Assembly: GCF_016097415.1 (NCBI RefSeq)
Contig: NZ_JAEHGE010000002.1
Coordinates: 1 to 64,000 of the forward strand
Source: a sulfur-oxidizing endosymbiont of Gigantopelta aegis
GTDB taxonomy: Bacteria > Pseudomonadota > Gammaproteobacteria > GRL18
DNA length: 64,000 nucleotides
Reading direction: 5' to 3'
A model generated the notes under the pieces. The model did not search any database. It worked only from the letters and a program-made list of their open reading frames with translations, and had not been told where the DNA came from. The number at the start of each line of letters is the position of its first letter. Within the stretch, counting starts at the first letter, position 1. A program made the position numbers and the translations under genes. Shown here one piece after another: positions 1 to 64,000 of this stretch.

Positions 1-240
1 ATGCCAATAATAAGCAACCACAGGCTTTTTGATAAACTCATGTTACGCTTAATGTACAAGCTTATTGAAACGTAGGATGCTGCTAAGGGACGATGCGCAT
101 CAAGCTAATATTTTTAATGCTTTTAATTGAACTCAGGAACATTAAAAATTCAACATTAATCATTTAGCATTAACCCACCACTAGTGTTAACATTATAAAA
201 CATTATTCTCACGACTTTTTTAGGATTATTTCAAGATCAT
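1..240. other. Intergenic leader, no supported gene
   Basis: AT-rich stretch ahead of the first gene. The only open frame is a 24-codon one at 1-75 that ends in TAG and has no supporting feature. The last 60 bases presumably carry the promoter and leader of the membrane-protein/mpl genes; the sequence AGGATTATTTC lies shortly before the ATG at 241 and could hold a weak ribosome binding site. Confidence 0.5.
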
Positions 241-744
241 ATGGAAGCATTATTTCGTCTGTTTGCAGATATTTGTCGATTTAAAAAAGGCCCGCAAGAT
301 GTGCCCGCAGCTAATAATTTATTACTATTATTATTGGCAGCAAACTTTGTTCTGGAAGTGTTTTTGGGTCTGAGTATTTATGCTTTTTTGCCTGCGGTTA
401 TTCTCTCCAGTTTATCGGTTGTTGTGTTATTTGCCTTTAGTTGGTTTTGGCTGATGATGTTCAAATTGAAGTCTCGGTTTTTACAATTAGCGACGACTTT
501 TATGGGTGTCAGTTTGTTCACTAATGTTCTGTTATTTCTCCCAATTCTGTTTTTATGGAAATCAGGTGTTATCTCTGATGATAGTTATGGTCTTTTGAAT
601 CTGGTTTTGATTTTTTGGGTATTGTCTATCTATGCCCACCTCTATAAGTATGCATTAAATGTATCTTTCTTTTTGGGTTTTGCTTTAGCAATCACTTATT
701 TTATTACCTTTAATACTTTGTCGATTAATTTATTAGGAGTTTAA
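241..744 (+). CDS. Small hypothetical membrane protein upstream of mpl
   Basis: A 167-residue, strongly hydrophobic protein. After a short N-terminal segment with a basic/polar patch (about residues 12-22), four to five hydrophobic stretches follow (roughly 24-45, 50-72, 84-106, 117-137, 140-162), so it is almost certainly an inner-membrane protein. No catalytic or binding motif is visible and I do not recognise the family with certainty. The stop lies 4 bases before the mpl start, so the two genes are very likely co-transcribed and translationally close. That context hints at a cell-envelope role, but this is inference only. Confidence 0.75.
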   Translation: MEALFRLFADICRFKKGPQDVPAANNLLLLLLAANFVLEVFLGLSIYAFLPAVILSSLSVVVLFAFSWFWLMMFKLKSRFLQLATTFMGVSLFTNVLLFLPILFLWKSGVISDDSYGLLNLVLIFWVLSIYAHLYKYALNVSFFLGFALAITYFITFNTLSINLLGV

Positions 745-748
745 TAAT

Positions 749-2134
749 ATGCATGTGCATATTCTTGGTATCTGTGGCACGTTCATGGGCGGGATGGCCT
801 TATTGGCAATCGCTGAAGGTCATAAAGTAACGGGACAGGATGCTAATGTTTATCCTCCAATGAGCACACAGTTGGAAGAGCAGGGTATTGATTTGATCCA
901 AGGTTTTGAACCGGATGTGATTAAGCGTCTTGAACCTGATGTTGTGGTAATTGGCAATGCTTTGTCCAGAGGTAATCCTGCTGTTGAATATGTATTGGAA
1001 CAGAACATTACTTACACTTCAGGGGCACAATGGTTAGCTGAAAATATTTTACAACAACGTTGGGTGCTTGCTGTTGCCGGGACTCACGGCAAGACAACAA
1101 CCAGCAGTATGTTGGCATGGATACTTGAAGATGCGGGTTTAAATCCCGGTTTCTTGATTGGTGGGGTGCCTGAAAATTTTGGTGTTTCAGCAAGAAGTGG
1201 TGATTTGCCTTTTTTTGTCGTTGAGGCTGATGAATATGATACGGCTTTTTTTGATAAGCGCTCAAAGTTTGTCCATTACCATCCTCGTACGGTGATATTG
1301 AATAATCTTGAATTTGATCATGCAGATATATTTGAGGATTTAGGAGCGATAAAAAAACAATTCCATCATTTGATTCGAACTGTACCGGGTAATGGTTTAT
1401 TAATTTATCCGGAAAATGATTCAGCGCTAGAAGATGTGTTGGATATGGGGTGTTGGAGTGAAAAGGAAGCTTTGCTTGATGAGCAAGGTGATAAGGCATG
1501 GTCGTTTGAATTGCTTGCTAATGAACAGGGCGGTCAAAGTGATGGCTCTGAGTTTGAGGTTTTTTGGAATAAGCAATCTCAGGGGATTGTTCGTTGGAAT
1601 TTGTCAGGCTTGCACAATGTGAGTAACGCTATAGTCGCCATTGCGGCGGCACGTCATGCAGGCGTACCTGTTAAATATGCGCTTGAAGCGCTGGCAAGTT
1701 TTAAAAATGTTAAACGGCGTATGGAAATTCGGGGAGAGGTAAGTCAGGTTACGGTTTATGATGATTTTGCACATCACCCCACAGCAATTGCTACCACAAT
1801 TGATGGTTTGCGTCGTAAAGTGGGTGAGCAGCAACGTATTATTGCTATCCTTGAACCTCGTTCTAATACCATGAAAATGCAGGTACATAACGAAACGCTA
1901 CCAGCTTCTTTAGATCAGGCTGATGTGGTTTTTGTATATTTTGCCGATGATTCGCAGACAAAATTTGCTGATATGCTTGAATTATTAGGTGAAAGAGGCC
2001 ATGGTTATACTGATATGGATAAAATGTTGCAGGATATTCTGACTGAAGCAAAGGCGACTGATCATTTGTTGGTGATGAGTAATGGTGGTTTTGGTGGGAT
2101 TCATGAAAAATTATTAGATGGTCTACAGTCTTAA
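749..2134 (+). CDS. mpl: UDP-N-acetylmuramate:L-Ala-gamma-D-Glu-meso-DAP ligase (Mpl)
   Basis: Cytoplasmic Mur-ligase-family enzyme of murein recycling: it joins the recovered tripeptide L-Ala-gamma-D-Glu-meso-DAP to UDP-MurNAc using ATP. The 461-residue product has the Mpl-type N-terminus MHVHILGICGTFMGG, the ATP-binding loop AGTHGKTTTSS at about residues 110-120, the central-domain motif VVEADEYDTAFFD, and the C-terminal YDDFAHHPTAI with PRSNTMK. Length matches Escherichia coli Mpl closely. The HILGICGTFMGG start and EADEYDTAFFD separate it from MurC. The gene follows a small membrane protein by 4 bases and precedes ubiX, an arrangement common in gammaproteobacteria. Intact. Confidence 0.96.
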   Translation: MHVHILGICGTFMGGMALLAIAEGHKVTGQDANVYPPMSTQLEEQGIDLIQGFEPDVIKRLEPDVVVIGNALSRGNPAVEYVLEQNITYTSGAQWLAENILQQRWVLAVAGTHGKTTTSSMLAWILEDAGLNPGFLIGGVPENFGVSARSGDLPFFVVEADEYDTAFFDKRSKFVHYHPRTVILNNLEFDHADIFEDLGAIKKQFHHLIRTVPGNGLLIYPENDSALEDVLDMGCWSEKEALLDEQGDKAWSFELLANEQGGQSDGSEFEVFWNKQSQGIVRWNLSGLHNVSNAIVAIAAARHAGVPVKYALEALASFKNVKRRMEIRGEVSQVTVYDDFAHHPTAIATTIDGLRRKVGEQQRIIAILEPRSNTMKMQVHNETLPASLDQADVVFVYFADDSQTKFADMLELLGERGHGYTDMDKMLQDILTEAKATDHLLVMSNGGFGGIHEKLLDGLQS

Positions 2135-2161
2135 TCAGGTGATGTTAAATGGTTTCTTTAA

Positions 2162-2797
2162 ATGACTGAGCGAGTGGTCACATTGGCAGTAACGGGTGCC
2201 TCTGGTTCTCCCTATTTTATTCAATTGTTACGTAATTTGTTAGCTGCTCAGGTCAGTGTCAATTTATTGTTGTCTAGTGCGGCTAAAGTGGTGATTAAGA
2301 CGGAATTAGGCTTGCAGGTACCGGAAAATGATGCTGATTTACCGGCTTTTTTTGTCGATTATTTTTCTGATGTGATTGAAAACAGCGATGTATCATCAAA
2401 TTTGCGACCACAGCTCAATGTTTATGGTAAAACTGACTGGATGTCACCGGTAGCCAGTGGCTCAAACCCCGCTCGAACAATGATAGTTTGTCCTTGTTCT
2501 ATGGGCACTTTGTCTGCTATTGCTCATGGTGCCAGTAATAATCTGATTGAACGTGCTGCTGATGTGATCCTAAAAGAACGACGACAATTAATTTTAGTGA
2601 CCAGGGAAATGCCCTTGTCATCAATTCATCTTGAGAATATGCTAAAACTGAGTCAAATGGGTGTGACGATTATGCCTGCTTCTCCGGGCTTTTATCAACA
2701 ACCTGAAACAATTGCCGATCTGGTTAATTTTGTTGTGGGCAGAATATTGGATCATTTAGATATAAAACAAAATCTAATTCCCCGTTGGGGCGATTAA
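2162..2797 (+). CDS. ubiX: Flavin prenyltransferase UbiX
   Basis: Makes prenylated FMN, the cofactor required by the UbiD decarboxylase in ubiquinone synthesis. The 211-residue flavoprotein shows the N-terminal Rossmann-type signature [14 protein letters not shown], the [17 protein letters not shown] block and the C-terminal [18 protein letters not shown] and MPASPGFYQ motifs of the family. Length is normal for UbiX. It lies 27 bases after mpl in the same direction and probably belongs to the same transcript, followed 28 bases later by the LON-domain gene. No ubiD is visible in the window. Confidence 0.95.
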
Positions 2798-2825
2798 TTT
2801 TCTCTGAATAAACTGAGCTAAAACT

Positions 2826-3452
2826 ATGAACGATATGCGTACTAAGGATGATGGTGCTTTAGTGATAAAGGCGTTACCTCTGTTTCCATTGAAATCTATG
2901 CTCTTACCAGAAGGTGCATTAGCCTTAAAGGTTTTTGAGTCTCGCTATCTTGATATGCTCACTCAATGTGAGAAAAAAGAGGGTGGTTTTGGTATTTGTT
3001 TGATAAAAGAGGGTAGCGAAGTGGGGCGTGCCCCAGATATTTATAGCGTGGGTACCTTGGTGCAAATTACGTTTTGGGAATACCGCAAAGACGGTTTATT
3101 GGGCATTTCTGTGAAAGGTGAGCAGAAATTCAAGGTGTTAAGCCAACAGGTTCAGAAAAATGAACTCATTGTGGCAGAAGTAGAGCTGATAAATAAAGAA
3201 TCTGAAGTTGTTTTGCCGGAGCAGTACTTACCTATGGTGAATGTACTCAAGAAAATATTTGCTGCATTACAACATCCGTATATAACGCTGACAAAAAAAT
3301 ATAATGATGCCTCATGGGTGGGTTCGAGGCTAAGTGAGTTGTTGCCCTTATCAATGGAAAAAAAACAGCAATTGCTTGAATTGAATGAACCCATGGTTCG
3401 ACTTTCTCTGCTTTATGATGAAATGCTTAATCTGGGAATGCTGTCTGAGTGA
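2826..3452 (+). CDS. LON substrate-binding domain protein (stand-alone)
   Basis: A 208-residue protein that corresponds to the N-terminal LON substrate-recognition domain without the AAA or protease domains. The family opening is visible as LPLFPLKSMLLPEGALALKVFESRYLDML (residues ~16-45, key P-L-F-P-L and V-F-E-x-R-Y), followed by GFGICLI and a helical C-terminus. Such stand-alone proteins are common beside ubiX/mpl in gammaproteobacteria; their function is poorly defined, though in animals related domains sit in cereblon. Its 3' end overlaps the convergent DedA gene by 26 bases. Intact. Confidence 0.85.
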   Translation: MNDMRTKDDGALVIKALPLFPLKSMLLPEGALALKVFESRYLDMLTQCEKKEGGFGICLIKEGSEVGRAPDIYSVGTLVQITFWEYRKDGLLGISVKGEQKFKVLSQQVQKNELIVAEVELINKESEVVLPEQYLPMVNVLKKIFAALQHPYITLTKKYNDASWVGSRLSELLPLSMEKKQQLLELNEPMVRLSLLYDEMLNLGMLSE

Positions 3453-4119
3453 TGCCCAGTAATAAAATGATAATAATGAGCAATGCTAAATAAGTGAATC
3501 GTTGCTTTTTTTTACATTGCAATTCTTTTATGAAAAATAGTGCAATGATGGCACTACTGCCGATCAATAGTAGACTCCAAAAATCAATTTGTAAGTGTTG
3601 TTTATAGTCATGGTAAATATCGTTGGCAAAATAGCCTGGTAGAATATAAATGGGCGCCCATAAAAGTGCAGAGCAGATATTCACCAGAAAAAATAAACGC
3701 CCAGACATACCAAGACTTCCAGCTATTGCCGGAATCACTGCTCTAATCGGGCCGATAAAGCGCCCCAGTACAACACTATAAATACCATATTGATGAAAAA
3801 ATTCTTCACCCTTGGCAAATTCGCTTTGATGTTTTTGGTAGAGCCGCGTTTTTTTTAACGGTGCTTGAAAGTAAACACCAATCCAAAAACTCAAGTTATC
3901 ACCAATGACGGCCCCGGCAAAAGCCCAAAATAATGTGGGCCATAAATCCAGATGCCCAGAGGCAATCAATCCACCAATGGCAATGAGGGCAATTGAGCCG
4001 GGAAAAAAAAAGCCAATAAGTAAGAAGGTTTCTAAAAAGGCGATTAAGAACACAATCAAACCAGTATATTGGCTTTGTTTTATCAGCTCAGAAAAATCAA
4101 TTGAATATAAAAACTCCAT
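3427..4119 (-). CDS. DedA family inner-membrane protein
   Basis: A 230-residue polytopic membrane protein. The hallmark segment GRFIGPIRAVIPAIAGSLGMS (G-R-F-x-G-x-x-R) and the upstream LIGFFFPGS and GDNLSFWIGVYF elements define the DedA/SNARE-associated (VTT) family, in which undecaprenyl-phosphate or phospholipid translocation has been shown for some members. Five to six hydrophobic segments span the length. The 3' end overlaps the convergent LON-domain gene; the start lies 12 bases after the end of the ABC permease gene, so transcription probably continues from the ABC operon. Confidence 0.9.
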   Translation of the reverse strand: MEFLYSIDFSELIKQSQYTGLIVFLIAFLETFLLIGFFFPGSIALIAIGGLIASGHLDLWPTLFWAFAGAVIGDNLSFWIGVYFQAPLKKTRLYQKHQSEFAKGEEFFHQYGIYSVVLGRFIGPIRAVIPAIAGSLGMSGRLFFLVNICSALLWAPIYILPGYFANDIYHDYKQHLQIDFWSLLLIGSSAIIALFFIKELQCKKKQRFTYLALLIIIILLLGITQTAFPD

Positions 4120-4131
4120 TATTAGCTCATG

Positions 4132-4905
4132 TTATTTTTTTATGCCAATACCCTTGTGTAGTAGCCACAAGGAGATTGATGTGAGAAGCGCAATAAAAGC
4201 GATGATAATCAATAGTGCAATGGGAAGGCTGGCATCGGATACACCTAGCATTCCCATGCGAAAAGCATTCACCATATAGAGTACAGGATTGATTAGGGAT
4301 ATGTTTTGCCAAATCTCAGGCAGCATCTCAATGGAATAAAATACCCCGCCCAGATAGGTCAGAGGTGTTAAAACAAAGGTGGGCACTATAGAAATATCAT
4401 CGAAACTATTGGCGAAGATGGCATTAATTAAACCGGCTAGTGAAAAAAGAATTGATGTTAAGAGTGCTACGATAAAGGTAATGAGATAACTATCGATTGA
4501 TATACGAGTGAAAAATAATGATACTAGGGTTACGATCACGCCGACAATCAAGCCTCTTGCGACCCCCCCGGAAATGAATCCAGCAATAATGGTGATATTT
4601 GATATGGGTGACACAAGTAACTCTTCAATGTGGTGATGAAACTTTGTGCCATAAAAGGAAGACACGACATTGGCATAAGAATTACTGATAATAGACATGA
4701 TGATTAAACCGGGCACGATATAATCCATATAGCTATAACCATTGATATCATTTAATTGTGAGCCAATGAGTTGGCCAAAGATAATAAAATAAAGTCCCAT
4801 AGTAATAGCGGGTGGTAGCAGTGTTTGCAACCAAATGCGTGAAAAACGTAAAATTTCCTTAATGAGAATCGTTTTGTAAGCCGTCAGATTTTCTTTTAAA
4901 TACAT
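4132..4905 (-). CDS. ABC-2 type transporter permease
   Basis: A 257-residue integral membrane protein with about six transmembrane segments and the ABC-2 permease layout (N-terminal amphipathic stretch ILRFSRIWLQTLLPP, central LTPLTYLGGVFYSIEMLPEIW, C-terminal hydrophobic hairpin). It starts 4 bases after the stop of the ATPase gene at 4909-5880, forming a typical two-gene exporter. In gammaproteobacteria such pairs (YadG/YadH-like) export an unidentified lipid or drug-like substrate. The permease C-terminus ends IGIKK, a short basic cytoplasmic tail. Confidence 0.9.
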   Translation of the reverse strand: MYLKENLTAYKTILIKEILRFSRIWLQTLLPPAITMGLYFIIFGQLIGSQLNDINGYSYMDYIVPGLIIMSIISNSYANVVSSFYGTKFHHHIEELLVSPISNITIIAGFISGGVARGLIVGVIVTLVSLFFTRISIDSYLITFIVALLTSILFSLAGLINAIFANSFDDISIVPTFVLTPLTYLGGVFYSIEMLPEIWQNISLINPVLYMVNAFRMGMLGVSDASLPIALLIIIAFIALLTSISLWLLHKGIGIKK

Positions 4906-4908
4906 TGC

Positions 4909-5880
4909 TTAAGTGCCCATTGTGTCGGATTGTATGTCAGTTGCTGTGTTAGCTTTATTGGTCTGTTTTTCTTTTTTTCCAACTAATTGTAAAAATAATT
5001 GTTCTAAACGATTACTTTTATTGCGCATGCTGAGTACTTCGATATTATTTTTATTCAACAAACTAAAGAGTAAATTAACACCTTCACTTTTCTTTATCTC
5101 GACTTCCAGGGTCATGCTGTCTTTGAGGTGAGTGGAGTAATCACCCAAAATCGGTGCTTTATCAATGGCATTTTTTAAGCTTAAAATTAGACACTCACTG
5201 GCAGATTCTGATAAGAGTTCAGACATCGCACAGTTCTTGATGATTTTTCCCTGATCAATAATTGCGATATTTTTGCATAAATATTCGGCTTCTTCCAAGT
5301 AATGCGTGGTTAGAATGATGGTCGTACCCTGGGCATTGAGGCCTTGTAAAAAATCCCACATTGTGCGGCGTATTTCAATATCGACACCGGCAGTTGGTTC
5401 ATCAAGAATTAAAATTTGCGGATTATGCATTAAGGCTCGGGCTATCATTAAACGTCGTTTCATGCCGCCAGAAAGCTCTCGTGCCATGGCTTTACGTTTA
5501 TCCCATAGGTCTAGTTGTTTTAAGTGTTTTTCAGCACGTTTGAATGCCTCGGGACGATTTACTCCATAATATCCAGCATGATTGACCAGAATTTCTTCTA
5601 CGGGTTCAAAGACATTAAAATTAAATTCCTGCGGTACGACACCCAGGTATTGCTTGGCATTGTGTGGGGACTGAGTTAAGTCATTGCCCTGTATTTTTAC
5701 CCATCCGGAAGTTTTGTTTATCAATGAGCAAATAATACCAATGACGGTTGATTTCCCAGCACCATTAGGCCCCAGCAGAGCAAAAAAGTCGCCCTGCTTG
5801 ATTTGCAGGTTAATACCTTTTAATGCCTCAAAACCGTTGCTATATGTTTTTCTTAGATTGGTTATTTCTAGTGCATTCAT
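4909..5880 (-). CDS. ABC transporter ATP-binding protein (YadG-like)
   Basis: A 323-residue ATPase of an ABC-2 exporter. Walker A GPNGAGKST (about residues 37-45), Q-loop VVPQEFNFN, signature LSGGMKRR, Walker B ILILDEPTAG and the H-loop TTHYLEEAE are all intact. The C-terminal ~90 residues form the DrrA-type regulatory extension with a final lysine-rich, polar tail. It is the first gene of a minus-strand unit with the permease 3 bases downstream and DedA next. The 248-base gap to the divergent GGDEF/EAL pseudogene contains the presumed promoter. Confidence 0.92.
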   Translation of the reverse strand: MNALEITNLRKTYSNGFEALKGINLQIKQGDFFALLGPNGAGKSTVIGIICSLINKTSGWVKIQGNDLTQSPHNAKQYLGVVPQEFNFNVFEPVEEILVNHAGYYGVNRPEAFKRAEKHLKQLDLWDKRKAMARELSGGMKRRLMIARALMHNPQILILDEPTAGVDIEIRRTMWDFLQGLNAQGTTIILTTHYLEEAEYLCKNIAIIDQGKIIKNCAMSELLSESASECLILSLKNAIDKAPILGDYSTHLKDSMTLEVEIKKSEGVNLLFSLLNKNNIEVLSMRNKSNRLEQLFLQLVGKKEKQTNKANTATDIQSDTMGT

Positions 5881-6849
5881 TTTTTGTCTTTGGGTTATTA
5901 TTAGTGATCGATCTATCTAAAATGAGGTTGGACTGGTATTTTTTCAAGCTAAGTTATTAAGCAAAAATCAGGCCTTAGTCATAATTTTAAAAAATAAATC
6001 GTTATTCTAGGATTGTAACTCATTACTTTCTTGCTAATTAGCTATTTATTAACTATTTTTAATTCATACTATACCCGTGATTTAATAAGCCCGTTTTTTC
6101 TCATGATTAAGGCAAAGAAGTTCAAATAATGACTTCAATTGAACAAACCCCGAAGAAACTTTTATTTTTAAGCCTGAAATGGAAAGTGGTGTTAGGGATT
6201 AGTCTCGTCTTAATTATTGTTAATTTTGCAGTCACTATGGTGACTTATAAGCAAATTCTCTTACAATTTGACCAGAATCGTATTCAAACCCAGCAAACTT
6301 ATGAAAGAGAGTTTGAAGGTTTAGTTAAAAATAGCTTTGATAGGATGAGACAATTGTCCTATCTGATTCCGTTATTAAAAATCACTACAAATGTGCCAAG
6401 CAAATCGTTCCAGTATCAATTACAAGAAATTATCAAAGAACATATTTCTCTATTACAAATTGAATATGGGCTGAACAGTCTTTACTATTTTCAAGAAACG
6501 GAACAGGCGCTAGTGACTTGGAATGGTGTCCAATTATCAGATGCTGTGAAAAAAATTCTGATGTGTCAACACTTTTCCGGACAGTTTTCTAAATATTTTT
6601 TTGGCTGTTTCAAGTGATTTTTGTCATTTTGTATTTCCTATCATTTTAGTTTCTCATGTTAACTTTAAACAGATGAAGAGAAAGGGCTTTGCCCTCTGGA
6701 ACGATAGAGCCGTTCCATTCACCCAAGGTATTTTCACAACGGTAATGATCCTGTTACAATATCTTCACGGCACAGGCTGAGGAGCCGATGGCCGTCAACG
6801 GTAATGGGCGGCATTTATGTCGCCTTTTACCCCTCTTCAATCAATCGAT

Positions 6850-7713
6850 TTAAGCTATTTCCTGCTGTATTTCATAATCGACTGGTGACAAATAATCATT
6901 AGCCGAATGAAGTCGCTCCCGATTATAAAATACCTCAATATATTCAAATATTGCCTGCTTTGCTTCTACTCTGGTTTTGAATCGACAATGTGCGTCAATT
7001 CAGTTTTCAAACTATGAAAGAAGCTCTCTGATACAGCATTGTCCCAGCAATTTCCTTTGCGGCTCATAGACTGAATTATGTTATGATCCGACAATATTTT
7101 TCTATGACTATCAGATGCATATTGGCTACCTCGGTCAGTATGCCAAAGCAATCCATCCATTGGTTTACGCTTCCATATGGCCATCAGTAAAGCATCATTG
7201 ACTAGCTTGGCTTTCATTCGCTCATCCATCGACCAGCCAACAATTTGCCTAGAGAATAAGTCAATGACAACCGCTAAATATAACCAGCCTTCCTTGGTGG
7301 CAATATAGGTAATATCACCCACATAGTAGCGATCAGGTTGAGAGACAGTAAACTCTCTTTCCAGTAAATTTGGAGATATACGCTTATTATGCTTGGAATT
7401 AGTCGTCGCTTTAAAGCGTCTCTTCGTTTTACAAAACAAACCGGCTTTTTTCATTAATCGACCAATTCTCCGGCGGCTTATATGAACGCCTTTTTCAGCC
7501 AGTTTTCTTTTTAAGACGACGGGTTCCATAAGTCTTGCGACTGTCTTCAAACAGTTTTTTTAGCTGCTCAGTAAGCGCTTCATTTTCTTTCTCTCTATCC
7601 GTTTTAGGAGAGCTAACCCAATCATAATAGCAACTACGGGAAACATCCATAAAACGGCACAGAATCGTTACCGGGTAATCTTTAGCCTGATCAGTTATCC
7701 ATGCGTACTTCAC
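6850..7713 (-). pseudogene. IS3-family orfB transposase, copy 1, frameshifted
   Basis: Encodes the rve-type DDE catalytic core: [31 protein letters not shown] and the [16 protein letters not shown] block. Frame is lost near 7510 (extra T relative to other copies in a T run) and near 6995, where one G is missing so that the tail reads HIVDSKPE and stops early. This copy alone keeps the seven-base A run (QLKKLFED) that is six bases long in the other three copies. Confidence 0.85.
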
Positions 7714-8012
7714 AAAGTTTCCCTTGCAAAGTACGCTGTGGCCTTTTTAATAAATCACGCTCCTGAATCACTTTTGCCAATTCTTTTTTCAGACGTTTTA
7801 CTTCATCATAAATGTGTTCATCACTTCTATTGGCTACCGTCTTCACCGGTTTGGAATATTTACTGATCCAGGTATGTAGAGTATTTACATTAACACCTAG
7901 CTCCCTGGCAGTCTGAGAAAACGGGTTGATCCGTCTCATTAGCTAATTTGACAGCTGATTCTTTAAATTCTGATGTATAGCTTTTATTCGGTTTTTTTGT
8001 TTGATCATTCAT
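7691..8012 (-). pseudogene. IS3-family orfA (helix-turn-helix), copy 1, frameshifted
   Basis: Equivalent to the intact orfA at 43619-43939. An added base in the segment coding for TDQPVSQTA (around 7918-7925) breaks the frame between the N-terminal SEFKESAVKLANE part and the ELGVNVNTLHTWISKY helix-turn-helix part. The 3' end contains the run of five A residues at the usual frameshift position. Confidence 0.8.
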
Positions 8013-9887
8013 TTTAGGTCACACTTTTTATCTTTTAGTTGTTTTAAGTTGTGTGTCCGGTTAAGTATAGCCACATTAATTTGCCAGTATTTCTGATGCG
8101 GATATTGGCCTAGTTTCGCATATAAAAGACTTTAATAAAGCGGTGGATGAATCCATTATTCTAAAAAATGGAGTGCAATGCTGCTAGCGGTGAGTCATGC
8201 AGAACAGCAGAGTGTATTGATGGAAAATTTTTCCCAACAATACAGTCTAACTCAGTCAATTAATCATTCGCTACAAATTACTTGGCTTAATAAAACCTAT
8301 GAGGTGCAATTATTTCCACTCAATGATATGGGAAGCAAAGAAAACACCATGACTTTGGTGATCAGTGATATTACCCAAGAATTAGAAGCAATTGATATCA
8401 TGACTTTAAAAACATTTAATACGGGCTTATTAGGCTTATTGATATCAGAGATATTATTGTTTGCTATTTTGTGGCTGCCTATGCGAAAAATACTCACACA
8501 TAGTGAAAGTACTGCCCTTATTTGCTAAAAGTTCTTATGCAGATATTCGAACACAATTAAACTTTAAACATAATAAATTATTGTTTGATGATGAGATAGG
8601 CGTGCTATCCAGTTCAGTGATTGATTTATCTGAGCAATTGGAGGGCTTGCAAACGCAAGTTGAGCAAAAACACAGGGGCTGGTATTACGTTCTAATGAGT
8701 TGGCAAAAGAGAAGGAGTTTATTTCAGGCCTATTGGAAACAACTCAGGCTATTATTCTTACTCAGGACAAAGATGGAAAAATAAAAAGGCTTAATTCTAA
8801 AGGTATGATTCTAATTGCCTATGAATCAGATGATATTATTGATACTTCTTTTGATGATATCCTGGTTAAGAATGACTTAAAACGTGAGGTTGTTGAAAAA
8901 CTCAATGAAATTCGTTGTGGTGAACGTGCTCATTTTCATCATGAAGCTGAAATATATAGCCCTAAAGCTTCCCGTTGCAGTGTGTCATGGTATCACTCAT
9001 TACTTTCTATTTATGGTGATGACGGAACGGTTATGTTGTCAGTTGGACTGGATATCACTGAGCGTAAAGTGGCACAGGAGCAGTTGGAATGGATTGCAGA
9101 TCATGACCCCTTAACCGGATTGGTCAATCGCCGTCGTTTTCAAATAGATATGGAACGTATATTATCTATTACTTGTCAATATGAAAAAAGTGGTGCTTTA
9201 TTGTATTTCGATGTCGATCATTTTAAATATTTGAATGATAGTCAAGGGCATCAAGCCGGCGATAAAATGCTCAAGCTTATTTCTGAGAGGCTTGAATCGA
9301 TTATTAAACGACCTGACTTAATTGCTCGTTTAGGGGTGATGAGTTTGCAATTGTCATTGAAGATGCGGATGAGGCTGTGGCAATAAATGTTGCCCAAAGA
9401 ATTATTGATAATGTACGTTCTATAGAGACCGGTATCTTAGGAGGGACGCATAAGATTTCAGTGAGTATAGGTATTGTTATTTTCCCGGATGAAGGCTTCA
9501 ATATTCCAGATCTAATGGCTAATGCCGATTTGGCTATGTATCAGGCAAAAGATAAAAAACGTGGGAGTTACCACATTTTTTCTTCTAGTGATAAAGGTCG
9601 TGAGCATGCTAATCAATTGATGCAAAGAAAAGAGCGTATCGAGCGAGCCATTGCAGAAGATCGCTTTACACTCTATTTTCAACCTATTTTGAATATAAAA
9701 ACAGGTGAAATAAAACGTTACGAAACATTGATTCGGATGTTGGAAAAAGATGGTACAGTACAAGCCCCTGACTTTTTTATTCCAGAAGCAGAGCAATTGG
9801 GCATTATTGATGAAATTGATCAATTAGTGATGAGGAAAGCCATAAAAGCATTGGGTGGTTTCGTTGAGGAAGGTCTGGATATTAGTT

Positions 9888-10642
9888 CTTGATTACCCAA
9901 TTCAGTTTCAAGAAGGTTATAGTTTATTTGAGCTTTTTAATGATTATGGCACTGACAAACAGTGCCGACAAGCCTTATTTAAATGGAAATTTCCTGATGG
10001 ATTTGTTTGCCCAGAGTGTGGCAATAAGACTTATTGCACTCTAGAACATCGCCATCTTTATCAGTGCCACCATTGTCATCATCAGACATCAGCAACCTGT
10101 GGGACAATATTTGATAGTACCAAACTGCCTTTATCTAAGTGGTTTTTAGCGATTCATCTTATGACTCAATTGAAGACAGCGGTTTCAGCATTAGAATTAA
10201 AGAGACAGCTTAAAGGTAAGCTACAATACAGCCTGGAGTATGAAACAAAAGATCATGCAGGTTATGAAAGAACGTGATGACAGTAAACCTTTATCAGGCA
10301 TCATTCAAATTGATGATGCCTACTGGGGGGTGGTGAGCACAGAGGCGGCTCCAGAGGTCGTGGTTCAGAAAATAAAACACCGTTCGTTGCAGCCGTTTCT
10401 ACTAATGAAGATGGACACCCGATTGCAATGAATTTAAATGTGCTTAAAGGGTTTAAATCCAGTGAAATAAAACGATGGGCACAAACTCATTTAACACCTG
10501 GAAGTACTGTTTACTCAGATGGGTTAAATTGTTTTCCTGCGGTTAAAGAAGCTGACTGTAAGCATGTTCCAATCGTCACGGGTGGTGGTGCGGCAAGTGT
10601 TGATAAAATTGAGTTTATCTGGGTTAACACTATGATATCAAG
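9888..10642 (+). mobile_element. IS1595-family remnant with both ends trimmed inside
   Basis: A degenerate copy of the intact element at 60075-61115. It is flanked by a perfect 8-bp target duplication TATTAGTT (9880-9887 and 10643-10650), the expected length for IS1595. The first 11-12 bases (CTTGATTACCCA) and the last 6 (ATCAAG) of the element survive, but the rest of the left non-coding end plus the first transposase codons, and about 240 bases at the 3' end, are deleted. The remaining transposase frame is further broken by an added A near 10214 and two added G near 10330. It sits in the EAL part of the GGDEF/EAL gene. Confidence 0.92.
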
Positions 10643-11149
10643 TATTAGTTTGTCAGTGAATTTATCAGGCAAAGCAATGGACAATCCTGAAATTTCAGTG
10701 CTAATACGGTCATTACTAAAAGAGCATGATGTAGAACCATCACGACTTATTATTGAAGTGACTGAGACGGCAGCGGTGTCAGACATTGTTGGTGCAGAGC
10801 GCTTAATGTATGAAATTAAAGATTTGGGCTGTCATTTTGCCCTGGATGATTTTGGGGTAGGTTTTTCCTCTTTTTTCTATTTAAAACAATTGCCTGTTGA
10901 TTATGTGAAATTGGATGGAATGTTTATTCGTCAATTGCCTTATAGCGATGAAGATCAGGTTTTTGTAAAAGCGCTTAATGAAATGGCACACGGTTTAGGC
11001 AAGCAGACAGTTGCTGAGTTTGTTGAGAGTCAGGATATTTTAGATATGCTGGTCAAATATGATGTGGATTATGCACAAGGGTATTTTATTGGTAAGCCAC
11101 TGCCAGATATTTTGAGGCAAAATGAAGAAGCTTAGCCAAGAAACTTAAA

Positions 11150-11325
11150 CCTAAAATAATCAGTTGAATCGTAGCGAGAGCGACTTAGGTGCTGAAGATT
11201 AAGGGTTTTACAGGTTATTTTGGCTTTATTCGTAGTCACCCTACGGGTGAAGTCAAAATATTCTGGAAAATCCTTAAGATTCAGTGCATAAGGCGGTCGC
11301 AGTAGGTTCAACTGATTTTTTTAGG
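11150..11325. mobile_element. 176-bp MITE, copy A
   Basis: Terminal inverted repeats of 19 bp: CCTAAAATAATCAGTTGAA at the left and the complement of CCTAAAAAAATCAGTTGAA at the right. A perfect 5-bp direct repeat TTAAA flanks it (11145-11149, 11326-11330). The interior is an imperfect long palindrome, so RNA from it would fold into one long hairpin. Copy B at 52003-52178 has the same 176-bp length and one base difference (A/G in the TCAAAATRTTC segment). It lies 14 bases after the EAL pseudogene stop. No coding capacity; transposition would need a transposase in trans. Confidence 0.9.
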
Positions 11326-11361
11326 TTAAAATAATCATGAAATGAGAACATGAAAGTGAGC

Positions 11362-11673
11362 TTATTTCTTAGGAATCTCAATCACTGGATTCTTCTCGTT
11401 GCGGCGATAAAAAATACCAATATGACCTATTGCTTGCACCAAAATACTATCAGTTTGACGTACGATAGAATCAATCATCGACTTTTTATCATCCCGATCA
11501 TCAGCATTGACACGTACTTTAATTAATTCATGATCATCCAGAGCATAATTAATTTCATTAACGACATTATCCGTTAAACCTGCAGCACCAATAAGCACAA
11601 CTGGCTTCATTGAATGGGCTTCTGCACGTAGAAAACGGATTTGTTTATTATTAAGTGACGCTGGTTTCGACAT
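11362..11673 (-). CDS. yhbY: YhbY family ribosome-associated RNA-binding protein
   Basis: A 103-residue CRS1/YhbY (CRM) domain protein. The N-terminal LNNKQIRFLRAEAHSMKPVVLIGAAGLTDNVV holds the family's conserved helix and G-x-x-G-L loop, followed by DDHELIKVRV and the C-terminal QAIGHIGIFYRR. In Escherichia coli YhbY binds pre-50S ribosomal particles. It is divergent from rlmE/ftsH, the usual neighbours, with a 147-base shared upstream region. Length and composition are normal and the frame is intact. Confidence 0.95.
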   Translation of the reverse strand: MSKPASLNNKQIRFLRAEAHSMKPVVLIGAAGLTDNVVNEINYALDDHELIKVRVNADDRDDKKSMIDSIVRQTDSILVQAIGHIGIFYRRNEKNPVIEIPKK

Positions 11674-11820
11674 AGGATTGACTGACCTGATAGACTTTAA
11701 GGAATAAAAGCCTAATTATAACGTGTACCAAGCAGGGTTTCACGGTAAAATACATATTTAATCAGAATATATCTATAGTACTTGGAAATTTTATGGGTAT
11801 AGAATTTATGGTGTTAAACA

Positions 11821-12441
11821 ATGGCACGTAGTAAAAGTAGTTCAGAATGGTTGCAAGAACATTTTAAAGATCAGTATGTGCTAAAGTCACAGAAAGATGG
11901 CTATCGCTCTCGGGCTGCCTATAAATTATTACAAATTCAGGAAAAAGATAAACTGATCAAACAGGGCATGAACATCGTCGATCTGGGTTCAGCCCCAGGC
12001 GGTTGGTCACAAGTGGCTCGCCAGTTTGTTGGCAGCAAGGGCAAGGTGGTAGCACTGGATATCTTACCGATGGATCAACTGGCACAAGTGGAGTTTATTC
12101 AGGGTGATTTTCAGGAAGACTCAGTGCTGGAAGAATTGCTTAAGGTGTTAAATAATCAGCCTGTAGATCTTGTTATTTCGGATATGGCACCCAATGTAAC
12201 AGGTGTAAAGGCAGTGGATCAGCCCAAAAGTATGTACTTGTTAGAATTAGCAATTGACTTGGCCGATCAGGTGTTAAAGCCTCAGGGCTCACTTCTGATG
12301 AAAGTCTTCCAGGGTGAAGGTTTTCAACCTCTATTAGCCGAATTACGCAAGCGCTACCAAAAAGTAATCACCCGCAAGCCTGATGCCTCTCGTTCTCGCT
12401 CGTCGGAGTTATACTTGTTGGCTAAAGGCTTTAAAGGTTAA
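11821..12441 (+). CDS. rlmE: 23S rRNA (uridine-2552-2'-O)-methyltransferase RlmE
   Basis: A 206-residue SAM-dependent methyltransferase (FtsJ/RrmJ) that modifies U2552 in the A-loop of 23S rRNA during late 50S assembly. Visible are the N-terminal [12 protein letters not shown] segment with the catalytic lysine, the SAM-binding loop [14 protein letters not shown], the catalytic aspartate in [11 protein letters not shown], and MKVFQGEGF with the second lysine. Upstream of ftsH by 175 bases, as in Escherichia coli where the two form a heat-shock operon. Intact. Confidence 0.96.
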
Positions 12442-12616
12442 TGTGCTAGATTTAACCGAGTTTTCAATGCTTTATTTTGAACAACAAACAAAATAAAGTG
12501 TCTGACTCGATGAGATTTGCTAATATAACGGCATAACTATATTTATAACTGCAAAACTATTCTATAACCGCATAATAAAATTGTGCAAATAACACGAAAA
12601 TGTTGGAGTATTCGTT

Positions 12617-14578
12617 TTGAACGAAATGACAAAAAATATCTTATTATGGGTGGTGATTGGAATCATCCTCATGTCTGTTTTCAGTAACTTCACCCCGACT
12701 ACCGGGCCTAAAGAAATGAGCTATTCTGATTTTATCCAGAATGTTGAGCGTGGCTCCGTTAGTGAGGTTAAGATTGAAGGCCGTGTTATTTCCGGCAATA
12801 CACTGGATGGCAAACATTTTACTACCTATAGCCCTGAAACAGATAATCGTGCCTTGATTGGTGTGTTATTAGACAATACGGTAAAAATTGTCGGTGAACC
12901 ACCTAAGCAGCAAAGCTTATTGGTGCAATTATTCATTTCCTCTTTCCCAATTCTACTCATCGTTGGTATCTGGGTATATTTCATGCGCCAGATGCAAGGT
13001 GGTGGCGGTGGCCGTGGGGCAATGTCATTTGGCAAAAGTAAGGCCAAGTTATTAGGCGAAGACCAAATCAAAGTTAACTTCGCTGATGTTGCAGGTTGTG
13101 ATGAAGCCAAAGAAGACGTGTCGGAACTGGTTGATTTCTTAAAAGACCCCGCAAAGTTCACTAAGTTAGGTGGTAAATTACCTCGTGGTGTCTTGATGGT
13201 AGGTAGTCCAGGTACAGGTAAAACATTATTAGCCAAAGCCATCGCTGGTGAAGCTAAAGTGCCTTTCTTTACTATCTCTGGTTCAGATTTCGTTGAAATG
13301 TTTGTTGGTGTAGGTGCATCGCGTGTTCGTGATATGTTTGAGCAAGCTAAAAAACATGCGCCTTGTATTATCTTCATCGATGAAATCGATGCTGTTGGTC
13401 GTCATCGTGGTGCTGGTTTAGGCGGTGGTCATGATGAAAGAGAGCAAACGCTCAATCAACTATTAGTCGAAATGGATGGTTTTGAAGGTAATGAAGGCGT
13501 CATCGTTATTGCTGCAACCAACCGTCCTGATGTACTGGATCCGGCTTTATTACGTCCCGGTCGTTTTGACCGTCAAGTCGTTGTACCGCTGCCTGACATC
13601 CGAGGCCGTGAGCGCATTCTTAAAGTGCATCTGCGTAAAGTACCTATTGATGACAATGTGCAACCAAAATACATTGCCCGTGGTACACCGGGATTTTCCG
13701 GTGCCGATTTAGCCAACTTGGTGAATGAAGCAGCCTTATTTGCTGCCAAAGAAGATGCTCGTACCGTGACAATGGGGCACCTGGAACAAGCTAAAGATAA
13801 AATCATGATGGGCTCAGAACGTAAGTCCATGGTGATGAAAGACAAAGAAAAGAAAATGACGGCCTATCACGAATCTGGTCATGCGATTGTGGGCTTATTA
13901 GTGCCGTCACATGATCCTGTTTATAAGGTGAGCATTATCCCTCGTGGCAGAGCCTTGGGTGTGACGATGTTTCTACCCGAAGAAGATCGCTATAGTCTGA
14001 GCAAAGAGCAGCTGAATAGTCAAATTTCCAGCTTGTTTGGTGGTCGTGTAGCAGAAGAATTGATCTATGGTAGTGACATGGTAACCACTGGTGCCAGTAA
14101 TGATATTGAACGTGCAACGGAGCTAGCGCGTAATATGGTCACGAAATGGGGCTTGTCTGCTAAGCTGGGGCCTTTATCCTATTCTGAAGAAGAAGGTGAA
14201 ATATTTCTAGGGCGTTCGGTGACTCAGCATAAAAATGTGTCAGATGAAACCGCTCATATTATTGATGAAGAAATTCGTAGTGTGATTGATGAAAACTATC
14301 AGCGCACAGAGAAAATTCTAAAAGATAATATGGATAAATTACATATGATGACCGATGCCTTAATGAAATATGAAACCATCGATCGTCATCAGATCGATGA
14401 CATTATGGCAGGTAAAGAGCCTCGTGAGCCAAAAGGCTGGACTGATGTTGATTATGACGACAAAGATGGTGGTTCTAGTGCTAGCAGTGATGTAAAAGAA
14501 TCGAGCACAGAGGAAAAAGTGGCAAAAAGCTCAGATGACTCTGATAAATCTATTGGCGGTACCGCTGATCAACACTAA
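12617..14578 (+). CDS. ftsH: ATP-dependent zinc metalloprotease FtsH
   Basis: Membrane-anchored AAA+ protease for quality control of membrane and short-lived cytoplasmic proteins. The 653-residue sequence has an N-terminal TM ([16 protein letters not shown]), a periplasmic domain, a second TM near residues 105-122, a Gly-rich linker, Walker A GSPGTGKT, Walker [12 protein letters not shown] region [21 protein letters not shown], and the zinc site HESGH near residue 418. The chosen TTG start at 12617 has GGAG nine bases upstream; the next ATG (12626) is too far from it. A polar, Ser/Asp-rich tail of about 45 residues ends the protein. Intact. Confidence 0.97.
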
Positions 14579-14591
14579 CGCCTAACCAACA

Positions 14592-14610
14592 GGGTGAGCT
14601 TTGCTCACCC
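14592..14610 (+). other. Stem-loop between ftsH and folP
   Basis: GGGTGAGC-TTT-GCTCACCC forms an 8-bp GC-rich stem with a 3-base loop 14 bases after the ftsH stop and 30 bases before the folP ATG. No T run follows, so it does not look like an intrinsic terminator. It may protect the ftsH mRNA 3' end or modulate read-through into folP (inference). Confidence 0.55.
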
Positions 14611-14639
14611 GATAAACCTCAAGGATAGACCTATCTTCA

Positions 14640-15488
14640 ATGCTACCTGTTAGCTTGCAATCTATTAAAATAAAGTGCGCCAATAAATCACTTTCTCTCG
14701 AAAGCCCTATTGTTATGGGGATCCTCAATGTCACTCCCGATTCTTTTTCCGATGGCGGCTTGTTCACCAATACTGATTCCGCGCTGTGTCAGGCAGAACA
14801 AATGTGTATTGATGGTGCGCAGGTCATTGATATTGGTGGTGAATCCACACGTCCCGGTGCAAGTCCGGTGTCCATATCAGAAGAGCTGGATCGTGTTATT
14901 CCGATCATTGAAAAAATACATCAGACTTTGGACGTGGTTATTTCCATTGATAGTTGCAAAGCAGAAGTGATGACTTCAGCAGCGAAAGCAGGCGCCGGTC
15001 TAATCAATGATGTGATGGCTTTGCAGGCTGAGGGCGCTCTTAAGGCAGCACAAGAAACGGGGCTGCCAGTATGTCTAATGCACATGCAGGGTGAGCCTAG
15101 AGTGATGCAGCAGAACCCACAATACGCTGACGTTGTGCATGAGGTAAAAGACTTTCTTATGAGGCGAGTTGAGCAATGTTTACAGCAGGGATTTACTAAA
15201 AATCAGCTTATCATTGATCCAGGATTTGGATTTGGCAAAACATTAGCGCATAATATCAAACTATTTAAAGCCCTTGAGCAATTTACCACGCTTGAAGTGC
15301 CAGTGCTTGTCGGTGCTTCGCGTAAAAGCATGATTGGACAAATTACGGGTAAAGAAACCGCGCAACGCTTATCCGGTAGTCTTGCACTAGCAACGTTGGC
15401 GGTGACTAAAGGCGCTGCTATCATTCGAGTACATGATGTTGCAGAAACGGTCGATGCCATCAAAGTTGCTTTGGCATTGAGTGAGTAG
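14640..15488 (+). CDS. folP: Dihydropteroate synthase FolP
   Basis: Condenses p-aminobenzoate with hydroxymethyl-dihydropterin diphosphate in folate synthesis; the sulfonamide target. The 282-residue TIM-barrel has the two family signatures, MGILNVTPDSFSDGG near residue 24 and IDIGGESTRPGA near residue 62, plus LINDV, MHMQGEP, IDPGFGFGKT and GASRKSMIG, covering the pterin and pABA sites. Start at ATG 14640 gives about 20 extra residues before the core, compatible with other gammaproteobacterial forms. Lies between ftsH and glmM as in Escherichia coli. Intact. Confidence 0.96.
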   Translation: MLPVSLQSIKIKCANKSLSLESPIVMGILNVTPDSFSDGGLFTNTDSALCQAEQMCIDGAQVIDIGGESTRPGASPVSISEELDRVIPIIEKIHQTLDVVISIDSCKAEVMTSAAKAGAGLINDVMALQAEGALKAAQETGLPVCLMHMQGEPRVMQQNPQYADVVHEVKDFLMRRVEQCLQQGFTKNQLIIDPGFGFGKTLAHNIKLFKALEQFTTLEVPVLVGASRKSMIGQITGKETAQRLSGSLALATLAVTKGAAIIRVHDVAETVDAIKVALALSE

Positions 15489-15546
15489 CTGGTTATTTAA
15501 TATATACCCGTGATAAACAATTTAGAAACAAATACAGAAAAGAATA

Positions 15547-16887
15547 ATGAAGAAAAAATTTTTTGGTACAGATGGGATTCGAGGCAAAGTAGGCGAGTAC
15601 CCAATGACAGCTGAGTTTGTGATGAAACTGGGTTGGGCGGCGGGTCGAGTACTGGCCAAACAAGGCAAAGGCAAGGCGGTTATTGGTAAAGATACCCGTA
15701 TCTCTGGCTATATGTATGAATCAGCATTAGAAGCAGGATTATCGGCAGCAGGCATAGACTGCCTGTTAACCGGCCCGATGCCCACACCGGGTATTGCTTA
15801 TTTGACTCGGACGATGAATGCCCAATTGGGTATTGTTATTAGTGCTTCACACAATCCATATTATGATAATGGCATTAAATTTTTCTCAGCGGATGGCACT
15901 AAATTATCTGATGAGATTGAGCATGCCATTGAAGCTGAGATAGAAAATGAAATGCAGACAGTCGAGTCTGCACAATTGGGTAAGGCGCGGCGCATCAGAG
16001 ATGCTGCTGGTCGCTATATTGAATACTGCAAAGGCACGACTTCATATTCTATGGAACTTAATGATTTAAGAATCGTTGTTGATACTGCTCATGGTGCGGC
16101 TTATCACATCGCACCCAGCGTGTTTGGTGAATTAGGTGCAGAAGTGATTGCTATTGGCAATGAACCCGATGGAGTCAATATCAATGAAAAAGTGGGTTCG
16201 ACCTACCCTGAAGCCTTACAACAATCGGTATTACAACATCGTGCTGACTTAGGTATTGCCTTAGACGGTGATGCCGATCGTTTGATGATGGTGGATCATC
16301 TGGGTGAAATCATTGATGGTGATGAATTACTGTTTATTATGGCCATAGCGAAGAAAAAAGAATTAGGCCATAGCGATTTTGGCGTGGTTGGTACACTGAT
16401 GAGCAACCTCGGTATGGAAGTCGCGCTGAAAAGAGAAGGGTTAGGATTTATTTGTGCTGATGTGGGTGATCGCTATGTCATGGAAGCATTGAAAGAACAT
16501 AATTGGACGCTGGGCGGCGAATCCTCTGGACATCTTATTTGCTTAGATCAATCAACCACGGGTGATGGCATTGTTGCCGCGTTAAAAGTATTAGCATCGA
16601 TTGCCGATAGCAATAAAACCTTGCATGAACTAAAAAAAGGCATGGATAAATATCCCCAAAAGCTGATCAATGTGCGGATCAAAGAAAAACTGGATCCCTT
16701 TAGTTCGGCTGAAGTGACCAAGGCGGTGAGTGAGGCAGAGGCACGTCTGGCGGATAAAGGCAGAGTATTATTACGTGCCTCAGGTACAGAACCACTGATT
16801 CGTGTCATGATCGAGGGTTCTGATGCACAACAGGTGATGAGCGAAGCCAATGCACTGGCTAAAGTCGTAGAAATGGCCTTTGCTTAG
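15547..16887 (+). CDS. glmM: Phosphoglucosamine mutase GlmM
   Basis: Interconverts glucosamine-6-phosphate and glucosamine-1-phosphate for UDP-GlcNAc, feeding peptidoglycan and LPS synthesis. The 446-residue enzyme begins [16 protein letters not shown], has the active-site serine in [13 protein letters not shown] (about residue 102), the Mg-binding loop DGDADR, the substrate loop GGESSGH and the phosphate-binding C-terminal motif [12 protein letters not shown]. Length matches Escherichia coli GlmM (445). Located 58 bases after folP. Intact. Confidence 0.97.
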
Positions 16888-17005
16888 GCAAGAGTAGCAA
16901 TATTTTATTAATAATGAAGCAAAATGATCATTATCTGCCCCATAGAATTGATTTTTTGGGTCAGTAAAGGTATCATTTCGCGCTGAATAAAAATTAGGAA
17001 TGATG

Positions 17006-17758
17006 ATGCGTACACCATTAGTAGCAGGCAATTGGAAAATGAATGGCTCCAGAGAGAGCGTAAAAGAATTAATCAATGGCGTGGTTGAAGGAGCAAAATC
17101 CCTAAACGGCGTAGAGGTGGCAGTTTGCCCTCCCTTTATCTATATCGCAGATGTGACCGCAGTGGCGGGTGGAACCAATGTTTCTGTTGGCTCACAAGAT
17201 GTTTGTACCGAACTTAAGGGTGCATTCACTGGCGAAACATCCATCGACATGATTAAAGACTTTGGCTGTCAATATGCTATTGTTGGTCACTCCGAGCGTC
17301 GCACTTTATACGGTGAAACAGATGACGTAGTGGCAGAAAAATTTGCTGTGGTTAAAAATTCCGGCATTATTCCAATTTTCTGTATTGGTGAAACACTGGA
17401 AGAACGTGAAGGTGGCATTACCGAAGAAGTGTGTGCGCGTCAAATCGATGCCGTATTTAGCTCTCAGGGTGATGATGCCTTTGCCGATTCAGTGATTGCT
17501 TATGAGCCTGTTTGGGCTATTGGTACCGGCAAAACAGCTTCACCTGAGCAAGCACAGTCAGTCCATGCCTTTATTCGTCAGCATATTGCTAAGCGTAATG
17601 CGGTTATTGCAGAAAAAGTTCAAATTCTATACGGTGGCAGCATGAATCCTGCTAATGCCAAAGAGTTGATTGGACAAACAGATATTGATGGCGGCCTGAT
17701 TGGTGGTGCATCATTGAAAACAGAAGACTTTCTGGCTGTTTGCCAGGCTGGTCAATAG
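17006..17758 (+). CDS. tpiA: Triosephosphate isomerase
   Basis: Interconverts dihydroxyacetone phosphate and glyceraldehyde-3-phosphate. The 250-residue TIM barrel shows LVAGNWKMNG at the N-terminus, catalytic histidine in IVGHSERR, catalytic glutamate in AYEPVWAIGTGK and the phosphate loops YGGSMNP and GGLIGGASL. Three in-frame ATGs stand in a row from 17000; the third (17006) is chosen because AGGA lies six bases upstream, whereas the first ATG directly abuts it. The order glmM-tpiA-secG-tRNA-Leu-nuoA is shared with Legionella- and Xanthomonas-like genomes. Intact. Confidence 0.96.
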   Translation: MRTPLVAGNWKMNGSRESVKELINGVVEGAKSLNGVEVAVCPPFIYIADVTAVAGGTNVSVGSQDVCTELKGAFTGETSIDMIKDFGCQYAIVGHSERRTLYGETDDVVAEKFAVVKNSGIIPIFCIGETLEEREGGITEEVCARQIDAVFSSQGDDAFADSVIAYEPVWAIGTGKTASPEQAQSVHAFIRQHIAKRNAVIAEKVQILYGGSMNPANAKELIGQTDIDGGLIGGASLKTEDFLAVCQAGQ

Positions 17759-17818
17759 TTACAAATAAATTCTATTTAAAATACTCTTAACACTTGAAGA
17801 GATAACTGGTAAAAAATT

Positions 17819-18196
17819 ATGGAAGCAGTACTACTGGCCGTTCACATTGTCATCGCAGTGACACTCATTGGTTTAATCCTTATTCAACAAGGTAAGGGTG
17901 CCGATGCCGGTGCAGCTTTTGGTGGCGGAGGAGGCGGTGGTGCTTCTTCAACGGTTTTTGGTAGTCAGGGGTCAGGTAACTTCCTGACCAAGACAACGGC
18001 CATATTGGCGACAGCATTTTTTATTACCAGCTTGTTTCTGTCTTATTTGTCAGGACAGGTGTCTGCACAAAAAGCAGAAGCCATTGAAGTGTTAAACAGA
18101 GTAGAACAAATTCAATCTGAAGATAAGCCAGCCTTACCGGTCAATAGTAATGCGCCAGCTGAAACAACAGATAAGCCTACCTTGCCTACAGAGTAA
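17819..18196 (+). CDS. secG: Preprotein translocase subunit SecG
   Basis: Small integral membrane component of the SecYEG channel. The 125-residue protein has two TM segments (VLLAVHIVIAVTLIGLILI and LATAFFITSLFLSYL) separated by the typical Gly-rich loop after LIQQGKGADAGAAFGGG. The C-terminal 35 residues are polar, proline- and glutamate-rich, as often seen in longer SecG versions. It follows tpiA by 60 bases and is followed by tRNA-Leu, the standard arrangement ahead of nuoA. Intact. Confidence 0.95.
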   Translation: MEAVLLAVHIVIAVTLIGLILIQQGKGADAGAAFGGGGGGGASSTVFGSQGSGNFLTKTTAILATAFFITSLFLSYLSGQVSAQKAEAIEVLNRVEQIQSEDKPALPVNSNAPAETTDKPTLPTE

Positions 18197-18220
18197 TCGA
18201 AGCAAGCGTAAACAATATTA

Positions 18221-18305
18221 GCCGATGTGGTGAAATTGGTAGACACGCTACCTTGAGGGGGTAGTAGCGAGAGCTGTGCCGGTTCGACTCCGGCCATCGG
18301 CACCA
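18221..18305 (+). tRNA. tRNA-Leu(GAG)
   Basis: 85-nt class II tRNA: acceptor GCCGATG pairs with CATCGGC followed by ACCA, so the CCA end is encoded. Anticodon stem CTACC/GGTAG encloses loop TTGAGGG, giving anticodon GAG. A variable arm (TAGCGAGAGCTG region) and T-arm CCGGTTCGACTCCGG are present. Position between secG and nuoA is classical. Confidence 0.97.
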
Positions 18306-18512
18306 ATTTAGTTGTGTATACCCATGACCATGTATTAAGAATGGTCATTAACTAAGATATAAAAAAAGCCGAATTTAAGAGTGCTTTTCATTGCAGTTAA
18401 TTATGCTTTAAGGTATCTTTAGTCCTCTTGTGTTAGAGCAAAAGCCCTAACTAAAACAGAATTAATATTAGTGTCTGGGATACATTACCCGGATTAAGTA
18501 AGGAGCGCTAAT

Positions 18513-18869
18513 ATGCTTGAAAACTATCTTCCCGTATTGATTTTTATGGGAGTAGGTCTCCTAGTAGGAATCGGGATGACAGCAATGGGTTTAATGCTAT
18601 CCCCGCATCGCCCCGATCGTGAAAAAAACTCCCCCTATGAATGTGGCTTTGAAGCATTTGAAGATGCGCGTTTGAAGTTTGATGTTCGTTATTATCTCGT
18701 TGCCATTCTATTTATAATCTTTGATTTAGAAATCGCTTTCCTATTCCCATGGGCTGTAGCCTTAGATAGTATCGGTACGTTTGGATTAGTTGCGATGGCA
18801 ATATTTTTAGGGCTGTTAGTTGTTGGTTTTATCTACGAGTGGAAAAAAGGTGCGCTTGAATGGGAATAG
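18513..18869 (+). CDS. nuoA: NADH-quinone oxidoreductase subunit A
   Basis: First gene of a complete 14-gene complex I operon. The 118-residue protein has three TM segments (residues ~8-28, 62-84, 90-110) and the conserved loop [22 protein letters not shown] (P-Y-E-C-G) that lines the quinone-site gate. AGGAG precedes the ATG (18501-18505). The 3' end overlaps nuoB by 10 bases, indicating translational coupling. Intact. Confidence 0.97.
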
Positions 18870-19336
18870 AGGGTGTTTTAGAAGAAGGTATTATCACCAC
18901 CAGCGCTGATAAACTCATTAACTGGGCAAGAACCGGTTCCATGTGGCCAATGACCTTTGGTCTGGCCTGTTGTGCCGTTGAAATGATGCAAGCAGGTGCT
19001 TCGCGTTATGATCTTGACCGCTTTGGTATCGTTTTTCGCCCCAGTCCGAGGCAATCAGATGTGATGATTGTGGCGGGTACGCTGGTGAATAAAATGGCAC
19101 CGGCCTTAAGAAAAGTATATGATCAAATGGCAGAACCTCGTTGGGTCATTTCCATGGGCTCATGCGCTAATGGTGGTGGTTATTATCACTATTCTTATGC
19201 TGTTGTTCGAGGCTGTGACCGAGTTGTACCGGTTGATATTTATGTGCCGGGCTGTCCACCTACAGCTGAAGCGCTGATATATGGCATTATTCAACTGCAA
19301 AACAAAATCAAACGCACGAATACGATTGCAAGATAA
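18860..19336 (+). CDS. nuoB: NADH-quinone oxidoreductase subunit B
   Basis: Peripheral-arm subunit holding the terminal [4Fe-4S] cluster N2 that reduces the quinone. The 158-residue protein carries the ligands in [23 protein letters not shown] and [12 protein letters not shown]-type motifs (CC, C and C). It overlaps nuoA by 10 bases and precedes nuoC by 13 bases. Slightly shorter at the C-terminus than the Escherichia coli protein but with all cluster ligands. Intact. Confidence 0.97.
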
Positions 19337-19349
19337 GAGAACCCATTGA

Positions 19350-20036
19350 ATGTCGCAATATTACTCTGAACTAGCTGACAAAGTGACTGCCACACTGGCA
19401 GAAATCGAAACGGTAGAAACCACCGTTGCACATGGCGAGTTGACGATTGAAGTAAGCAAAGAAAGTCTCATTCAGATTTGTCAGATACTTCGAGATGATG
19501 AGGCGCTGGGCTTTGATACCATTATTGATGTTTGTGGTATTGATTATAGCGGCTATGCTGTGGCAAAAGATGGTGTGACCAATGCTAATGATACTAAGAG
19601 TAAACACTCTAAACAGTGCAAAACACGCTATGCCTCGGTTTATCACCTATTATCTGTGAGCAATAATCACCGTATTCGTGTTAGAACTTGGTTGGACGAT
19701 GATTTCCCTATAGTTGACTCCGTTGTTCCTCTTTGGAGCGGTGCTAACTGGTTTGAACGTGAAGCATTTGATCTGCTCGGTATTTTGTACTCAGGACATC
19801 CTGATTTACGCCGTATTCTGACTGATTATGGCTTTATTGGCCATCCACTGCGTAAAGATTTTCCCGTGGTTGGCCAGGTGGAAATGCGCTACGATGCAAA
19901 CAAGCAACGGGTGATCTATGAACCCGTCACTATGGAAGAGCGAGTGAACATCCCGCGAATTATTCGTGATGACAATCGCTATGAAGAACGTATGCAAGCC
20001 AATAGAAGCAGTGAGCAAAAAGAGGAAAGTGCTTAA
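19350..20036 (+). CDS. nuoC: NADH-quinone oxidoreductase subunit C
   Basis: 30-kDa-type subunit of the complex I peripheral arm. The 228-residue sequence includes the family signature [26 protein letters not shown] and the C-terminal [11 protein letters not shown]. It is separate from nuoD, unlike the fused NuoCD of Escherichia coli; its stop overlaps the nuoD start by one base (TAATG). A charged insertion with repeated Lys/Ser (near residues 80-95, [18 protein letters not shown]) is unusual and probably a surface loop. Confidence 0.95.
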
Positions 20037-21289
20037 TGTCTGAAATTCAAAACTATACCCTCAATTTTGGTCCACAGCATCCTGCCGCGCATGGTGTACT
20101 GCGTTTGGTTTTAGAGCTGGATGGCGAAGTGATTCAACGAGCTGATCCCCATGTTGGCTTATTACACCGTGGTACAGAAAAATTAGCAGAAAGTCGTATC
20201 TATAACCAGAGCATTGGTTATATGGATCGTTTAGATTACGTCTCCATGATGTGTAATGAACATGCTTATTGTATGACGATTGAAAAATTACTGGAAATCG
20301 AAGTGCCAGAACGGGCACAATATATCCGCGTGATGTTTGATGAAGTGACACGTATTTTAAATCACTTGATGTGGTTGGGTACACACGCCTTAGATGTTGG
20401 CGCGATGACCATGTTCCTATATTGCTTCCGTGAACGTGAAGATCTAATGGATGCCTACGAAGCGGTATCCGGCACAAGAATGCATGCCAGCTATTATCGT
20501 CCAGGTGGCGTTTATCGTGACCTGCCTGATAGCATGCCACAATATGAAGCCTCACAATGGCATTCGCAAGCAGAAGTTGATGAGCAAAATACCAATCGTC
20601 AGGGCTCATTGCTGGATTTCTTAAAAGATTTTACCGAGCGTTTTGACGGCTATGTTGATGAATATGAAACTCTGCTGACCAATAATCGTATTTGGAAACA
20701 AAGAACGGTTGATATTGGTGTCGTTACTGCGGATGAAGCAAAAAATCTCGGTTTTACTGGCCCCATGCTACGTGGCTCAGGCATTGCCTGGGATTTGCGT
20801 AAAATGGAACCTTATGAAGTGTATGACAAATTAGACTTTGATATTCCCGTGGGTACTAATGGTGATTGCTATGATCGTTATTTGGTGCGTGTGGAAGAAA
20901 TGCGTCAGTCAAATAAAATCATCAGCCAATGTATTGAATGGCTTAAAGTTAATCCCGGCCCAGTCGTTCATGATGATCACAAGGTCACCATTCCAGATCG
21001 TATGGACATGAAAAACGATATGGAAGGCCTGATTCACCACTTCAAACATTTCACTGAAGGTTATTGTGTGCCAGAAGGTGAAGCCTATAGTTCCATAGAA
21101 CACCCCAAGGGTGAATTTGGTACTTATATTGTTTCAGATGGGGCTAACAAACCTTATCGCTTGAAAATCAGAGCGCCGGGTTTTGCCCATCTTGGCGCAA
21201 TTAACTTTTTAACCGAGGGCCATATGTTGGCTGATGTGGTGACAGTTATCGGTACTTTAGATATTGTTTTCGGGGAGATCGACAGATAA
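20036..21289 (+). CDS. nuoD: NADH-quinone oxidoreductase subunit D
   Basis: 49-kDa-type subunit that forms the quinone-binding cavity with NuoB. The 417-residue protein opens with [22 protein letters not shown], containing the conserved histidines, and shows [30 protein letters not shown], and the C-terminal RAPGFAHL and [19 protein letters not shown] ending of the family. It overlaps nuoC and nuoE by one base each (TAATG). Intact and of normal length. Confidence 0.97.
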
Positions 21290-21783
21290 TGTCCCAAGCG
21301 AAGAACGAACTTATTAACGCAACATCACGCGCAGAAATTGACTTATGGCTGGCCAAGTTCCCGTCTGATCAAAAACAATCTGCCGTGATGACTGCACTGA
21401 GAATGGTGCAAGAACAAAATGGTGGTTGGTTGACCACTGAGTTAATGGATGCGGTGGCAGACTATCTGGATATGGATAAAATTCATGTCTATGAAGTCGC
21501 GACCTTTTACTCCATGTTTGAACACAAACCAGTTGGCAAGCATAAAGTCTGTGTTTGCACCAATATCTCCTGCATGATCTGTGGCTCAGGTGAAATTGTT
21601 GAACATCTGGAAGACAAATTAAATATCAAATTGGGTGAAACCACAGCAGATAATCTCATCACCCTTAAAGAAGTTGAATGTTTAGGCGCTTGTTCTGGCG
21701 CACCGATGTTACAAATTGGTGAAGACTATTACGAAAACCTGGACATTGAAAAAATTGACAAAATTCTAGACGGTCTGAAGTAA
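21289..21783 (+). CDS. nuoE: NADH-quinone oxidoreductase subunit E
   Basis: 24-kDa-type subunit with the [2Fe-2S] cluster N1a near the FMN site. The 164-residue thioredoxin-like protein has its four cysteine ligands in CTNISCMICG (first and C-x4-C region) and ECLGACSGAPM. The N-terminal helical part includes EVATFYSMFEHKP. It overlaps nuoD by one base and lies 12 bases before nuoF. Intact. Confidence 0.96.
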   Translation: MSQAKNELINATSRAEIDLWLAKFPSDQKQSAVMTALRMVQEQNGGWLTTELMDAVADYLDMDKIHVYEVATFYSMFEHKPVGKHKVCVCTNISCMICGSGEIVEHLEDKLNIKLGETTADNLITLKEVECLGACSGAPMLQIGEDYYENLDIEKIDKILDGLK

Positions 21784-21795
21784 GCGGAGCATTGA

Positions 21796-23073
21796 ATGGC
21801 AAACGAAGTTTGTTTTAGAACATTACATCTTGATGAACCATGGACACTGGAATCCTATCTCAGTGTCGGTGGTTATGAATCATTAAAGAAAATTCTGACC
21901 GAGAAGATCCCTGCAGAAGACATTATTGAAGAAGTGAAAACCTCTGCCTTACGTGGTCGTGGTGGTGCGGGCTTTCCTACTGGCTTGAAGTGGAGCTTTA
22001 TGCCTCGTCAGGCAAAAGGGCAAAAATACATTGTTTGTAACTCAGACGAAGGTGAGCCGGGTACCTGTAAGGATCGTGATATCCTACGTTACAATCCTCA
22101 TCAACTCATCGAAGGCATGGCCATTGCGGCCTATTGTATTGGTGCTGATGTTGGCTATAACTATATCCGTGGCGAATTCTGGGAACCCTTCACTCGTTTT
22201 GACAATGCCTTAAAAGAGGCGCGTGAAGCGGGCTATCTGGGTGATAAGCTCTTTGGTTCTGAATTCAATTTTGAACTCCATGGTCATTTAGGTGGCGGTG
22301 CTTATATTTGTGGTGAAGAAACCGCATTATTGGAGTCGATTGAAGGTAAAAAAGGGCAACCGCGTTTTAAACCGCCTTTCCCTGCCAGCTTCGGCCTGTA
22401 TGGCAGGCCAACGACGATTAATAATACTGAGACGCTGGCATCGATTCCGGTCATTGTGGAAAAAGGTGGTCAGTGGTTCTTAGAACATGGCAAGCCTAAC
22501 AATGGTGGCACGAAAATCTTTTCAGTCTCAGGCAATGTTAAGCGCCCGGGTAACTATGAAATCGATTTGGGTACGCCTTTTTCCGAATTATTGGAAATGT
22601 GTGGCGGTATGAAAGATGGCTATAAACTCAAAGCCGTTATTCCCGGCGGTAGTTCCTCACCGGTCATCCCCGGTGATTTGATGATGGATGTTGCCATGGA
22701 CTATGATGGCATTCGTGATGCCGGTTCGATGCTCGGCTCAGGCGCAGTGATTATCCTTGATGATAAAGTGTGTATGGTTAATGCGCTAGCGCGGTTATCA
22801 CACTTTTATCAGGAAGAATCTTGCGGTCAGTGTACCCCTTGTCGTGAAGGCACAGGCTGGTTATCTCGCGTAGTGCATCGTATTGAACACGGTCAGGGCA
22901 AGCCCGAAGATATTGATTTACTGGATAAGGTCGCAGGCGATATTATGGGGCGCACAATTTGTGCTCTGGGTGAAGCCGCTTCAATGCCAGTGAAAGGATT
23001 TTTGAAACATTATCGTGATGAATTTGAATATCACATCGAACACAAAAAATGCATGGTCGGCCCCGGAAGCTGA
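21796..23073 (+). CDS. nuoF: NADH-quinone oxidoreductase subunit F
   Basis: NADH-binding flavoprotein (FMN plus [4Fe-4S] N3), entry point of electrons. The 425-residue protein contains the FMN/NADH glycine-rich loop [30 protein letters not shown], the NADH motif [19 protein letters not shown] and the cluster ligands [15 protein letters not shown] with a later cysteine in [11 protein letters not shown]. Length is normal. A gap of about 170 bases with a REP-like hairpin separates it from nuoG. Confidence 0.97.
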
Positions 23074-23104
23074 TAATCATTAAAGATTGAAGTACTTGCT
23101 TTTA

Positions 23105-23143
23105 CTTCCCCCTTCTTCAGAAGGGGGCTGAGGGGTTGCTCCT
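23105..23143. repeat. REP-like hairpin in the nuoF-nuoG gap
   Basis: CCCCCTT-CTTCAG-AAGGGGG palindrome followed by CTGAGGGGTTGCT. Similar units lie at 30203-30240 (nuoL-nuoM) and 31909-31946 (nuoM-nuoN). A short dispersed repeat of REP type is the simplest reading; it might also act as an mRNA stabiliser or weak terminator inside the operon. Confidence 0.7.
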
Positions 23144-23242
23144 TTGAAAAAGAGAAAGCTAGATGAAAACGAGCAAGTACTTCTACAGAAACAAATAAAT
23201 TAAACTAATTCTCTATAAGAGATGGATTTACGAGTATTTAAT

Positions 23243-25630
23243 ATGGTAACTATTGAAATCAACGGTATAAAAGTCGAAGCCGAGCAGGGTCAGATGCTAA
23301 TTGAAGCAGCTGATAAGGCTGGTATTGCTATACCCCGTTTTTGTTATCATAAAAACCTGTCCATTGCGGCCAATTGCCGCATGTGTCTGGTTGAAGTTGA
23401 AAAAGCACCCAAGCCAATTCCTGCCTGTGCTACGCCAGTGACGGATGGTATGGTGGTAAACACTCGTTCTACCAAAGCACTCGCCGCACAAAAAGCAGTG
23501 ATGGAATTTCTCTTGATCAATCATCCATTAGATTGCCCCGTGTGTGATCAGGGTGGAGAGTGTGATTTACAAGATTTTTCCATTGGTTATGGTGGTGATA
23601 GTTCACAATATGCAGAACTGAAGCGCGTGGTGAGAGACAAAGACATAGGGCCACTCATTTCCACCGAGCTGACTCGCTGTATTCACTGCACTCGTTGTGT
23701 ACGCTTCGGTCAGGAAATTGCCGGCATGCGTGAATTAGGTGCAACGGGGCGTGGCGAATGGATGGAAATCGGCACTTATATTGAAAAGAGTGTCAATTCA
23801 GAACTATCCGGCAATATTATAGATCTCTGTCCGGTAGGCGCTTTAACTTCCAAGGTGTCACGCTTTAATTATCGCGTTTGGGAACTTTCCAGTAACGATA
23901 GTATTGGTGCGCATGACTGCGTTGGTTCTAATAGTAATGTGCAGGTAAAGAGTGGCGAAATCAAGCGGGTTATTGGCCGTGAAAATGAAAACATCAATGA
24001 CCAGTGGATTTCAGATCGTGACCGTTATAGTTTTGAAGGCCTAGCCAGTGATGAACGTCTCGGTAAGCCCTTGATTAAAAAAGACGGGGAATGGCAAGAA
24101 GTCAGTTGGGATGATGCCCTGCAATTTGCAGTCAATGGCCTCAAAGCCGTTAGCGACAAAACACAAATTGGCAGTATTTGCTCACCTTCTGTCACGACAG
24201 AAGAAATGTACCTATTACAAAAAATGATGCGCGGTATTGGCTGTGACAATATTGATCACCGTTTACGTCAAACGGACTTTAGTGGTGATGCCCAAGATCC
24301 GGCTTTTCTAGGGCTAGGCATGGCCGTTGCGGACATTGCAAAGCAACAAGCTGCTTTGCTGATAGGCTCAAACATCCGTAAAGAACAACCGATTTTAGGT
24401 CATCAGCTGAGACAAGCCAGCCTCAAAGGTGCACAATTGTCTTTTGTTAACTCCGTACGCTATGACTTTATTTTTGCTGTCGCACAGGACTTCATTATTG
24501 CGCCAAAAGACTTTTTTAATGAACTGAAATCTTTGGCAAAAGCGGCCTTGGATAAATCCTCAGCCGATGCGCCCGATGGTTTAGCGGCCTTAGTCGCATC
24601 AGCTAAAGTGAGTGAAGCTCACCAAGCTTGCATTGAACAATTAGCCAGTGCAGAAAACTCGATAGTCATGTTAGGCACAATTGCCCAGTCTATGCCGGAC
24701 TATGCTGCTTTACGCATGCTAGCCAGTTACATTGCTGAAGCAACTCATTCGACCTTGAGTTATTTAACACCGGGTGCAAATACCAGTGCTGCCTATCTTA
24801 CGGGTGTGCTACCAACAGCTTCAGAGACACAAGGCTTGAATACCCAGGCGATGCTTGCCGATGGCCTTAAAGCTTATGTACTATACGGTGTTGAATCGGA
24901 CTATGATATTGAAAATCCGGCTCAAGTGCATAATGCCCTATCAAAGGCTGATTTTGTGGTGCTCATGAATGCCTATGTGACTGATGCAATAAAAGAAAAT
25001 GCCGATGTTATCTTACCTATTTCTGCAATCACTGAAGCCTCGGGTACTTTGATTAATGTCGCAGGTAATTGGCAGAGTTTTGCGGCTGTTAGCAAGGCTT
25101 ATGAGCAGTCTAAACCGGGCTGGAAAGTATTACGCGTCATGGGTAATTTGTTTGATATTGATGGCTTTGACTATCAAAGCTCAGAAGAAATTATCAATGA
25201 ACTAAAAGCCAGCAACGCAGTTAAAGACGATCAAAGTGAAACCAGCAAGGCAAGCAATCAAGTCATTTGGGCTTGTCCGGCTGATTCAAGTGCGGATTCA
25301 ACAGGACTGCAACGCATTGCAGAACTACCCATTTATCGAGTTGATGCTGTGACTCGTAGAGCGACAGCTTTGAACCTGACTGAAGATGCTCAGGTTGAAT
25401 TTGCCAAAGTTAATAGTCAACTTGCCAGTCAACTGAAACTAGACGATAAGCAGACGGTAACAGCCAAGCAAGGTGATAATACGGTTGAAATAACCCTTAG
25501 CATAGACGATAGCATTGCTGATAATTGTGTCTATCTACCTGCAGGCATTAATGCAGCAGCTTCTTTATGTGGTGGCTTTGATACCATTGAACTGATTTCC
25601 ACAAGCAACACTACCAACGTAGCTGAATAG
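23243..25630 (+). CDS. nuoG: NADH-quinone oxidoreductase subunit G
   Basis: Largest peripheral subunit, with several Fe-S clusters. The N-terminus carries a [2Fe-2S] domain (CYHKNL, NCRMCLVEV, PACATPV), then the HxxxCxxC-type NHPLDCPVCDQGGECDLQD and a second cluster region (CIHCTRCVRF, DLCPVGALTSK), followed by a degenerate molybdopterin-oxidoreductase domain to the C-terminus. About 795 residues. The open frame extends 21 bases upstream to 23222, but ATG 23243 starts directly at MVTIEINGIKVEA, the family start, and has ACGAG eight bases upstream. C-terminal third is poorly conserved, as usual. Confidence 0.95.
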   Translation: MVTIEINGIKVEAEQGQMLIEAADKAGIAIPRFCYHKNLSIAANCRMCLVEVEKAPKPIPACATPVTDGMVVNTRSTKALAAQKAVMEFLLINHPLDCPVCDQGGECDLQDFSIGYGGDSSQYAELKRVVRDKDIGPLISTELTRCIHCTRCVRFGQEIAGMRELGATGRGEWMEIGTYIEKSVNSELSGNIIDLCPVGALTSKVSRFNYRVWELSSNDSIGAHDCVGSNSNVQVKSGEIKRVIGRENENINDQWISDRDRYSFEGLASDERLGKPLIKKDGEWQEVSWDDALQFAVNGLKAVSDKTQIGSICSPSVTTEEMYLLQKMMRGIGCDNIDHRLRQTDFSGDAQDPAFLGLGMAVADIAKQQAALLIGSNIRKEQPILGHQLRQASLKGAQLSFVNSVRYDFIFAVAQDFIIAPKDFFNELKSLAKAALDKSSADAPDGLAALVASAKVSEAHQACIEQLASAENSIVMLGTIAQSMPDYAALRMLASYIAEATHSTLSYLTPGANTSAAYLTGVLPTASETQGLNTQAMLADGLKAYVLYGVESDYDIENPAQVHNALSKADFVVLMNAYVTDAIKENADVILPISAITEASGTLINVAGNWQSFAAVSKAYEQSKPGWKVLRVMGNLFDIDGFDYQSSEEIINELKASNAVKDDQSETSKASNQVIWACPADSSADSTGLQRIAELPIYRVDAVTRRATALNLTEDAQVEFAKVNSQLASQLKLDDKQTVTAKQGDNTVEITLSIDDSIADNCVYLPAGINAAASLCGGFDTIELISTSNTTNVAE

Positions 25631-25645
25631 GCGGAGCAAATTATT

Positions 25646-26701
25646 TTGTTAGACTTGATTTTATCCATATACGAAATACCGGTAATTAATATACTGGTCA
25701 AGATCATTGCGATTCTGGTGCCATTACTATTGACCGTGGCTTATTTTACCTATGCTGAACGAAAAGTTATCGGCTATATGCAAGTGCGTATTGGACCGAA
25801 TCGTGTCGGCCCCAGAGGTTGGTTACAACCGATAGCAGATGCCATGAAACTGATGTTCAAGGAAATTATCTTTCCTTCCGGCGCCAATAAAGTGTTATTT
25901 ATCATTGCACCGACCTTAGCGATTTCTACCGCCTTGGCTGCTTGGGCTGTTGTGCCCTTTGGTGCTGAAATGGTTTTAGCAGAAATCAATGTGGCCTTAT
26001 TGTATATTTTAGCCATGACGTCCATTGGTGTTTATGGCGTGATTCTGGCGGGTTGGTCATCCAACTCAAAATACGCCATTATGAGTACCCTGAGAACAGC
26101 TGCGCAGGTGGTTTCTTATGAGATCGCCATGGGCTTCGCCTTAGTAGGTGTGGTCATGGCAGCAAGAAGTCTCAATATTGGTGATATTGTTGCGGGACAA
26201 AGCGGTACCGGCATCTGGGGCTGGTATATGTGGCCTTTATTACCCTTATTTGTGATTTATTTTGTCTCCGGCGTGGCTGAAACCAACCGCGCACCCTTTG
26301 ATGTCGCAGAAGGCGAGTCAGAAATTGTTGCCGGTTTCCACGTTGAATACTCAGGCATTTTATTTGCTATCTTTTTCCTAGCTGAATATGCCAATATGAT
26401 TCTGATTTCTATTATGGCCGCCTTATTATTTATGGGCGGCTGGTTATCACCGTTTGAAGGTATGGAATTTCTTAGCTTAGGTTCGACCTTCCTTGCTGCT
26501 TCCAGCATTGTCTGGTTATTAGCTAAAACGGCGATATTTATGTTCTTGTTCCTCTGGTTCAGAGCCACTTTCCCGCGCTATCGTTATGACCAAATCATGC
26601 GCTTAGGTTGGAAAGTCTTTATCCCCATTACCATTGTCTGGATTTATGTTGTGGGTATTATGTATTACGCAGAATTAGCACCTTGGTTCGTTAAGGGTTA
26701 A
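25646..26701 (+). CDS. nuoH: NADH-quinone oxidoreductase subunit H
   Basis: Membrane subunit that joins the peripheral and membrane arms and forms part of the quinone channel. The 351-residue protein has eight or so TM segments and the conserved loops [21 protein letters not shown] and [24 protein letters not shown] (acidic E-rich loop). The start is TTG at 25646 with GGCGGAG about ten bases upstream; no ATG fits. It begins 15 bases after nuoG. Intact. Confidence 0.96.
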
Positions 26702-26736
26702 GAAAATGGTTAAGGCTTAGGTTAAAGGATAAGTTA

Positions 26737-27225
26737 GTGAAACAATTGACACAATTTTTAAATAGTCTTTTCTTGGCTGAGCTATTTAAAGGCTTAGGTA
26801 TTACCGGACGTTATTTTTTCAAAAAGAAAATAACCGTTCAGTATCCAGAAGAAAAAACGCCGCAGTCATTTCGTTTTCGAGGACTGCATGCACTACGTCG
26901 TTATGCCAATGGTGAAGAACGGTGTATTGCCTGCAAACTCTGTGAAGCTATTTGTCCTGCACTAGCGATTAGCATTGAGTCGGAAGAACGTGAAGATGGT
27001 ACACGACGTACTAAAAGTTATGACATTGATTTAACCAAATGTATTTTTTGTGGCTTCTGTGAAGAATCCTGCCCGGTTGACTCCATCGTGGAAACACGTA
27101 TTTTTGAATACCATGGCGAAGAAAAGGGCGACTTATTGATGACCAAAGAAAAGTTATTAGCCGTCGGGGATAAATACGAAGATCAGATTGCCCTAGATCG
27201 CTCAGCAGATGCAAGCTATCGCTAG
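26737..27225 (+). CDS. nuoI: NADH-quinone oxidoreductase subunit I
   Basis: TYKY-type subunit with clusters N6a and N6b. The 162-residue protein has two ferredoxin-like motifs, [12 protein letters not shown] and [12 protein letters not shown], each four-cysteine. The N-terminal amphipathic region ([16 protein letters not shown]) docks to the membrane. Start is GTG at 26737. It follows nuoH by 35 bases. Intact. Confidence 0.96.
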
Positions 27226-27300
27226 TAGTAACAGAAATCATTAATTAACAAATAAAGAGCAACGAATCGGCTGCTAAAGCAGTCCAACGTGGAAGAGTTT

Positions 27301-27909
27301 ATGGAAACAATCCTTTTTTATTTTTTTGCAGGCTTTATGGTGATTTCATCGCTGATGGTGATCACCGTAAACAATCCGGTACGAGCCGCTTTTTTTCTGG
27401 TGCTGACCTTCTTTGCTTCGGCAGTTGTCTGGTTATTGCTTGAAGCTGAATTTCTCGCAGTGATTTTGATCATCGTCTACGTTGGCGCGGTGATGGTGTT
27501 GTTCTTATTTGTGGTCATGATGCTGGATATCAATATCGCTGAGCTGAAAGCCGGTTTTGTGAAAAACCTGCCCATCGCAATCATCGTAGCCTTAACCATG
27601 TTTGGCACCATCTATTATGTGGTTGGCGGCGGTGTTTTCGGTGTTGAAAGCTTCAAGCCACCAACACCACATACGGCTGAGTATAGTAATATCTTAGAGC
27701 TGGGCAAGGTCATTTATACCGAATACGTGTTTGCCTTTGAAATCGCCGCAGTCATTCTTTTGGTGGGCATTATTGCAGCCATCAGTTTGACTCTAAGACG
27801 TCGTCCCAATACCAAACATCAAAAAATTGAAGACCAAGTGGCAGTGAAAAGTACTGATCGCCTACGGGTGGTTAAAGTCGAGTCACAGGCTAGAAAGGGG
27901 AGTCGTTAA
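27301..27909 (+). CDS. nuoJ: NADH-quinone oxidoreductase subunit J
   Basis: Membrane-arm subunit with five TM helices, including the flexible third helix ([22 protein letters not shown]) that rearranges on turnover. The ATG at 27301 gives 202 residues beginning [14 protein letters not shown] and is preceded by GGAAGAG; a GTG 12 bases upstream (27289) is in frame but less likely. The C-terminus is a long basic, polar tail. Two bases separate its stop from nuoK. Confidence 0.95.
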
Positions 27910-27911
27910 TC

Positions 27912-28217
27912 ATGCTAAGCTTAACTCATTTTCTGGTACTCAGTGCCATTGTCTTTTCTATTAGTATGGCGGGCATTTTCATCAATCGAAAAAACATCAT
28001 TATCTTATTGATGTGTGTTGAACTGATGCTTCTGGCTGTGAATACTAACTTTATTGCCTTCTCTCATTATTTAAACGATACCGCTGGTCAGGTATTTGTT
28101 TTCTTTATTCTCACGGTTGCCGCCGCAGAAGCCGCAATTGGTTTGGCAATTCTGGTCGTCTTGTTTAGAAATAAACGCACGATTAACGTTGAAGAACTTG
28201 ATACATTGAAAGGTTAA
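27912..28217 (+). CDS. nuoK: NADH-quinone oxidoreductase subunit K
   Basis: 101-residue, three-TM proton-channel subunit (MrpC-like). The conserved glutamates needed for proton transfer are visible in [13 protein letters not shown] and [14 protein letters not shown]. It lies 2 bases after nuoJ and 4 before nuoL, indicating tight coupling. Intact. Confidence 0.97.
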
Positions 28218-28221
28218 GCCA

Positions 28222-30192
28222 GTGTTTGAAAATTATAGTGACTCACAAGTTTATTTAGCCATCGTTCTGGCGCCACTGATTGGCTCCATAATTGCGGGTA
28301 TATTTAATGCTTATATCAGTAAGGCAGTGGCACATACAGTTACGATTGCCGGTGTTGGCTTGTCTTTTGTTTTGGCTTTGTTTGTTTTTAAATACTTCGC
28401 CTTTGATGGTGCTGCCACTTACAATGAAACCGTTTACACCTGGTTAGTCAGCGATGGCATTCGTTTCGAAATTGGTTTCATGGTGGATAACCTCACCTCA
28501 ATGATGCTGGTTGTAGTGAGCTTTGTTTCCCTGATGGTACATTTATACACCATTGGTTATATGAGTGATGATCCCGGCTATAAACGCTTCTTCAGTTATA
28601 TTTCTCTGTTTACCTTCTCCATGTATATGTTAGTGATGTCCAATAACTTCCTGCAATTATTCTTTGGCTGGGAAGCTGTGGGCCTAGTCTCTTATCTCTT
28701 GATTGGTTTTTACTACAAAAAAGAAAGCGCTATTTTTGCTAATATGAAAGCCTTTCTAGTCAACCGTGTGGGTGACTTTGGCTTTATTCTTGGCATTGCA
28801 GGCGTGCTAATGGTCTTTGACTCCTTGGATTATGCCCAAGTCTTTGCTGCTGCGAGTTCACAGGCAGGCCAAACCATTGAAATTATTCCCGGTTCAGAAT
28901 GGTCAATGATGACCGTGATTTGTATCCTGCTCTTTATCGGTGCAATGGGTAAATCAGCTCAAGTGCCTTTACACGTTTGGCTACCGGATTCAATGGAAGG
29001 CCCAACACCTATTTCTGCTCTGATTCACGCAGCGACCATGGTAACAGCCGGTATCTTCATGGTGACTAGAATGTCACCCTTATTCGAACTGTCGGAAACA
29101 GCCCTGTCGTTTATACTCGTTATCGGTGCAATCACTGCCTTGTTTATGGGCTTCTTAGGCATTATTCAGAATGATATCAAACGTGTTGTTGCCTACTCAA
29201 CACTGTCGCAATTAGGTTATATGACCGTTGCCCTAGGTGCATCGGCCTATTCTGCGGCGGTTTTCCATCTGATGACCCATGCCTTCTTTAAAGCCTTATT
29301 ATTCTTGGCGGCAGGTTCAGTGATTATCGGTATGCACCATGTGCAGGACATTCGTAAGATGGGTGGCTTGAAAAAATACATGCCCATTACTTATTGGACA
29401 TCCTTATTGGGTACTCTTGCATTGATTGGTTTTCCCGGTTTCTCCGGCTTTTTCTCCAAAGACAGCATTATCGAGGCTGTTCATCTATCGACATTGCCCG
29501 GTGCCACATTTGCTTATTATTCCGTGTTAGAGGGCGTGTTTATTACCGCTTTATATAGCCTGAGATTGTTTTTCATTGTCTTCCATGGTGAAGAACGTAT
29601 GGATCATCATACCAAAGAGCATCTAAAAGAATCGCCATGGGTGGTGACTGCTCCTTTGATTTTGCTGGCTATTCCATCAGTGATTATTGGTGGCTTGACG
29701 ATCAGCAATGTCTTATACGGTGATTATTTCACTAATGTGGTATTTGTTCAGGAAGCACACGATGTCCTAGGACAACTTAAAGAAGACTATCATGGTCCAT
29801 GGGGTATGGTGCTTCATGGCTTAATGACCGCACCATTTTTCCTAATGGTTGCCGGTATTGCGACTGCCTGGTATTTGTATATGAAGCAACCTGAACTGCC
29901 CGCGAAGATCAAAAATTCATTCGGCCTGATCTATGATATTTTAGATAATAAATATGGCTTTGATAAATTCAATGAAAAAGTCATCGCCGGTGGTACACGT
30001 GGTCTGGGTAATATATTTTCCAAATTTGGTGATACCATGCTGATTGATGGTTTAGTCGTAAATGGTTCAGCTAAGAGTGTTGGCTGGTTATCTTCAGTGA
30101 TTCGCCATGTACAAACGGGTTATCTCTACCATTATGCCTTTGTAATGATTTTAGGCTTAATTGGTTTACTGGGTTTAGTTCTATATAAATAG
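28222..30192 (+). CDS. nuoL: NADH-quinone oxidoreductase subunit L
   Basis: Distal antiporter-like proton-pumping subunit with the long lateral helix. The 656-residue protein has about 16 TM segments; key motifs include FFGWEAVGLVSYLLIGFYY (conserved glutamate), GKSAQVPLHVWLPDSMEGPTPISALIHAATMV (channel lysine/histidine) and FFSKDSIIEA. Start is GTG at 28222. A 131-base gap with a REP-like hairpin follows. Intact. Confidence 0.97.
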   Translation: MFENYSDSQVYLAIVLAPLIGSIIAGIFNAYISKAVAHTVTIAGVGLSFVLALFVFKYFAFDGAATYNETVYTWLVSDGIRFEIGFMVDNLTSMMLVVVSFVSLMVHLYTIGYMSDDPGYKRFFSYISLFTFSMYMLVMSNNFLQLFFGWEAVGLVSYLLIGFYYKKESAIFANMKAFLVNRVGDFGFILGIAGVLMVFDSLDYAQVFAAASSQAGQTIEIIPGSEWSMMTVICILLFIGAMGKSAQVPLHVWLPDSMEGPTPISALIHAATMVTAGIFMVTRMSPLFELSETALSFILVIGAITALFMGFLGIIQNDIKRVVAYSTLSQLGYMTVALGASAYSAAVFHLMTHAFFKALLFLAAGSVIIGMHHVQDIRKMGGLKKYMPITYWTSLLGTLALIGFPGFSGFFSKDSIIEAVHLSTLPGATFAYYSVLEGVFITALYSLRLFFIVFHGEERMDHHTKEHLKESPWVVTAPLILLAIPSVIIGGLTISNVLYGDYFTNVVFVQEAHDVLGQLKEDYHGPWGMVLHGLMTAPFFLMVAGIATAWYLYMKQPELPAKIKNSFGLIYDILDNKYGFDKFNEKVIAGGTRGLGNIFSKFGDTMLIDGLVVNGSAKSVGWLSSVIRHVQTGYLYHYAFVMILGLIGLLGLVLYK

Positions 30193-30202
30193 AAGTTTCC
30201 TG

Positions 30203-30240
30203 ACTCCCCCCTTTTTCAAAGGGGGCTGATGGGTTGCTTT
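30203..30240. repeat. REP-like hairpin in the nuoL-nuoM gap
   Basis: CCCCCCTT-TTTCA-AAGGGGG palindrome then CTGATGGGTTGCTTT, the best-preserved of three related units in the nuo operon (others at 23105 and 31909). Confidence 0.7.
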
Positions 30241-30323
30241 AAGTCGGTTGTTATTCCGGAATAATTCCTGAGAAACAGCTGACTAATTTAAAATAAAGAT
30301 TTTAGGAAAAAGGTATTTAATTC

Positions 30324-31868
30324 ATGTTTTCAAATTTGCCGTTATTGAGTCTGGTGATTTGGACTCCCATCATTGGTGGGATGCTAGTGCTGGCAACTGG
30401 AAGTAAAAACAGCATAGAAGCCAAAGTACTGGCATTGCTGGTTTCTTTGGCTACACTCGCGCTGTCTATACCTCTTTACACTCAGTTTGATACCAGTCTT
30501 GCCAGTATGCAGTTCGAAGAACTGATTCCATGGATTAGTAGCTTCCATATTAACTATCATGTCGGCGTTGATGGCATCTCCATGCCACTCATTTTGCTCA
30601 CCACCTTTATGACCGTCATCGTAATTATTGCCGGTTGGGAGGTCATTACCTACAAAGTCGCCCAATATATGGCCGCTTTCCTAATTCTTGAAGGCTTGAT
30701 GATTGGTACGTTCGCAGCCATGGATGCCATGCTGTTCTACGTATTCTGGGAAGCCTTACTCATTCCCATGTTCGTTATTATTGGTATTTGGGGCGGACCA
30801 AAACGGGTTTATGCTACTATTAAGTTCTTCCTTTATACCTTCTTTGGCTCAGTCTTTATGCTGATTTCCTTGCTGTATATGTATATGCATGCGGCCGATG
30901 TAAATGGTGTAGGCACATTCAATATTCAAGAATTACATAAATTACCATTAGCATTGACACCACAAATCTTGATTTTCTTATCATTCTTATTAGCTTTTGC
31001 GGTCAAAGTCCCCATGTGGCCAGTACATACCTGGTTACCTGATGCTCACGTTGAAGCACCCACGGGTGGTTCAGTCATACTGGCGGCTATCATGTTAAAG
31101 CTGGGTGGCTATGGCTTCCTGCGTTTTAGTTTACCTATTACTCCTGATGCCAGTATGACGCTCGATTGGCTGGTTATCTTATTGTCGCTCATTGCGATTG
31201 TTTACATCGGCTTTGTAGCCTTAGTTCAGACTGATATGAAAAAGCTGATTGCTTATTCTTCTATTTCTCACATGGGCTTTGCCACTTTAGGCTTCTTCCT
31301 ATTATGGAAAATCACTGAAAATACCGGCTCTGCCTCAGGTGCAGTCTTAGGCTTGGAAGGTGGTATGGTACAAATGATTTCTCATGGTTTTATTTCCGCT
31401 GCCATGTTCCTTTCCGTCGGTGTCTTATATGACAGAATGCATTCCCGTATGATCAAGGACTATGGCGGTGTCGTTAACACCATGCCTGTCTTCGCCACCT
31501 TTGCCGTTTTCTTTGCTATGGCTAATGCGGGCTTACCTGGTACTTCAGGTTTTGTAGGTGAGTTCATGGTCATTATGGCCAGTTTTAAAGCGAATTTCTG
31601 GTATGCATTCCTAGCTGCGATTACTCTAATTTTGGGTGCTGCTTATACCTTATGGATGATCAAGCGCGTTGTCTTTGGCCCGATTGCTAATGAGCAGGTA
31701 GAAAACCTCAAAGATATGTCAGGACGGGAATTCTTTATGATGCTAGTGCTTGCCATCGCAGTATTAATCATTGGTATATACCCCGCACCATTATTAGAAG
31801 TGATGCATGCAACGATTGATAACTTGGTCGCACATATATCCATACCCAAGATACCAGTATTGCCTTAG
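30324..31868 (+). CDS. nuoM: NADH-quinone oxidoreductase subunit M
   Basis: Antiporter-like proton-pumping membrane subunit, 514 residues, 13-14 TM segments. Diagnostic segments are FYVFWEALLIPMFVIIGIWGG (channel glutamate), FAVKVPMWPVHTWLPDAHVEAPTGGSVILAAIMLKLGGYG and AYSSISHMGFATLGFF. Intact, normal length. Separated from nuoN by 121 bases with a degenerate REP-like unit. Confidence 0.97.
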   Translation: MFSNLPLLSLVIWTPIIGGMLVLATGSKNSIEAKVLALLVSLATLALSIPLYTQFDTSLASMQFEELIPWISSFHINYHVGVDGISMPLILLTTFMTVIVIIAGWEVITYKVAQYMAAFLILEGLMIGTFAAMDAMLFYVFWEALLIPMFVIIGIWGGPKRVYATIKFFLYTFFGSVFMLISLLYMYMHAADVNGVGTFNIQELHKLPLALTPQILIFLSFLLAFAVKVPMWPVHTWLPDAHVEAPTGGSVILAAIMLKLGGYGFLRFSLPITPDASMTLDWLVILLSLIAIVYIGFVALVQTDMKKLIAYSSISHMGFATLGFFLLWKITENTGSASGAVLGLEGGMVQMISHGFISAAMFLSVGVLYDRMHSRMIKDYGGVVNTMPVFATFAVFFAMANAGLPGTSGFVGEFMVIMASFKANFWYAFLAAITLILGAAYTLWMIKRVVFGPIANEQVENLKDMSGREFFMMLVLAIAVLIIGIYPAPLLEVMHATIDNLVAHISIPKIPVLP

Positions 31869-31908
31869 GCATAGCTTATAAATTGAGAATGGCACTACTT
31901 CTTAGCTT

Positions 31909-31946
31909 CTCACTTCTTTAGAAGGGGGACAGGGGGTTGTGCTTTA
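31909..31946. repeat. Degenerate REP-like unit in the nuoM-nuoN gap
   Basis: CACTTCTTTAGAAGGGGGACAGGGGGTTGTGCTTT resembles the other two nuo-operon REP-like units, but the left C-rich arm has decayed, so the stem is short (CTTCTTTAGAAG core). Confidence 0.6.
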
Positions 31947-31989
31947 AGCAGTAAAGTTTAAAGTCAAACAGGACTAGAGTAAAAACACT

Positions 31990-33423
31990 ATGAATTTTGT
32001 AACACCAGATTTTATGCCGGCATTGCCAGAAATATTTTTACTGGCAATGGTTTGTGTCATTCTAATCGTTGACTTGTTTCTAAAAGATGAAAGCAGAGGC
32101 GCTACCTATATTCTGTCTATCATTGCGCTTATCGCAACTGCTTTTTTATCGTATTCAAATTACAGTCAAGAAACCGTGGTGACATTTCACGGCTCATTTA
32201 TTTTAGATCCAATGGCAAGCATACTAAAAATAGTCATTAGCCTAGTCGTTGTTGCCGTGTTTATCTATGCTAAAGATTATTTGAAAGATAGAAATATCTA
32301 CAAGGGTGAATATTTTATATTGGGCTTGTTTGGCGTCATCGGTATGATGGTGATGGTTTCAGCAGGCAATTTCCTGACCGTTTATTTAGGACTAGAACTG
32401 CTGTCCTTATCTATGTACGCAATGATTGCCATGCAACGTGATTCCATAGTAGCATCAGAAGCCGCGATGAAATATTTCATTCTAGGCGCAATCGCTTCAG
32501 GAATGCTACTGTATGGTATGTCGATGGTTTATGGTGTCACCGGTTCACTGGATTTAGCTACTATAAACAATGCTGTTTCCGGTGCTGACCGTGTGGTCAT
32601 GAGCTTCGGTCTGGTGTTCATTATTCTTGGTGTTGCCTTTAAACTGGGTGCAGTGCCTTTTCACATGTGGATGCCCGATGTGTATCATGGTTCACCCACA
32701 TCAGTCACCTTATACATTGCCAGCGCACCAAAAATTGCTGCGTTCGCCATGATGTATCGTTTGTTAGTCGATGGTCTCTACGATATGCATGCCGACTGGC
32801 AAATGATTTTAGTCATACTCTCTGTTTTGTCGATGGTGCTAGGTAATATTGTTGCCATCGCTCAGACAAATATTAAACGGATGCTGGCTTATTCAACCAT
32901 TTCTCATGTCGGTTTCATCATCATGGGGGTGCTGACAGGCACTGAGGCTGGTTATGGCGCAGCGATGTTTTATGCCATCGTTTATGCCATCATGAGTGTT
33001 GGCGCATTTGGCATGATCGTCTTACTCAGTCGTGCAGGTTTTGAAGCAGAAAATATTGAAGACTTCAAAGGCCTCAATCAAAAGAGCCCTTGGTTTGCAT
33101 TTGTGACGATGGCAATCATGTTTTCCATGGCAGGCATTCCTCCATTCCTTGGTTTCTGGGCAAAAATTGCAGTCTTACAAGAAGCCGTCAATAGTGGTTT
33201 AGTCTGGCTTGCCGTTGTCGGTGTCGTTGCCTCGGTTATCGGTGCATATTATTACCTACGTGTCATTAAAGCTGTCTATTTTGATAAGCCTATCGATGAA
33301 ACACCACTACAGGCCAGCATGGATATTCAGTTTACACTGAGCCTCAATGGCTTAGCCATTTTGGCGCTTGGACTATACCCAACGGCTCTAATTACTCTAT
33401 GTGTTAGTGCTTTTATTGGGTAA
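31990..33423 (+). CDS. nuoN: NADH-quinone oxidoreductase subunit N
   Basis: Third antiporter-like proton-pumping subunit, 477 residues with about 14 TM segments. Motifs include YLGLELLSLSMYAMIAM (conserved glutamate), FKLGAVPFHMWMPDVYHGSPTSVTLYIASAPKIAA and AYSTISHVGFIIMGV. Last nuo gene; DUF2818 follows 18 bases later, probably on the same transcript. Intact. Confidence 0.97.
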   Translation: MNFVTPDFMPALPEIFLLAMVCVILIVDLFLKDESRGATYILSIIALIATAFLSYSNYSQETVVTFHGSFILDPMASILKIVISLVVVAVFIYAKDYLKDRNIYKGEYFILGLFGVIGMMVMVSAGNFLTVYLGLELLSLSMYAMIAMQRDSIVASEAAMKYFILGAIASGMLLYGMSMVYGVTGSLDLATINNAVSGADRVVMSFGLVFIILGVAFKLGAVPFHMWMPDVYHGSPTSVTLYIASAPKIAAFAMMYRLLVDGLYDMHADWQMILVILSVLSMVLGNIVAIAQTNIKRMLAYSTISHVGFIIMGVLTGTEAGYGAAMFYAIVYAIMSVGAFGMIVLLSRAGFEAENIEDFKGLNQKSPWFAFVTMAIMFSMAGIPPFLGFWAKIAVLQEAVNSGLVWLAVVGVVASVIGAYYYLRVIKAVYFDKPIDETPLQASMDIQFTLSLNGLAILALGLYPTALITLCVSAFIG

Positions 33424-33441
33424 TTCTTACTAGAGTAATTT

Positions 33442-33777
33442 ATGACCACTTCAATTGCTATTCTCATTCTTTTTATTGTCACTGTCATTGCAGCCAATAT
33501 TCCTTTTCTAACTGATAAGGTCTTTTTGGTGCAAGAGGCCAAAGGCAATAAACCTTTTTGGCTACGCTTTAGCGAATGGTTCCTGCTCTATATTATTGTC
33601 ATGGCTATCGCTATTGGTCTGGAAACCAAACTCCATGGTGCAGCCTATGCAAAGGTGTGGGAATTTTGGAATTTTGCCGAAAACTGGGAATTTTATGCCA
33701 TAACGCTTTGTTTATTTGTCGTTTTTGCCTTGCCCGGTTTCATCTATCAATACGATCTAAAAAAGCATTTAAAATAA
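33442..33777 (+). CDS. DUF2818 family membrane protein after nuoN
   Basis: A 111-residue protein with three predicted TM segments (residues ~3-20, 47-63, 84-102) and a conserved-looking ANIPFLTDKVFLV/NKPFWLRFSEWF region. I recognise it as the DUF2818 type often found directly after nuoN in beta- and gammaproteobacteria, suggesting an accessory or assembly role for complex I; no function is established here. It closes the nuo transcript, ending 65 bases before tRNA-fMet. Confidence 0.85.
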   Translation: MTTSIAILILFIVTVIAANIPFLTDKVFLVQEAKGNKPFWLRFSEWFLLYIIVMAIAIGLETKLHGAAYAKVWEFWNFAENWEFYAITLCLFVVFALPGFIYQYDLKKHLK

Positions 33778-33842
33778 TATTACCTTTTTATTAAATAGCG
33801 CTTGCATAACAGATAAAAGACCGTATAATACGCTTCATCAGT

Positions 33843-33919
<77 letters not shown>

Positions 33920-33931
33920 ATTTTCTTTAAG

Positions 33932-33964
33932 AAAAGCAGTTACTTAAAAGTAACTGCTTTTTTT
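33932..33964 (+). terminator. Intrinsic terminator after tRNA-fMet
   Basis: AAAAGCAGTTAC-TTAAAA-GTAACTGCTTTT stem-loop (12-bp stem) continuing into a run of T, 12 bases after the tRNA CCA end. Confidence 0.9.
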
Positions 33965-34199
33965 ATGTCTGGTCGAAAATTTTCATGGCCCGTCTATGAC
34001 CCCAATATGGCCTGTTCATCCTAAAAACCACAGTTGACCCTGCCATGACACGAAATCCAGCATAATTTCTCTCTCAATTTAATTGTTTTTTTCTAGGCTG
34101 GTATAGGAAGTGCAACTTGCCGCTGTTTATCAGAATTTAGGTCAAATTTCTCCATTGCTTTATTTAAAAGTATACGTCAAAACTTCCCACGTTGACGTA

Positions 34200-35729
34200 T
34201 CATTCCACTTTATTTAAAGGCTGAATTTTTTCAGTCAAATTCCATGGCAACAATTGCTCTAAAGCCTCATCATCATAATGCCTGCCCAGCTTAGGTAACT
34301 CAGTCAGAATGTGTGTTAAAAAGGCAAAGGGCTCTAGGTTGTTTGCTTTCGCTGTTTGCACGATTGAATATAAAATAGCACTGGCCTCAGCACCACGAGG
34401 ATTTTGGTTCATGACCCAGTTTTTGCGCCCAATCACAAAGGGTTTGATCCGCCGCTCTGCCATATTATTATCAATCTGGAGGTTGCCCTCTTCAAGATAG
34501 ACAGTCAGATACTTCCATTGATTGATCACATAACGAATAGCGACACCCAACTTACTGTCTTTTGTTGTTTTAGTCACTTTATCATCACACCACTTTTTAA
34601 AGTCATCCAGTAGTGGTTTGCTTTTTTCCTGACGGATCAGGTAACGTTGTTCAGCATTGAGCGGTTTGATTTGTTTTTCAATCGCATACAATTTAGCAAT
34701 TTTACTGATCGCCATTTGTACCATGCCAGGCTTTTTCTGACTGTTCTTGGGTAATGCTTTTAAGGCATCATGGAACTTGCGACGAGCATGTGCCATGCAG
34801 CCTAATAAAGTGACTTCACTGTTCTCATTTTCGAATATATGATAACCGGGAAAGCCATCCGTTTGCAGGTAACCTGAAAACCCCGTTAAAAAGGTTTTGG
34901 CATGTTGGCCTGCACGAGTAGGCTGATACTCATACAAAACAATGGGACACTTGGAATGATAGCCGCCACTTTGATAGAGCCACATATAAGATTTAGGGCA
35001 ATTCTCACGTCCATCATGGATCACTCGCATCGTTGTTTCATCGGCCTGGATGATTTTCTGCCTAATGAGATAATACAACAACCGATTATAAAAGGGTTTG
35101 AGTAATTCAGCTGATTTAAGCACCCAGTTGGACATACTGGCTCTGGAAAGTGTTATCTTATAGCGTTTAAATATCGCTTCCTGTCGATAGAGAGGCAAGC
35201 TGTCTAGGAATTTAGAAACAATGATATAGGCCAGCAGGCTGGGTGATGCAAAACTTCTAGGAATGGGCTGTGCAGGCTTAGGAGCAGTTTTAACGCCTTC
35301 CTCACAAGCACGACAGGCATATTTAACCTGAACATGTTCTACAACATATACCTGAGCAGGAACAATTTCCAGTTGCTCTGAGGTCTCTTCACCAATTTCA
35401 TGCAAGTGATGACCGCAGTCACAGACTTGTTCTGCTTCAGATAACTCATGACGAACAACTTTACGAGGTAGGTCTTTAGGTAAAGGCTTACGACCGGGCT
35501 TTTTACGCTCATAAGTAATGGTTTCACGGACTTCCGGTGCTTCTTCGGCGAACGTTTCTGCCTCATTAAAGAAGTCGGGGTGGGCTTCTTTTTCACTGGA
35601 AGTACCAAACCGTTTGTGTTGCAACAGACGAAATTGTTCCTCATACCAGTCCACTTTTGACTGGAGTTCAAGCACCCTGTTTTTGAGCGTTGGTATCTCT
35701 TCTGGTAGTATTTTGTCTGTTGAACTCAT
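34200..35729 (-). CDS. tnpC: IS66 family transposase TnpC
   Basis: A 509-residue transposase: N-terminal coiled-coil/leucine-rich part (LKNRVLELQSKVDWYEEQFRLLQ), the zinc-finger-like CDCGHHLHEIG and CRACEEG pairs, and the DDE core with IIQADETTMRV, LQTDGFPGY, AHARRKFHDA and QIDNNMAERRIKPF. C-terminal IS66 domain PRGAEASAILYSIVQTAKANNLEP is complete. Frame intact. Confidence 0.95.
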   Translation of the reverse strand: MSSTDKILPEEIPTLKNRVLELQSKVDWYEEQFRLLQHKRFGTSSEKEAHPDFFNEAETFAEEAPEVRETITYERKKPGRKPLPKDLPRKVVRHELSEAEQVCDCGHHLHEIGEETSEQLEIVPAQVYVVEHVQVKYACRACEEGVKTAPKPAQPIPRSFASPSLLAYIIVSKFLDSLPLYRQEAIFKRYKITLSRASMSNWVLKSAELLKPFYNRLLYYLIRQKIIQADETTMRVIHDGRENCPKSYMWLYQSGGYHSKCPIVLYEYQPTRAGQHAKTFLTGFSGYLQTDGFPGYHIFENENSEVTLLGCMAHARRKFHDALKALPKNSQKKPGMVQMAISKIAKLYAIEKQIKPLNAEQRYLIRQEKSKPLLDDFKKWCDDKVTKTTKDSKLGVAIRYVINQWKYLTVYLEEGNLQIDNNMAERRIKPFVIGRKNWVMNQNPRGAEASAILYSIVQTAKANNLEPFAFLTHILTELPKLGRHYDDEALEQLLPWNLTEKIQPLNKVE

Positions 35730-35803
35730 GCGTTATATTATACTAAAAATGAGCGTTAAATGCTTGTATTTATTCTGTTTAATGCGCATCTAAAGGGACT
35801 TTT

Positions 35804-36159
35804 TTAGTTGTTTTCCAGACCATGAATTTCAGGGTGAGCATGGTGTTGTGTGCAAGATAAACCATCCAGTAACCACTGTAATTCTCTCAGTGTTAACGAA
35901 AGAGTGGGTTGTTCTTTTTCCATCGGCCACTGGAATTTCCCTTTTCAAGTGTACGATAGTAAAGCCAGAAACCATTACGCTCCCAGTACAGTATTTTAAG
36001 TTTATCTCGCTGACGATTACAAAAAACAAAGACACTGCCATCAAAGGGATTGTGTTCCAATTGCTCTGAGACAATCAGTGATAGCCCATTGGTTGCTTTT
36101 CTCATATCGGTAACACCAGAAACCAGATAAACCTGATTGACTGTGATGCCCGTTATCAT
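35804..36159 (-). pseudogene. tnpB: IS66 Orf2 (TnpB), frameshifted
   Basis: N-terminal part VYLVSGVTDMRKATNGLSLIV and FVFCNRQRDKLKILYWERNGFWLYYRTLEKG is typical TnpB. A one-base loss near 35940 ends the frame after 88 residues; in the next frame the normal tail FQWPMEKEQPTLSL...LRELQWLLDGL continues to a stop at 35804. Start overlaps tnpA by 4 bases. Confidence 0.88.
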
Positions 36160-36491
36160 GAAACAGTCCTGAGCAAATCCAGAATGGACTTGAGCTGATT
36201 CAGGTTCGTATCAGAATTGATTTCCAAACTGAAACCATTGGTATGGCTTACTTTAATTGCATTGCTTGTGGGGGAATTGGCCAGTAAATTAATGGGAATG
36301 AGTTGATTGTTGGTGTTGACCTGTTTTGATGAGCTAACATAACCCAACTTCTTTCGATAATAGCTAAAAATATGAGAGGGTATCTTATGTTGTTGACAAT
36401 AAACTGCCTGGCTTAAGTTACTGGCTTGGCAGGCCTCTATGTGTTGCTTCATCGAAGCATCTTTTGAATGGTTGCTCATTTGTATCTCCAA
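36156..36491 (-). CDS. tnpA: IS66 TnpA-like protein
   Basis: A 111-residue protein in the tnpA position of the IS66 element. The N-terminal half (IEACQASNLSQAVYCQQHKIPSHIFSYYRKKLG) has the pattern of the short DNA-binding helix seen in IS66 accessory proteins; the C-terminal part is variable. It overlaps tnpB by 4 bases (ATGA). Confidence 0.8.
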   Translation of the reverse strand: MEIQMSNHSKDASMKQHIEACQASNLSQAVYCQQHKIPSHIFSYYRKKLGYVSSSKQVNTNNQLIPINLLANSPTSNAIKVSHTNGFSLEINSDTNLNQLKSILDLLRTVS

Positions 36492-36562
36492 ATTACGAAT
36501 TGAAGATCATAGTTTGAGCTAACTGAAGCTTATTGTGAACGTGGGTTTTAATTGACGTTTAC

Positions 36563-36883
36563 ATTTAAAATAAGACGCCAACATTCATTAAAAGTTAACT
36601 GCGGAGCAATTGCTTTAAGTTGTTTAAAAAAGTGATTTAATCGCTTATAAATTCCCTGTAGTTTTTTCTCATCACCATGATTTTATCCTATTATTTCAAT
36701 AGCTTGTGATTATAATCCATTTTCAACTGATTTTTCTAGGATAATGGGTATAGAATACATTGACGGTACCCCTTAAACCAAATCCTGGAAAAAGACTCCC
36801 GTTTAAGCCCCTCAGGTTGTTTTGATACACCATTAGTGGATGCGCCATTATTCTCCAAATTTATTTGTAATTAGGTTAGCGGT
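36563..36883. other. Non-coding gap between IS66 and hipBA
   Basis: No convincing gene. It starts with the right 8-bp copy of the IS66 target duplication. At 36722-36740 the sequence TTCAACTGATTTTTCTAGG resembles the right terminus of the 176-bp MITE (TTCAACTGATTTTTTTAGG), with no matching left end nearby. Confidence 0.5.
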
Positions 36884-36930
36884 ATATGTAATTACATATT
36901 TACAATATTTTATATATGTAATAGTATATA
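36884..36930 (+). promoter_or_regulatory. Palindromic operator and promoter region of hipBA
   Basis: ATATGTAA-TTACATAT (36884-36899) is a perfect 16-bp palindrome; a second, imperfect copy ATATGTAATAGTATAT follows at about 36914-36929, directly before the hipB ATG. Paired palindromes upstream of hipB are the known HipB operator layout in Escherichia coli, supporting autoregulation here. Confidence 0.7.
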
Positions 36931-36933
36931 TTT

Positions 36934-37212
36934 ATGGATGAGATACTTAAATCACTAAAGAAACGTCGTCTTGAGCTAAAACTCAAGCAATCGGAATTTG
37001 GAAGCAAACTTGGACTGCCCCAAAGCCACATCTCGAAAATTGAGCAAGGCGCGACTGACCCAAGGTTATCTACTGTAACAGATATGGCGCGCTTGTTGGA
37101 TCAGGAATTATTGCTGGTGCCAAGGGAGTTGTTGCCAGTCATTAAGTCCCTTATAAGCGGTGAAGATAGCCAGAAGCCTATGTGGTCACTTGATGAGGAA
37201 AACGAGCTATGA
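36934..37212 (+). CDS. hipB: HipB-like antitoxin, XRE-family regulator
   Basis: A 92-residue DNA-binding protein with an N-terminal helix-turn-helix (LKLKQSEFGSKLGLPQSHISKIEQGATDPRLSTVTDMARLLD). It would bind the palindromes just upstream and neutralise HipA. No Shine-Dalgarno sequence is apparent before the ATG; the operator repeat occupies that place. The stop overlaps the hipA start by 4 bases (ATGA), the usual coupling of antitoxin and toxin. Intact. Confidence 0.9.
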   Translation: MDEILKSLKKRRLELKLKQSEFGSKLGLPQSHISKIEQGATDPRLSTVTDMARLLDQELLLVPRELLPVIKSLISGEDSQKPMWSLDEENEL

Positions 37213-38414
37213 CAGAACGTCTTGAAGTACGTCTTGGCGATATGCTGGTTGGGACACTCACTCTTGTTACGGGCGATCGTAGTTTTTTTGCTTTTGAAGA
37301 AGCATATTTAAACGAAGCAAATAGGCCAATTCTCAGTCAGTCATTTTTTACACGTTCCGGGGATTTAATTCCTGAAAGCAAAATAGTACAAACAAAGTTA
37401 CCTCCTTTCTTCTCGAATTTACTTCCCGAAGGCCATTTACGCGATTATCTCGCCACACGTGGTGGAATAAAGCCCGCTAGAGAATTTAAGCTCATAGAGT
37501 TATTGGGAGAAGATTTATCTGGCGCTGTTATTGTCAGACCTATTGATGCTTTGACTAATCTGAAGGAGAGTGAGAAAGGTGGAATGATACAGGAAAATGC
37601 CCCGTATCGCTTCTCTTTGGCTGGTGTACAGTTAAAATTCTCAGCAATGGCTGAAAGTACAGGCGGTTTAACCATTCCTGCCGGTGGCGTTGGTGGTGGT
37701 TGGATTATTAAGTTACCTGCACAAAACTTTGGTTCTGTTCCAGAGAATGAATGGTCAATGCTGCAATTAGCACGCGAAATCGGCATAAACGTGCCAGAGA
37801 CACGTTTAATTGATTTGAGCGATGTGGCTGGCTTACCTGATCTTGGTGTACTCAGTGGCAATCAGGCGCTGGCAATAAAGCGGTTTGATCGTGGTGCAAA
37901 GGGTATGCGCATTCATATTGAAGATTTTGCACAAGTATATGGCCTGTTCCCTAATGCTAAATATAGCAAAGTCAGTTATGCCAATATTGCAAATATGGTC
38001 TGGACGTTGACGGGAGAAGCTGGGTTGGTTGATTTTATACGGCGGCTTGTTTTCAATATCATCATTGGTAATGGTGATATGCATCTTAAAAACTGGTCAT
38101 TTATTTACCCTGACGGCAAAACACCGCAATTAGCACCAGCCTACGATTATGTATCAACCGTACCGTATATTCCAAATGACAGCTTGGCTTTGAATTTATC
38201 TGGAACGAAAGACATGGGCAGTATATCCTTGGCTCATTTTGAAAAGCTGGTAAAAAAAGCGCAGGTACCGAAATATCTGGTTTTGAGTGCAGTAAAGGAA
38301 ACCGTTGAGGCTGTTCATGATATTTGGAACAAAAACCAGTTACACTATCCTTTGCCCAGTGAAATTTTAACTCGGATTAAAAAACATATGGCGGTGTGTA
38401 AACTTGTTGTTTGA
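37209..38414 (+). CDS. hipA: HipA-like serine/threonine kinase toxin
   Basis: A 401-residue type II toxin-antitoxin kinase. N-terminal HipA-N1 couple domain (residues ~5-105) with LPPFFSNLLPEG, then the phosphorylatable loop region, FSLAGVQLKFSAM with the ATP-site lysine, WIIKLPAQ, and the kinase motifs IIGNGDMHLKNWSF (catalytic D and N) and LAPAYDYVST (metal-binding D). In Escherichia coli HipA phosphorylates glutamyl-tRNA synthetase; the target here is unknown. Every catalytic residue is present and the frame is intact despite the decayed surroundings. Confidence 0.93.
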   Translation: MTERLEVRLGDMLVGTLTLVTGDRSFFAFEEAYLNEANRPILSQSFFTRSGDLIPESKIVQTKLPPFFSNLLPEGHLRDYLATRGGIKPAREFKLIELLGEDLSGAVIVRPIDALTNLKESEKGGMIQENAPYRFSLAGVQLKFSAMAESTGGLTIPAGGVGGGWIIKLPAQNFGSVPENEWSMLQLAREIGINVPETRLIDLSDVAGLPDLGVLSGNQALAIKRFDRGAKGMRIHIEDFAQVYGLFPNAKYSKVSYANIANMVWTLTGEAGLVDFIRRLVFNIIIGNGDMHLKNWSFIYPDGKTPQLAPAYDYVSTVPYIPNDSLALNLSGTKDMGSISLAHFEKLVKKAQVPKYLVLSAVKETVEAVHDIWNKNQLHYPLPSEILTRIKKHMAVCKLVV

Positions 38415-39841
38415 ATGTCAAATTATAGAGGGCTATAACTTTGATTGGGTAAGTAAAAAAAGTGCGAGTTCAAAGTTTGGGTGTTTGTTATTAATTCATG
38501 TGATTTAAGGCTTATAAATAAGAGATGACAGTTAATACAGAATTAAAAATGAGCAAACAACTTATTTCATTGATTTTTTTTGATTCAGAAAAATCCAGAG
38601 AAATTCTTAATCCAGAAATTACGACTATTATGGTATTTCTCAGTATTGCAGATGAGTTGATCAAAAATACACAATCTCTTGAAAAAATAACAGCAGAAAT
38701 AGAGGAGGTCGTTGGTCATTTAAGTAATAAAATAAGCCGATTATCTGTTGAACAGTGTTGGAATGTCATTCAAGGTATTAATTATACAGATGTTCTGAGT
38801 TCGTATCATGGCTTAGAAAGGTTGGGGTTCATATTTTTGCAGCCCACTGAAATGAGATACATAAAAAAAGACCCTGAACTCTTTACCATCAAAGGTGATA
38901 ATCTAAGAGAGAATCTTGAACAAAAAAGGATGCTTTCAAAAATACAAGACATTGAAAATATTCATAAGATGAATATTAATGGGGTTGCAGGCTCAGGAAA
39001 AACAACGCTACTTTATAATGCAGCAAAATTGCTCTGTCAATTAATGCCTTCGGCTAAAATTATCTGGTTATCCGGGTCTATAGAATTGACGAAAAATGTT
39101 AATGCTAAGTTTTATGATTACACCAATTTAACGGGATTAACCTATTTTGATTTTTGTGAACAACTGATTATACCCCGTGTGAAGTGGGGTAAGAAGTTTT
39201 TAATGTCGATGAATGAAGAGCTTATTATTAATAAACTTGAATTGGTCGGTAATCTTGCAACAAAGCGATTTGATTTTAAATTAATTTCAGAAACGCTTAA
39301 CAATTATTGTTATTCATCTGAACTTTCTTTCAAAAAAAATTTAGTGCCAAACTATTGTCAAGAGACAAAAAAATCAATTATTCTTGAATATGCCAAACAG
39401 TACTGGGGGTTAATTAAAAACGTCAAGCAACATATTTCTGTGCATCGAAATCATCATCTTAAATATGTACAAAATCGTATTAAGAATTTGAATGGCTTTG
39501 ATTATGACTTGATCTTGGTGGATGAATCTCAGGATATTCCACCCTCAATGCTCTATATTATAAAATGTCTCACTGGACAATATAAATCCTGTCGTCATAA
39601 CAACACTCAATCAATCCTCTTTGGTGATCGATTTCAATCAACGAAATACTTCAATGAGTGGAGTTTTGACTATGACACAAAGAAAAAAATTTATAGTCCT
39701 AAACATACAATACATATGGATAAACTCAGTGATTCTGAGCGTTTAAGTGAATCGGTCAATGGATTAATAAACAAGGTGCTGGTTTCAGGCGGATATGACC
39801 AAAACGAAGCGGAATTTTGCGGGATTATAAGAAACAGAGAT

Positions 39842-39899
39842 ACACAATTGTTCATGGGCTGATCTGGAGTACACAATTGTTCATGGGCTGATCTGGAGT
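39842..39899 (+). repeat. 29-bp tandem duplication inside the helicase gene
   Basis: ACACAATTGTTCATGGGCTG-ATCTGGAGT occurs twice head to tail (39842-39870, 39871-39899). With the extra A before the first unit the net gain is 30 nt, so the frame is kept but a TGA appears in the first unit. Confidence 0.95.
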
Positions 39900-40061
39900 C
39901 GGGAATCGGGATCAGAGAAAAGAAAACATTATTTTTAGTAGAAGATGTCTGGTCTGCTTTGTTTGCTGCTCAAGTGCTCTCTCAAAAGGTGTGCCGATTT
40001 ATATTTTGGATGACAGCATTAACGAAATTAGAAGTGTCGTGTTAAGTGCTTTTGAATTTAT

Positions 40062-41409
40062 TGATGTGTCAACACTTTTCCGGACAGTTTTCTAAATATT
40101 TTTTGGCTGTTTCAAGTGATTTTTGTCATTTTGTATTTCCTATCATTTTAGTTTCTCATGTTAACTTTAAACAGATGAAGAGAAAGGGCTTTGCCCTCTG
40201 GAACGATAGAGCCGTTCCATTCACCCAAGGTATTTTCACAACGGTAATGATCCTGTTACAATATCTTCACGGCACAGGCTGAGGAGCCGATGGCCGTCAA
40301 CGGTAATGGGCGGCATTTATGTCGCCTTTTACCCCTCTTCAATCAATCGATTTAAGCTATTTCCTGCTGTATTTCATAATCGACTGGTGACAAATAATCA
40401 TTAGCCGAATGAAGTCGCTCCCGATTATAAAATACCTCAATATATTCAAATATTGCCTGCTTTGCTTCTACTCTGGTTTTGAATCGACAATGGTGCGTCA
40501 ATTCAGTTTTCAAACTATGAAAGAAGCTCTCTGATACAGCATTGTCCCAGCAATTTCCTTTGCGGCTCATAGACTGAATTATGTTATGATCCGACAATAT
40601 TTTTCTATGACTATCAGAGGCATATTGGCTACCTCGGTCAGTATGCCAAAGCAATCCATCCATTGGTTTACGCTTCCATATGGCCATCAGTAAAGCATCA
40701 TTGACTAGCTTGGCTTTCATTCGCTCATCCATCGACCAGCCAACAATTTGCCTAGAGAATAAGTCAATGACAACCGCTAAATATAACCAGCCTTCCTTGG
40801 TGGCAATATAGGTAATATCACCCACATAGTAGCGATCAGGTTGAGAGACAGTAAACTCTCTTTCCAGTAAATTTGGAGATATACGCTTATTATGCTTGGA
40901 ATTAGTCGTCGCTTTAAAGCGTCTCTTCGTTTTACAAAACAAACCGGCTTTTTTCATTAATCGACCAATTCTCCGGCGGCTTATATGAACGCCTTTTTCA
41001 GCCAGTTTTCTTTTAAGACGACGGGTTCCATAAGTCTTGCGACTGTCTTCAAACAGTTTTTTAGCTGCTCAGTAAGCGCTTCATTTTCTTTCTCTCTATC
41101 CGTTTTAGGAGAGCTAACCCAATCATAATAGCAACTACGGAAACATCCATAAAACGGCACAGAATCGTTACCGGGTAATCTTTAGCCTGATCAGTTATCC
41201 ATGCGTACTTCACAAAGTTTCCCTTGCAAAGTACGCTGTGGCCTTTTTAATAAATCACGCTCCTGAATCACTTTTGCCAATTCTTTTTTCAGACGTTTTA
41301 CTTCATCATAAATGTGTTCATCACTTCTATTGGCTACCGTCTTCACCGGTTTGGAATATTTACTGATCCAGGTATGTAGAGTATTTACATTAACACCTAA
41401 GCCACATTA
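40062..41409 (-). mobile_element. IS3-family element, copy 2, internally deleted, with 3-bp target duplication
   Basis: Same element as copy 1. Left end TGATGTGTCAACAC at 40062; the right end keeps only the terminal GCCACATTA (41401-41409), because the orfA 5' half and right non-coding end (between ACACCTA and AGCCACATTA) are deleted. TAT direct repeats flank it (40059-40061, 41410-41412) and removal restores the helicase reading frame, confirming the boundaries and a 3-bp duplication for this family. Confidence 0.93.
40352..41213 (-). pseudogene. IS3-family orfB transposase, copy 2, frameshifted
   Basis: C-terminal 201 residues ([17 protein letters not shown] to YEIQQEIA, with all DDE motifs) read through, but a shortened A run (six instead of seven) near 41055-41062 and one missing G near 41140 separate it from its N-terminal part KYAWITDQAKDYPV. 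No intact product. Confidence 0.85.
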
Positions 41410-41873
41410 TATTGATAATGGAAAAATTACCCACTCGGAGTTTTTAGGCTATAAAAATTGGCAAACCTATGTAGATGTAAAATCAAAAGAAAATTTTTTA
41501 ATGGAACGTATTAATGACATGTTAATAAAAGGCTACAGACAAGAACATCTTAATATAACCTTAGAAAAAGCAAAACCTGCTAATAAAAAGCATATTATTT
41601 CTATAATGAAACACTCCAAAGGTATGGAATGTGAACAAATATATGTGCTGCCTAATAATAGAAAACAACAAATGCTCAATGGTGGAACAGGCTTTAGTAT
41701 TCAGGAATCAAATGAACTTTATATTGCTTTAACGCGTTCAAGCCATAAAATATTCATGCCGAATCTTTAATGATGGTATTTTTTGCCCGCATTTAATGCT
41801 ACTGGATAAATAGGTTCTAGACCTAATTTTTCATGGCTCATTAATTTTATTTTCATTAATTATCGTTTAAGCC

Positions 41874-43172
<1,299 letters not shown>

Positions 43173-43552
43173 ATCAACACAACCACAACAAGAAGAATAG
43201 AGGCAATAATAACTATAATGATCGTTAAGCTGATTATTTTAGTCCGTGCTTTTCTCATTGCTTCTGCTGAGTCGGAGACTGCAGTTTCGGCAATGGACTG
43301 CTGTACATCTTTCATTCTTTGTAGATCGTCAATGACGTACTTATTTAAAGCCTGAGCCTTGAGAATATTTGCTCTGGCAGTTTTTTTTGTCACCCTCTCG
43401 AATAGCATTAATAACATTATCCAAAAAATTCTGAGATTCTTTTAATTGGATACGTTGTTTGGCCAGGTGTTCTTTCTGACTTTCTCTTAAGGACATTTCA
43501 GTGAGTTTTTCTCGGGCAACAAGAAATTGGCTCGCTTGTAAGCTATAGTTTT
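43173..43552 (-). pseudogene. Fragment of a membrane receptor (chemoreceptor- or sensor-like)
   Basis: A minus-strand coding piece lying between two inverted IS3 copies. It reads a long helical segment (SLRESQKEHLAKQRIQLKES, NVINAIREG), a frame break in an A8 run near 43382-43389, then ARANILKAQALNKYVIDDL, MKDVQQSIAETAVSDSAEAM and a TM (KIISLTIIIVIIASILLVVVVLI). This helix-helix-TM layout is that of a four-helix-bundle ligand domain from a chemoreceptor or sensor kinase. Both the N-terminus and the signalling domain are lost, so the class cannot be fixed. Confidence 0.65.
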
Positions 43553-43618
43553 TAATGTGGCTATACTTAACCGGACACACAACTTAAAACAACTAAAAGA
43601 TAAAAAGTGTGACCTAAA

Positions 43619-43916
43619 ATGAATGATCAAACAAAAAAACCGAATAAAAGCTATACATCAGAATTTAAAGAATCAGCTGTCAAATTAGCTAATGAGACGG
43701 ATCAACCTGTTTCTCAGACTGCCAGGGAGCTAGGTGTTAATGTAAATACTCTACATACCTGGATCAGTAAATATTCCAAACCGGTGAAGACGGTAGCCAA
43801 TAGAAGTGATGAACACATTTATGATGAAGTAAAACGTCTGAAAAAAGAATTGGCAAAAGTGATTCAGGAGCGTGATTTATTAAAAAGGCCACAGCGTACT
43901 TTGCAAGGGAAACTTT

Positions 43917-43939
<23 letters not shown>
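43619..43939 (+). CDS. IS3-family orfA, helix-turn-helix protein (copy 4)
   Basis: 106 residues, the only complete orfA in the window. SEFKESAVKLANETDQPVSQTARELGVNVNTLHTWISKY is the transposase_8-type helix-turn-helix and is followed by a leucine-zipper-like stretch (VKRLKKELAKVIQERDLLK). Family members shift frame at an A6G run to make the OrfAB fusion; here the run is A5, so the normal end KKATAYFARETL is only reached in the -1 frame and orfA reads on to MDN. All four copies share this A5. Confidence 0.85.
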
Positions 43940-44779
<840 letters not shown>

Positions 44780-45230
44780 ATCGATTGATTGAAGAGGGGT
44801 AAAAGGCGACATAAATGCCGCCCATTACCGTTGACGGCCATCGGCTCCTCAGCCTGTGCCGTGAAGATATTGTAACAGGATCATTACCGTTGTGAAAATA
44901 CCTTGGGTGAATGGAACGGCTCTATCGTTCCAGAGGGCAAAGCCCTTTCTCTTCATCTGTTTAAAGTTAACATGAGAAACTAAAATGATAGGAAATACAA
45001 AATGACAAAAATCACTTGAAACAGCCAAAAATAGAAAACTGTCCGGAAAAGTGTTGACACATCACAAGCTATTACTATCAACCTAAAAAGCCTCTGCAAA
45101 ATAAAGATTTAACATTAATGAATTTGATTGATGAGTTGTACATAAAACATCCATTCTATGGCAGTCGTCAAATTCGTAATGCATTAAGATTGAAATGTTA
45201 TAAAATTAATCGTAAAAAGTTCAACGGCTT

Positions 45231-45842
45231 ATGCGGATCATGGGATTGGTTTCAGTGGCACCAAAACCCAATACCAGCAAGCCTTGCAAAGTAAATAACC
45301 TCTATCCATATTTGCTCAAAGGAATTGATATTAATAGGAATAACCAGGTTTGGTGCACAGATATCACGTATTTACGGATGCCACATGGATTTGTCTACCT
45401 AAGTGCTGTTATGGACTGGAGTAGCCGTTTTGTGCTGTCCTGGGAAGTGTCAACCAGCATGGAAGAAAGCTTTTGTATCAGTAGTCTGGAAACAGCACTG
45501 CGACGATATGGAAAGCCAGAAATCTTCAATACGGATCAAGGTGCTCAATATACTAGCAGAGCATTTACAGGTGTTCTAAAGGCCAATGATATAAAAATCA
45601 GCATGGACGGCAAAGGCAGAGCAATGGATAACATTATGATTGAACGACTCTGGCGAAGTGTAAAATATGAGGAAATTTACCTCAAGGATTACCAAAGTAT
45701 TGATGAGCTAAAGAGCTCATTAAAGGAATATTTTGAGTTTTACAACCATGAACGACCACACAGTACACACGGTGGAAAAACGCCTGCAGAGATCTATGGC
45801 GTGATGAAAGAAGTTGTTCCAGACTTAAAACGGGCAGCATGA
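45231..45842 (+). pseudogene. IS3-family transposase orfB C-terminal part (second type)
   Basis: 203 open codons covering the rve integrase core with catalytic D (CTDITY), D (NTDQGAQY) and E (MIERLWRSVK). The N-terminal HTH_21 part upstream (45070-45215) is in another frame and the true N-terminus is gone. Confidence 0.85.
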
Positions 45843-45873
45843 TGAGAGGATAATCAACTTTACTGGCAACCGC

Positions 45874-45964
45874 CTTATCCACATATCCACAGGCCAAGCC
45901 AGTAGCCCTGAGATATATCGCAAGCGTCTCTGGACTACTGGCAGACCTGTGGATATGTGGATAA
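45874..45964. repeat. Near-perfect long inverted repeat with DnaA-box-like ends
   Basis: Arms CTTATCCACATATCCACAGG...GCCAGTAG and CTACTGGC...CCTGTGGATATGTGGATAAG are complementary over about 28 bases each with a small bulge, loop about 29 bases. TTATCCACA occurs at both outer ends (45875-45883, and inverted at 45956-45964). It lies within the non-coding 3' end of the IS3-type remnant. Confidence 0.8.
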
Positions 45965-46095
45965 GACTAATACTATAAATAACCAACAGAATTATATCTT
46001 AATATTTGAGAAAGCTGTCTTGACAATGGGGTCCACTGTACTACATCCTAATGTTTAAATCTATTTTTGGAAATTTTAAGTTGTGTGAGTCTAGA

Positions 46096-46686
46096 CTAAA
46101 TGGGTAAACGAACTTCAGTGGTTACAGAAATGACATCTTGTGTTTTGGATGATTTAAATTGCCAAGCCAGTTCTGCACTATAATCATTAATCATACTGAG
46201 GAAGCCAAGCCCTGAAGTCATATTATCATCTAATGCCTTTGCTTCTAATTGCTCAAGATACATTTCCATGGGATCACTTTGACTTAATTTATGAACAAAA
46301 CTTTTGTAGTTCTGTACGGATGAAATAGCCACTGAATTCGATTCGGTCAAAATAATTTGATTGTCTTCAAAAATTAAGCTGATACTTATTAAACAATTAT
46401 CACCCTTATCACTGTATTTCATGGCATTTTCTAATAATTCATTTGCCACATAAGACACTGCGGACTTTATTTCAGCCTGACGTGCAATTGTTTCGGGATT
46501 ATTCTCATTCTTTGGGAAGAAGGTGGTGGCATAATCACCCATAAAATCAGCAGACAAGCCATTATTTCTCCACCTTTCTTTCAAGGGGATGGAGTTGGCC
46601 AGAAATCCAAGCTGTAAATTCTCTCCTGTTGATAATTTGTTTTCAATATCTGAAAAACAACCAATTGTTTCATCTATTTCTATCAT
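46096..46686 (-). CDS. HATPase-like switch protein of the slr1658 / DUF6272 type
   Basis: A 196-residue cytoplasmic protein with a histidine-kinase-type ATPase N-box (SYVANELLENAMKYSDKG, residues ~80-98) and a C-terminal SGLGFLSMINDY element, but no dimerisation or receiver domain. This pattern fits the small anti-sigma-like/SiaB-type proteins that phosphorylate STAS or related partners. It lies 11 bases after the GGDEF gene on the same strand, and a STAS gene lies divergently upstream, supporting a partner-switching role (inference). Intact. Confidence 0.7.
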   Translation of the reverse strand: MIEIDETIGCFSDIENKLSTGENLQLGFLANSIPLKERWRNNGLSADFMGDYATTFFPKNENNPETIARQAEIKSAVSYVANELLENAMKYSDKGDNCLISISLIFEDNQIILTESNSVAISSVQNYKSFVHKLSQSDPMEMYLEQLEAKALDDNMTSGLGFLSMINDYSAELAWQFKSSKTQDVISVTTEVRLPI

Positions 46687-46697
46687 TTATGGGGGTC

Positions 46698-47714
46698 CTA
46701 GTTTTTATCTGTTCCAATTTGATTTCTACCCATTGCTTTGGCCATGTAAAGATTTTTATCGGCCTTGTCAAATAAGGTCTGTGCTTTGTCATGTGGTTTG
46801 GGAATGGTTGAAGCGACCCCAATACTGACAGTGACATAACCACAATCTGTTTTGGGGTGTACAATGGCCAAATCTTCGATTGTTTGTCGAATGTGTTCTG
46901 CCATTATAAATGCATTGGTTAAATCAATAAGAGGTAAAACAATGACGAATTCTTCACCACCATAGCGGGCTACAAATTCACCTGTTCTTCTGGGGATATT
47001 GGATAGCGCTGCTGATATATCTTTTAAACATTTGTCGCCGGATGCATGGCCAAAAGCATCATTAAAATGTTTAAAGTGATCAATGTCTAAAACCAGTAAA
47101 GAAAGTGGTGTTTTAGAGCGGGTATTACGTTTCCACTCAGTTTCGAATGTTTCATCAAAATAACGCCGATTCCATATCTCGGTCAGCCCATCCGTATAGG
47201 CCATTGTCTCTGCAGATGAGAGCTGCTCTTCCATCTGAGAATTTATTTCATCGCCATGACTTGCAATGGTCTCAACTAAAAGCTCTAAATCACTTTTTTG
47301 AGAATTTAAATTTAAAACCATTGATTGTAATTTTACTTCTATTTCCTGTCGCTCACATATCTCACTATTGAGTTGCTTGTTGATGTCATAAAACTGTTCT
47401 TCAATTGCATCACCATGCTCAATAGCGGTTTTTAATGCTATTTCAAGGTCATTATTTTGTTGATTAATCGTTATAAGCAGTTGACGTAAGGCTTCTTCTG
47501 CCTGACGGCGGTCTTCTACCTCTGATTTTAGTTGATCGTTGACGAGAAAAAGCTGTTCTTCGACAATATCACCGTGCTCAATGGCTGTGCTCAGTGCTAT
47601 TTCCAGATCCAGTTTTTGTCTATCCAGTAAATCAACGGCTTTTTTCATGGGTTTAACTTCAATTAAATCATTTTTTTTAGTCGTAGCTGGAGTATTTATT
47701 TCACTTTTTGTCAT
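46698..47714 (-). CDS. Diguanylate cyclase with repeated N-terminal coiled coil
   Basis: 338 residues. The C-terminal GGDEF domain (from about residue 170) has YTDGLTEIWNRRYFDE, VLDIDHFKHFNDAFGHASGDKCL and the active site RYGGEEFVIVLP; no clear RxxD inhibitory site is seen. The N-terminal ~165 residues lack TM segments and contain three related heptad-rich units (DLEIALSTAIEHGDIVEEQL, DLEIALKTAIEHGDAIEEQF, DLELLVETIASHGDEINSQM), spaced about 47 residues, probably a long signalling coiled coil. First gene of a two-gene unit with the HATPase-like protein. Intact. Confidence 0.9.
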   Translation of the reverse strand: MTKSEINTPATTKKNDLIEVKPMKKAVDLLDRQKLDLEIALSTAIEHGDIVEEQLFLVNDQLKSEVEDRRQAEEALRQLLITINQQNNDLEIALKTAIEHGDAIEEQFYDINKQLNSEICERQEIEVKLQSMVLNLNSQKSDLELLVETIASHGDEINSQMEEQLSSAETMAYTDGLTEIWNRRYFDETFETEWKRNTRSKTPLSLLVLDIDHFKHFNDAFGHASGDKCLKDISAALSNIPRRTGEFVARYGGEEFVIVLPLIDLTNAFIMAEHIRQTIEDLAIVHPKTDCGYVTVSIGVASTIPKPHDKAQTLFDKADKNLYMAKAMGRNQIGTDKN

Positions 47715-48531
47715 TATTGTTTTAATAAAAAAAGGTATCCATTTTAAATAAGCTTTTTATCGTATCCATAATCATGCTCAAAATATCATCCTGTTATGTG
47801 ATAACTATAGTAAATGAATGAAATATTTCAATCATTTAATTGAAAATATGAAGCTTGATCTTTTTAATGGGCGATGTTATTAGCTGAATAATCTCTATTA
47901 GAAGTGAGAAAAAGTAATTTTTTTATGGTATGTCTCTAACTATCAATTGCTTATAACTTAAAGCTGTAATAGTTCTGTAATCATGTGATTTTTTGTTAGT
48001 TATAAACGGCTTTTAGGGTGCTTTTTTCCACAGAAATAATATTTTTATTCAACTTTATTCATTTTTTGTGCTTCAGAAGCTAAAATCCAATGAATTAGCG
48101 GTTTTACATAAAGTTGTTTCTTTAAATGAAAGATAAGTTGTTGTAAATAAGGCTTTATTTCTATTGGTTAAAAAGTGAGCAGTTTATGCTATTTGTAATG
48201 ACAGTAATGTTTCAAGAAAGATATTAACGCTTTATGCACAGACTTATCCACAGATTTTGTGGATAAATATTAGAGTGGTTTTTTAATCTTGAAATTAGCT
48301 GTAGTTAGATTAAAAAACTCATGAAACTCGCTGTTTTCTAAAGATTAAAGGAATTTTACATTTTTATGACCATTGCTATTGATTCAAGTGGTGGAAAAAA
48401 TAAGGAAATCATTATTTTTATTTTGTAATTGATGATTTTTTTTTAATTTCGTTCTATAGTAGGCTTATCTACAGCCAAAATGATTGGCATTTTATTTTAA
48501 AATTTTTAGCCTTATCGGAGAGCCTATACTG
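47715..48531. other. Long AT-rich divergent intergenic region
   Basis: 817 bases without a convincing gene between the cyclase (minus) and the STAS gene (plus). It must hold promoters for both. Very AT-rich with several T/A runs, and contains a cluster of DnaA-box-like nonamers at 48232-48266, plus weaker one-mismatch boxes such as TTATCTACA at about 48466. Confidence 0.7.
48232..48266. promoter_or_regulatory. Cluster of three DnaA-box-like nonamers
   Basis: TTATGCACA (48232-48240), TTATCCACA (48244-48252) and inverted TTATCCACA (48258-48266): all fit the TTATNCACA consensus, within 35 bases. The last two form a palindrome with a 5-base spacer. Confidence 0.65.
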
Positions 48532-48834
48532 ATGTCAATTCTTACCAATCTATCAGATAGTGGAAATGCATTGACCATTAAAATTATGGGAAAATTTCAA
48601 TTTCCCTTGGCATCTGAATTTCGTCGTGCCTATACCGATATTGATCCGGTACAAGAATATGTACTTGATCTTAAAGACTCAGATTATCTTGACTCTTCTG
48701 CTTTAGGAATGATTATAGCCTTATGGGAATTTGTTGAACGCAATAAAGAGCGCATTAAAATTGTCAATGCGAATGAAGAAGTGATTCAAATCCTTGAAAG
48801 TGCAAATTTTGATCAGCTTGTCACCCTGCCATAG
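48532..48834 (+). CDS. STAS-domain anti-sigma-factor-antagonist-like protein
   Basis: 100 residues from ATG 48532, which has GGAGAG ten bases upstream; an in-frame ATG at 48484 lacks a ribosome site. The fold pattern matches SpoIIAA-type STAS domains: N-terminal strands NALTIKIMGKFQF, then DIDPVQEYVLDLKDSDYLDSSALGMII with the serine pair at the usual phosphorylation site (DSSALG), and IKIVNANEEVIQILESANF. Opposite orientation to the HATPase-like kinase and cyclase genes, with which it probably forms a switch. Confidence 0.88.
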   Translation: MSILTNLSDSGNALTIKIMGKFQFPLASEFRRAYTDIDPVQEYVLDLKDSDYLDSSALGMIIALWEFVERNKERIKIVNANEEVIQILESANFDQLVTLP

Positions 48835-48961
48835 CTCCATTTCCAAGTAGCACGGGTATAAGAGTTAGAACTGTTATCATCCTGTCATTTTTATGTCATA
48901 AATAAGCATATCTGCTATGCTGTTTATGATTTGTTACTCGTCAATATAAGTTGTTCAAAAC

Positions 48962-49921
48962 ATGCTTGAAACCCTTTCTCTTCTTAATAAAATTTCTTTT
49001 CCTGCCATTAAGCGAAAAAGCATTGATATCCTGCAAATTAACTTAGGTTATCGTTGTAATCAGCAATGCCTGCATTGTCATGTCAATGCAGGCCCTAAGC
49101 GCAAAGAAGAAATGTCTCATGAAGTACTGATGCAGATTTTAGATTTTGTTGAAAACAACCAAATCAAGACGGTTGATTTAACCGGTGGGGCACCAGAAAT
49201 GCACCCGGAATATTCCTTTATTATTGCCAGTCTGCACGCATTGGGTGTGAAGATAATTGATCGTTGCAACCTCACGATCTTGACTGAACCAGGCTATGAA
49301 CACCTGATGCAGGAACTAGCGGACAAGCAAGTGGAAATTGTTGCCTCTTTACCTTGTTATTTAGAAGAAAATGTTAATAAACAACGTGGTAATGGTGTTT
49401 TTGAAAGTAGTATCGAGGCTTTAAAAGGTCTAAATCAACTGGGTTATGGACAGCCGGATAGCGCCTTGATATTGAATCTTGTCTACAACCCTCAGGGGGC
49501 ATCACTTGCACCTGATCAGGCGCAATTGGAACAAGACTATAAATTATTTTTAGCCAATGAGTTTGACATACAATTCAATCAATTGTTTACCATTACCAAT
49601 GTGCCCGTGAAACGCTTTGGTAGTATGCTTTTATCCAAACAAGCGTTTCATCCCTATATGGAACTCTTACAAAGTGCTTATCAACCCGCTAATCTTGATG
49701 GGCTGATGTGTCGTTATCATCTCAGTATTGATTGGCAGGGCTTTATTTATGACTGTGATTTTAATCAGATGCTGGATTTACCCTTAATAAATGACGACAG
49801 TAAACTACACATTAGCTCGGTGTCTCTCGATGATGTGAAGCAGCGTGACATTATTGTAGCTGGGCATTGTTATGCCTGCACTGCGGGTCAGGGTAGTAGT
49901 TGTGGTGGCGCTTTAAGCTAG
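48962..49921 (+). CDS. arsS: ArsS-type radical SAM protein (arsenosugar biosynthesis family)
   Basis: 319 residues. The radical SAM cluster motif is CNQQCLHCHVNAG (C-x3-C-x2-C) near residue 34, followed by LTGGAPEMHPEY (SAM-binding GGE-like loop) and the C-terminal DUF3641-type half with TITNVPVKRFGS, DGLMCRYHLSIDWQGFIYDCDFNQML and CYACTAGQGSSCGG, cysteines that could hold another cluster. Family members were linked to arsenosugar formation downstream of ArsM, but no arsM is in the window. Followed by two glycosyltransferase genes that usually accompany it. Intact. Confidence 0.88.
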   Translation: MLETLSLLNKISFPAIKRKSIDILQINLGYRCNQQCLHCHVNAGPKRKEEMSHEVLMQILDFVENNQIKTVDLTGGAPEMHPEYSFIIASLHALGVKIIDRCNLTILTEPGYEHLMQELADKQVEIVASLPCYLEENVNKQRGNGVFESSIEALKGLNQLGYGQPDSALILNLVYNPQGASLAPDQAQLEQDYKLFLANEFDIQFNQLFTITNVPVKRFGSMLLSKQAFHPYMELLQSAYQPANLDGLMCRYHLSIDWQGFIYDCDFNQMLDLPLINDDSKLHISSVSLDDVKQRDIIVAGHCYACTAGQGSSCGGALS

Positions 49922-49969
49922 CTTTTTGTTTAAACTAGGGCTTTGTATCAGCAGACACGCAGGCATTCT

Positions 49970-50677
49970 ATGTGGCAAAAAATTTCCTTTATCATCCCTG
50001 TTTTGAATGAAGCGCATGCTATTGTTGCCTTTTTGCAGCCTTTGCAAGTGTTGCGTGAGCAGGGTCATGAGGTAGTTTTAGTGGATGGTCAGAGTGAGGA
50101 TAACACCCGTGAACTGGCGCGTCCCTATGTGGATCGCATGATGAGCACAGAGAAAGGCAGGGCAAGGCAGCAGATTTTGGGGGCAAAAATGGCCGCCGGT
50201 CAGATATTTTGCTTTCTTCATGCTGATACGCTATTACCCGCCAATGCCGTTCAAATTGTTTTGCAGACTCTGAGCCAGGTTCTACAGCCCACTCAAATTG
50301 ATTTCTGGGGACGTTTTAACGTCCACCTCTCTGGTAGCCATTGGTTTTTCCGTATTATTGAAGCTATGATGAACTGGCGCTCCTGTCTGACGGGAATAGC
50401 GACCGGTGATCAGGCAATTTTTGTGTCAAAATCACTGTACCGCAAAGTAGATGGTATCCCTCTCATTGATATCATGGAAGACATTGAGTTCAGTCAACGC
50501 TTGCGTAAACAACAGGCCATTATTTGCATTAAAGCCCCGGTTATTACCTCATCACGACGATGGGAAGAAAAGGGCATCATGAAAACAGTTTTATTGATGT
50601 GGCAAATGAGGCTACAGTATTTTTTCGGCGTAAAACCGGAGCAATTACTAAAAAAATATTATCCGGGGCGTTCCTAA
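49970..50677 (+). CDS. TIGR04283-type glycosyltransferase
   Basis: A family 2 glycosyltransferase of 235 residues from ATG 49970; a TTG nine codons earlier is in frame but unlikely. GT-A motifs: ISFIIPVLNEAHAI at the N-terminus, EVVLVDGQSEDNT, FLHADTLLP (DxD-like metal site) and GDQAIFVSK with DIMEDIEFSQRLRK. C-terminal amphipathic region VLLMWQMRLQYFFGV. Families of this type sit next to arsS. The stop overlaps the next start by one base (TAATG). Confidence 0.87.
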   Translation: MWQKISFIIPVLNEAHAIVAFLQPLQVLREQGHEVVLVDGQSEDNTRELARPYVDRMMSTEKGRARQQILGAKMAAGQIFCFLHADTLLPANAVQIVLQTLSQVLQPTQIDFWGRFNVHLSGSHWFFRIIEAMMNWRSCLTGIATGDQAIFVSKSLYRKVDGIPLIDIMEDIEFSQRLRKQQAIICIKAPVITSSRRWEEKGIMKTVLLMWQMRLQYFFGVKPEQLLKKYYPGRS

Positions 50678-51312
50678 TGTTGACTCAGCCTGATGCGCTT
50701 ATCATTATTTTTGCTCGTGAACCGGTGCTTGGGCAGGTTAAGACGCGTCTGATACCCGCCCTAGGCGCAGATCGCGCCACCGAACTCTATAAGCGTCTTT
50801 TAGACTATACAATAAACAATGTTATTTCAGCTTCATTGTCACCTATGCGCCTGTGCATCACTCCTGAGAGTGAGCAACAATATTTTATGCAGATGAAGCA
50901 TGCTCAACACTTTGAATTGACGGTGCAGGAGGGGACTGATTTAGGGTTAAGAATGTTTAATGCGCTGGCTACTGCGTTGGCGCAATATTCTAAGGTTATT
51001 CTCATTGGGACAGATTGTCCTTCGATTGAGCAATCTTTATTGCAGCAGGCAATTGATGCTCTTGAGCATAATGACATGGTTTTTTCACCAGCCTCTGATG
51101 GTGGGTATGTGTTGATTGGTGCAATACGCGTTGTGAAAGAAGTTTTTATCGACATTGATTGGGGAACCGATAAGGTGATGCAACAGTCGAGACTTGCGCT
51201 AGCAGGTAGCGACTTGAGTTGGCAAGAATTATCAGTGCAACATGATGTTGATATTAAAGCTGATTTGAAGTATCTTAGCTTACATGATGAATTTAAAGAC
51301 TTTATTGCTTAG
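50677..51312 (+). CDS. TIGR04282 / DUF2064 glycosyltransferase-like protein
   Basis: 211 residues from ATG 50677, coupled to the previous gene by TAATG; a longer in-frame extension to 50560 would overlap the upstream gene and is rejected. Nucleotidyl/glycosyltransferase-A fold motifs: IIIFAREPVLGQVKTRLIPALG, VILIGTDCPSIEQSLLQQAI and VFSPASDGGYVLIGAI. Typical third member of the arsS-associated set. Its 3' end overlaps the convergent lipoprotein gene by 11 bases. Confidence 0.87.
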   Translation: MLTQPDALIIIFAREPVLGQVKTRLIPALGADRATELYKRLLDYTINNVISASLSPMRLCITPESEQQYFMQMKHAQHFELTVQEGTDLGLRMFNALATALAQYSKVILIGTDCPSIEQSLLQQAIDALEHNDMVFSPASDGGYVLIGAIRVVKEVFIDIDWGTDKVMQQSRLALAGSDLSWQELSVQHDVDIKADLKYLSLHDEFKDFIA

Positions 51313-51931
51313 GTTTTTCGGGGTATTTTTTGATCATGCGGTGCATATCAAACTCTTTTTCCTGATGATCTTTCGCTATGCCCTGAGCTTGGACGATGTA
51401 TTCAATGCGGGTAAAAAGAGTAATTAACCTCAGATCAATACGCACACTGCCTAACTCAATAGAAAGACTTTCTTTGCCCGGAATAGAAAGTTGCCGCTCT
51501 GAAAAAGGGAGCTTTTGGTGCTCAATACTGAGAGCGCGCAAATCAAAAGTAATGGGCTTATCGGTGATGTTTTTCAGATAGAGTTGCGTATGACTATCAG
51601 CTAAATAGTCACTGGGCTGTTGTCGGCGGGTGAATTCTTTAATGCTATAACCACCGGGGACAGATTTTTTTAGCAATTGTGTGACCAGAGATAACTCTAA
51701 TCTTGCGGGTACAATGTCGGTTTTTAATTGATAAAACTGTGAATAACGACGATTTTCAATTTTCCCTGTGTCGGGGTTGTAGGCGACTTCTTCGTGTTGA
51801 ATGGTGGTGCTACGCAAGGTATTGCTAGCATCGCTGAGAGCATTATTCGCTTTAATACCCATTTCACTGCTACAGGATTGCAATAAATGAGTACTAAAAA
51901 TTATCAAGAACACGAGTAGAAATTGTCGCAT
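51302..51931 (-). CDS. Hypothetical lipoprotein
   Basis: 209 residues with a lipoprotein signal: MRQFLLVFLIIFSTHLLQSC, lipobox LQSC with the cysteine at residue 20, followed by SSEMG. The mature part is a soluble, beta-strand-rich domain (IENRRYSQFYQLKTDI, LYLKNITDKPITFDLRALSI) with no recognised motif. Convergent with and overlapping the DUF2064 gene by 11 bases. Function unknown. Confidence 0.8.
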   Translation of the reverse strand: MRQFLLVFLIIFSTHLLQSCSSEMGIKANNALSDASNTLRSTTIQHEEVAYNPDTGKIENRRYSQFYQLKTDIVPARLELSLVTQLLKKSVPGGYSIKEFTRRQQPSDYLADSHTQLYLKNITDKPITFDLRALSIEHQKLPFSERQLSIPGKESLSIELGSVRIDLRLITLFTRIEYIVQAQGIAKDHQEKEFDMHRMIKKYPEKPKQ

Positions 51932-52002
51932 TTTATATTACCAGTCCATTCTTTATTATCTATTTTCTCTATTATAGGTCTTATTCGTTATTTATCCATC
52001 AT

Positions 52003-52178
52003 CCTAAAATAATCAGTTGAATCGTAGCGAGAGCGACTTAGGTGCTGAAGATTAAGGGTTTTACAGGTTATTTTGGCTTTATTCGTAGTCACCCTACGGG
52101 TGAAGTCAAAATGTTCTGGAAAATCCTTAAGATTCAGTGCATAAGGCGGTCGCAGTAGGTTCAACTGATTTTTTTAGG
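52003..52178. mobile_element. 176-bp MITE, copy B
   Basis: Same length, ends and interior palindrome as copy A at 11150-11325, with one base difference. It has its own perfect 5-bp target duplication ATCAT (51998-52002, 52179-52183). Lies in the promoter-side gap between the lipoprotein gene and uup, about 96 bases before the uup start. Confidence 0.92.
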
Positions 52179-52274
52179 ATCATAGCGCTTATGAACAAAC
52201 CTTCCATAAAGGGGGTTTTTACTATATTCTAAGCGCAGTTTTTTCCCTGCATTATTAGCTGAAGTGAGTTTTTT

Positions 52275-54167
52275 ATGTCAATTTTTTCAATAGATGGCCT
52301 TTGTTTGGCCTTTGGTACCCACGTTTTATTAGACAAAGCCAATTTTTCCCTGGAAATGGGTGAGCGGGTTTGTTTGATCGGTCGGAATGGGACGGGGAAA
52401 ACCACCCTGATGCGCCTGATTCAGGGAGAAATGCAGGCAGATGAGGGTGATGTACGAAAAAAAGATGGTCTCATCGTCTCCTCCTTGTCTCAGGAAGTAC
52501 CTCATGAAGCGAGAGGCAGTGTGTTTGATATTATTGCCTCTGGACTGGGCGATGCAGCAAGATTGCTACAGGAATATAATCATGTGCTCCATGATGTGGC
52601 CAATGGTGATGAGCAAGCGCTGAACAAAATGGAAAAAATTCAGCATGAGCTGGAATCAGTCAATGGCTGGTCCTTGGTGCAAAAAGTAGAAGAAACGATT
52701 TCTCGTTTGCAATTATCAGCTGATAGTCTGATTGAAGATTTATCCGGTGGTCTAAAGCGTCGAGTGATGCTGGCAAAGGCATTGGTCATTGAACCTGATA
52801 TTTTAATGCTGGATGAACCAACCAACCACCTTGATATTGAATCCATACTCTGGTTGGAAAACTTTTTAAAATCCTATAGTGGCTGTGTGTTGTTTATTAC
52901 TCACGATAGGATTTTCTTACAAAATGTTGCGACACGTATCCTTGAATTGGATCGTGGTCAACTCGTTTCTTTCCCCGGTGATTACCAAACCTATCTGCGT
53001 CGTAAAGAAGAAATGCTTCATGCCGAAGAAAAAGCCAATGATCTATTTGACAAAAAACTTGCCGAAGAAGAAGTCTGGATCCGACAGGGCATTAAGGCCC
53101 GTCGTACTCGTAATGAAGGGCGTGTCAGAGCCTTGAAGGCCATGCGTAATGAACGCAGTGAGCGACGCGATTTACAGGGCAAGGCGAAGATGGAATTAGA
53201 TGATAAGAAAAATTCCGGTAAGTTGGTGGTCGAAGTCGATAATATTAGCTATCAATATGATAAACAAGTAATAGTAAAAGATTTCTCAACAGTGATTATG
53301 CGTGGTGATCGCATTGGTATTATCGGTCCAAATGGTGTGGGTAAAACCACTATGCTTAACCTGCTTTTGGGTGAATTGACCCCTCAGAGCGGTCAGGTAA
53401 AACTCGGGACTAAATTGGAAATTGCTTATTTTGACCAGTTGCGTAACCAATTGGATGAAGAAAAATCCATTATTGAAAATATCGGGCAGGGTAGGGAATT
53501 TGTCAGTATTAATGGCCGTGACCGCCATGTTTTTAGTTATTTAGGTGATTTTTTATTCTCATCAGAACGTGCAAAAGTATCAGTAAAAGCCCTTTCCGGG
53601 GGGGGAAGAAATCGTTTGTTATTAGCCAAGCTTTTTACCAAGCCAGCTAATTTACTGATACTTGATGAGCCAACCAATGATTTAGACAGTGAAACGCTGG
53701 AATTATTAGAATCACTTCTGATTGAATACAAGGGTACTTTAATTATTGTCAGCCATGACCGTGCTTTTCTGAATAATGTGATCACCAGCTCATTGGTTTT
53801 TGAGGCTGATGGCATCAATGAGTATGTCGGAGGCTATGATGATTGGCTTAGACAGAGAAAATCAGTTGTAGCTCCAGTGAGTAAATCGACCAATGCGCCG
53901 GTGTCTGCTGTTGTGAATGCTCAAGTTAAGCCTCTAGTTAAGCTGAGCTATAAAGAGCAACGTGAATTGGATAATTTGCCTGCCAAAATAGAGACTTTGG
54001 AAAGCCAACAGGCTGAACTTGAAACGCAAATTGCTCAGCCTGAGTTCTATCAACAGGATCAGGGTGATGTGGCAAGAAAACTGTCAGAACTGGAAGCCGT
54101 AAATCAGCAATTAGATACGATTTATACTCGTTGGGATGAGCTGGAAGAAAAGAAGTCAGGTAGCTAA
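52275..54167 (+). CDS. uup: ABC-F ATPase Uup
   Basis: 630-residue soluble protein with two ABC cassettes and no membrane domain. First cassette: Walker A GRNGTGKTT, signature LSGGLKRR, Walker B ILMLDEPTNHLD; second: GPNGVGKTT, LSGGGRNR, LLILDEPTNDLDSE. A charged linker (AEEEVWIRQGIKARRTRNEGR) separates them, and the C-terminal 80 residues form a coiled coil (LDNLPAKIETLESQQAELETQ), the DNA-binding Uup CTD. Length is near Escherichia coli Uup (635). ABC-F proteins act on ribosomes; Uup also affects transposon excision and replication restart. Intact. Confidence 0.94.
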   Translation: MSIFSIDGLCLAFGTHVLLDKANFSLEMGERVCLIGRNGTGKTTLMRLIQGEMQADEGDVRKKDGLIVSSLSQEVPHEARGSVFDIIASGLGDAARLLQEYNHVLHDVANGDEQALNKMEKIQHELESVNGWSLVQKVEETISRLQLSADSLIEDLSGGLKRRVMLAKALVIEPDILMLDEPTNHLDIESILWLENFLKSYSGCVLFITHDRIFLQNVATRILELDRGQLVSFPGDYQTYLRRKEEMLHAEEKANDLFDKKLAEEEVWIRQGIKARRTRNEGRVRALKAMRNERSERRDLQGKAKMELDDKKNSGKLVVEVDNISYQYDKQVIVKDFSTVIMRGDRIGIIGPNGVGKTTMLNLLLGELTPQSGQVKLGTKLEIAYFDQLRNQLDEEKSIIENIGQGREFVSINGRDRHVFSYLGDFLFSSERAKVSVKALSGGGRNRLLLAKLFTKPANLLILDEPTNDLDSETLELLESLLIEYKGTLIIVSHDRAFLNNVITSSLVFEADGINEYVGGYDDWLRQRKSVVAPVSKSTNAPVSAVVNAQVKPLVKLSYKEQRELDNLPAKIETLESQQAELETQIAQPEFYQQDQGDVARKLSELEAVNQQLDTIYTRWDELEEKKSGS

Positions 54168-54258
54168 GTGAGTTTTTAATATAAACTGCTTAGCTATTTG
54201 TTTTTGGGATGAATTTTGCTTGCTTTATTTGCTAAGGTGGTTTATTCTTCCCGACCTT

Positions 54259-54346
54259 GGAGAGGTGGCCGAGTGGCCGAAGGCGCACGCCTGGAAAGTG
54301 TGTAAACCGTAAGGTTTCGGGGGTTCGAATCCCCCCCTCTTCGCCA
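54259..54346 (+). tRNA. tRNA-Ser(GGA)
   Basis: 88-nt class II tRNA with encoded CCA. Acceptor GGAGAGG/CCTCTTC-G-CCA; anticodon arm CACGCCTGGAAAGTGTG with anticodon GGA; long variable arm AAACCGTAAGGTTT; T-arm GGGGGTTCGAATCCCCC. Confidence 0.95.
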
Positions 54347-54353
54347 TATTTAG

Positions 54354-54389
54354 AACCACCTACTGGTTAAACGAGTAGGTGGTTTTTTT
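54354..54389 (+). terminator. Intrinsic terminator after tRNA-Ser
   Basis: AACCACCTACT-GGTTAAACG-AGTAGGTGGTT (11-bp stem) followed by a run of T. Confidence 0.92.
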
Positions 54390-54417
54390 ATGCCTGAAAC
54401 ACAAGTAGGTAAGCCTG

Positions 54418-54594
54418 CTATTTATTTATGAGAAAACAAGCAACTGTTTTAGTTTTTCTTTTTTTTGATTTGATTAAACTTTGGTACATTTTGATTAAAT
54501 GTTTAGGTGTGTTTTGTTGATTGTTGGGTGAAATTAGATTTTGTAGTTCCAAAATCTCCGTTTTGAGTTGTTGTTCCAATTCCATTAGATTCAT
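54418..54594 (-). CDS. Possible 58-residue small protein, unsupported function
   Basis: An open frame starting MNLMELEQQLKTEILELQNL with a helical, charged composition and a basic C-terminal part (LIKSKKRKTKTVACF). No Shine-Dalgarno sequence is clear (TTGGA lies close to the ATG) and no family is recognised. It sits alone in the gap between tRNA-Ser and dctM. Could be chance. Confidence 0.25.
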   Translation of the reverse strand: MNLMELEQQLKTEILELQNLISPNNQQNTPKHLIKMYQSLIKSKKRKTKTVACFLINK

Positions 54595-54766
54595 TCCAAT
54601 TGTTCAGAAGTAGAACTTCAATGATAACATTAATTAGTTTTTTCTAATGTAGGATAGATGAGTAAAATGTGTAGGATTTTTTTTAAATAAGTGTCAGATT
54701 TTGCCGACAAAGGATCAAGTGTTTAGGGTCACTTGATCGCTTATCGAAAAATAAAGTTTTAATGGT

Positions 54767-56065
54767 TTACATATTGACTGTTTCAGGACCCATGAGTAAG
54801 GTGGGTAAGAACAATGACACTTCAGGGACATAAGTAATAATCATCAGGAAGCTTAAAAGTAGTAGTAACCAGGGGTAGGTTGCCTTAATGACTTCAATCA
54901 TGCTCATGCCGGTAATGCCTGAGGTGACAAATAAATTAAGCCCCACAGGTGGGGTAATCATGCCGATTTCCATATTGACGACCATAATGATCCCCAAGTG
55001 GATAGGATCGATACCGAGTTGAATCGCGATAGGAAATAGAATGGGCGCCATAATCAGTAAAATTCCTGATGGCTCCATAAAATTACCGGCGATAAGCAAC
55101 ATGATGTTGACGATTAATAAAAAGCCCCAGGTGGGCAAACCGATAGAAATAATGAGTTCAGCGATTTCATGCGGGATGCGTTCAGAAGTTAATACGAAGG
55201 CAAATAACAGTGCATTGGCAATAATAAACATCAGCATGACACTGGTTTTGCCAGCATCAATGATCACTTTGGGTACGTGAGAAAATTTAATATCCCGATA
55301 AGCAAAAACGGCAATGATAAAGGCATAGACAGCGGCTACTGCGGCAGCTTCAGTGGGAGTAAAGATACCACCATAGATACCTCCCATAATGATCACAATC
55401 AAAAATAATCCACCGGAAGCATTGATTGCAGAATGCAGGAGTTGTTTACCACCCTTAAACGGGACATTGGGAAAGTTCTTTTTGCGGGCAATGAAATAAA
55501 TAGTAATCATCATCATGATGCCAATCATGAGCCCGGGAATAACCCCGGCAAGAAACATTCGACCTACAGAAACATCAGTGGCCGCGGCATAAACCACCAT
55601 GACGATAGAAGGGGGAATTAGAATACCCATGGTGCCAGCGGTGCTGATTACTCCAGCGGCAAAAGATTGTGTATAGCCTTCACGTACCATACCGGCAATA
55701 ACAATGGAACCAATGGCTACGACCGTGGCAGGTGATGAACCGGATACTGCAGCAAACATCATACAGGCTAAGACTGAGGCCATCGCCAAACCACCACGTA
55801 TCCAACCCACACTGTCTACGGCAAAATCAACCAGACGACGTGCAGCGCCTCCTGTAGTTAAGAAGGCTGAGGCTAAAATAAAAAATGGGATAGCCATAAG
55901 AGTATAGTGTTCCATGGCGGTGAAAATTTTTCCAGCCAGAGAAGCCATGGAGTCATCAGAAAATATTAAGATGGTCAGAGTGCTGGCAAGTCCAAGCGAA
56001 AAACCGACCGGTACACCAATGAGCATAAAGAAAAAAAGCATGATAAAAAGGGCGGTTGCGGTCAT
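54767..56065 (-). CDS. dctM: TRAP transporter large permease DctM
   Basis: 432-residue, roughly 12-TM permease of a tripartite ATP-independent periplasmic transporter, driven by a sodium or proton gradient. Family features include FFMLIGVPVGFSLGLAS, the ASVLACMMFAAVSGSSPATVVAIG block, GILIPPSIVMVVYA and HLGIIMVVNMEIGMITPPVGLNLFV. Start overlaps the dctQ stop by 4 bases. Substrate cannot be read from the sequence; C4-dicarboxylate or another organic acid is usual. Intact. Confidence 0.95.
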   Translation of the reverse strand: MTATALFIMLFFFMLIGVPVGFSLGLASTLTILIFSDDSMASLAGKIFTAMEHYTLMAIPFFILASAFLTTGGAARRLVDFAVDSVGWIRGGLAMASVLACMMFAAVSGSSPATVVAIGSIVIAGMVREGYTQSFAAGVISTAGTMGILIPPSIVMVVYAAATDVSVGRMFLAGVIPGLMIGIMMMITIYFIARKKNFPNVPFKGGKQLLHSAINASGGLFLIVIIMGGIYGGIFTPTEAAAVAAVYAFIIAVFAYRDIKFSHVPKVIIDAGKTSVMLMFIIANALLFAFVLTSERIPHEIAELIISIGLPTWGFLLIVNIMLLIAGNFMEPSGILLIMAPILFPIAIQLGIDPIHLGIIMVVNMEIGMITPPVGLNLFVTSGITGMSMIEVIKATYPWLLLLLSFLMIITYVPEVSLFLPTLLMGPETVNM

Positions 56066-56607
56066 TTTTTGGTTTGCTCTAGTGCTTCAGTTTGATTGAT
56101 TTCTTCCAGTAATTGGTCTGTCTCATTGACAAAATGCATCGTCTCAACTTCGCCCTTATAGACTTTCCAGGCAACTTCGAGTAAGCGGAAAAAGATCAGT
56201 GCAAAACCGACAGGTAAAATGATTTTTATTTTCCATTCTTCAATGGGCAGGTCTTCGGCTTCGATGCCGATGAGTTTTAATTTAGCAATATAATCCCATC
56301 CTCCCTTGAAGAGAATGGCACAGTAGAGTAGACAAAATCCAATAGCACTGAGCGTGATATATTTTCGGGTACGCTTTGAAAACAGATCGACAAAAGAGTC
56401 TATACTAATGTGTACGCCTTTTTTGACGCAATAGGCGGCTCCAAACATGACCAGCCAGGCAAAAAGGTAGGTGGTTAATTCGAGTGCCCACACTGCGCCG
56501 GAGTTGAAGACATAGCGTGCAACAACTTGTGAAAAAGTGACCAGTGTCATGGCTGTGAGTAAGAAGGCAATAAAACCTTCTTCAAGATAATCGATTAGTT
56601 TATGCAT
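56062..56607 (-). CDS. dctQ: TRAP transporter small permease DctQ
   Basis: 181-residue four-TM protein. Conserved elements: FSQVVARYVFNSGAVWALELTTYLFAWLVMFGAAYCVKKGVHI (residues ~25-68), the W-x-x-E-L region typical of DctQ. The C-terminal 40 residues are acidic and cytoplasmic. It overlaps dctM by 4 bases and is separated from dctP by an 81-base gap containing a stem-loop. Confidence 0.93.
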   Translation of the reverse strand: MHKLIDYLEEGFIAFLLTAMTLVTFSQVVARYVFNSGAVWALELTTYLFAWLVMFGAAYCVKKGVHISIDSFVDLFSKRTRKYITLSAIGFCLLYCAILFKGGWDYIAKLKLIGIEAEDLPIEEWKIKIILPVGFALIFFRLLEVAWKVYKGEVETMHFVNETDQLLEEINQTEALEQTKK

Positions 56608-56641
56608 GATAGCTCAAAAACAACAGAACAGATAAAGAAGT

Positions 56642-56671
56642 AAGCATTCACCGAATGAAAGGTGAATGCTT
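56642..56671 (-). other. Stem-loop in the dctP-dctQ gap
   Basis: AAGCATTCACC-GAATGAAA-GGTGAATGCTT, an 11-bp perfect stem without a T run. Hairpins here are common in TRAP operons and likely leave the binding-protein mRNA more abundant than the permease part (inference). Confidence 0.7.
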
Positions 56672-56688
56672 CGGGAGAGCAATACTCG

Positions 56689-57678
56689 TTACATCTTATT
56701 GCATTTCAGTACGGCATTAATCTTATCGATGCCGACATTATCTTCAAACTTTTTCCATACTGGCTTCATTGCGGTTGCCCACAGTGCAGCTTGTTCATTG
56801 GTTAAAGTGTGAACTTTGGTGCGACCAGAAGCAATAATATACTCTTTATCGGCCTCGGCTGCTTCAAGTGCCCATTGTGTTTCTTTTAAGGTGACTTCTT
56901 TAATAATGGCGGCTAGTTCAGTTTGAATATTTTTAGGGAGTGAAGTCCAGAACTCAGTACTGGTCACTAATACATATTCTAAAACGCCATGGTTAGATTC
57001 TGTGAAATCACTTTGCACTTCAAAGAATTTTTTGGTGCGGATATTTGACCAGGTATTTTCCTGACCATCAATAACGCCAGTTGACAAGGCATTATACACT
57101 TCTGAAAAAGACATTTTTTGTGGGTTGGCATTCACGGCCTTAAACTGCGCTTCTAATACATCCGAGCTCATAATACGAAATTTTTCACCCTTGGCATCAT
57201 CAGGCACGATGAGAGGTTTGTTAGAAGAAAGTTGCTTCATACCATTAAGCCAATAGCCTAAACCTTGGAAACCTTTGTTATTGGCTGCATTGAGTAATGC
57301 CTGACCCGCTGGGCCACCCGTAAAACAGGCAACTGCATTATTGTCTTTAAACAAGAACGGCAGATCAAATAGACCCCATTTTTTGGTGTATTTGCCAAAC
57401 TTAGATAGAGAAGGGGCAGCAAGCTGTACATCACCTAAAAGTAGCGCTTTTAGTACTTCTTTATCGTTATACAGTTGTGAATTGGGATAAACTTCAATTC
57501 TGACTTTTCCCTTGAGTCGTTGTGCAACTAATTCCTGCAAGTATTTGGCAGCTTTGCCTTTGGGGGTTTTCTCAGTGGTGACATGAGAAAATTTAATGAC
57601 AATTTCTTTTGCCATCAAGGTGTTAGAAAACGCGAGAGAACAAATGATTAATACCGAAAATATTTTAATCAGAGGCAT
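56689..57678 (-). CDS. dctP: TRAP transporter substrate-binding protein DctP
   Basis: 329-residue periplasmic protein with an N-terminal signal peptide (IKIFSVLIICSLAFSNTLMA, cleavage likely after LMA). Mature domain begins KEIVIKFSHVTTEKTPKGKAA; the carboxylate-binding arginine is likely in KFRIMSSDVL, and VYNALSTGVIDGQENTWSNI is the DctP family signature. First gene of dctPQM. A large sensor kinase gene lies 94 bases upstream on the same strand, so transport and sensing may be linked. Confidence 0.95.
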   Translation of the reverse strand: MPLIKIFSVLIICSLAFSNTLMAKEIVIKFSHVTTEKTPKGKAAKYLQELVAQRLKGKVRIEVYPNSQLYNDKEVLKALLLGDVQLAAPSLSKFGKYTKKWGLFDLPFLFKDNNAVACFTGGPAGQALLNAANNKGFQGLGYWLNGMKQLSSNKPLIVPDDAKGEKFRIMSSDVLEAQFKAVNANPQKMSFSEVYNALSTGVIDGQENTWSNIRTKKFFEVQSDFTESNHGVLEYVLVTSTEFWTSLPKNIQTELAAIIKEVTLKETQWALEAAEADKEYIIASGRTKVHTLTNEQAALWATAMKPVWKKFEDNVGIDKINAVLKCNKM

Positions 57679-60074
57679 AGTTATTCCTAATTTTGATTGT
57701 AATAAAGTGTGTTAACAGTCTTATTTATACTACTAAGAATCTATCTTGTCTATGTCTTGATATAGATTATTTTCACTGTAAGTTCAGTTTGTCATCAATT
57801 TCAGCGATTACAGCGGATAGGGCATGGGAAAAAGCCTCGATTAGCTGAGTATTTTGCACTTCGTTCAATTGGACGGTTAATGTATTAAGTGCCGTTGCAC
57901 CAATATTTGCACTGAGACCTCGTACTGTATGTGTCAGTCTTTTTATTTCATCATTATTCAGCGTTGAGGTGTCAGTATTTCGATAGCCGTGAGCGAACTT
58001 AGTTAATATTTTTTTGTAAATGTTTGTATTCCCAGAGAAATAAGAAAGCCCCAAATCAGTATCAAGGGTTTTAAAACCGGCTAAAAAATCGGCCTCTTCA
58101 GAATCATGAGGTGATTTTTTAGAGACAGTCTTTTCCGCTGTCGTTTCACCCGAGATATATTTTATCAACACTTCATAGAGCGTATTGACATCAATGGGCT
58201 TATTGAGATGTTCATTCATTCCTGCTTGCATGGTTTTTTGCAAATCTTCAAAATGGGCATTGGCTGTTATGGCAATAATAGGAATGTTTTTATCTTGTTT
58301 ACGAATTATCTGACTTGCTTCATAGCCATCCATGATAGGCATTTGAATGTCCATGATAATTAATTGATAGTGATTATTGCTGAACTTTTCGGTGGCTTCT
58401 AGGCCATCGTTGGCAATATCTATACTGAGCTTACTCTCCTCAAGTAAGCTTAAAATAATTTCTTGATTAATCTGATTATCTTCAGCGAGGAGGATTTTTC
58501 CGTTAAGTGTATTAATTTGTTGTTTGAGTGTGGCAGTGAGTTCTGCTTCTGATGATTGATTTAAATCGGCACTCATGGCAGGCTTTAAATTTTCTGGAGC
58601 ATGAGTGTCAGTAGGAATTTCTTCCATTTTAATTTCAAAAATAAAATGACTACCCTTACCGAGTTCACTTTTCAACCAGATTTTACCACCCATCATTTCG
58701 ACTAGATTTTTTGAAATAAATAATCCCAGGCCAGTACCACCGTGTTTGCGCGTGGTACTGGCATCGGCCTGAGAAAAAGATTGGAAAAGTTTTCTCTGTT
58801 GCTCAGTTGAGAGGCCAATACCGGTATCGCTCACTTCAAAGCGAAGGCAATTTTTGCTGACTTTACTGACAGATAGGCTTACCTTACCGGCAGGCGTAAA
58901 TTTTATGGCGTTATCAATGAGATTCATTAAAACTTGTGACAACCTTAAATCATCCGCATAAAAATGCTTGCCCAATTGTGAATCATAATTGATGCTTAAA
59001 TGAATGTTTTTCTCAATGCTTTTAAATTTTAGCTTATCGACAACATCGTTAATTAATGCAGGCAAATCGAAATTGATTTTTTCTATGCTGAGCTTTCCTG
59101 CTTCCATTTTGGAAAAGTCTAAAATGTTATTGATGATGCCTAGCAATGATTTTGCTGATTTATCAATGATCTGCAAAAACTTCTTTTGCTTGCTACTGGA
59201 GTCAGTTTCAAGTGCTAGATGGGTCATGCCGATAATACCGTTCATCGGTGTTCGTATTTCATGACTCATATTGGCTAAAAATTCAGATTTCGCCAAGGTG
59301 GCAGCAATGGCATTTTCTTTAGCATCAATCAAGAGTCGTTCAGCTTCTTTCTGCTCGTCAATATTTTTCCAGAGCACATGAATTACGCCACGATTATTGA
59401 GCAAGATATGAGTCAGAACTACTTCTACCCAAAATTCATCCCCATTCATGTTCAGATGTTTCCATTCAAAGGTATGGGAGGGCTTATCAATGGCCAGAGA
59501 AACCATTTCTCTGGATTTTTCAGCGCTTAAACGCCCATCAGGTTGGGTATGGGGTGATAGCTCTTCAGGTAGCATATTGATAACTTCATTTTTTGAATGA
59601 GCCTTGAGCATTTTAACGGCTTGTGAATTGCAATTGAAAAATTGATTGCTACTGGTATCGAATAAAAGCACGGCATGAGAAGAACTTTCAAACACTAAAT
59701 TATAGAGCTCTTTTTGCTCTTCTAATTGTAGATTGTGTTTTTTTAACTCTCTTTGGCGATAAGATAAAAAGACGACGAGAACAAAGACCACAAAGAGGAT
59801 TTGCCAAATTAAACTATAATCAACTTCACTTTCATATTTTATGCTGATCCATTTATTAATGATTTTTTGAATCCTATCCTGACCAATATGATTGATGGCT
59901 TTTTGTAAAATCTGTAATAACATTTCATCATCATTACGTACTGCCGAGTCCATGTCCCAGGTTTCCATAAAGCGTCCGGTGATTTTTAATTCACCGGTGT
60001 ATTCGTTTTTAAAAATATGAGCGATACCTGCCAGCGTACCGATATAACCAAATAGTTCACCATCTTTAACTTTT

Positions 60075-61115
60075 CTTGATTACCCATAAAGCTCCGCCAT
60101 TTTTAGGAGCTTTCCATTCATAGGTGGCGTTTTCATCGCCACGCATAAAAACCTTGGCATCATGTCTTTTAAGTTAAAGCGTCTATTAAACCGATAACAA
60201 AATTCAGCAAGATACCGAGGTAAATGTTTTGAGTTAATGGAATGATAGCTTCCCTTCATAGAGTTTTTAATATTACCTATCATAGTGTTAACCCAGATAA
60301 ACTCAATTTTATCAACACTTGCCGCACCACCACCCGTGACGATTGGAACATGCTTACAGTCAGCTTCTTTAACCGCAGGAAAACAATTTAACCCATCTGA
60401 GTAAACAGTACTTCCAGGTGTTAAATGAGTTTGTGCCCATCGTTTTATTTCACTGGATTTAAACCCTTTAAGCACATTTAAATTCATTGCAATCGGGTGT
60501 CCATCTTCATTAGTAGAAACGGCTGCAACGAACGGTGTTTTATTTTCTGAACCACGACCTCTGGAGCCGCCTCTGTGCTCACCACCCCAGTAGGCATCAT
60601 CAATTTGAATGATGCCTGATAAAGGTTTACTGTCATCACGTTCTTTCATAACCTGCATGATCTTTTGTTTCATACTCCAGGCTGTATTGTAGCTTACCTT
60701 AAGCTGTCTCTTTAATTCTAATGCTGAAACCGCTGTCTTCAATTGAGTCATAAGATGAATCGCTAAAAACCACTTAGATAAAGGCAGTTTGGTACTATCA
60801 AATATTGTCCCACAGGTTGCTGATGTCTGATGATGACAATGGTGGCACTGATAAAGATGGCGATGTTCTAGAGTGCAATAAGTCTTATTGCCACACTCTG
60901 GGCAAACAAATCCATCAGGAAATTTCCATTTAAATAAGGCTTGTCGGCACTGTTTGTCAGTGCCATAATCATTAAAAAGCTCAAATAAACTATAACCTTC
61001 TTGAAACTGAATTTTATTTTTTGACATCATTCTACTCACACATAATCTATACTTTAATTATAGTATAATTATAGTATAGTTATCGAAATATGGCGGAGCT
61101 TTGTGGGTAATCAAG
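60075..61115 (-). mobile_element. IS1595-family element, complete
   Basis: 1041 bp with 25-bp inverted ends, CTTGATTACCCA-T-AAAGCTC at the left and its near complement at the right. A perfect 8-bp target duplication TAACTTTT lies at 60067-60074 and 61116-61123. Encodes one intact transposase. A degenerate copy is at 9888-10642. Confidence 0.96.
60080..61039 (-). CDS. IS1595-family (ISXO2-like) transposase
   Basis: 319 residues: N-terminal zinc ribbon (CPECGNKTYC, CHHCHHQTS), then the ISXO2-like DDE/DDN core with IQIDDAYWGGEHRGGSRGRGS, VYSDGLNCFPAV and the FIWVNTMIGNIKNSMKGSYHSI region, and C-terminal LAEFCYRFNRRF. Frame intact. The stop codon lies within a few bases of the left inverted repeat, using part of the element's end (MAELYG). 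Confidence 0.93.
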   Translation of the reverse strand: MSRMMSKNKIQFQEGYSLFELFNDYGTDKQCRQALFKWKFPDGFVCPECGNKTYCTLEHRHLYQCHHCHHQTSATCGTIFDSTKLPLSKWFLAIHLMTQLKTAVSALELKRQLKVSYNTAWSMKQKIMQVMKERDDSKPLSGIIQIDDAYWGGEHRGGSRGRGSENKTPFVAAVSTNEDGHPIAMNLNVLKGFKSSEIKRWAQTHLTPGSTVYSDGLNCFPAVKEADCKHVPIVTGGGAASVDKIEFIWVNTMIGNIKNSMKGSYHSINSKHLPRYLAEFCYRFNRRFNLKDMMPRFLCVAMKTPPMNGKLLKMAELYG

Positions 61116-62568
61116 TAACTTTTGTAAGCCATCTTTTAAACTTTTTACTTCGACAATTTGAATGTTGGGATAGGATTTTTCAGTATGTCAATAAAAGCAT
61201 AGTTTTCAACAATGCCAATTTTTGTTCTTGCAATGATTTAAAGTTAGCAATAAAAGGGACTTCATGGCGAGTCGCGATGACCAGAGGCACTTTTAGGAAG
61301 GGCTCAGTGAAATTAAGATAAACTTCTCTTTCACTAGTTTTAATGGCGAAATCAATGATGTCACATTTTCTGGCCTTGGCAAAAGTAATGGTTTGTGACC
61401 AGGATTGAGTCTCAATGACTTTAAGTGGTATCGGTAGCTCTTCTTTGATGAGCTTGTAAATATCTGCGCTGATACCGGTATAGTCACCATTTTTTAAATG
61501 AGTGAAGGGTAGCCAGTCTGGATCGACACACATATTGATCACTTTTTTGGCTTGTAAATATTTTAATTCCTGATAGTTAAGGTTCAACTCATTATCGGTT
61601 TTTTGATAAATGGCCTTATCAAGGTTGATGTCACCTTTTGCCAGACCAAGAATTTTATAAATTTCATAGGTTTTTTCTAAAGTCTTGCGCTCTATTTTAC
61701 CTAATTGATCGGTATGATAATAAGCCAGTTTTTTTAGTTCGTTGGCCTCAAAAATATAAGCGGCACGGCTTTTGTTCTGGCTATTGTATTTGTTTAAAAT
61801 AATGGCAACTGTTTCTTCAATATGATCAAAGGCATATTTCCAGCCTTCTAGGGAGGCGGCTTTAAAATTTCTAACTTGCTCTGGGTCTTTATCAATTGTC
61901 TGTTGGCTGGTAAACAATAGGTCATTATAAAAGTCAAAACCATAATTTTTGGGGTGAAAAAGGATACTTTTTATGCCTTTCTCTCTCAGTAAAAAAGGCT
62001 CGTTGGAAATGTAGGCGGTCATTAAGTCAGTTTTGTGTTGAATTAAATCGTTAATATTATAAGAATGTGCCTGTAATTGAATATCACTATAATTAATACC
62101 CTGAGATAGCATCATCGCAATGAGAACGGCATCAATTTCTTTATCTCCCGTGAGCATGATACGTAGATCTCTAATGTCAGTAATTTTTTTAATGTTGGCA
62201 CTTTGCAAGGCCATTAATACCAAGGGTGATGATTGGTAAATAGCGGCGAGGTAAACAATTTTTTTACCCTGAGAGATATCAATGAGGGAGTTGGTTCTAC
62301 CCACTGCATAGGTTGAATGTCCGTTAAGGACTTCATCAACCAGGTTGATTCCTAGTTTTGCTTCTTTGATTTCGACTTCTAGGCCAACTTGCTTATAAAA
62401 TCCCTTTTCAAGCGCCATATAATAGCCCGCGAATTGAAACTGATGTTTCCATTTGAGTTGTAGCGATACTTTATGCAGATCAGCATGAGAGGACAATGAT
62501 ATTAAAAAAATCATTAATGCTATAAAAAGTGGGTATGTGGTTTTTAGATTTTGCTTAAATGTTGGCAT

Positions 62569-62906
62569 TCAATATCATCGTAATGGGTTTGATAGAAGTT
62601 TACTCCTAAGTCTGATGCTAGCTCAAGTTAGTAGAGTACAATTTGTTCCATAAATGTAGGACTTGTCTTATGATTCGGTGTTTTTTTTATTTCATCGGCA
62701 ATAATTCCAAGTTATTGCCATAATTTTGCCACAATTGAGCAGAATTCATCGCTTTGAGTTCAGTATTAATTCAGATGTTTTTTGTATGATGAGTATAGTC
62801 AAGAATGTCACTAAGAAAGTGAAATGAGCGATTTTATGTATTTTTTCTTTTTTATTAAATTTTTCTTTCAAATAAAGCCATTAATTATAAGTTTACAGGT
62901 ATAGGT
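62569..62906. other. Divergent intergenic region
   Basis: 338 AT-rich bases between the sensor kinase (minus) and the alpha-2-macroglobulin gene (plus). No gene or structured RNA is evident; promoters for both neighbours are expected here. Confidence 0.5.
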
Positions 62907-64000
62907 ATGACAAAAATAACCGCCAGAATTATAAAATTAAACCGCTTTGATGCGCCAAAGTTTCTAGTCTATCAATGTCTAATGCTCTTAATGTTGCTGT
63001 TTTTGTTAGGCTGTGAAGAAGATAAGTCCTGGTCAGAAAAAGAAAAATCAGCGGTTTTATCTGAGATTGGTCAAGTATCAAATAATCATACCCCCGTTCA
63101 AGATAATTCTCCTGCAAGTTATAAGGATACAAAATTTGAAATTATTGATTTTACAGAACGTGATTATAAAGGGGTGAGTAGTCTGGCTATTGTTCTATCG
63201 GTGCCATTGGATAGGCGTGAAGACATTCAATCCTACTTTGTCTTGGAGCGTAGGGATGGTGAGCGGGTTGATGGAGCATGGATATTGGCAGAAAATGGCC
63301 GAGAATTATTTTTCAAAAATATTGAACCGGAAACTGATTATTTGTTAACAGTATTCGCCAATCTCAAAGCGCTTAATCAGCAAACCTTAGGTAAACGCTA
63401 TAAAAAGGAGATAAAGACCAAATCCCGTGTGGCTTCGGTGAGCTTTGCTCATGATGGTGGCATTTTACCCCTAAGTCATGCTAAGGGCTTGCCTGTTTAT
63501 AGCATTAATATCAAACAAGTTGATATTGAATTTCACCGGGTGAAAAATGACCGTATGGTTGAATTTTTAGAATCATGGCGTGGTGGGCGTAGAGGGGCTT
63601 ATCAATTACAGCATTATGCAGATAAATCGCAACTGGTTTATTCTGCTCGGTTTGATATGGCGATTGAAAAAAATAAACGTGAGCGGGTAAATTTAGAGAT
63701 TGATTCAATCGCTGAGTTAAAGCCTGCGGGCATTTATATGGCGGTAATGAAGCCTTCGGGCACTTATGATTATGAACAGGCTGTCACCTATTTTGTGCGC
63801 AGTGATATTGGCTTACATGTCAGACGCTATCCCGGAAAATTGGATGTTTATGTGCGCTCAATCGTCACCGGCGCTGCCATGAATGATGTCAGTCTGAGTT
63901 TGTTAGACAAGGACAGTAAAATATTAACAGTGATTCAGGCCGATGCTCAGGGTAGCTATTCTTTTAGTGACCACTTAAAAAAGGCTCATAGTATTTTGGC
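62907..64000 (+). CDS. Alpha-2-macroglobulin-like lipoprotein, 5' part (runs off the window)
   Basis: Open without a stop to the window end (about 364 codons). ATG 62907 has AGGT just upstream. The N-terminus has a basic stretch, a hydrophobic segment (CLMLLMLLFLLGC) and a lipobox LLGC, then an acidic, polar spacer. The following domains resemble the first macroglobulin modules of bacterial YfhM-type proteins: VLSVPLDRREDIQSYFVLERR, LFFKNIEPETDYLLTVFANL, LPVYSINIKQVDIEFHRVKNDRM and YFVRSDIGLHVRRYPGKLDVYVRSIVTGAAMNDVSLSLL. Such proteins guard the periplasm against proteases and usually sit beside pbpC. The thioester region lies beyond the window. Confidence 0.85.
   Translation, partial: MTKITARIIKLNRFDAPKFLVYQCLMLLMLLFLLGCEEDKSWSEKEKSAVLSEIGQVSNNHTPVQDNSPASYKDTKFEIIDFTERDYKGVSSLAIVLSVPLDRREDIQSYFVLERRDGERVDGAWILAENGRELFFKNIEPETDYLLTVFANLKALNQQTLGKRYKKEIKTKSRVASVSFAHDGGILPLSHAKGLPVYSINIKQVDIEFHRVKNDRMVEFLESWRGGRRGAYQLQHYADKSQLVYSARFDMAIEKNKRERVNLEIDSIAELKPAGIYMAVMKPSGTYDYEQAVTYFVRSDIGLHVRRYPGKLDVYVRSIVTGAAMNDVSLSLLDKDSKILTVIQADAQGSYSFSDHLKKAHSIL

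Follow-up and report, generated by a model that had tools for sequence, protein, structure and literature searches.

A 176-bp MITE with IS1380-type ends and a strand-specific hairpin fold, probably under selection, in Gammaproteobacteria

Element copies in the window

The window, i.e. the whole stretch of 64,000 nucleotides that was analysed, contains two copies of a 176-bp element, both in sense orientation on the + strand. Copy 1 is located at 11150..11325 and scores 201 bits on the + strand and 104.5 bits on the − strand with the covariance model described below, while copy 2 is located at 52003..52178 and scores 200.3 bits. The two copies are 99.43% identical, which corresponds to a single base difference, and each is flanked by its own perfect 5-bp target-site duplication: TTAAA for copy 1 (11145..11149 on the left, 11326..11330 on the right) and ATCAT for copy 2 (51998..52002 and 52179..52183). 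Coordinates, base difference and duplications agree with the initial annotation of this DNA.

The left terminal inverted repeat of copy 1, CCTAAAATAATCAGTTGAA (11150..11168, + strand), is common to the 1695-bp insertion sequences (ISs) of IS1380 type described below. The right repeat (11307..11325) reads CCTAAAAAAATCAGTTGAA on the − strand, so that the 19-bp ends differ by one mismatch instead of the two given before. The interior (11169..11306, + strand) pairs with the ends into a single long hairpin and includes the conserved internal-loop bases GTA/AGTA and GA/GA. A length of 176 bp, the absence of a transposase gene and 19-bp inverted ends with one mismatch characterise the element as a MITE. 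Its ends also contain words similar to GTTRRRY/RYYYAAC, for which identity as an integron attC site was considered; this was dropped, as the words stand in reverse order and the element generates duplications.

To the left of copy 1, a GGDEF-EAL gene (8700-11135) is interrupted by a degraded IS1595-type transposase. The zinc ribbon of this transposase lies at 9855-10274 and its DDE remnant is joined in frame to the EAL part (10428-11135).

Copies in the source genome and target preference

The source genome is 4.91 Mb in size, consists of 11 contigs and features 70 matches to the element core (38-base core pattern, ≤ 3 mismatches), with identities of about 95–100% among these copies. The earlier count of two copies is thus correct for the window, where both are real, and an undercount for the genome. 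In total, 82 complete or partial copies were tabulated, and duplications were scored on the 59 full-length ones. The 5-bp duplication was perfect at 53 of these, one base off at four and missing at two. Sequences found include TTTAA, TTAAA, ATTAT, TTCAA and ATAAT. Genome-wide counting and tabulation of flanking 5-mers had been suggested with the initial annotation, and the outcome upholds its view of a recently moved MITE that makes 5-bp duplications. Comparison of occupied and empty sites, also suggested there, gave a partial answer: the element is absent from both orthologous loci in those congeners for which the locus could be located, and divergence of the left flanks prevents alignment of the empty target.

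In all 53 perfect duplications of the source genome, the second base is T and the fourth is A. The same rule holds for 43/43 perfect duplications from other genomes, giving 96/96 in total. Copies of near-complete length were found outside predicted reading frames in 64 of 65 cases in the source genome. Several copies adjoin a stop codon, which is expected because the target contains TAA. As read directly from the sequence, the end of the element closes all three frames inside 18 bases.

A second subfamily of the element is present in the source genome at three loci (L169, L170 and L161; C1:1.91, 3.00 and 2.09 Mb, respectively). Its ends are CCTAGAAACCTCAGTTGAA and it shares about 83–86% identity with the window copies. 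At a further locus (L150, C1:848000-853500), an insertion of about 4 kb divides an element copy into halves that overlap by an apparent 8 bp (query 105-112), which suggests that this copy was interrupted by another IS. Carriage of the element by plasmids, phages or viral contigs yielded no match for the queries tried.

IS1380-type partner

With the 19-bp end as pattern, a scan of 84,980 species genomes yielded 68 stretches, four of which (L049, L060, L068 and L095) contain an element of 1695 bp whose ends are those of the MITE. These ISs have the ends CCTAAAAAAATCAGTTRARC and an open frame of 505–517 amino acids, and both IS and MITE ends follow the scheme CCTA...CAGTT. The encoded transposase matches Pfam DDE_Tnp_1_4 (9e-19, above the Pfam cut-off), and its best NCBIfam model is IS1380 (5.7e-38), with 130.6 bits being below the curated cut-off of 180. 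A transposase acting from outside the window had been postulated, along with a search for its gene between matching ends; genes of this kind were found in these ISs of other genomes, and the type can now be given as IS1380-like, with the same ends and 5-bp duplications.

Partner ISs were detected in 8 of 24 genomes of the family and in 7 of 16 distant carriers, and intact or near-intact relatives are present in congeners and some of the distant carriers. Ends of IS and element agree within single genomes: in G181, the 18 bases of the IS end CCTAGATTAATCAGTTGA are letter for letter those of the element's left end, and in G073 and G211 GCAGTT replaces TCAGTT in IS and element alike. The IS copy in G004 is flanked by the duplication TTAAT; several other ISs in draft assemblies lack a matching duplication. 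The source genome itself has two decayed IS1380-type copies of 1.68 kb with the ends CCTATAAAAATCAGTT and CCTAAAAACCGCAGT and the duplications TTTAA and TTTAT. As both are frameshifted and partner ISs were detected in only part of the carriers, the enzyme responsible for the recent burst of the source genome was not caught.

The two decayed copies (C1:879484-880978 and C1:3492802-3494300) are 99.35% identical over 1.69 kb. Both have several broken frames, apparently a common frameshift and separate 5-bp duplications, and were possibly moved in trans after decay. In the congener G002, 39 matches to the IS1380-type transposase were found, nearly all of them fragmentary and located at the ends of contigs, which looks as though the assembly had been disrupted by a high-copy IS. 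In Methylococcaceae, other miniature elements (L055, L061, L088 and L069) have the same CCTAAAAAAATCAGTTGA ends and unrelated hairpin interiors, which contain TTCGTCCTGAGC/TCGAAGGA-like palindromes.

End identity, duplications and the partner ISs identify the element as a MITE that is probably mobilised in trans by IS1380-type transposases.

Distribution in Gammaproteobacteria

The covariance model was built from the alignment of the element and run on 369 genomes drawn from the Gammaproteobacteria. Full-length matches with more than 100 bits were obtained in 19 of these genomes, belonging to 14 gammaproteobacterial families, and were nearly always 174–178 bp in length. Weaker matches to the model include other elements that have only the ends in common. 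Distant copies keep the CCTA ends, and 8 of 16 show a perfect 5-bp duplication.

A known RNA family was rejected, since all Rfam matches to the element (eukaryotic miRNA hairpins) stayed far below the gathering scores. A longer conserved gene or RNA family had been named beforehand as a finding that would speak against a new MITE; the element does not belong to a longer gene, and forms by itself a conserved, structured-RNA-like family.

Strand-specific fold and covariation

Folding of the + strand of the element yielded −90.6 kcal/mol compared to a shuffle mean of −37.3 (z −13.3, 0 of 200 shuffles). The − strand yielded −58.3 kcal/mol (z −9.3), so that the + strand fold is much stronger. The sense strand was the more stable one in 44/44 representatives and 16/16 distant copies (60/60 in total), with the orientation of the representatives assigned by homology and not by stability. 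The self-folding interior described in the initial annotation is hence confirmed far beyond shuffles, although the fold appears to be strand-specific and selected and thus more than a palindrome by-product.

Copies from relatives stay within 174–178 bp in nearly all cases, down to about 66% identity. In the main alignment (37 sequences, unforced MAFFT), 96.2% of cells are paired, and shifting the partner by one base reduces pairing to 44–49%. Changes on both sides were observed for 33 of 65 pairs, compared to 13.3 in shuffles, and none of 500 shuffles reached the observed value. A wider MAFFT alignment of 26 sequences, including the distant copies, showed covariation for 43 of 59 predicted pairs.

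On the tree of the 37 sequences, 75 changes led from Watson–Crick to G-U pairs, 24 to A-C and 36 to other Watson–Crick pairs. Recent variants in the source genome comprise 11 changes to G-U and 17 to A-C, and differ in this from the cross-species changes (75:24; Fisher p = 5e-4). Mutation bias therefore fails to explain the G-U excess, and a mere palindrome gives no reason for a G-U preference on one strand. Unlike those of the source genome, within-genome variants of two relatives lean to G-U, with the small counts of 13 changes from Watson–Crick to G-U and 3 to A-C. Among the recent source-genome copies there is no sign of selection on the fold; these copies may be too young to show it.

Particular G-U pairs (columns 81-102, 82-101, 66-117 and 43-140) are kept in 34–35 of the 37 sequences. 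Conservation of the unpaired internal-loop bases (5' GTA and GA, 3' AGTA) amounts to 0.92–1.0, compared to an average of 0.77 for paired columns. Such a combination of conserved loops and covarying stems is the hallmark of a structured nucleic acid, as predicted here. Covariation and the G-U/A-C asymmetry indicate that selection has kept the predicted sense-strand hairpin by way of compensatory and G-U changes. Taken together, the element is very probably an IS1380-type MITE whose fold is selected on one strand.

Proposed role and alternative explanations

According to the proposed mechanism, an IS1380-type DDE transposase would recognise the ends of the element in trans and make a 5-bp staggered cut at NTNAN sites. 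Once transcribed, the sense strand is predicted to form a single hairpin that spans about 70 base pairs and has conserved internal loops, and the element has spread through many gammaproteobacterial families while selection very probably kept the pairing. Most likely, a folded read-through transcript would act in cis by processing or insulating, in an RNase III-type or terminator-like manner. Processing or insulation by folded transcripts has been described for Correia and ERIC elements (PMC2229807, PMC10969869). Such a fold would lower the cost of insertion, allowing folded lineages to keep propagating. The unbiased orientation of copies towards neighbouring genes and the lack of a terminator-like site at copy 1 weigh against this cis role. 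While the identity of the element is well supported, the task of the hairpin is what we infer, and the whole chain from an IS1380-mobilised MITE via a selected RNA hairpin to a cis role that makes insertions tolerable has about an even chance of being right. Somewhat short of that, yet still plausible, is a reading as a class-wide mobile element with a structured non-coding RNA cargo required for its own success, i.e. a 'transposable RNA gene' with a hairpin of about 70 bp and protein-binding-like internal loops, spread by IS1380 transposases.

The selected object could also be the single-stranded DNA hairpin of one strand, serving mobility as in REPINs or the ends of IS200/IS605. DNA hairpins also tolerate G-T and tandem G-A mismatches. 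In the source genome, the orientation of copies is unbiased with respect to adjacent genes (37 vs 29 facing genes, p 0.39), which fits a role in mobility, and the hairpins of REPINs, which are moved by single-strand transposases, show compensatory changes (PMC3116915). However, the clean 5-bp duplications and the DDE-type partner point to double-strand transposition, and orientation was also unbiased between the replication arms (about 11:11 and 18:13, judged by eye from a rough GC skew of sampled loci). Single-stranded DNA instead of RNA is thus the less likely object of selection, and we regard this explanation as unlikely.

If the object is RNA, the main alternative to a cis role is a trans-acting small RNA that is bound by a protein of the host or the element via the GUA/AGUA and GA/GA loops and affects, for example, transposase expression. 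The invariant loop bases and a length that is tightly kept at about 176 bp in the different families would suit such an RNA, and MITE-derived small RNAs were reported in Coxiella (PMC10969869). A search for an internal promoter or a simple terminator at copy 1 yielded nothing beyond shuffles, though, so that transcripts would depend on the insertion site, and no protein partner is known. A trans-acting role is therefore quite unlikely.

Finally, the element might be an ordinary IS1380-derived MITE whose hairpin is a by-product of palindromic origin, kept by template-switch correction during replication and devoid of an RNA role. Long stem-loops are commonly predicted for MITE transcripts (PMC2229807, PMC10969869), and neither the pairing of source-genome variants nor copy orientation is biased, which speaks for a by-product. 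Template-switch correction restores Watson–Crick symmetry, however, and can yield neither the one-strand G-U excess nor the widely kept G-U pairs nor nearly invariant unpaired loop bases; the variant spectrum of the source genome, rich in G>A (26, compared to 9 C>T), would create A-C instead of G-U. Already strained by the asymmetry, the conserved G-U pairs and the invariant loops, this explanation is rather improbable.

Comparison with known hairpin elements

Bacterial MITEs are usually viewed as transposase-binding ends with a disposable interior, whereas the interior of this element, in at least 14 families, appears to evolve in the manner of a functional RNA. The old question of whether MITE hairpins act or are by-products has become testable, as both a comparative data set and a named transposase partner now exist. 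The novelty lies in the strand-specific conservation, demonstrated for many families, of a full-length predicted hairpin whose internal loops are invariant. The IS1380-type partner of a hairpin MITE and the absence from Rfam are also new. Searching the open literature, with ISfinder and subscription papers being outside the search, gave no account of a comparable MITE linked to IS1380.

Members of the IS1380 family such as ISEcp1, which makes 5-bp duplications (PMC2887853), share with the element the CCTA ends and duplications of this length, and with its partner IS the DDE_Tnp_1_4 transposase. In contrast, the element comprises only 176 bp without a transposase gene, and the partner transposase scores below the NCBIfam cut-off.

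Like REPINs of the REP-RAYT system, the element is a small, palindromic piece of mobile DNA whose hairpin shows compensatory changes (PMC3116915). REPINs use single-strand RAYT transposases, whereas the element has a DDE-type partner and 5-bp duplications, and its hairpin is longer and internally looped. Identity as a REPIN, i.e. moved by a RAYT and with a REP core at both ends, is ruled out by the DDE-type IS ends and the 5-bp duplications.

ERIC, Correia/NEMIS, YPAL and CIR are bacterial MITEs of 100–200 bp that are intergenic, occur in many copies and feature inverted ends and stem-loop transcripts (PMC2229807). The element resembles them in size, in its many copies, in intergenic location, in its inverted ends and in the predicted stem-loop. 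It differs in the sequence of the ends, in the 5-bp target NTNAN instead of TA and in a fold backed by covariation and G-U asymmetry in the families compared. CIR is the nearest described case of a conserved MITE RNA structure, although it has two arms and, unlike the element, lacks inverted ends. The element works like the known hairpin MITEs and belongs among them.

Follow-up and report, generated by a model that had tools for sequence, protein, structure and literature searches.

An insertion-damaged copy of a SiaABCD-like cyclase operon made of slr1658/slr1659 parts in an endosymbiont of Gigantopelta aegis

In the stretch analysed here (the window: 64,000 nucleotides from a sulfur-oxidizing endosymbiont of Gigantopelta aegis), a HATPase gene, a diguanylate cyclase gene and a divergently transcribed STAS gene lie close together, and the question is whether the three form one regulatory switch. 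An earlier note on this DNA had proposed that they do, recalling the SiaABCD control of c-di-GMP but with a genuine STAS protein and without a phosphatase. The three open reading frames that it described were all found where it had placed them, and the grouping of the HATPase and the cyclase into one unit is borne out; both genes are real and lie head to tail on the minus strand with 11 bases between them.

The cyclase gene (46698..47714, minus strand) encodes 338 amino acids, with a long helical stalk followed by a GGDEF domain with a GGEEF motif. By profile search this domain matched PF00990 with E 1.4e-49 and covered positions 1-161 of 161; the sequence contains RYGGEEF, which corresponds to the GG(D/E)EF signature of an active diguanylate cyclase, and the I-site position reads RTGE. 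The SiaD equivalog NF038266 gave 143.6 bits, below its cut-off of 290. The second gene (46096..46686, minus strand) is intact and encodes an slr1658-family HATPase of 196 amino acids, a putative Ser/Thr kinase with a SiaB-like predicted fold. It exceeds the cut-offs of NF052618 (237.2 bits, cut-off 200) and NF047703 (215.2 bits, cut-off 100), which places it in the slr1658 superfamily; with the SiaB kinase family NF038262 it scored 25.3 bits, the cut-off being 85, and an ordinary SiaB was ruled out on that score. Of 36 columns without variation in 14 relatives, the window kinase retains 35 and departs in one; the kinase of the closest relative is 64% identical to it. In the kinase tree it groups with those of loci L032 and L033 (support 100/99); a larger group of cyclase-bearing loci, to which the hybrid-kinase locus L034 also belongs, is supported at 83/88.

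The neighbours of slr1658 elsewhere were read from 33 other loci, 21 of them from a species collection, 6 from 186 relatives and 6 from 398 Pseudomonadota (L061, being the same contig as L032, was counted once). Their genes were identified by six-frame profiles, and ORF calling was mechanical. slr1659 comes after slr1658 in all 33, and the window is the sole exception. The six slr1659 proteins of relatives that were scanned all exceeded the cut-off of NF047705; with PF09345 (SiaC) one of these six reached 18.7 bits, under the cut-off of 24.5, and the rest had no match at E 0.01. A SpoIIE phosphatase gene is present in 18 of the 33 loci, and L059 has a plain PP2C, while the remaining 14, which are cyanobacterial, have no phosphatase gene in the locus. 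A GGDEF gene adjoins slr1658 in five of the 33 (L032, L033, L035, L053 and L140), so that the part of the earlier proposal which joined kinase and cyclase holds in other genomes too. Whole operons were found at L032 (genome G010), L033 and L053 (genome G018); at L140 (genome G235) the order is similar with a gap ahead of the phosphatase, and L035 is cut by the end of its contig. In the intact relatives the cyclase gene comes first, followed by those of the slr1658 kinase, the slr1659 phosphoprotein and the SpoIIE phosphatase. In L033 the cyclase and the kinase are fused into one protein of 550 amino acids, followed by slr1659 and SpoIIE, and in L032 the phosphatase carries an N-terminal four-helix-bundle sensor.

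In the window the place expected for slr1659 (45065..46095) is occupied by what remains of a second, truncated IS3-family element, together with a small segment following the stop codon of the kinase. The ORF of this element (45231-45842; NF033516, 205.5 bits) corresponds to the C-terminal half only and reaches towards the kinase stop codon. Next to it lies an IS3-family element of about 1.5 kb (43552..45067, plus strand), which is 98.95% identical to a copy at 6556-8079; four copies of it, 97-99.6% identical, are present in the window. Beyond this element, at 43165..43554 on the minus strand, we found what is left of a SpoIIE phosphatase gene: the N-terminal sensor part only, frameshifted and without the catalytic domain. 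By tblastn the stretch at about 43241-43547 (minus) matches residues 91-149 (54%) and 144-192 (69%) of the L032 phosphatase in two frames, with a joint E of 1.5e-25. Another copy of the same IS3 element, with its 5′ end cut and an internal deletion (41873..43164, minus strand), terminates the remnant, which is thus flanked by two IS3 copies and has the orientation and order expected from the operon of the relatives. The fragment led us to reject the possibility that a phosphatase was never present at this locus; the earlier statement that the window has no phosphatase is right for an intact gene and wrong for this fragment, which lies outside the coordinates covered by that note. No match to slr1659 was found in the window; in the whole genome of 4.9 Mb none exceeded the cut-off, the only score being that of SiaC (22 bits).

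Considering that the arrangement cyclase, kinase, vanished slr1659 and phosphatase fragment reproduces the operon order of the relatives, we attribute the loss to insertion and deletion. What the window contains is a damaged copy of a module that resembles SiaABCD and is made of slr1658/slr1659 parts. The complete account, in which the two genes are what is left of a four-gene operon after IS3 elements took slr1659 and most of the phosphatase, and in which the intact operon works in the relatives in the manner of SiaABCD, is in our judgement probable. Since activator and phosphatase are gone in this organism, the cyclase probably either is inactive or works without regulation.

It could be argued that the two remaining genes still work, either because the HATPase acts directly on the cyclase or because SiaC is borrowed from the canonical SiaABCD operon. 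Both ORFs are indeed intact, the kinase has kept nearly all its invariant columns, cyclase and kinase are fused in L033, and the genome does carry a SiaC gene, in its canonical SiaABCD set (L060). However, the intact ORFs may merely reflect a recent loss, the IS copies being about 99% identical; slr1659 adjoins slr1658 in every one of the other loci, the L033 fusion also retains slr1659 and the phosphatase, and slr1659 is about 20% identical to SiaC. We consider a working pair unlikely. In the L060 set, too, the phosphatase gene is interrupted: a transposase gene sits within its SpoIIE domain, and this transposase we take to be IS1595-like. The phosphatase at C1:3062983 is presumably HsbR-like.

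The STAS gene (48532..48834, plus strand) diverges from the cyclase gene at a distance of about 770 bases. Its ORF is open from 48484, and the ATG at 48532, giving 100 amino acids, is the more likely start because the copies in relatives start there with that length. The protein is a STAS protein as it had been described, with 40.4 bits against PF01740 (cut-off 22.6) and the DSSALG motif. It was searched against 57 genomes, its own included; 29 matched, 16 loci were retrieved and 15 of them, with at least 72% identity, were counted, leaving out a distant copy with 40% identity (L131, genome G018). The 15 close copies all head a conserved STAS-arsS-glycosyltransferase cluster, and none is beside slr1658 or a cyclase of the window type; the gene that follows is in each case an arsS-type radical SAM gene, 71-78% identical to that of the window. 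Fourteen of the 15 genomes lack slr1658 above cut-off, and the one that has it, G010, carries it on other contigs. Upstream of the STAS gene the DNA stays similar only as far as about 48082, short of the cyclase gene, and the protein aligns with slr1659 at 22% identity and is devoid of its C-terminal PWQ.KSL.NLQRL stretch. Taking into account the arsS cluster, the end of the upstream similarity and the low identity to slr1659, the STAS protein was rejected as a partner of the module, and the gene, read from the loci of the relatives, lies outside it.

The idea of a three-gene partner switch of kinase, cyclase and divergent STAS protein that does without a phosphatase is thereby left very improbable. 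It is true that STAS proteins can control cyclases, as described for HsbA and HsbD (PMC5085249) and for BgrV and BgrR (as cited in PMC8457831), and that the distance between the STAS gene and the pair is short. Genomes G004, G005 and G008 also have a GGDEF protein upstream of the STAS gene, a weak point in favour; it is a different protein, of 652-654 amino acids, and a GGDEF-EAL in the two that were scanned. Against this stands the survey of the close copies, in which the STAS gene keeps to its arsS cluster instead of being linked, as in HsbR-HsbA-HsbD, to a kinase/phosphatase and a cyclase. Co-occurrence of the three families, on which the earlier proposal depended, thus fails for the STAS protein and is found for kinase and cyclase only. 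The apparent switch with a genuine STAS protein and no phosphatase is an artefact of IS damage beside an unrelated STAS gene.

The likeness to SiaABCD itself gained from structure models, in which the kinase came closest to SiaB by Z and the missing partner, modelled from a relative, closest to SiaC. The kinase model was built with 15 sequences (pLDDT 87.5). Its top match by Z was SiaB 6kko_A (Z 13.7, rmsd 3.1, 156 residues aligned), tied within 1 with the anti-sigma factor 8ih8_C (Z 13.6); by Foldseek the best E was that of SpoIIAB 1th8 (1.3e-5), and SiaB 6kko gave a TM of 0.59/0.67. The predicted fold of the window kinase is SiaB-like, and it is likewise the point of resemblance to the SpoIIAB/RsbW anti-sigma kinases, from which the module differs in that no sigma factor gene was seen in it and the adjoining output is a cyclase. 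For slr1659, modelled from L032 with 18 sequences (pLDDT 93.5), each of the eight best PDB matches was a SiaC chain, the SiaC-SiaD complex 7e6g being among them, and other STAS proteins came next. Phmmer searches with slr1658 and slr1659 against PDB sequences gave at best E 0.33 and 0.71. Because the sequence identity is 14-18%, the likeness of the modelled slr1659 to SiaC is one of shared fold and not of family membership. In the alignment, LNSSG of slr1659 stands opposite LNSSS in the SiaC from the window's genome. In P. aeruginosa SiaC, the segment N67-T68-S69 contains the phosphorylated threonine and contacts the SiaD stalk (PMC8457831), and by alignment the NSS motif of slr1659 may correspond to it.

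According to PMC8457831, SiaC activates SiaD by binding two conserved motifs in its stalk, and phosphorylation by SiaB prevents this binding. By analogy, in the intact operon the slr1658 kinase would phosphorylate slr1659 in the conserved NSS(G) motif, and the SpoIIE phosphatase would strip the phosphate upon a signal. The unphosphorylated slr1659 would then dock on DLE...EHGD repeats in the stalk of the cyclase, and this docking would turn c-di-GMP synthesis on.

These repeats are present in the cyclase of the window as three copies of DLE-x8-HGD, with the H at residues 47, 100 and 153. The first (DLEIALSTAIEHGD..., 47508..47627, minus strand), a candidate docking site, and the second (DLEIALKTAIEHGD..., 47349..47468, minus strand) were detected with the A3 profile with E 1.3e-18 and 3.1e-21 and are 53 residues apart; the third, degenerate (DLELLVETIASHGD..., 47232..47291, minus strand), was recognized by a regular expression and its spacing. 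The cyclases of L032, L033 and L185 show the same spacing of exactly 53 residues, as do the hybrid histidine kinases of L034, L187 and L188, and so spaced the repeat spans Gamma- and Alphaproteobacteria and Cyanobacteria. In the adenylate cyclases of L058 and L059 the spacing is 25 residues; the SpoIIE proteins of L054 and L056 have one copy each, as do L053, L140 and L180 by regular expression. The domains of L034, L054, L056 and L058 come from a domain scan, and the labels of L059, L187 and L188 were read from the sequences. Thus the repeat precedes four catalytic types: GGDEF, adenylate cyclase, hybrid histidine kinase and SpoIIE.

A3 is a profile of 40 positions made of 13 repeat segments and trained on module members. 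Over 40 proteobacterial genomes it matched 7 of the 13 with slr1658, the match being missing in the other 6, and none of the 27 without; 5 of the 7 had supplied training rows. When only held-out slr1658 genomes are considered, 2 of 8 matched (G016 and G235) vs 0 of 27 (p 0.047), a thin support within the proteobacteria. All 14 matches in the 40 genomes were on the same contig as slr1658 or an slr1658-like gene and within about 15 kb of it. Among the 398 Pseudomonadota, A3 matched 2 of the 7 genomes with slr1658, one of them that of the window, and 0 of the 391 without (p 2.7e-4). Of the 20 genomes behind the other slr1658 loci of the species collection 19 were matched, with an E of at most 1e-9 in 17; 2 of these 17 are training genomes and all 20 bear slr1658, so that 19 of 20 is no test of co-occurrence. 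The cyanobacterial repeat proteins that were read are hybrid kinases and cyclases, and they do not lie within the slr1658 loci that were fetched.

Helices of this type are widespread in signalling proteins, and the repeat might be a mere coiled-coil spacer shared by descent and unrelated to slr1659. In agreement with this, no sequence match was found to the SiaD stalk with its SiaC-binding motifs or to solved structures, the PDB sequences giving only chance coiled coils. A spacer of this sort seems nevertheless rather doubtful, considering that the same repeat stands before four catalytic types and that in the 40 proteobacterial genomes every match shares a contig stretch with slr1658 or a gene like it. 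We therefore keep DLE...EHGD as a candidate docking site of slr1659.

As described in PMC8457831 and PMC7647112, SiaABCD of P. aeruginosa is composed of phosphatase SiaA, kinase SiaB, phosphoprotein SiaC and cyclase SiaD, and it has been studied in detail as an example of a small phosphoprotein that switches a cyclase. The slr1658 module has the same four roles in one operon, with SiaB- and SiaC-like predicted folds in kinase and phosphoprotein and with a cyclase whose helical stalk bears repeated motifs. It differs in that its tested parts fall under the Sia family cut-offs, in its order of cyclase, kinase, phosphoprotein and phosphatase, and in the sequence of the stalk repeat and its 53-residue spacing; moreover, the window copy has lost phosphatase and phosphoprotein. 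In the HptB-HsbR-HsbA-HsbD system of P. aeruginosa a STAS-type phosphoprotein also governs a cyclase, but there HsbR is kinase and phosphatase in one protein and HsbA belongs to another STAS family, and binding is stronger with the phospho-mimic of HsbA, contrary to what holds for SiaC (PMC5085249). With Slr1658/Slr1659 of Synechocystis the module shares its families, the window kinase being above the cut-offs of NF052618 and NF047703 and the partner of the relatives above that of NF047705, whereas the fetched cyanobacterial loci have no cyclase beside slr1658 and the repeat-bearing hybrid kinases and cyclases are elsewhere in the genome. An slr1658 mutant of Synechocystis has a reported iron-recovery phenotype of unsettled mechanism, as cited in PMC7555055. 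The slr1658 and slr1659 families are already named in NCBIfam; neither the operon nor the stalk repeat is described in the literature searched on slr1658, slr1659, DUF6272 and partner switching with diguanylate cyclase, STAS or SpoIIE, a search outside which subscription literature largely fell.

The window gives a caution, namely that IS damage can make a broken operon resemble a new compact one. A second lineage built of slr1658 and slr1659 would show that SiaABCD-like control of c-di-GMP is wider than Pseudomonas. More tentatively, and with slightly less than even chances in our estimation, slr1658/slr1659/SpoIIE may form a partner switch of general use in Proteobacteria and Cyanobacteria, one that plugs into different outputs and whose phosphoprotein reads a dedicated helical docking repeat, DLE...EH(G/A)D, placed before at least four catalytic types, the spacing being 25 residues in adenylate cyclases and 53 in the diguanylate cyclases and hybrid kinases. 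If so, one switch could set c-di-GMP, cAMP and histidine-kinase outputs together, the docking repeat would predict which cyanobacterial cyclases and histidine kinases answer to Slr1658, and Slr1658 of Synechocystis would have a molecular target.

The STAS gene of the window lies in a conserved cluster (48532-51312) together with an arsS radical SAM gene and two more genes. This cluster was kept in 15 of 15 relatives, some copies being cut by contig ends.

The fetched loci L054 (6997-8166), L057 (2260-3417), and L058 (11691-12854) each encode, adjoining SpoIIE-slr1658-slr1659, a protein some 385-390 residues long that weakly matches the phosphoprotein slr1659 and carries a methyltransferase domain (Pfam, L054 member). 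Comparable ORFs, whose slr1659-like match is likewise weak, were seen in L141-L145. Some modules also have an additional, very diverged gene resembling the putative kinase slr1658 (L055 7575-8090, L058 12877-13365, and L056 about 4913-5479); Pfam gave no match for those of L055 and L058. The stalk repeat, a candidate slr1659 docking site, has its counterpart in adenylate cyclase-type proteins adjoining slr1658/slr1659 (L058 14257-15627; L059 4801-6123), as an EH(A/N)D repeat with 25-residue spacing. One or two stalk repeats were present in cyanobacterial diguanylate cyclases of about 290 aa (L180-L183, L185, and L186), whose genes lie apart from slr1658 in genomes possessing it.

One IS3-family element occurs four times in the window, at 6556-8079, 40062-41399, 41873-43164, and 43552-45067; its copies share 97-99.6% identity, and three of them are grouped inside about 5 kb. 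Just past the truncated IS ORF (45231-45842) there is a perfect 20-nt inverted repeat (CTTATCCACATATCCACAGG; 45874-45965), its arms separated by a 52-nt spacer.

Elsewhere in the same genome a canonical SiaABCD-type operon encoding SiaD, SiaC, SiaB, and a SiaA-like protein was found (L060 6445-14841, that is, G000:C1 about 2942400-2950800). A transposase gene (L060 8930-9853) interrupts the SiaA-like multidomain gene within its SpoIIE domain; the phosphatase is disrupted by mobile DNA in both switches of this genome, the SiaABCD-type operon and the window module.
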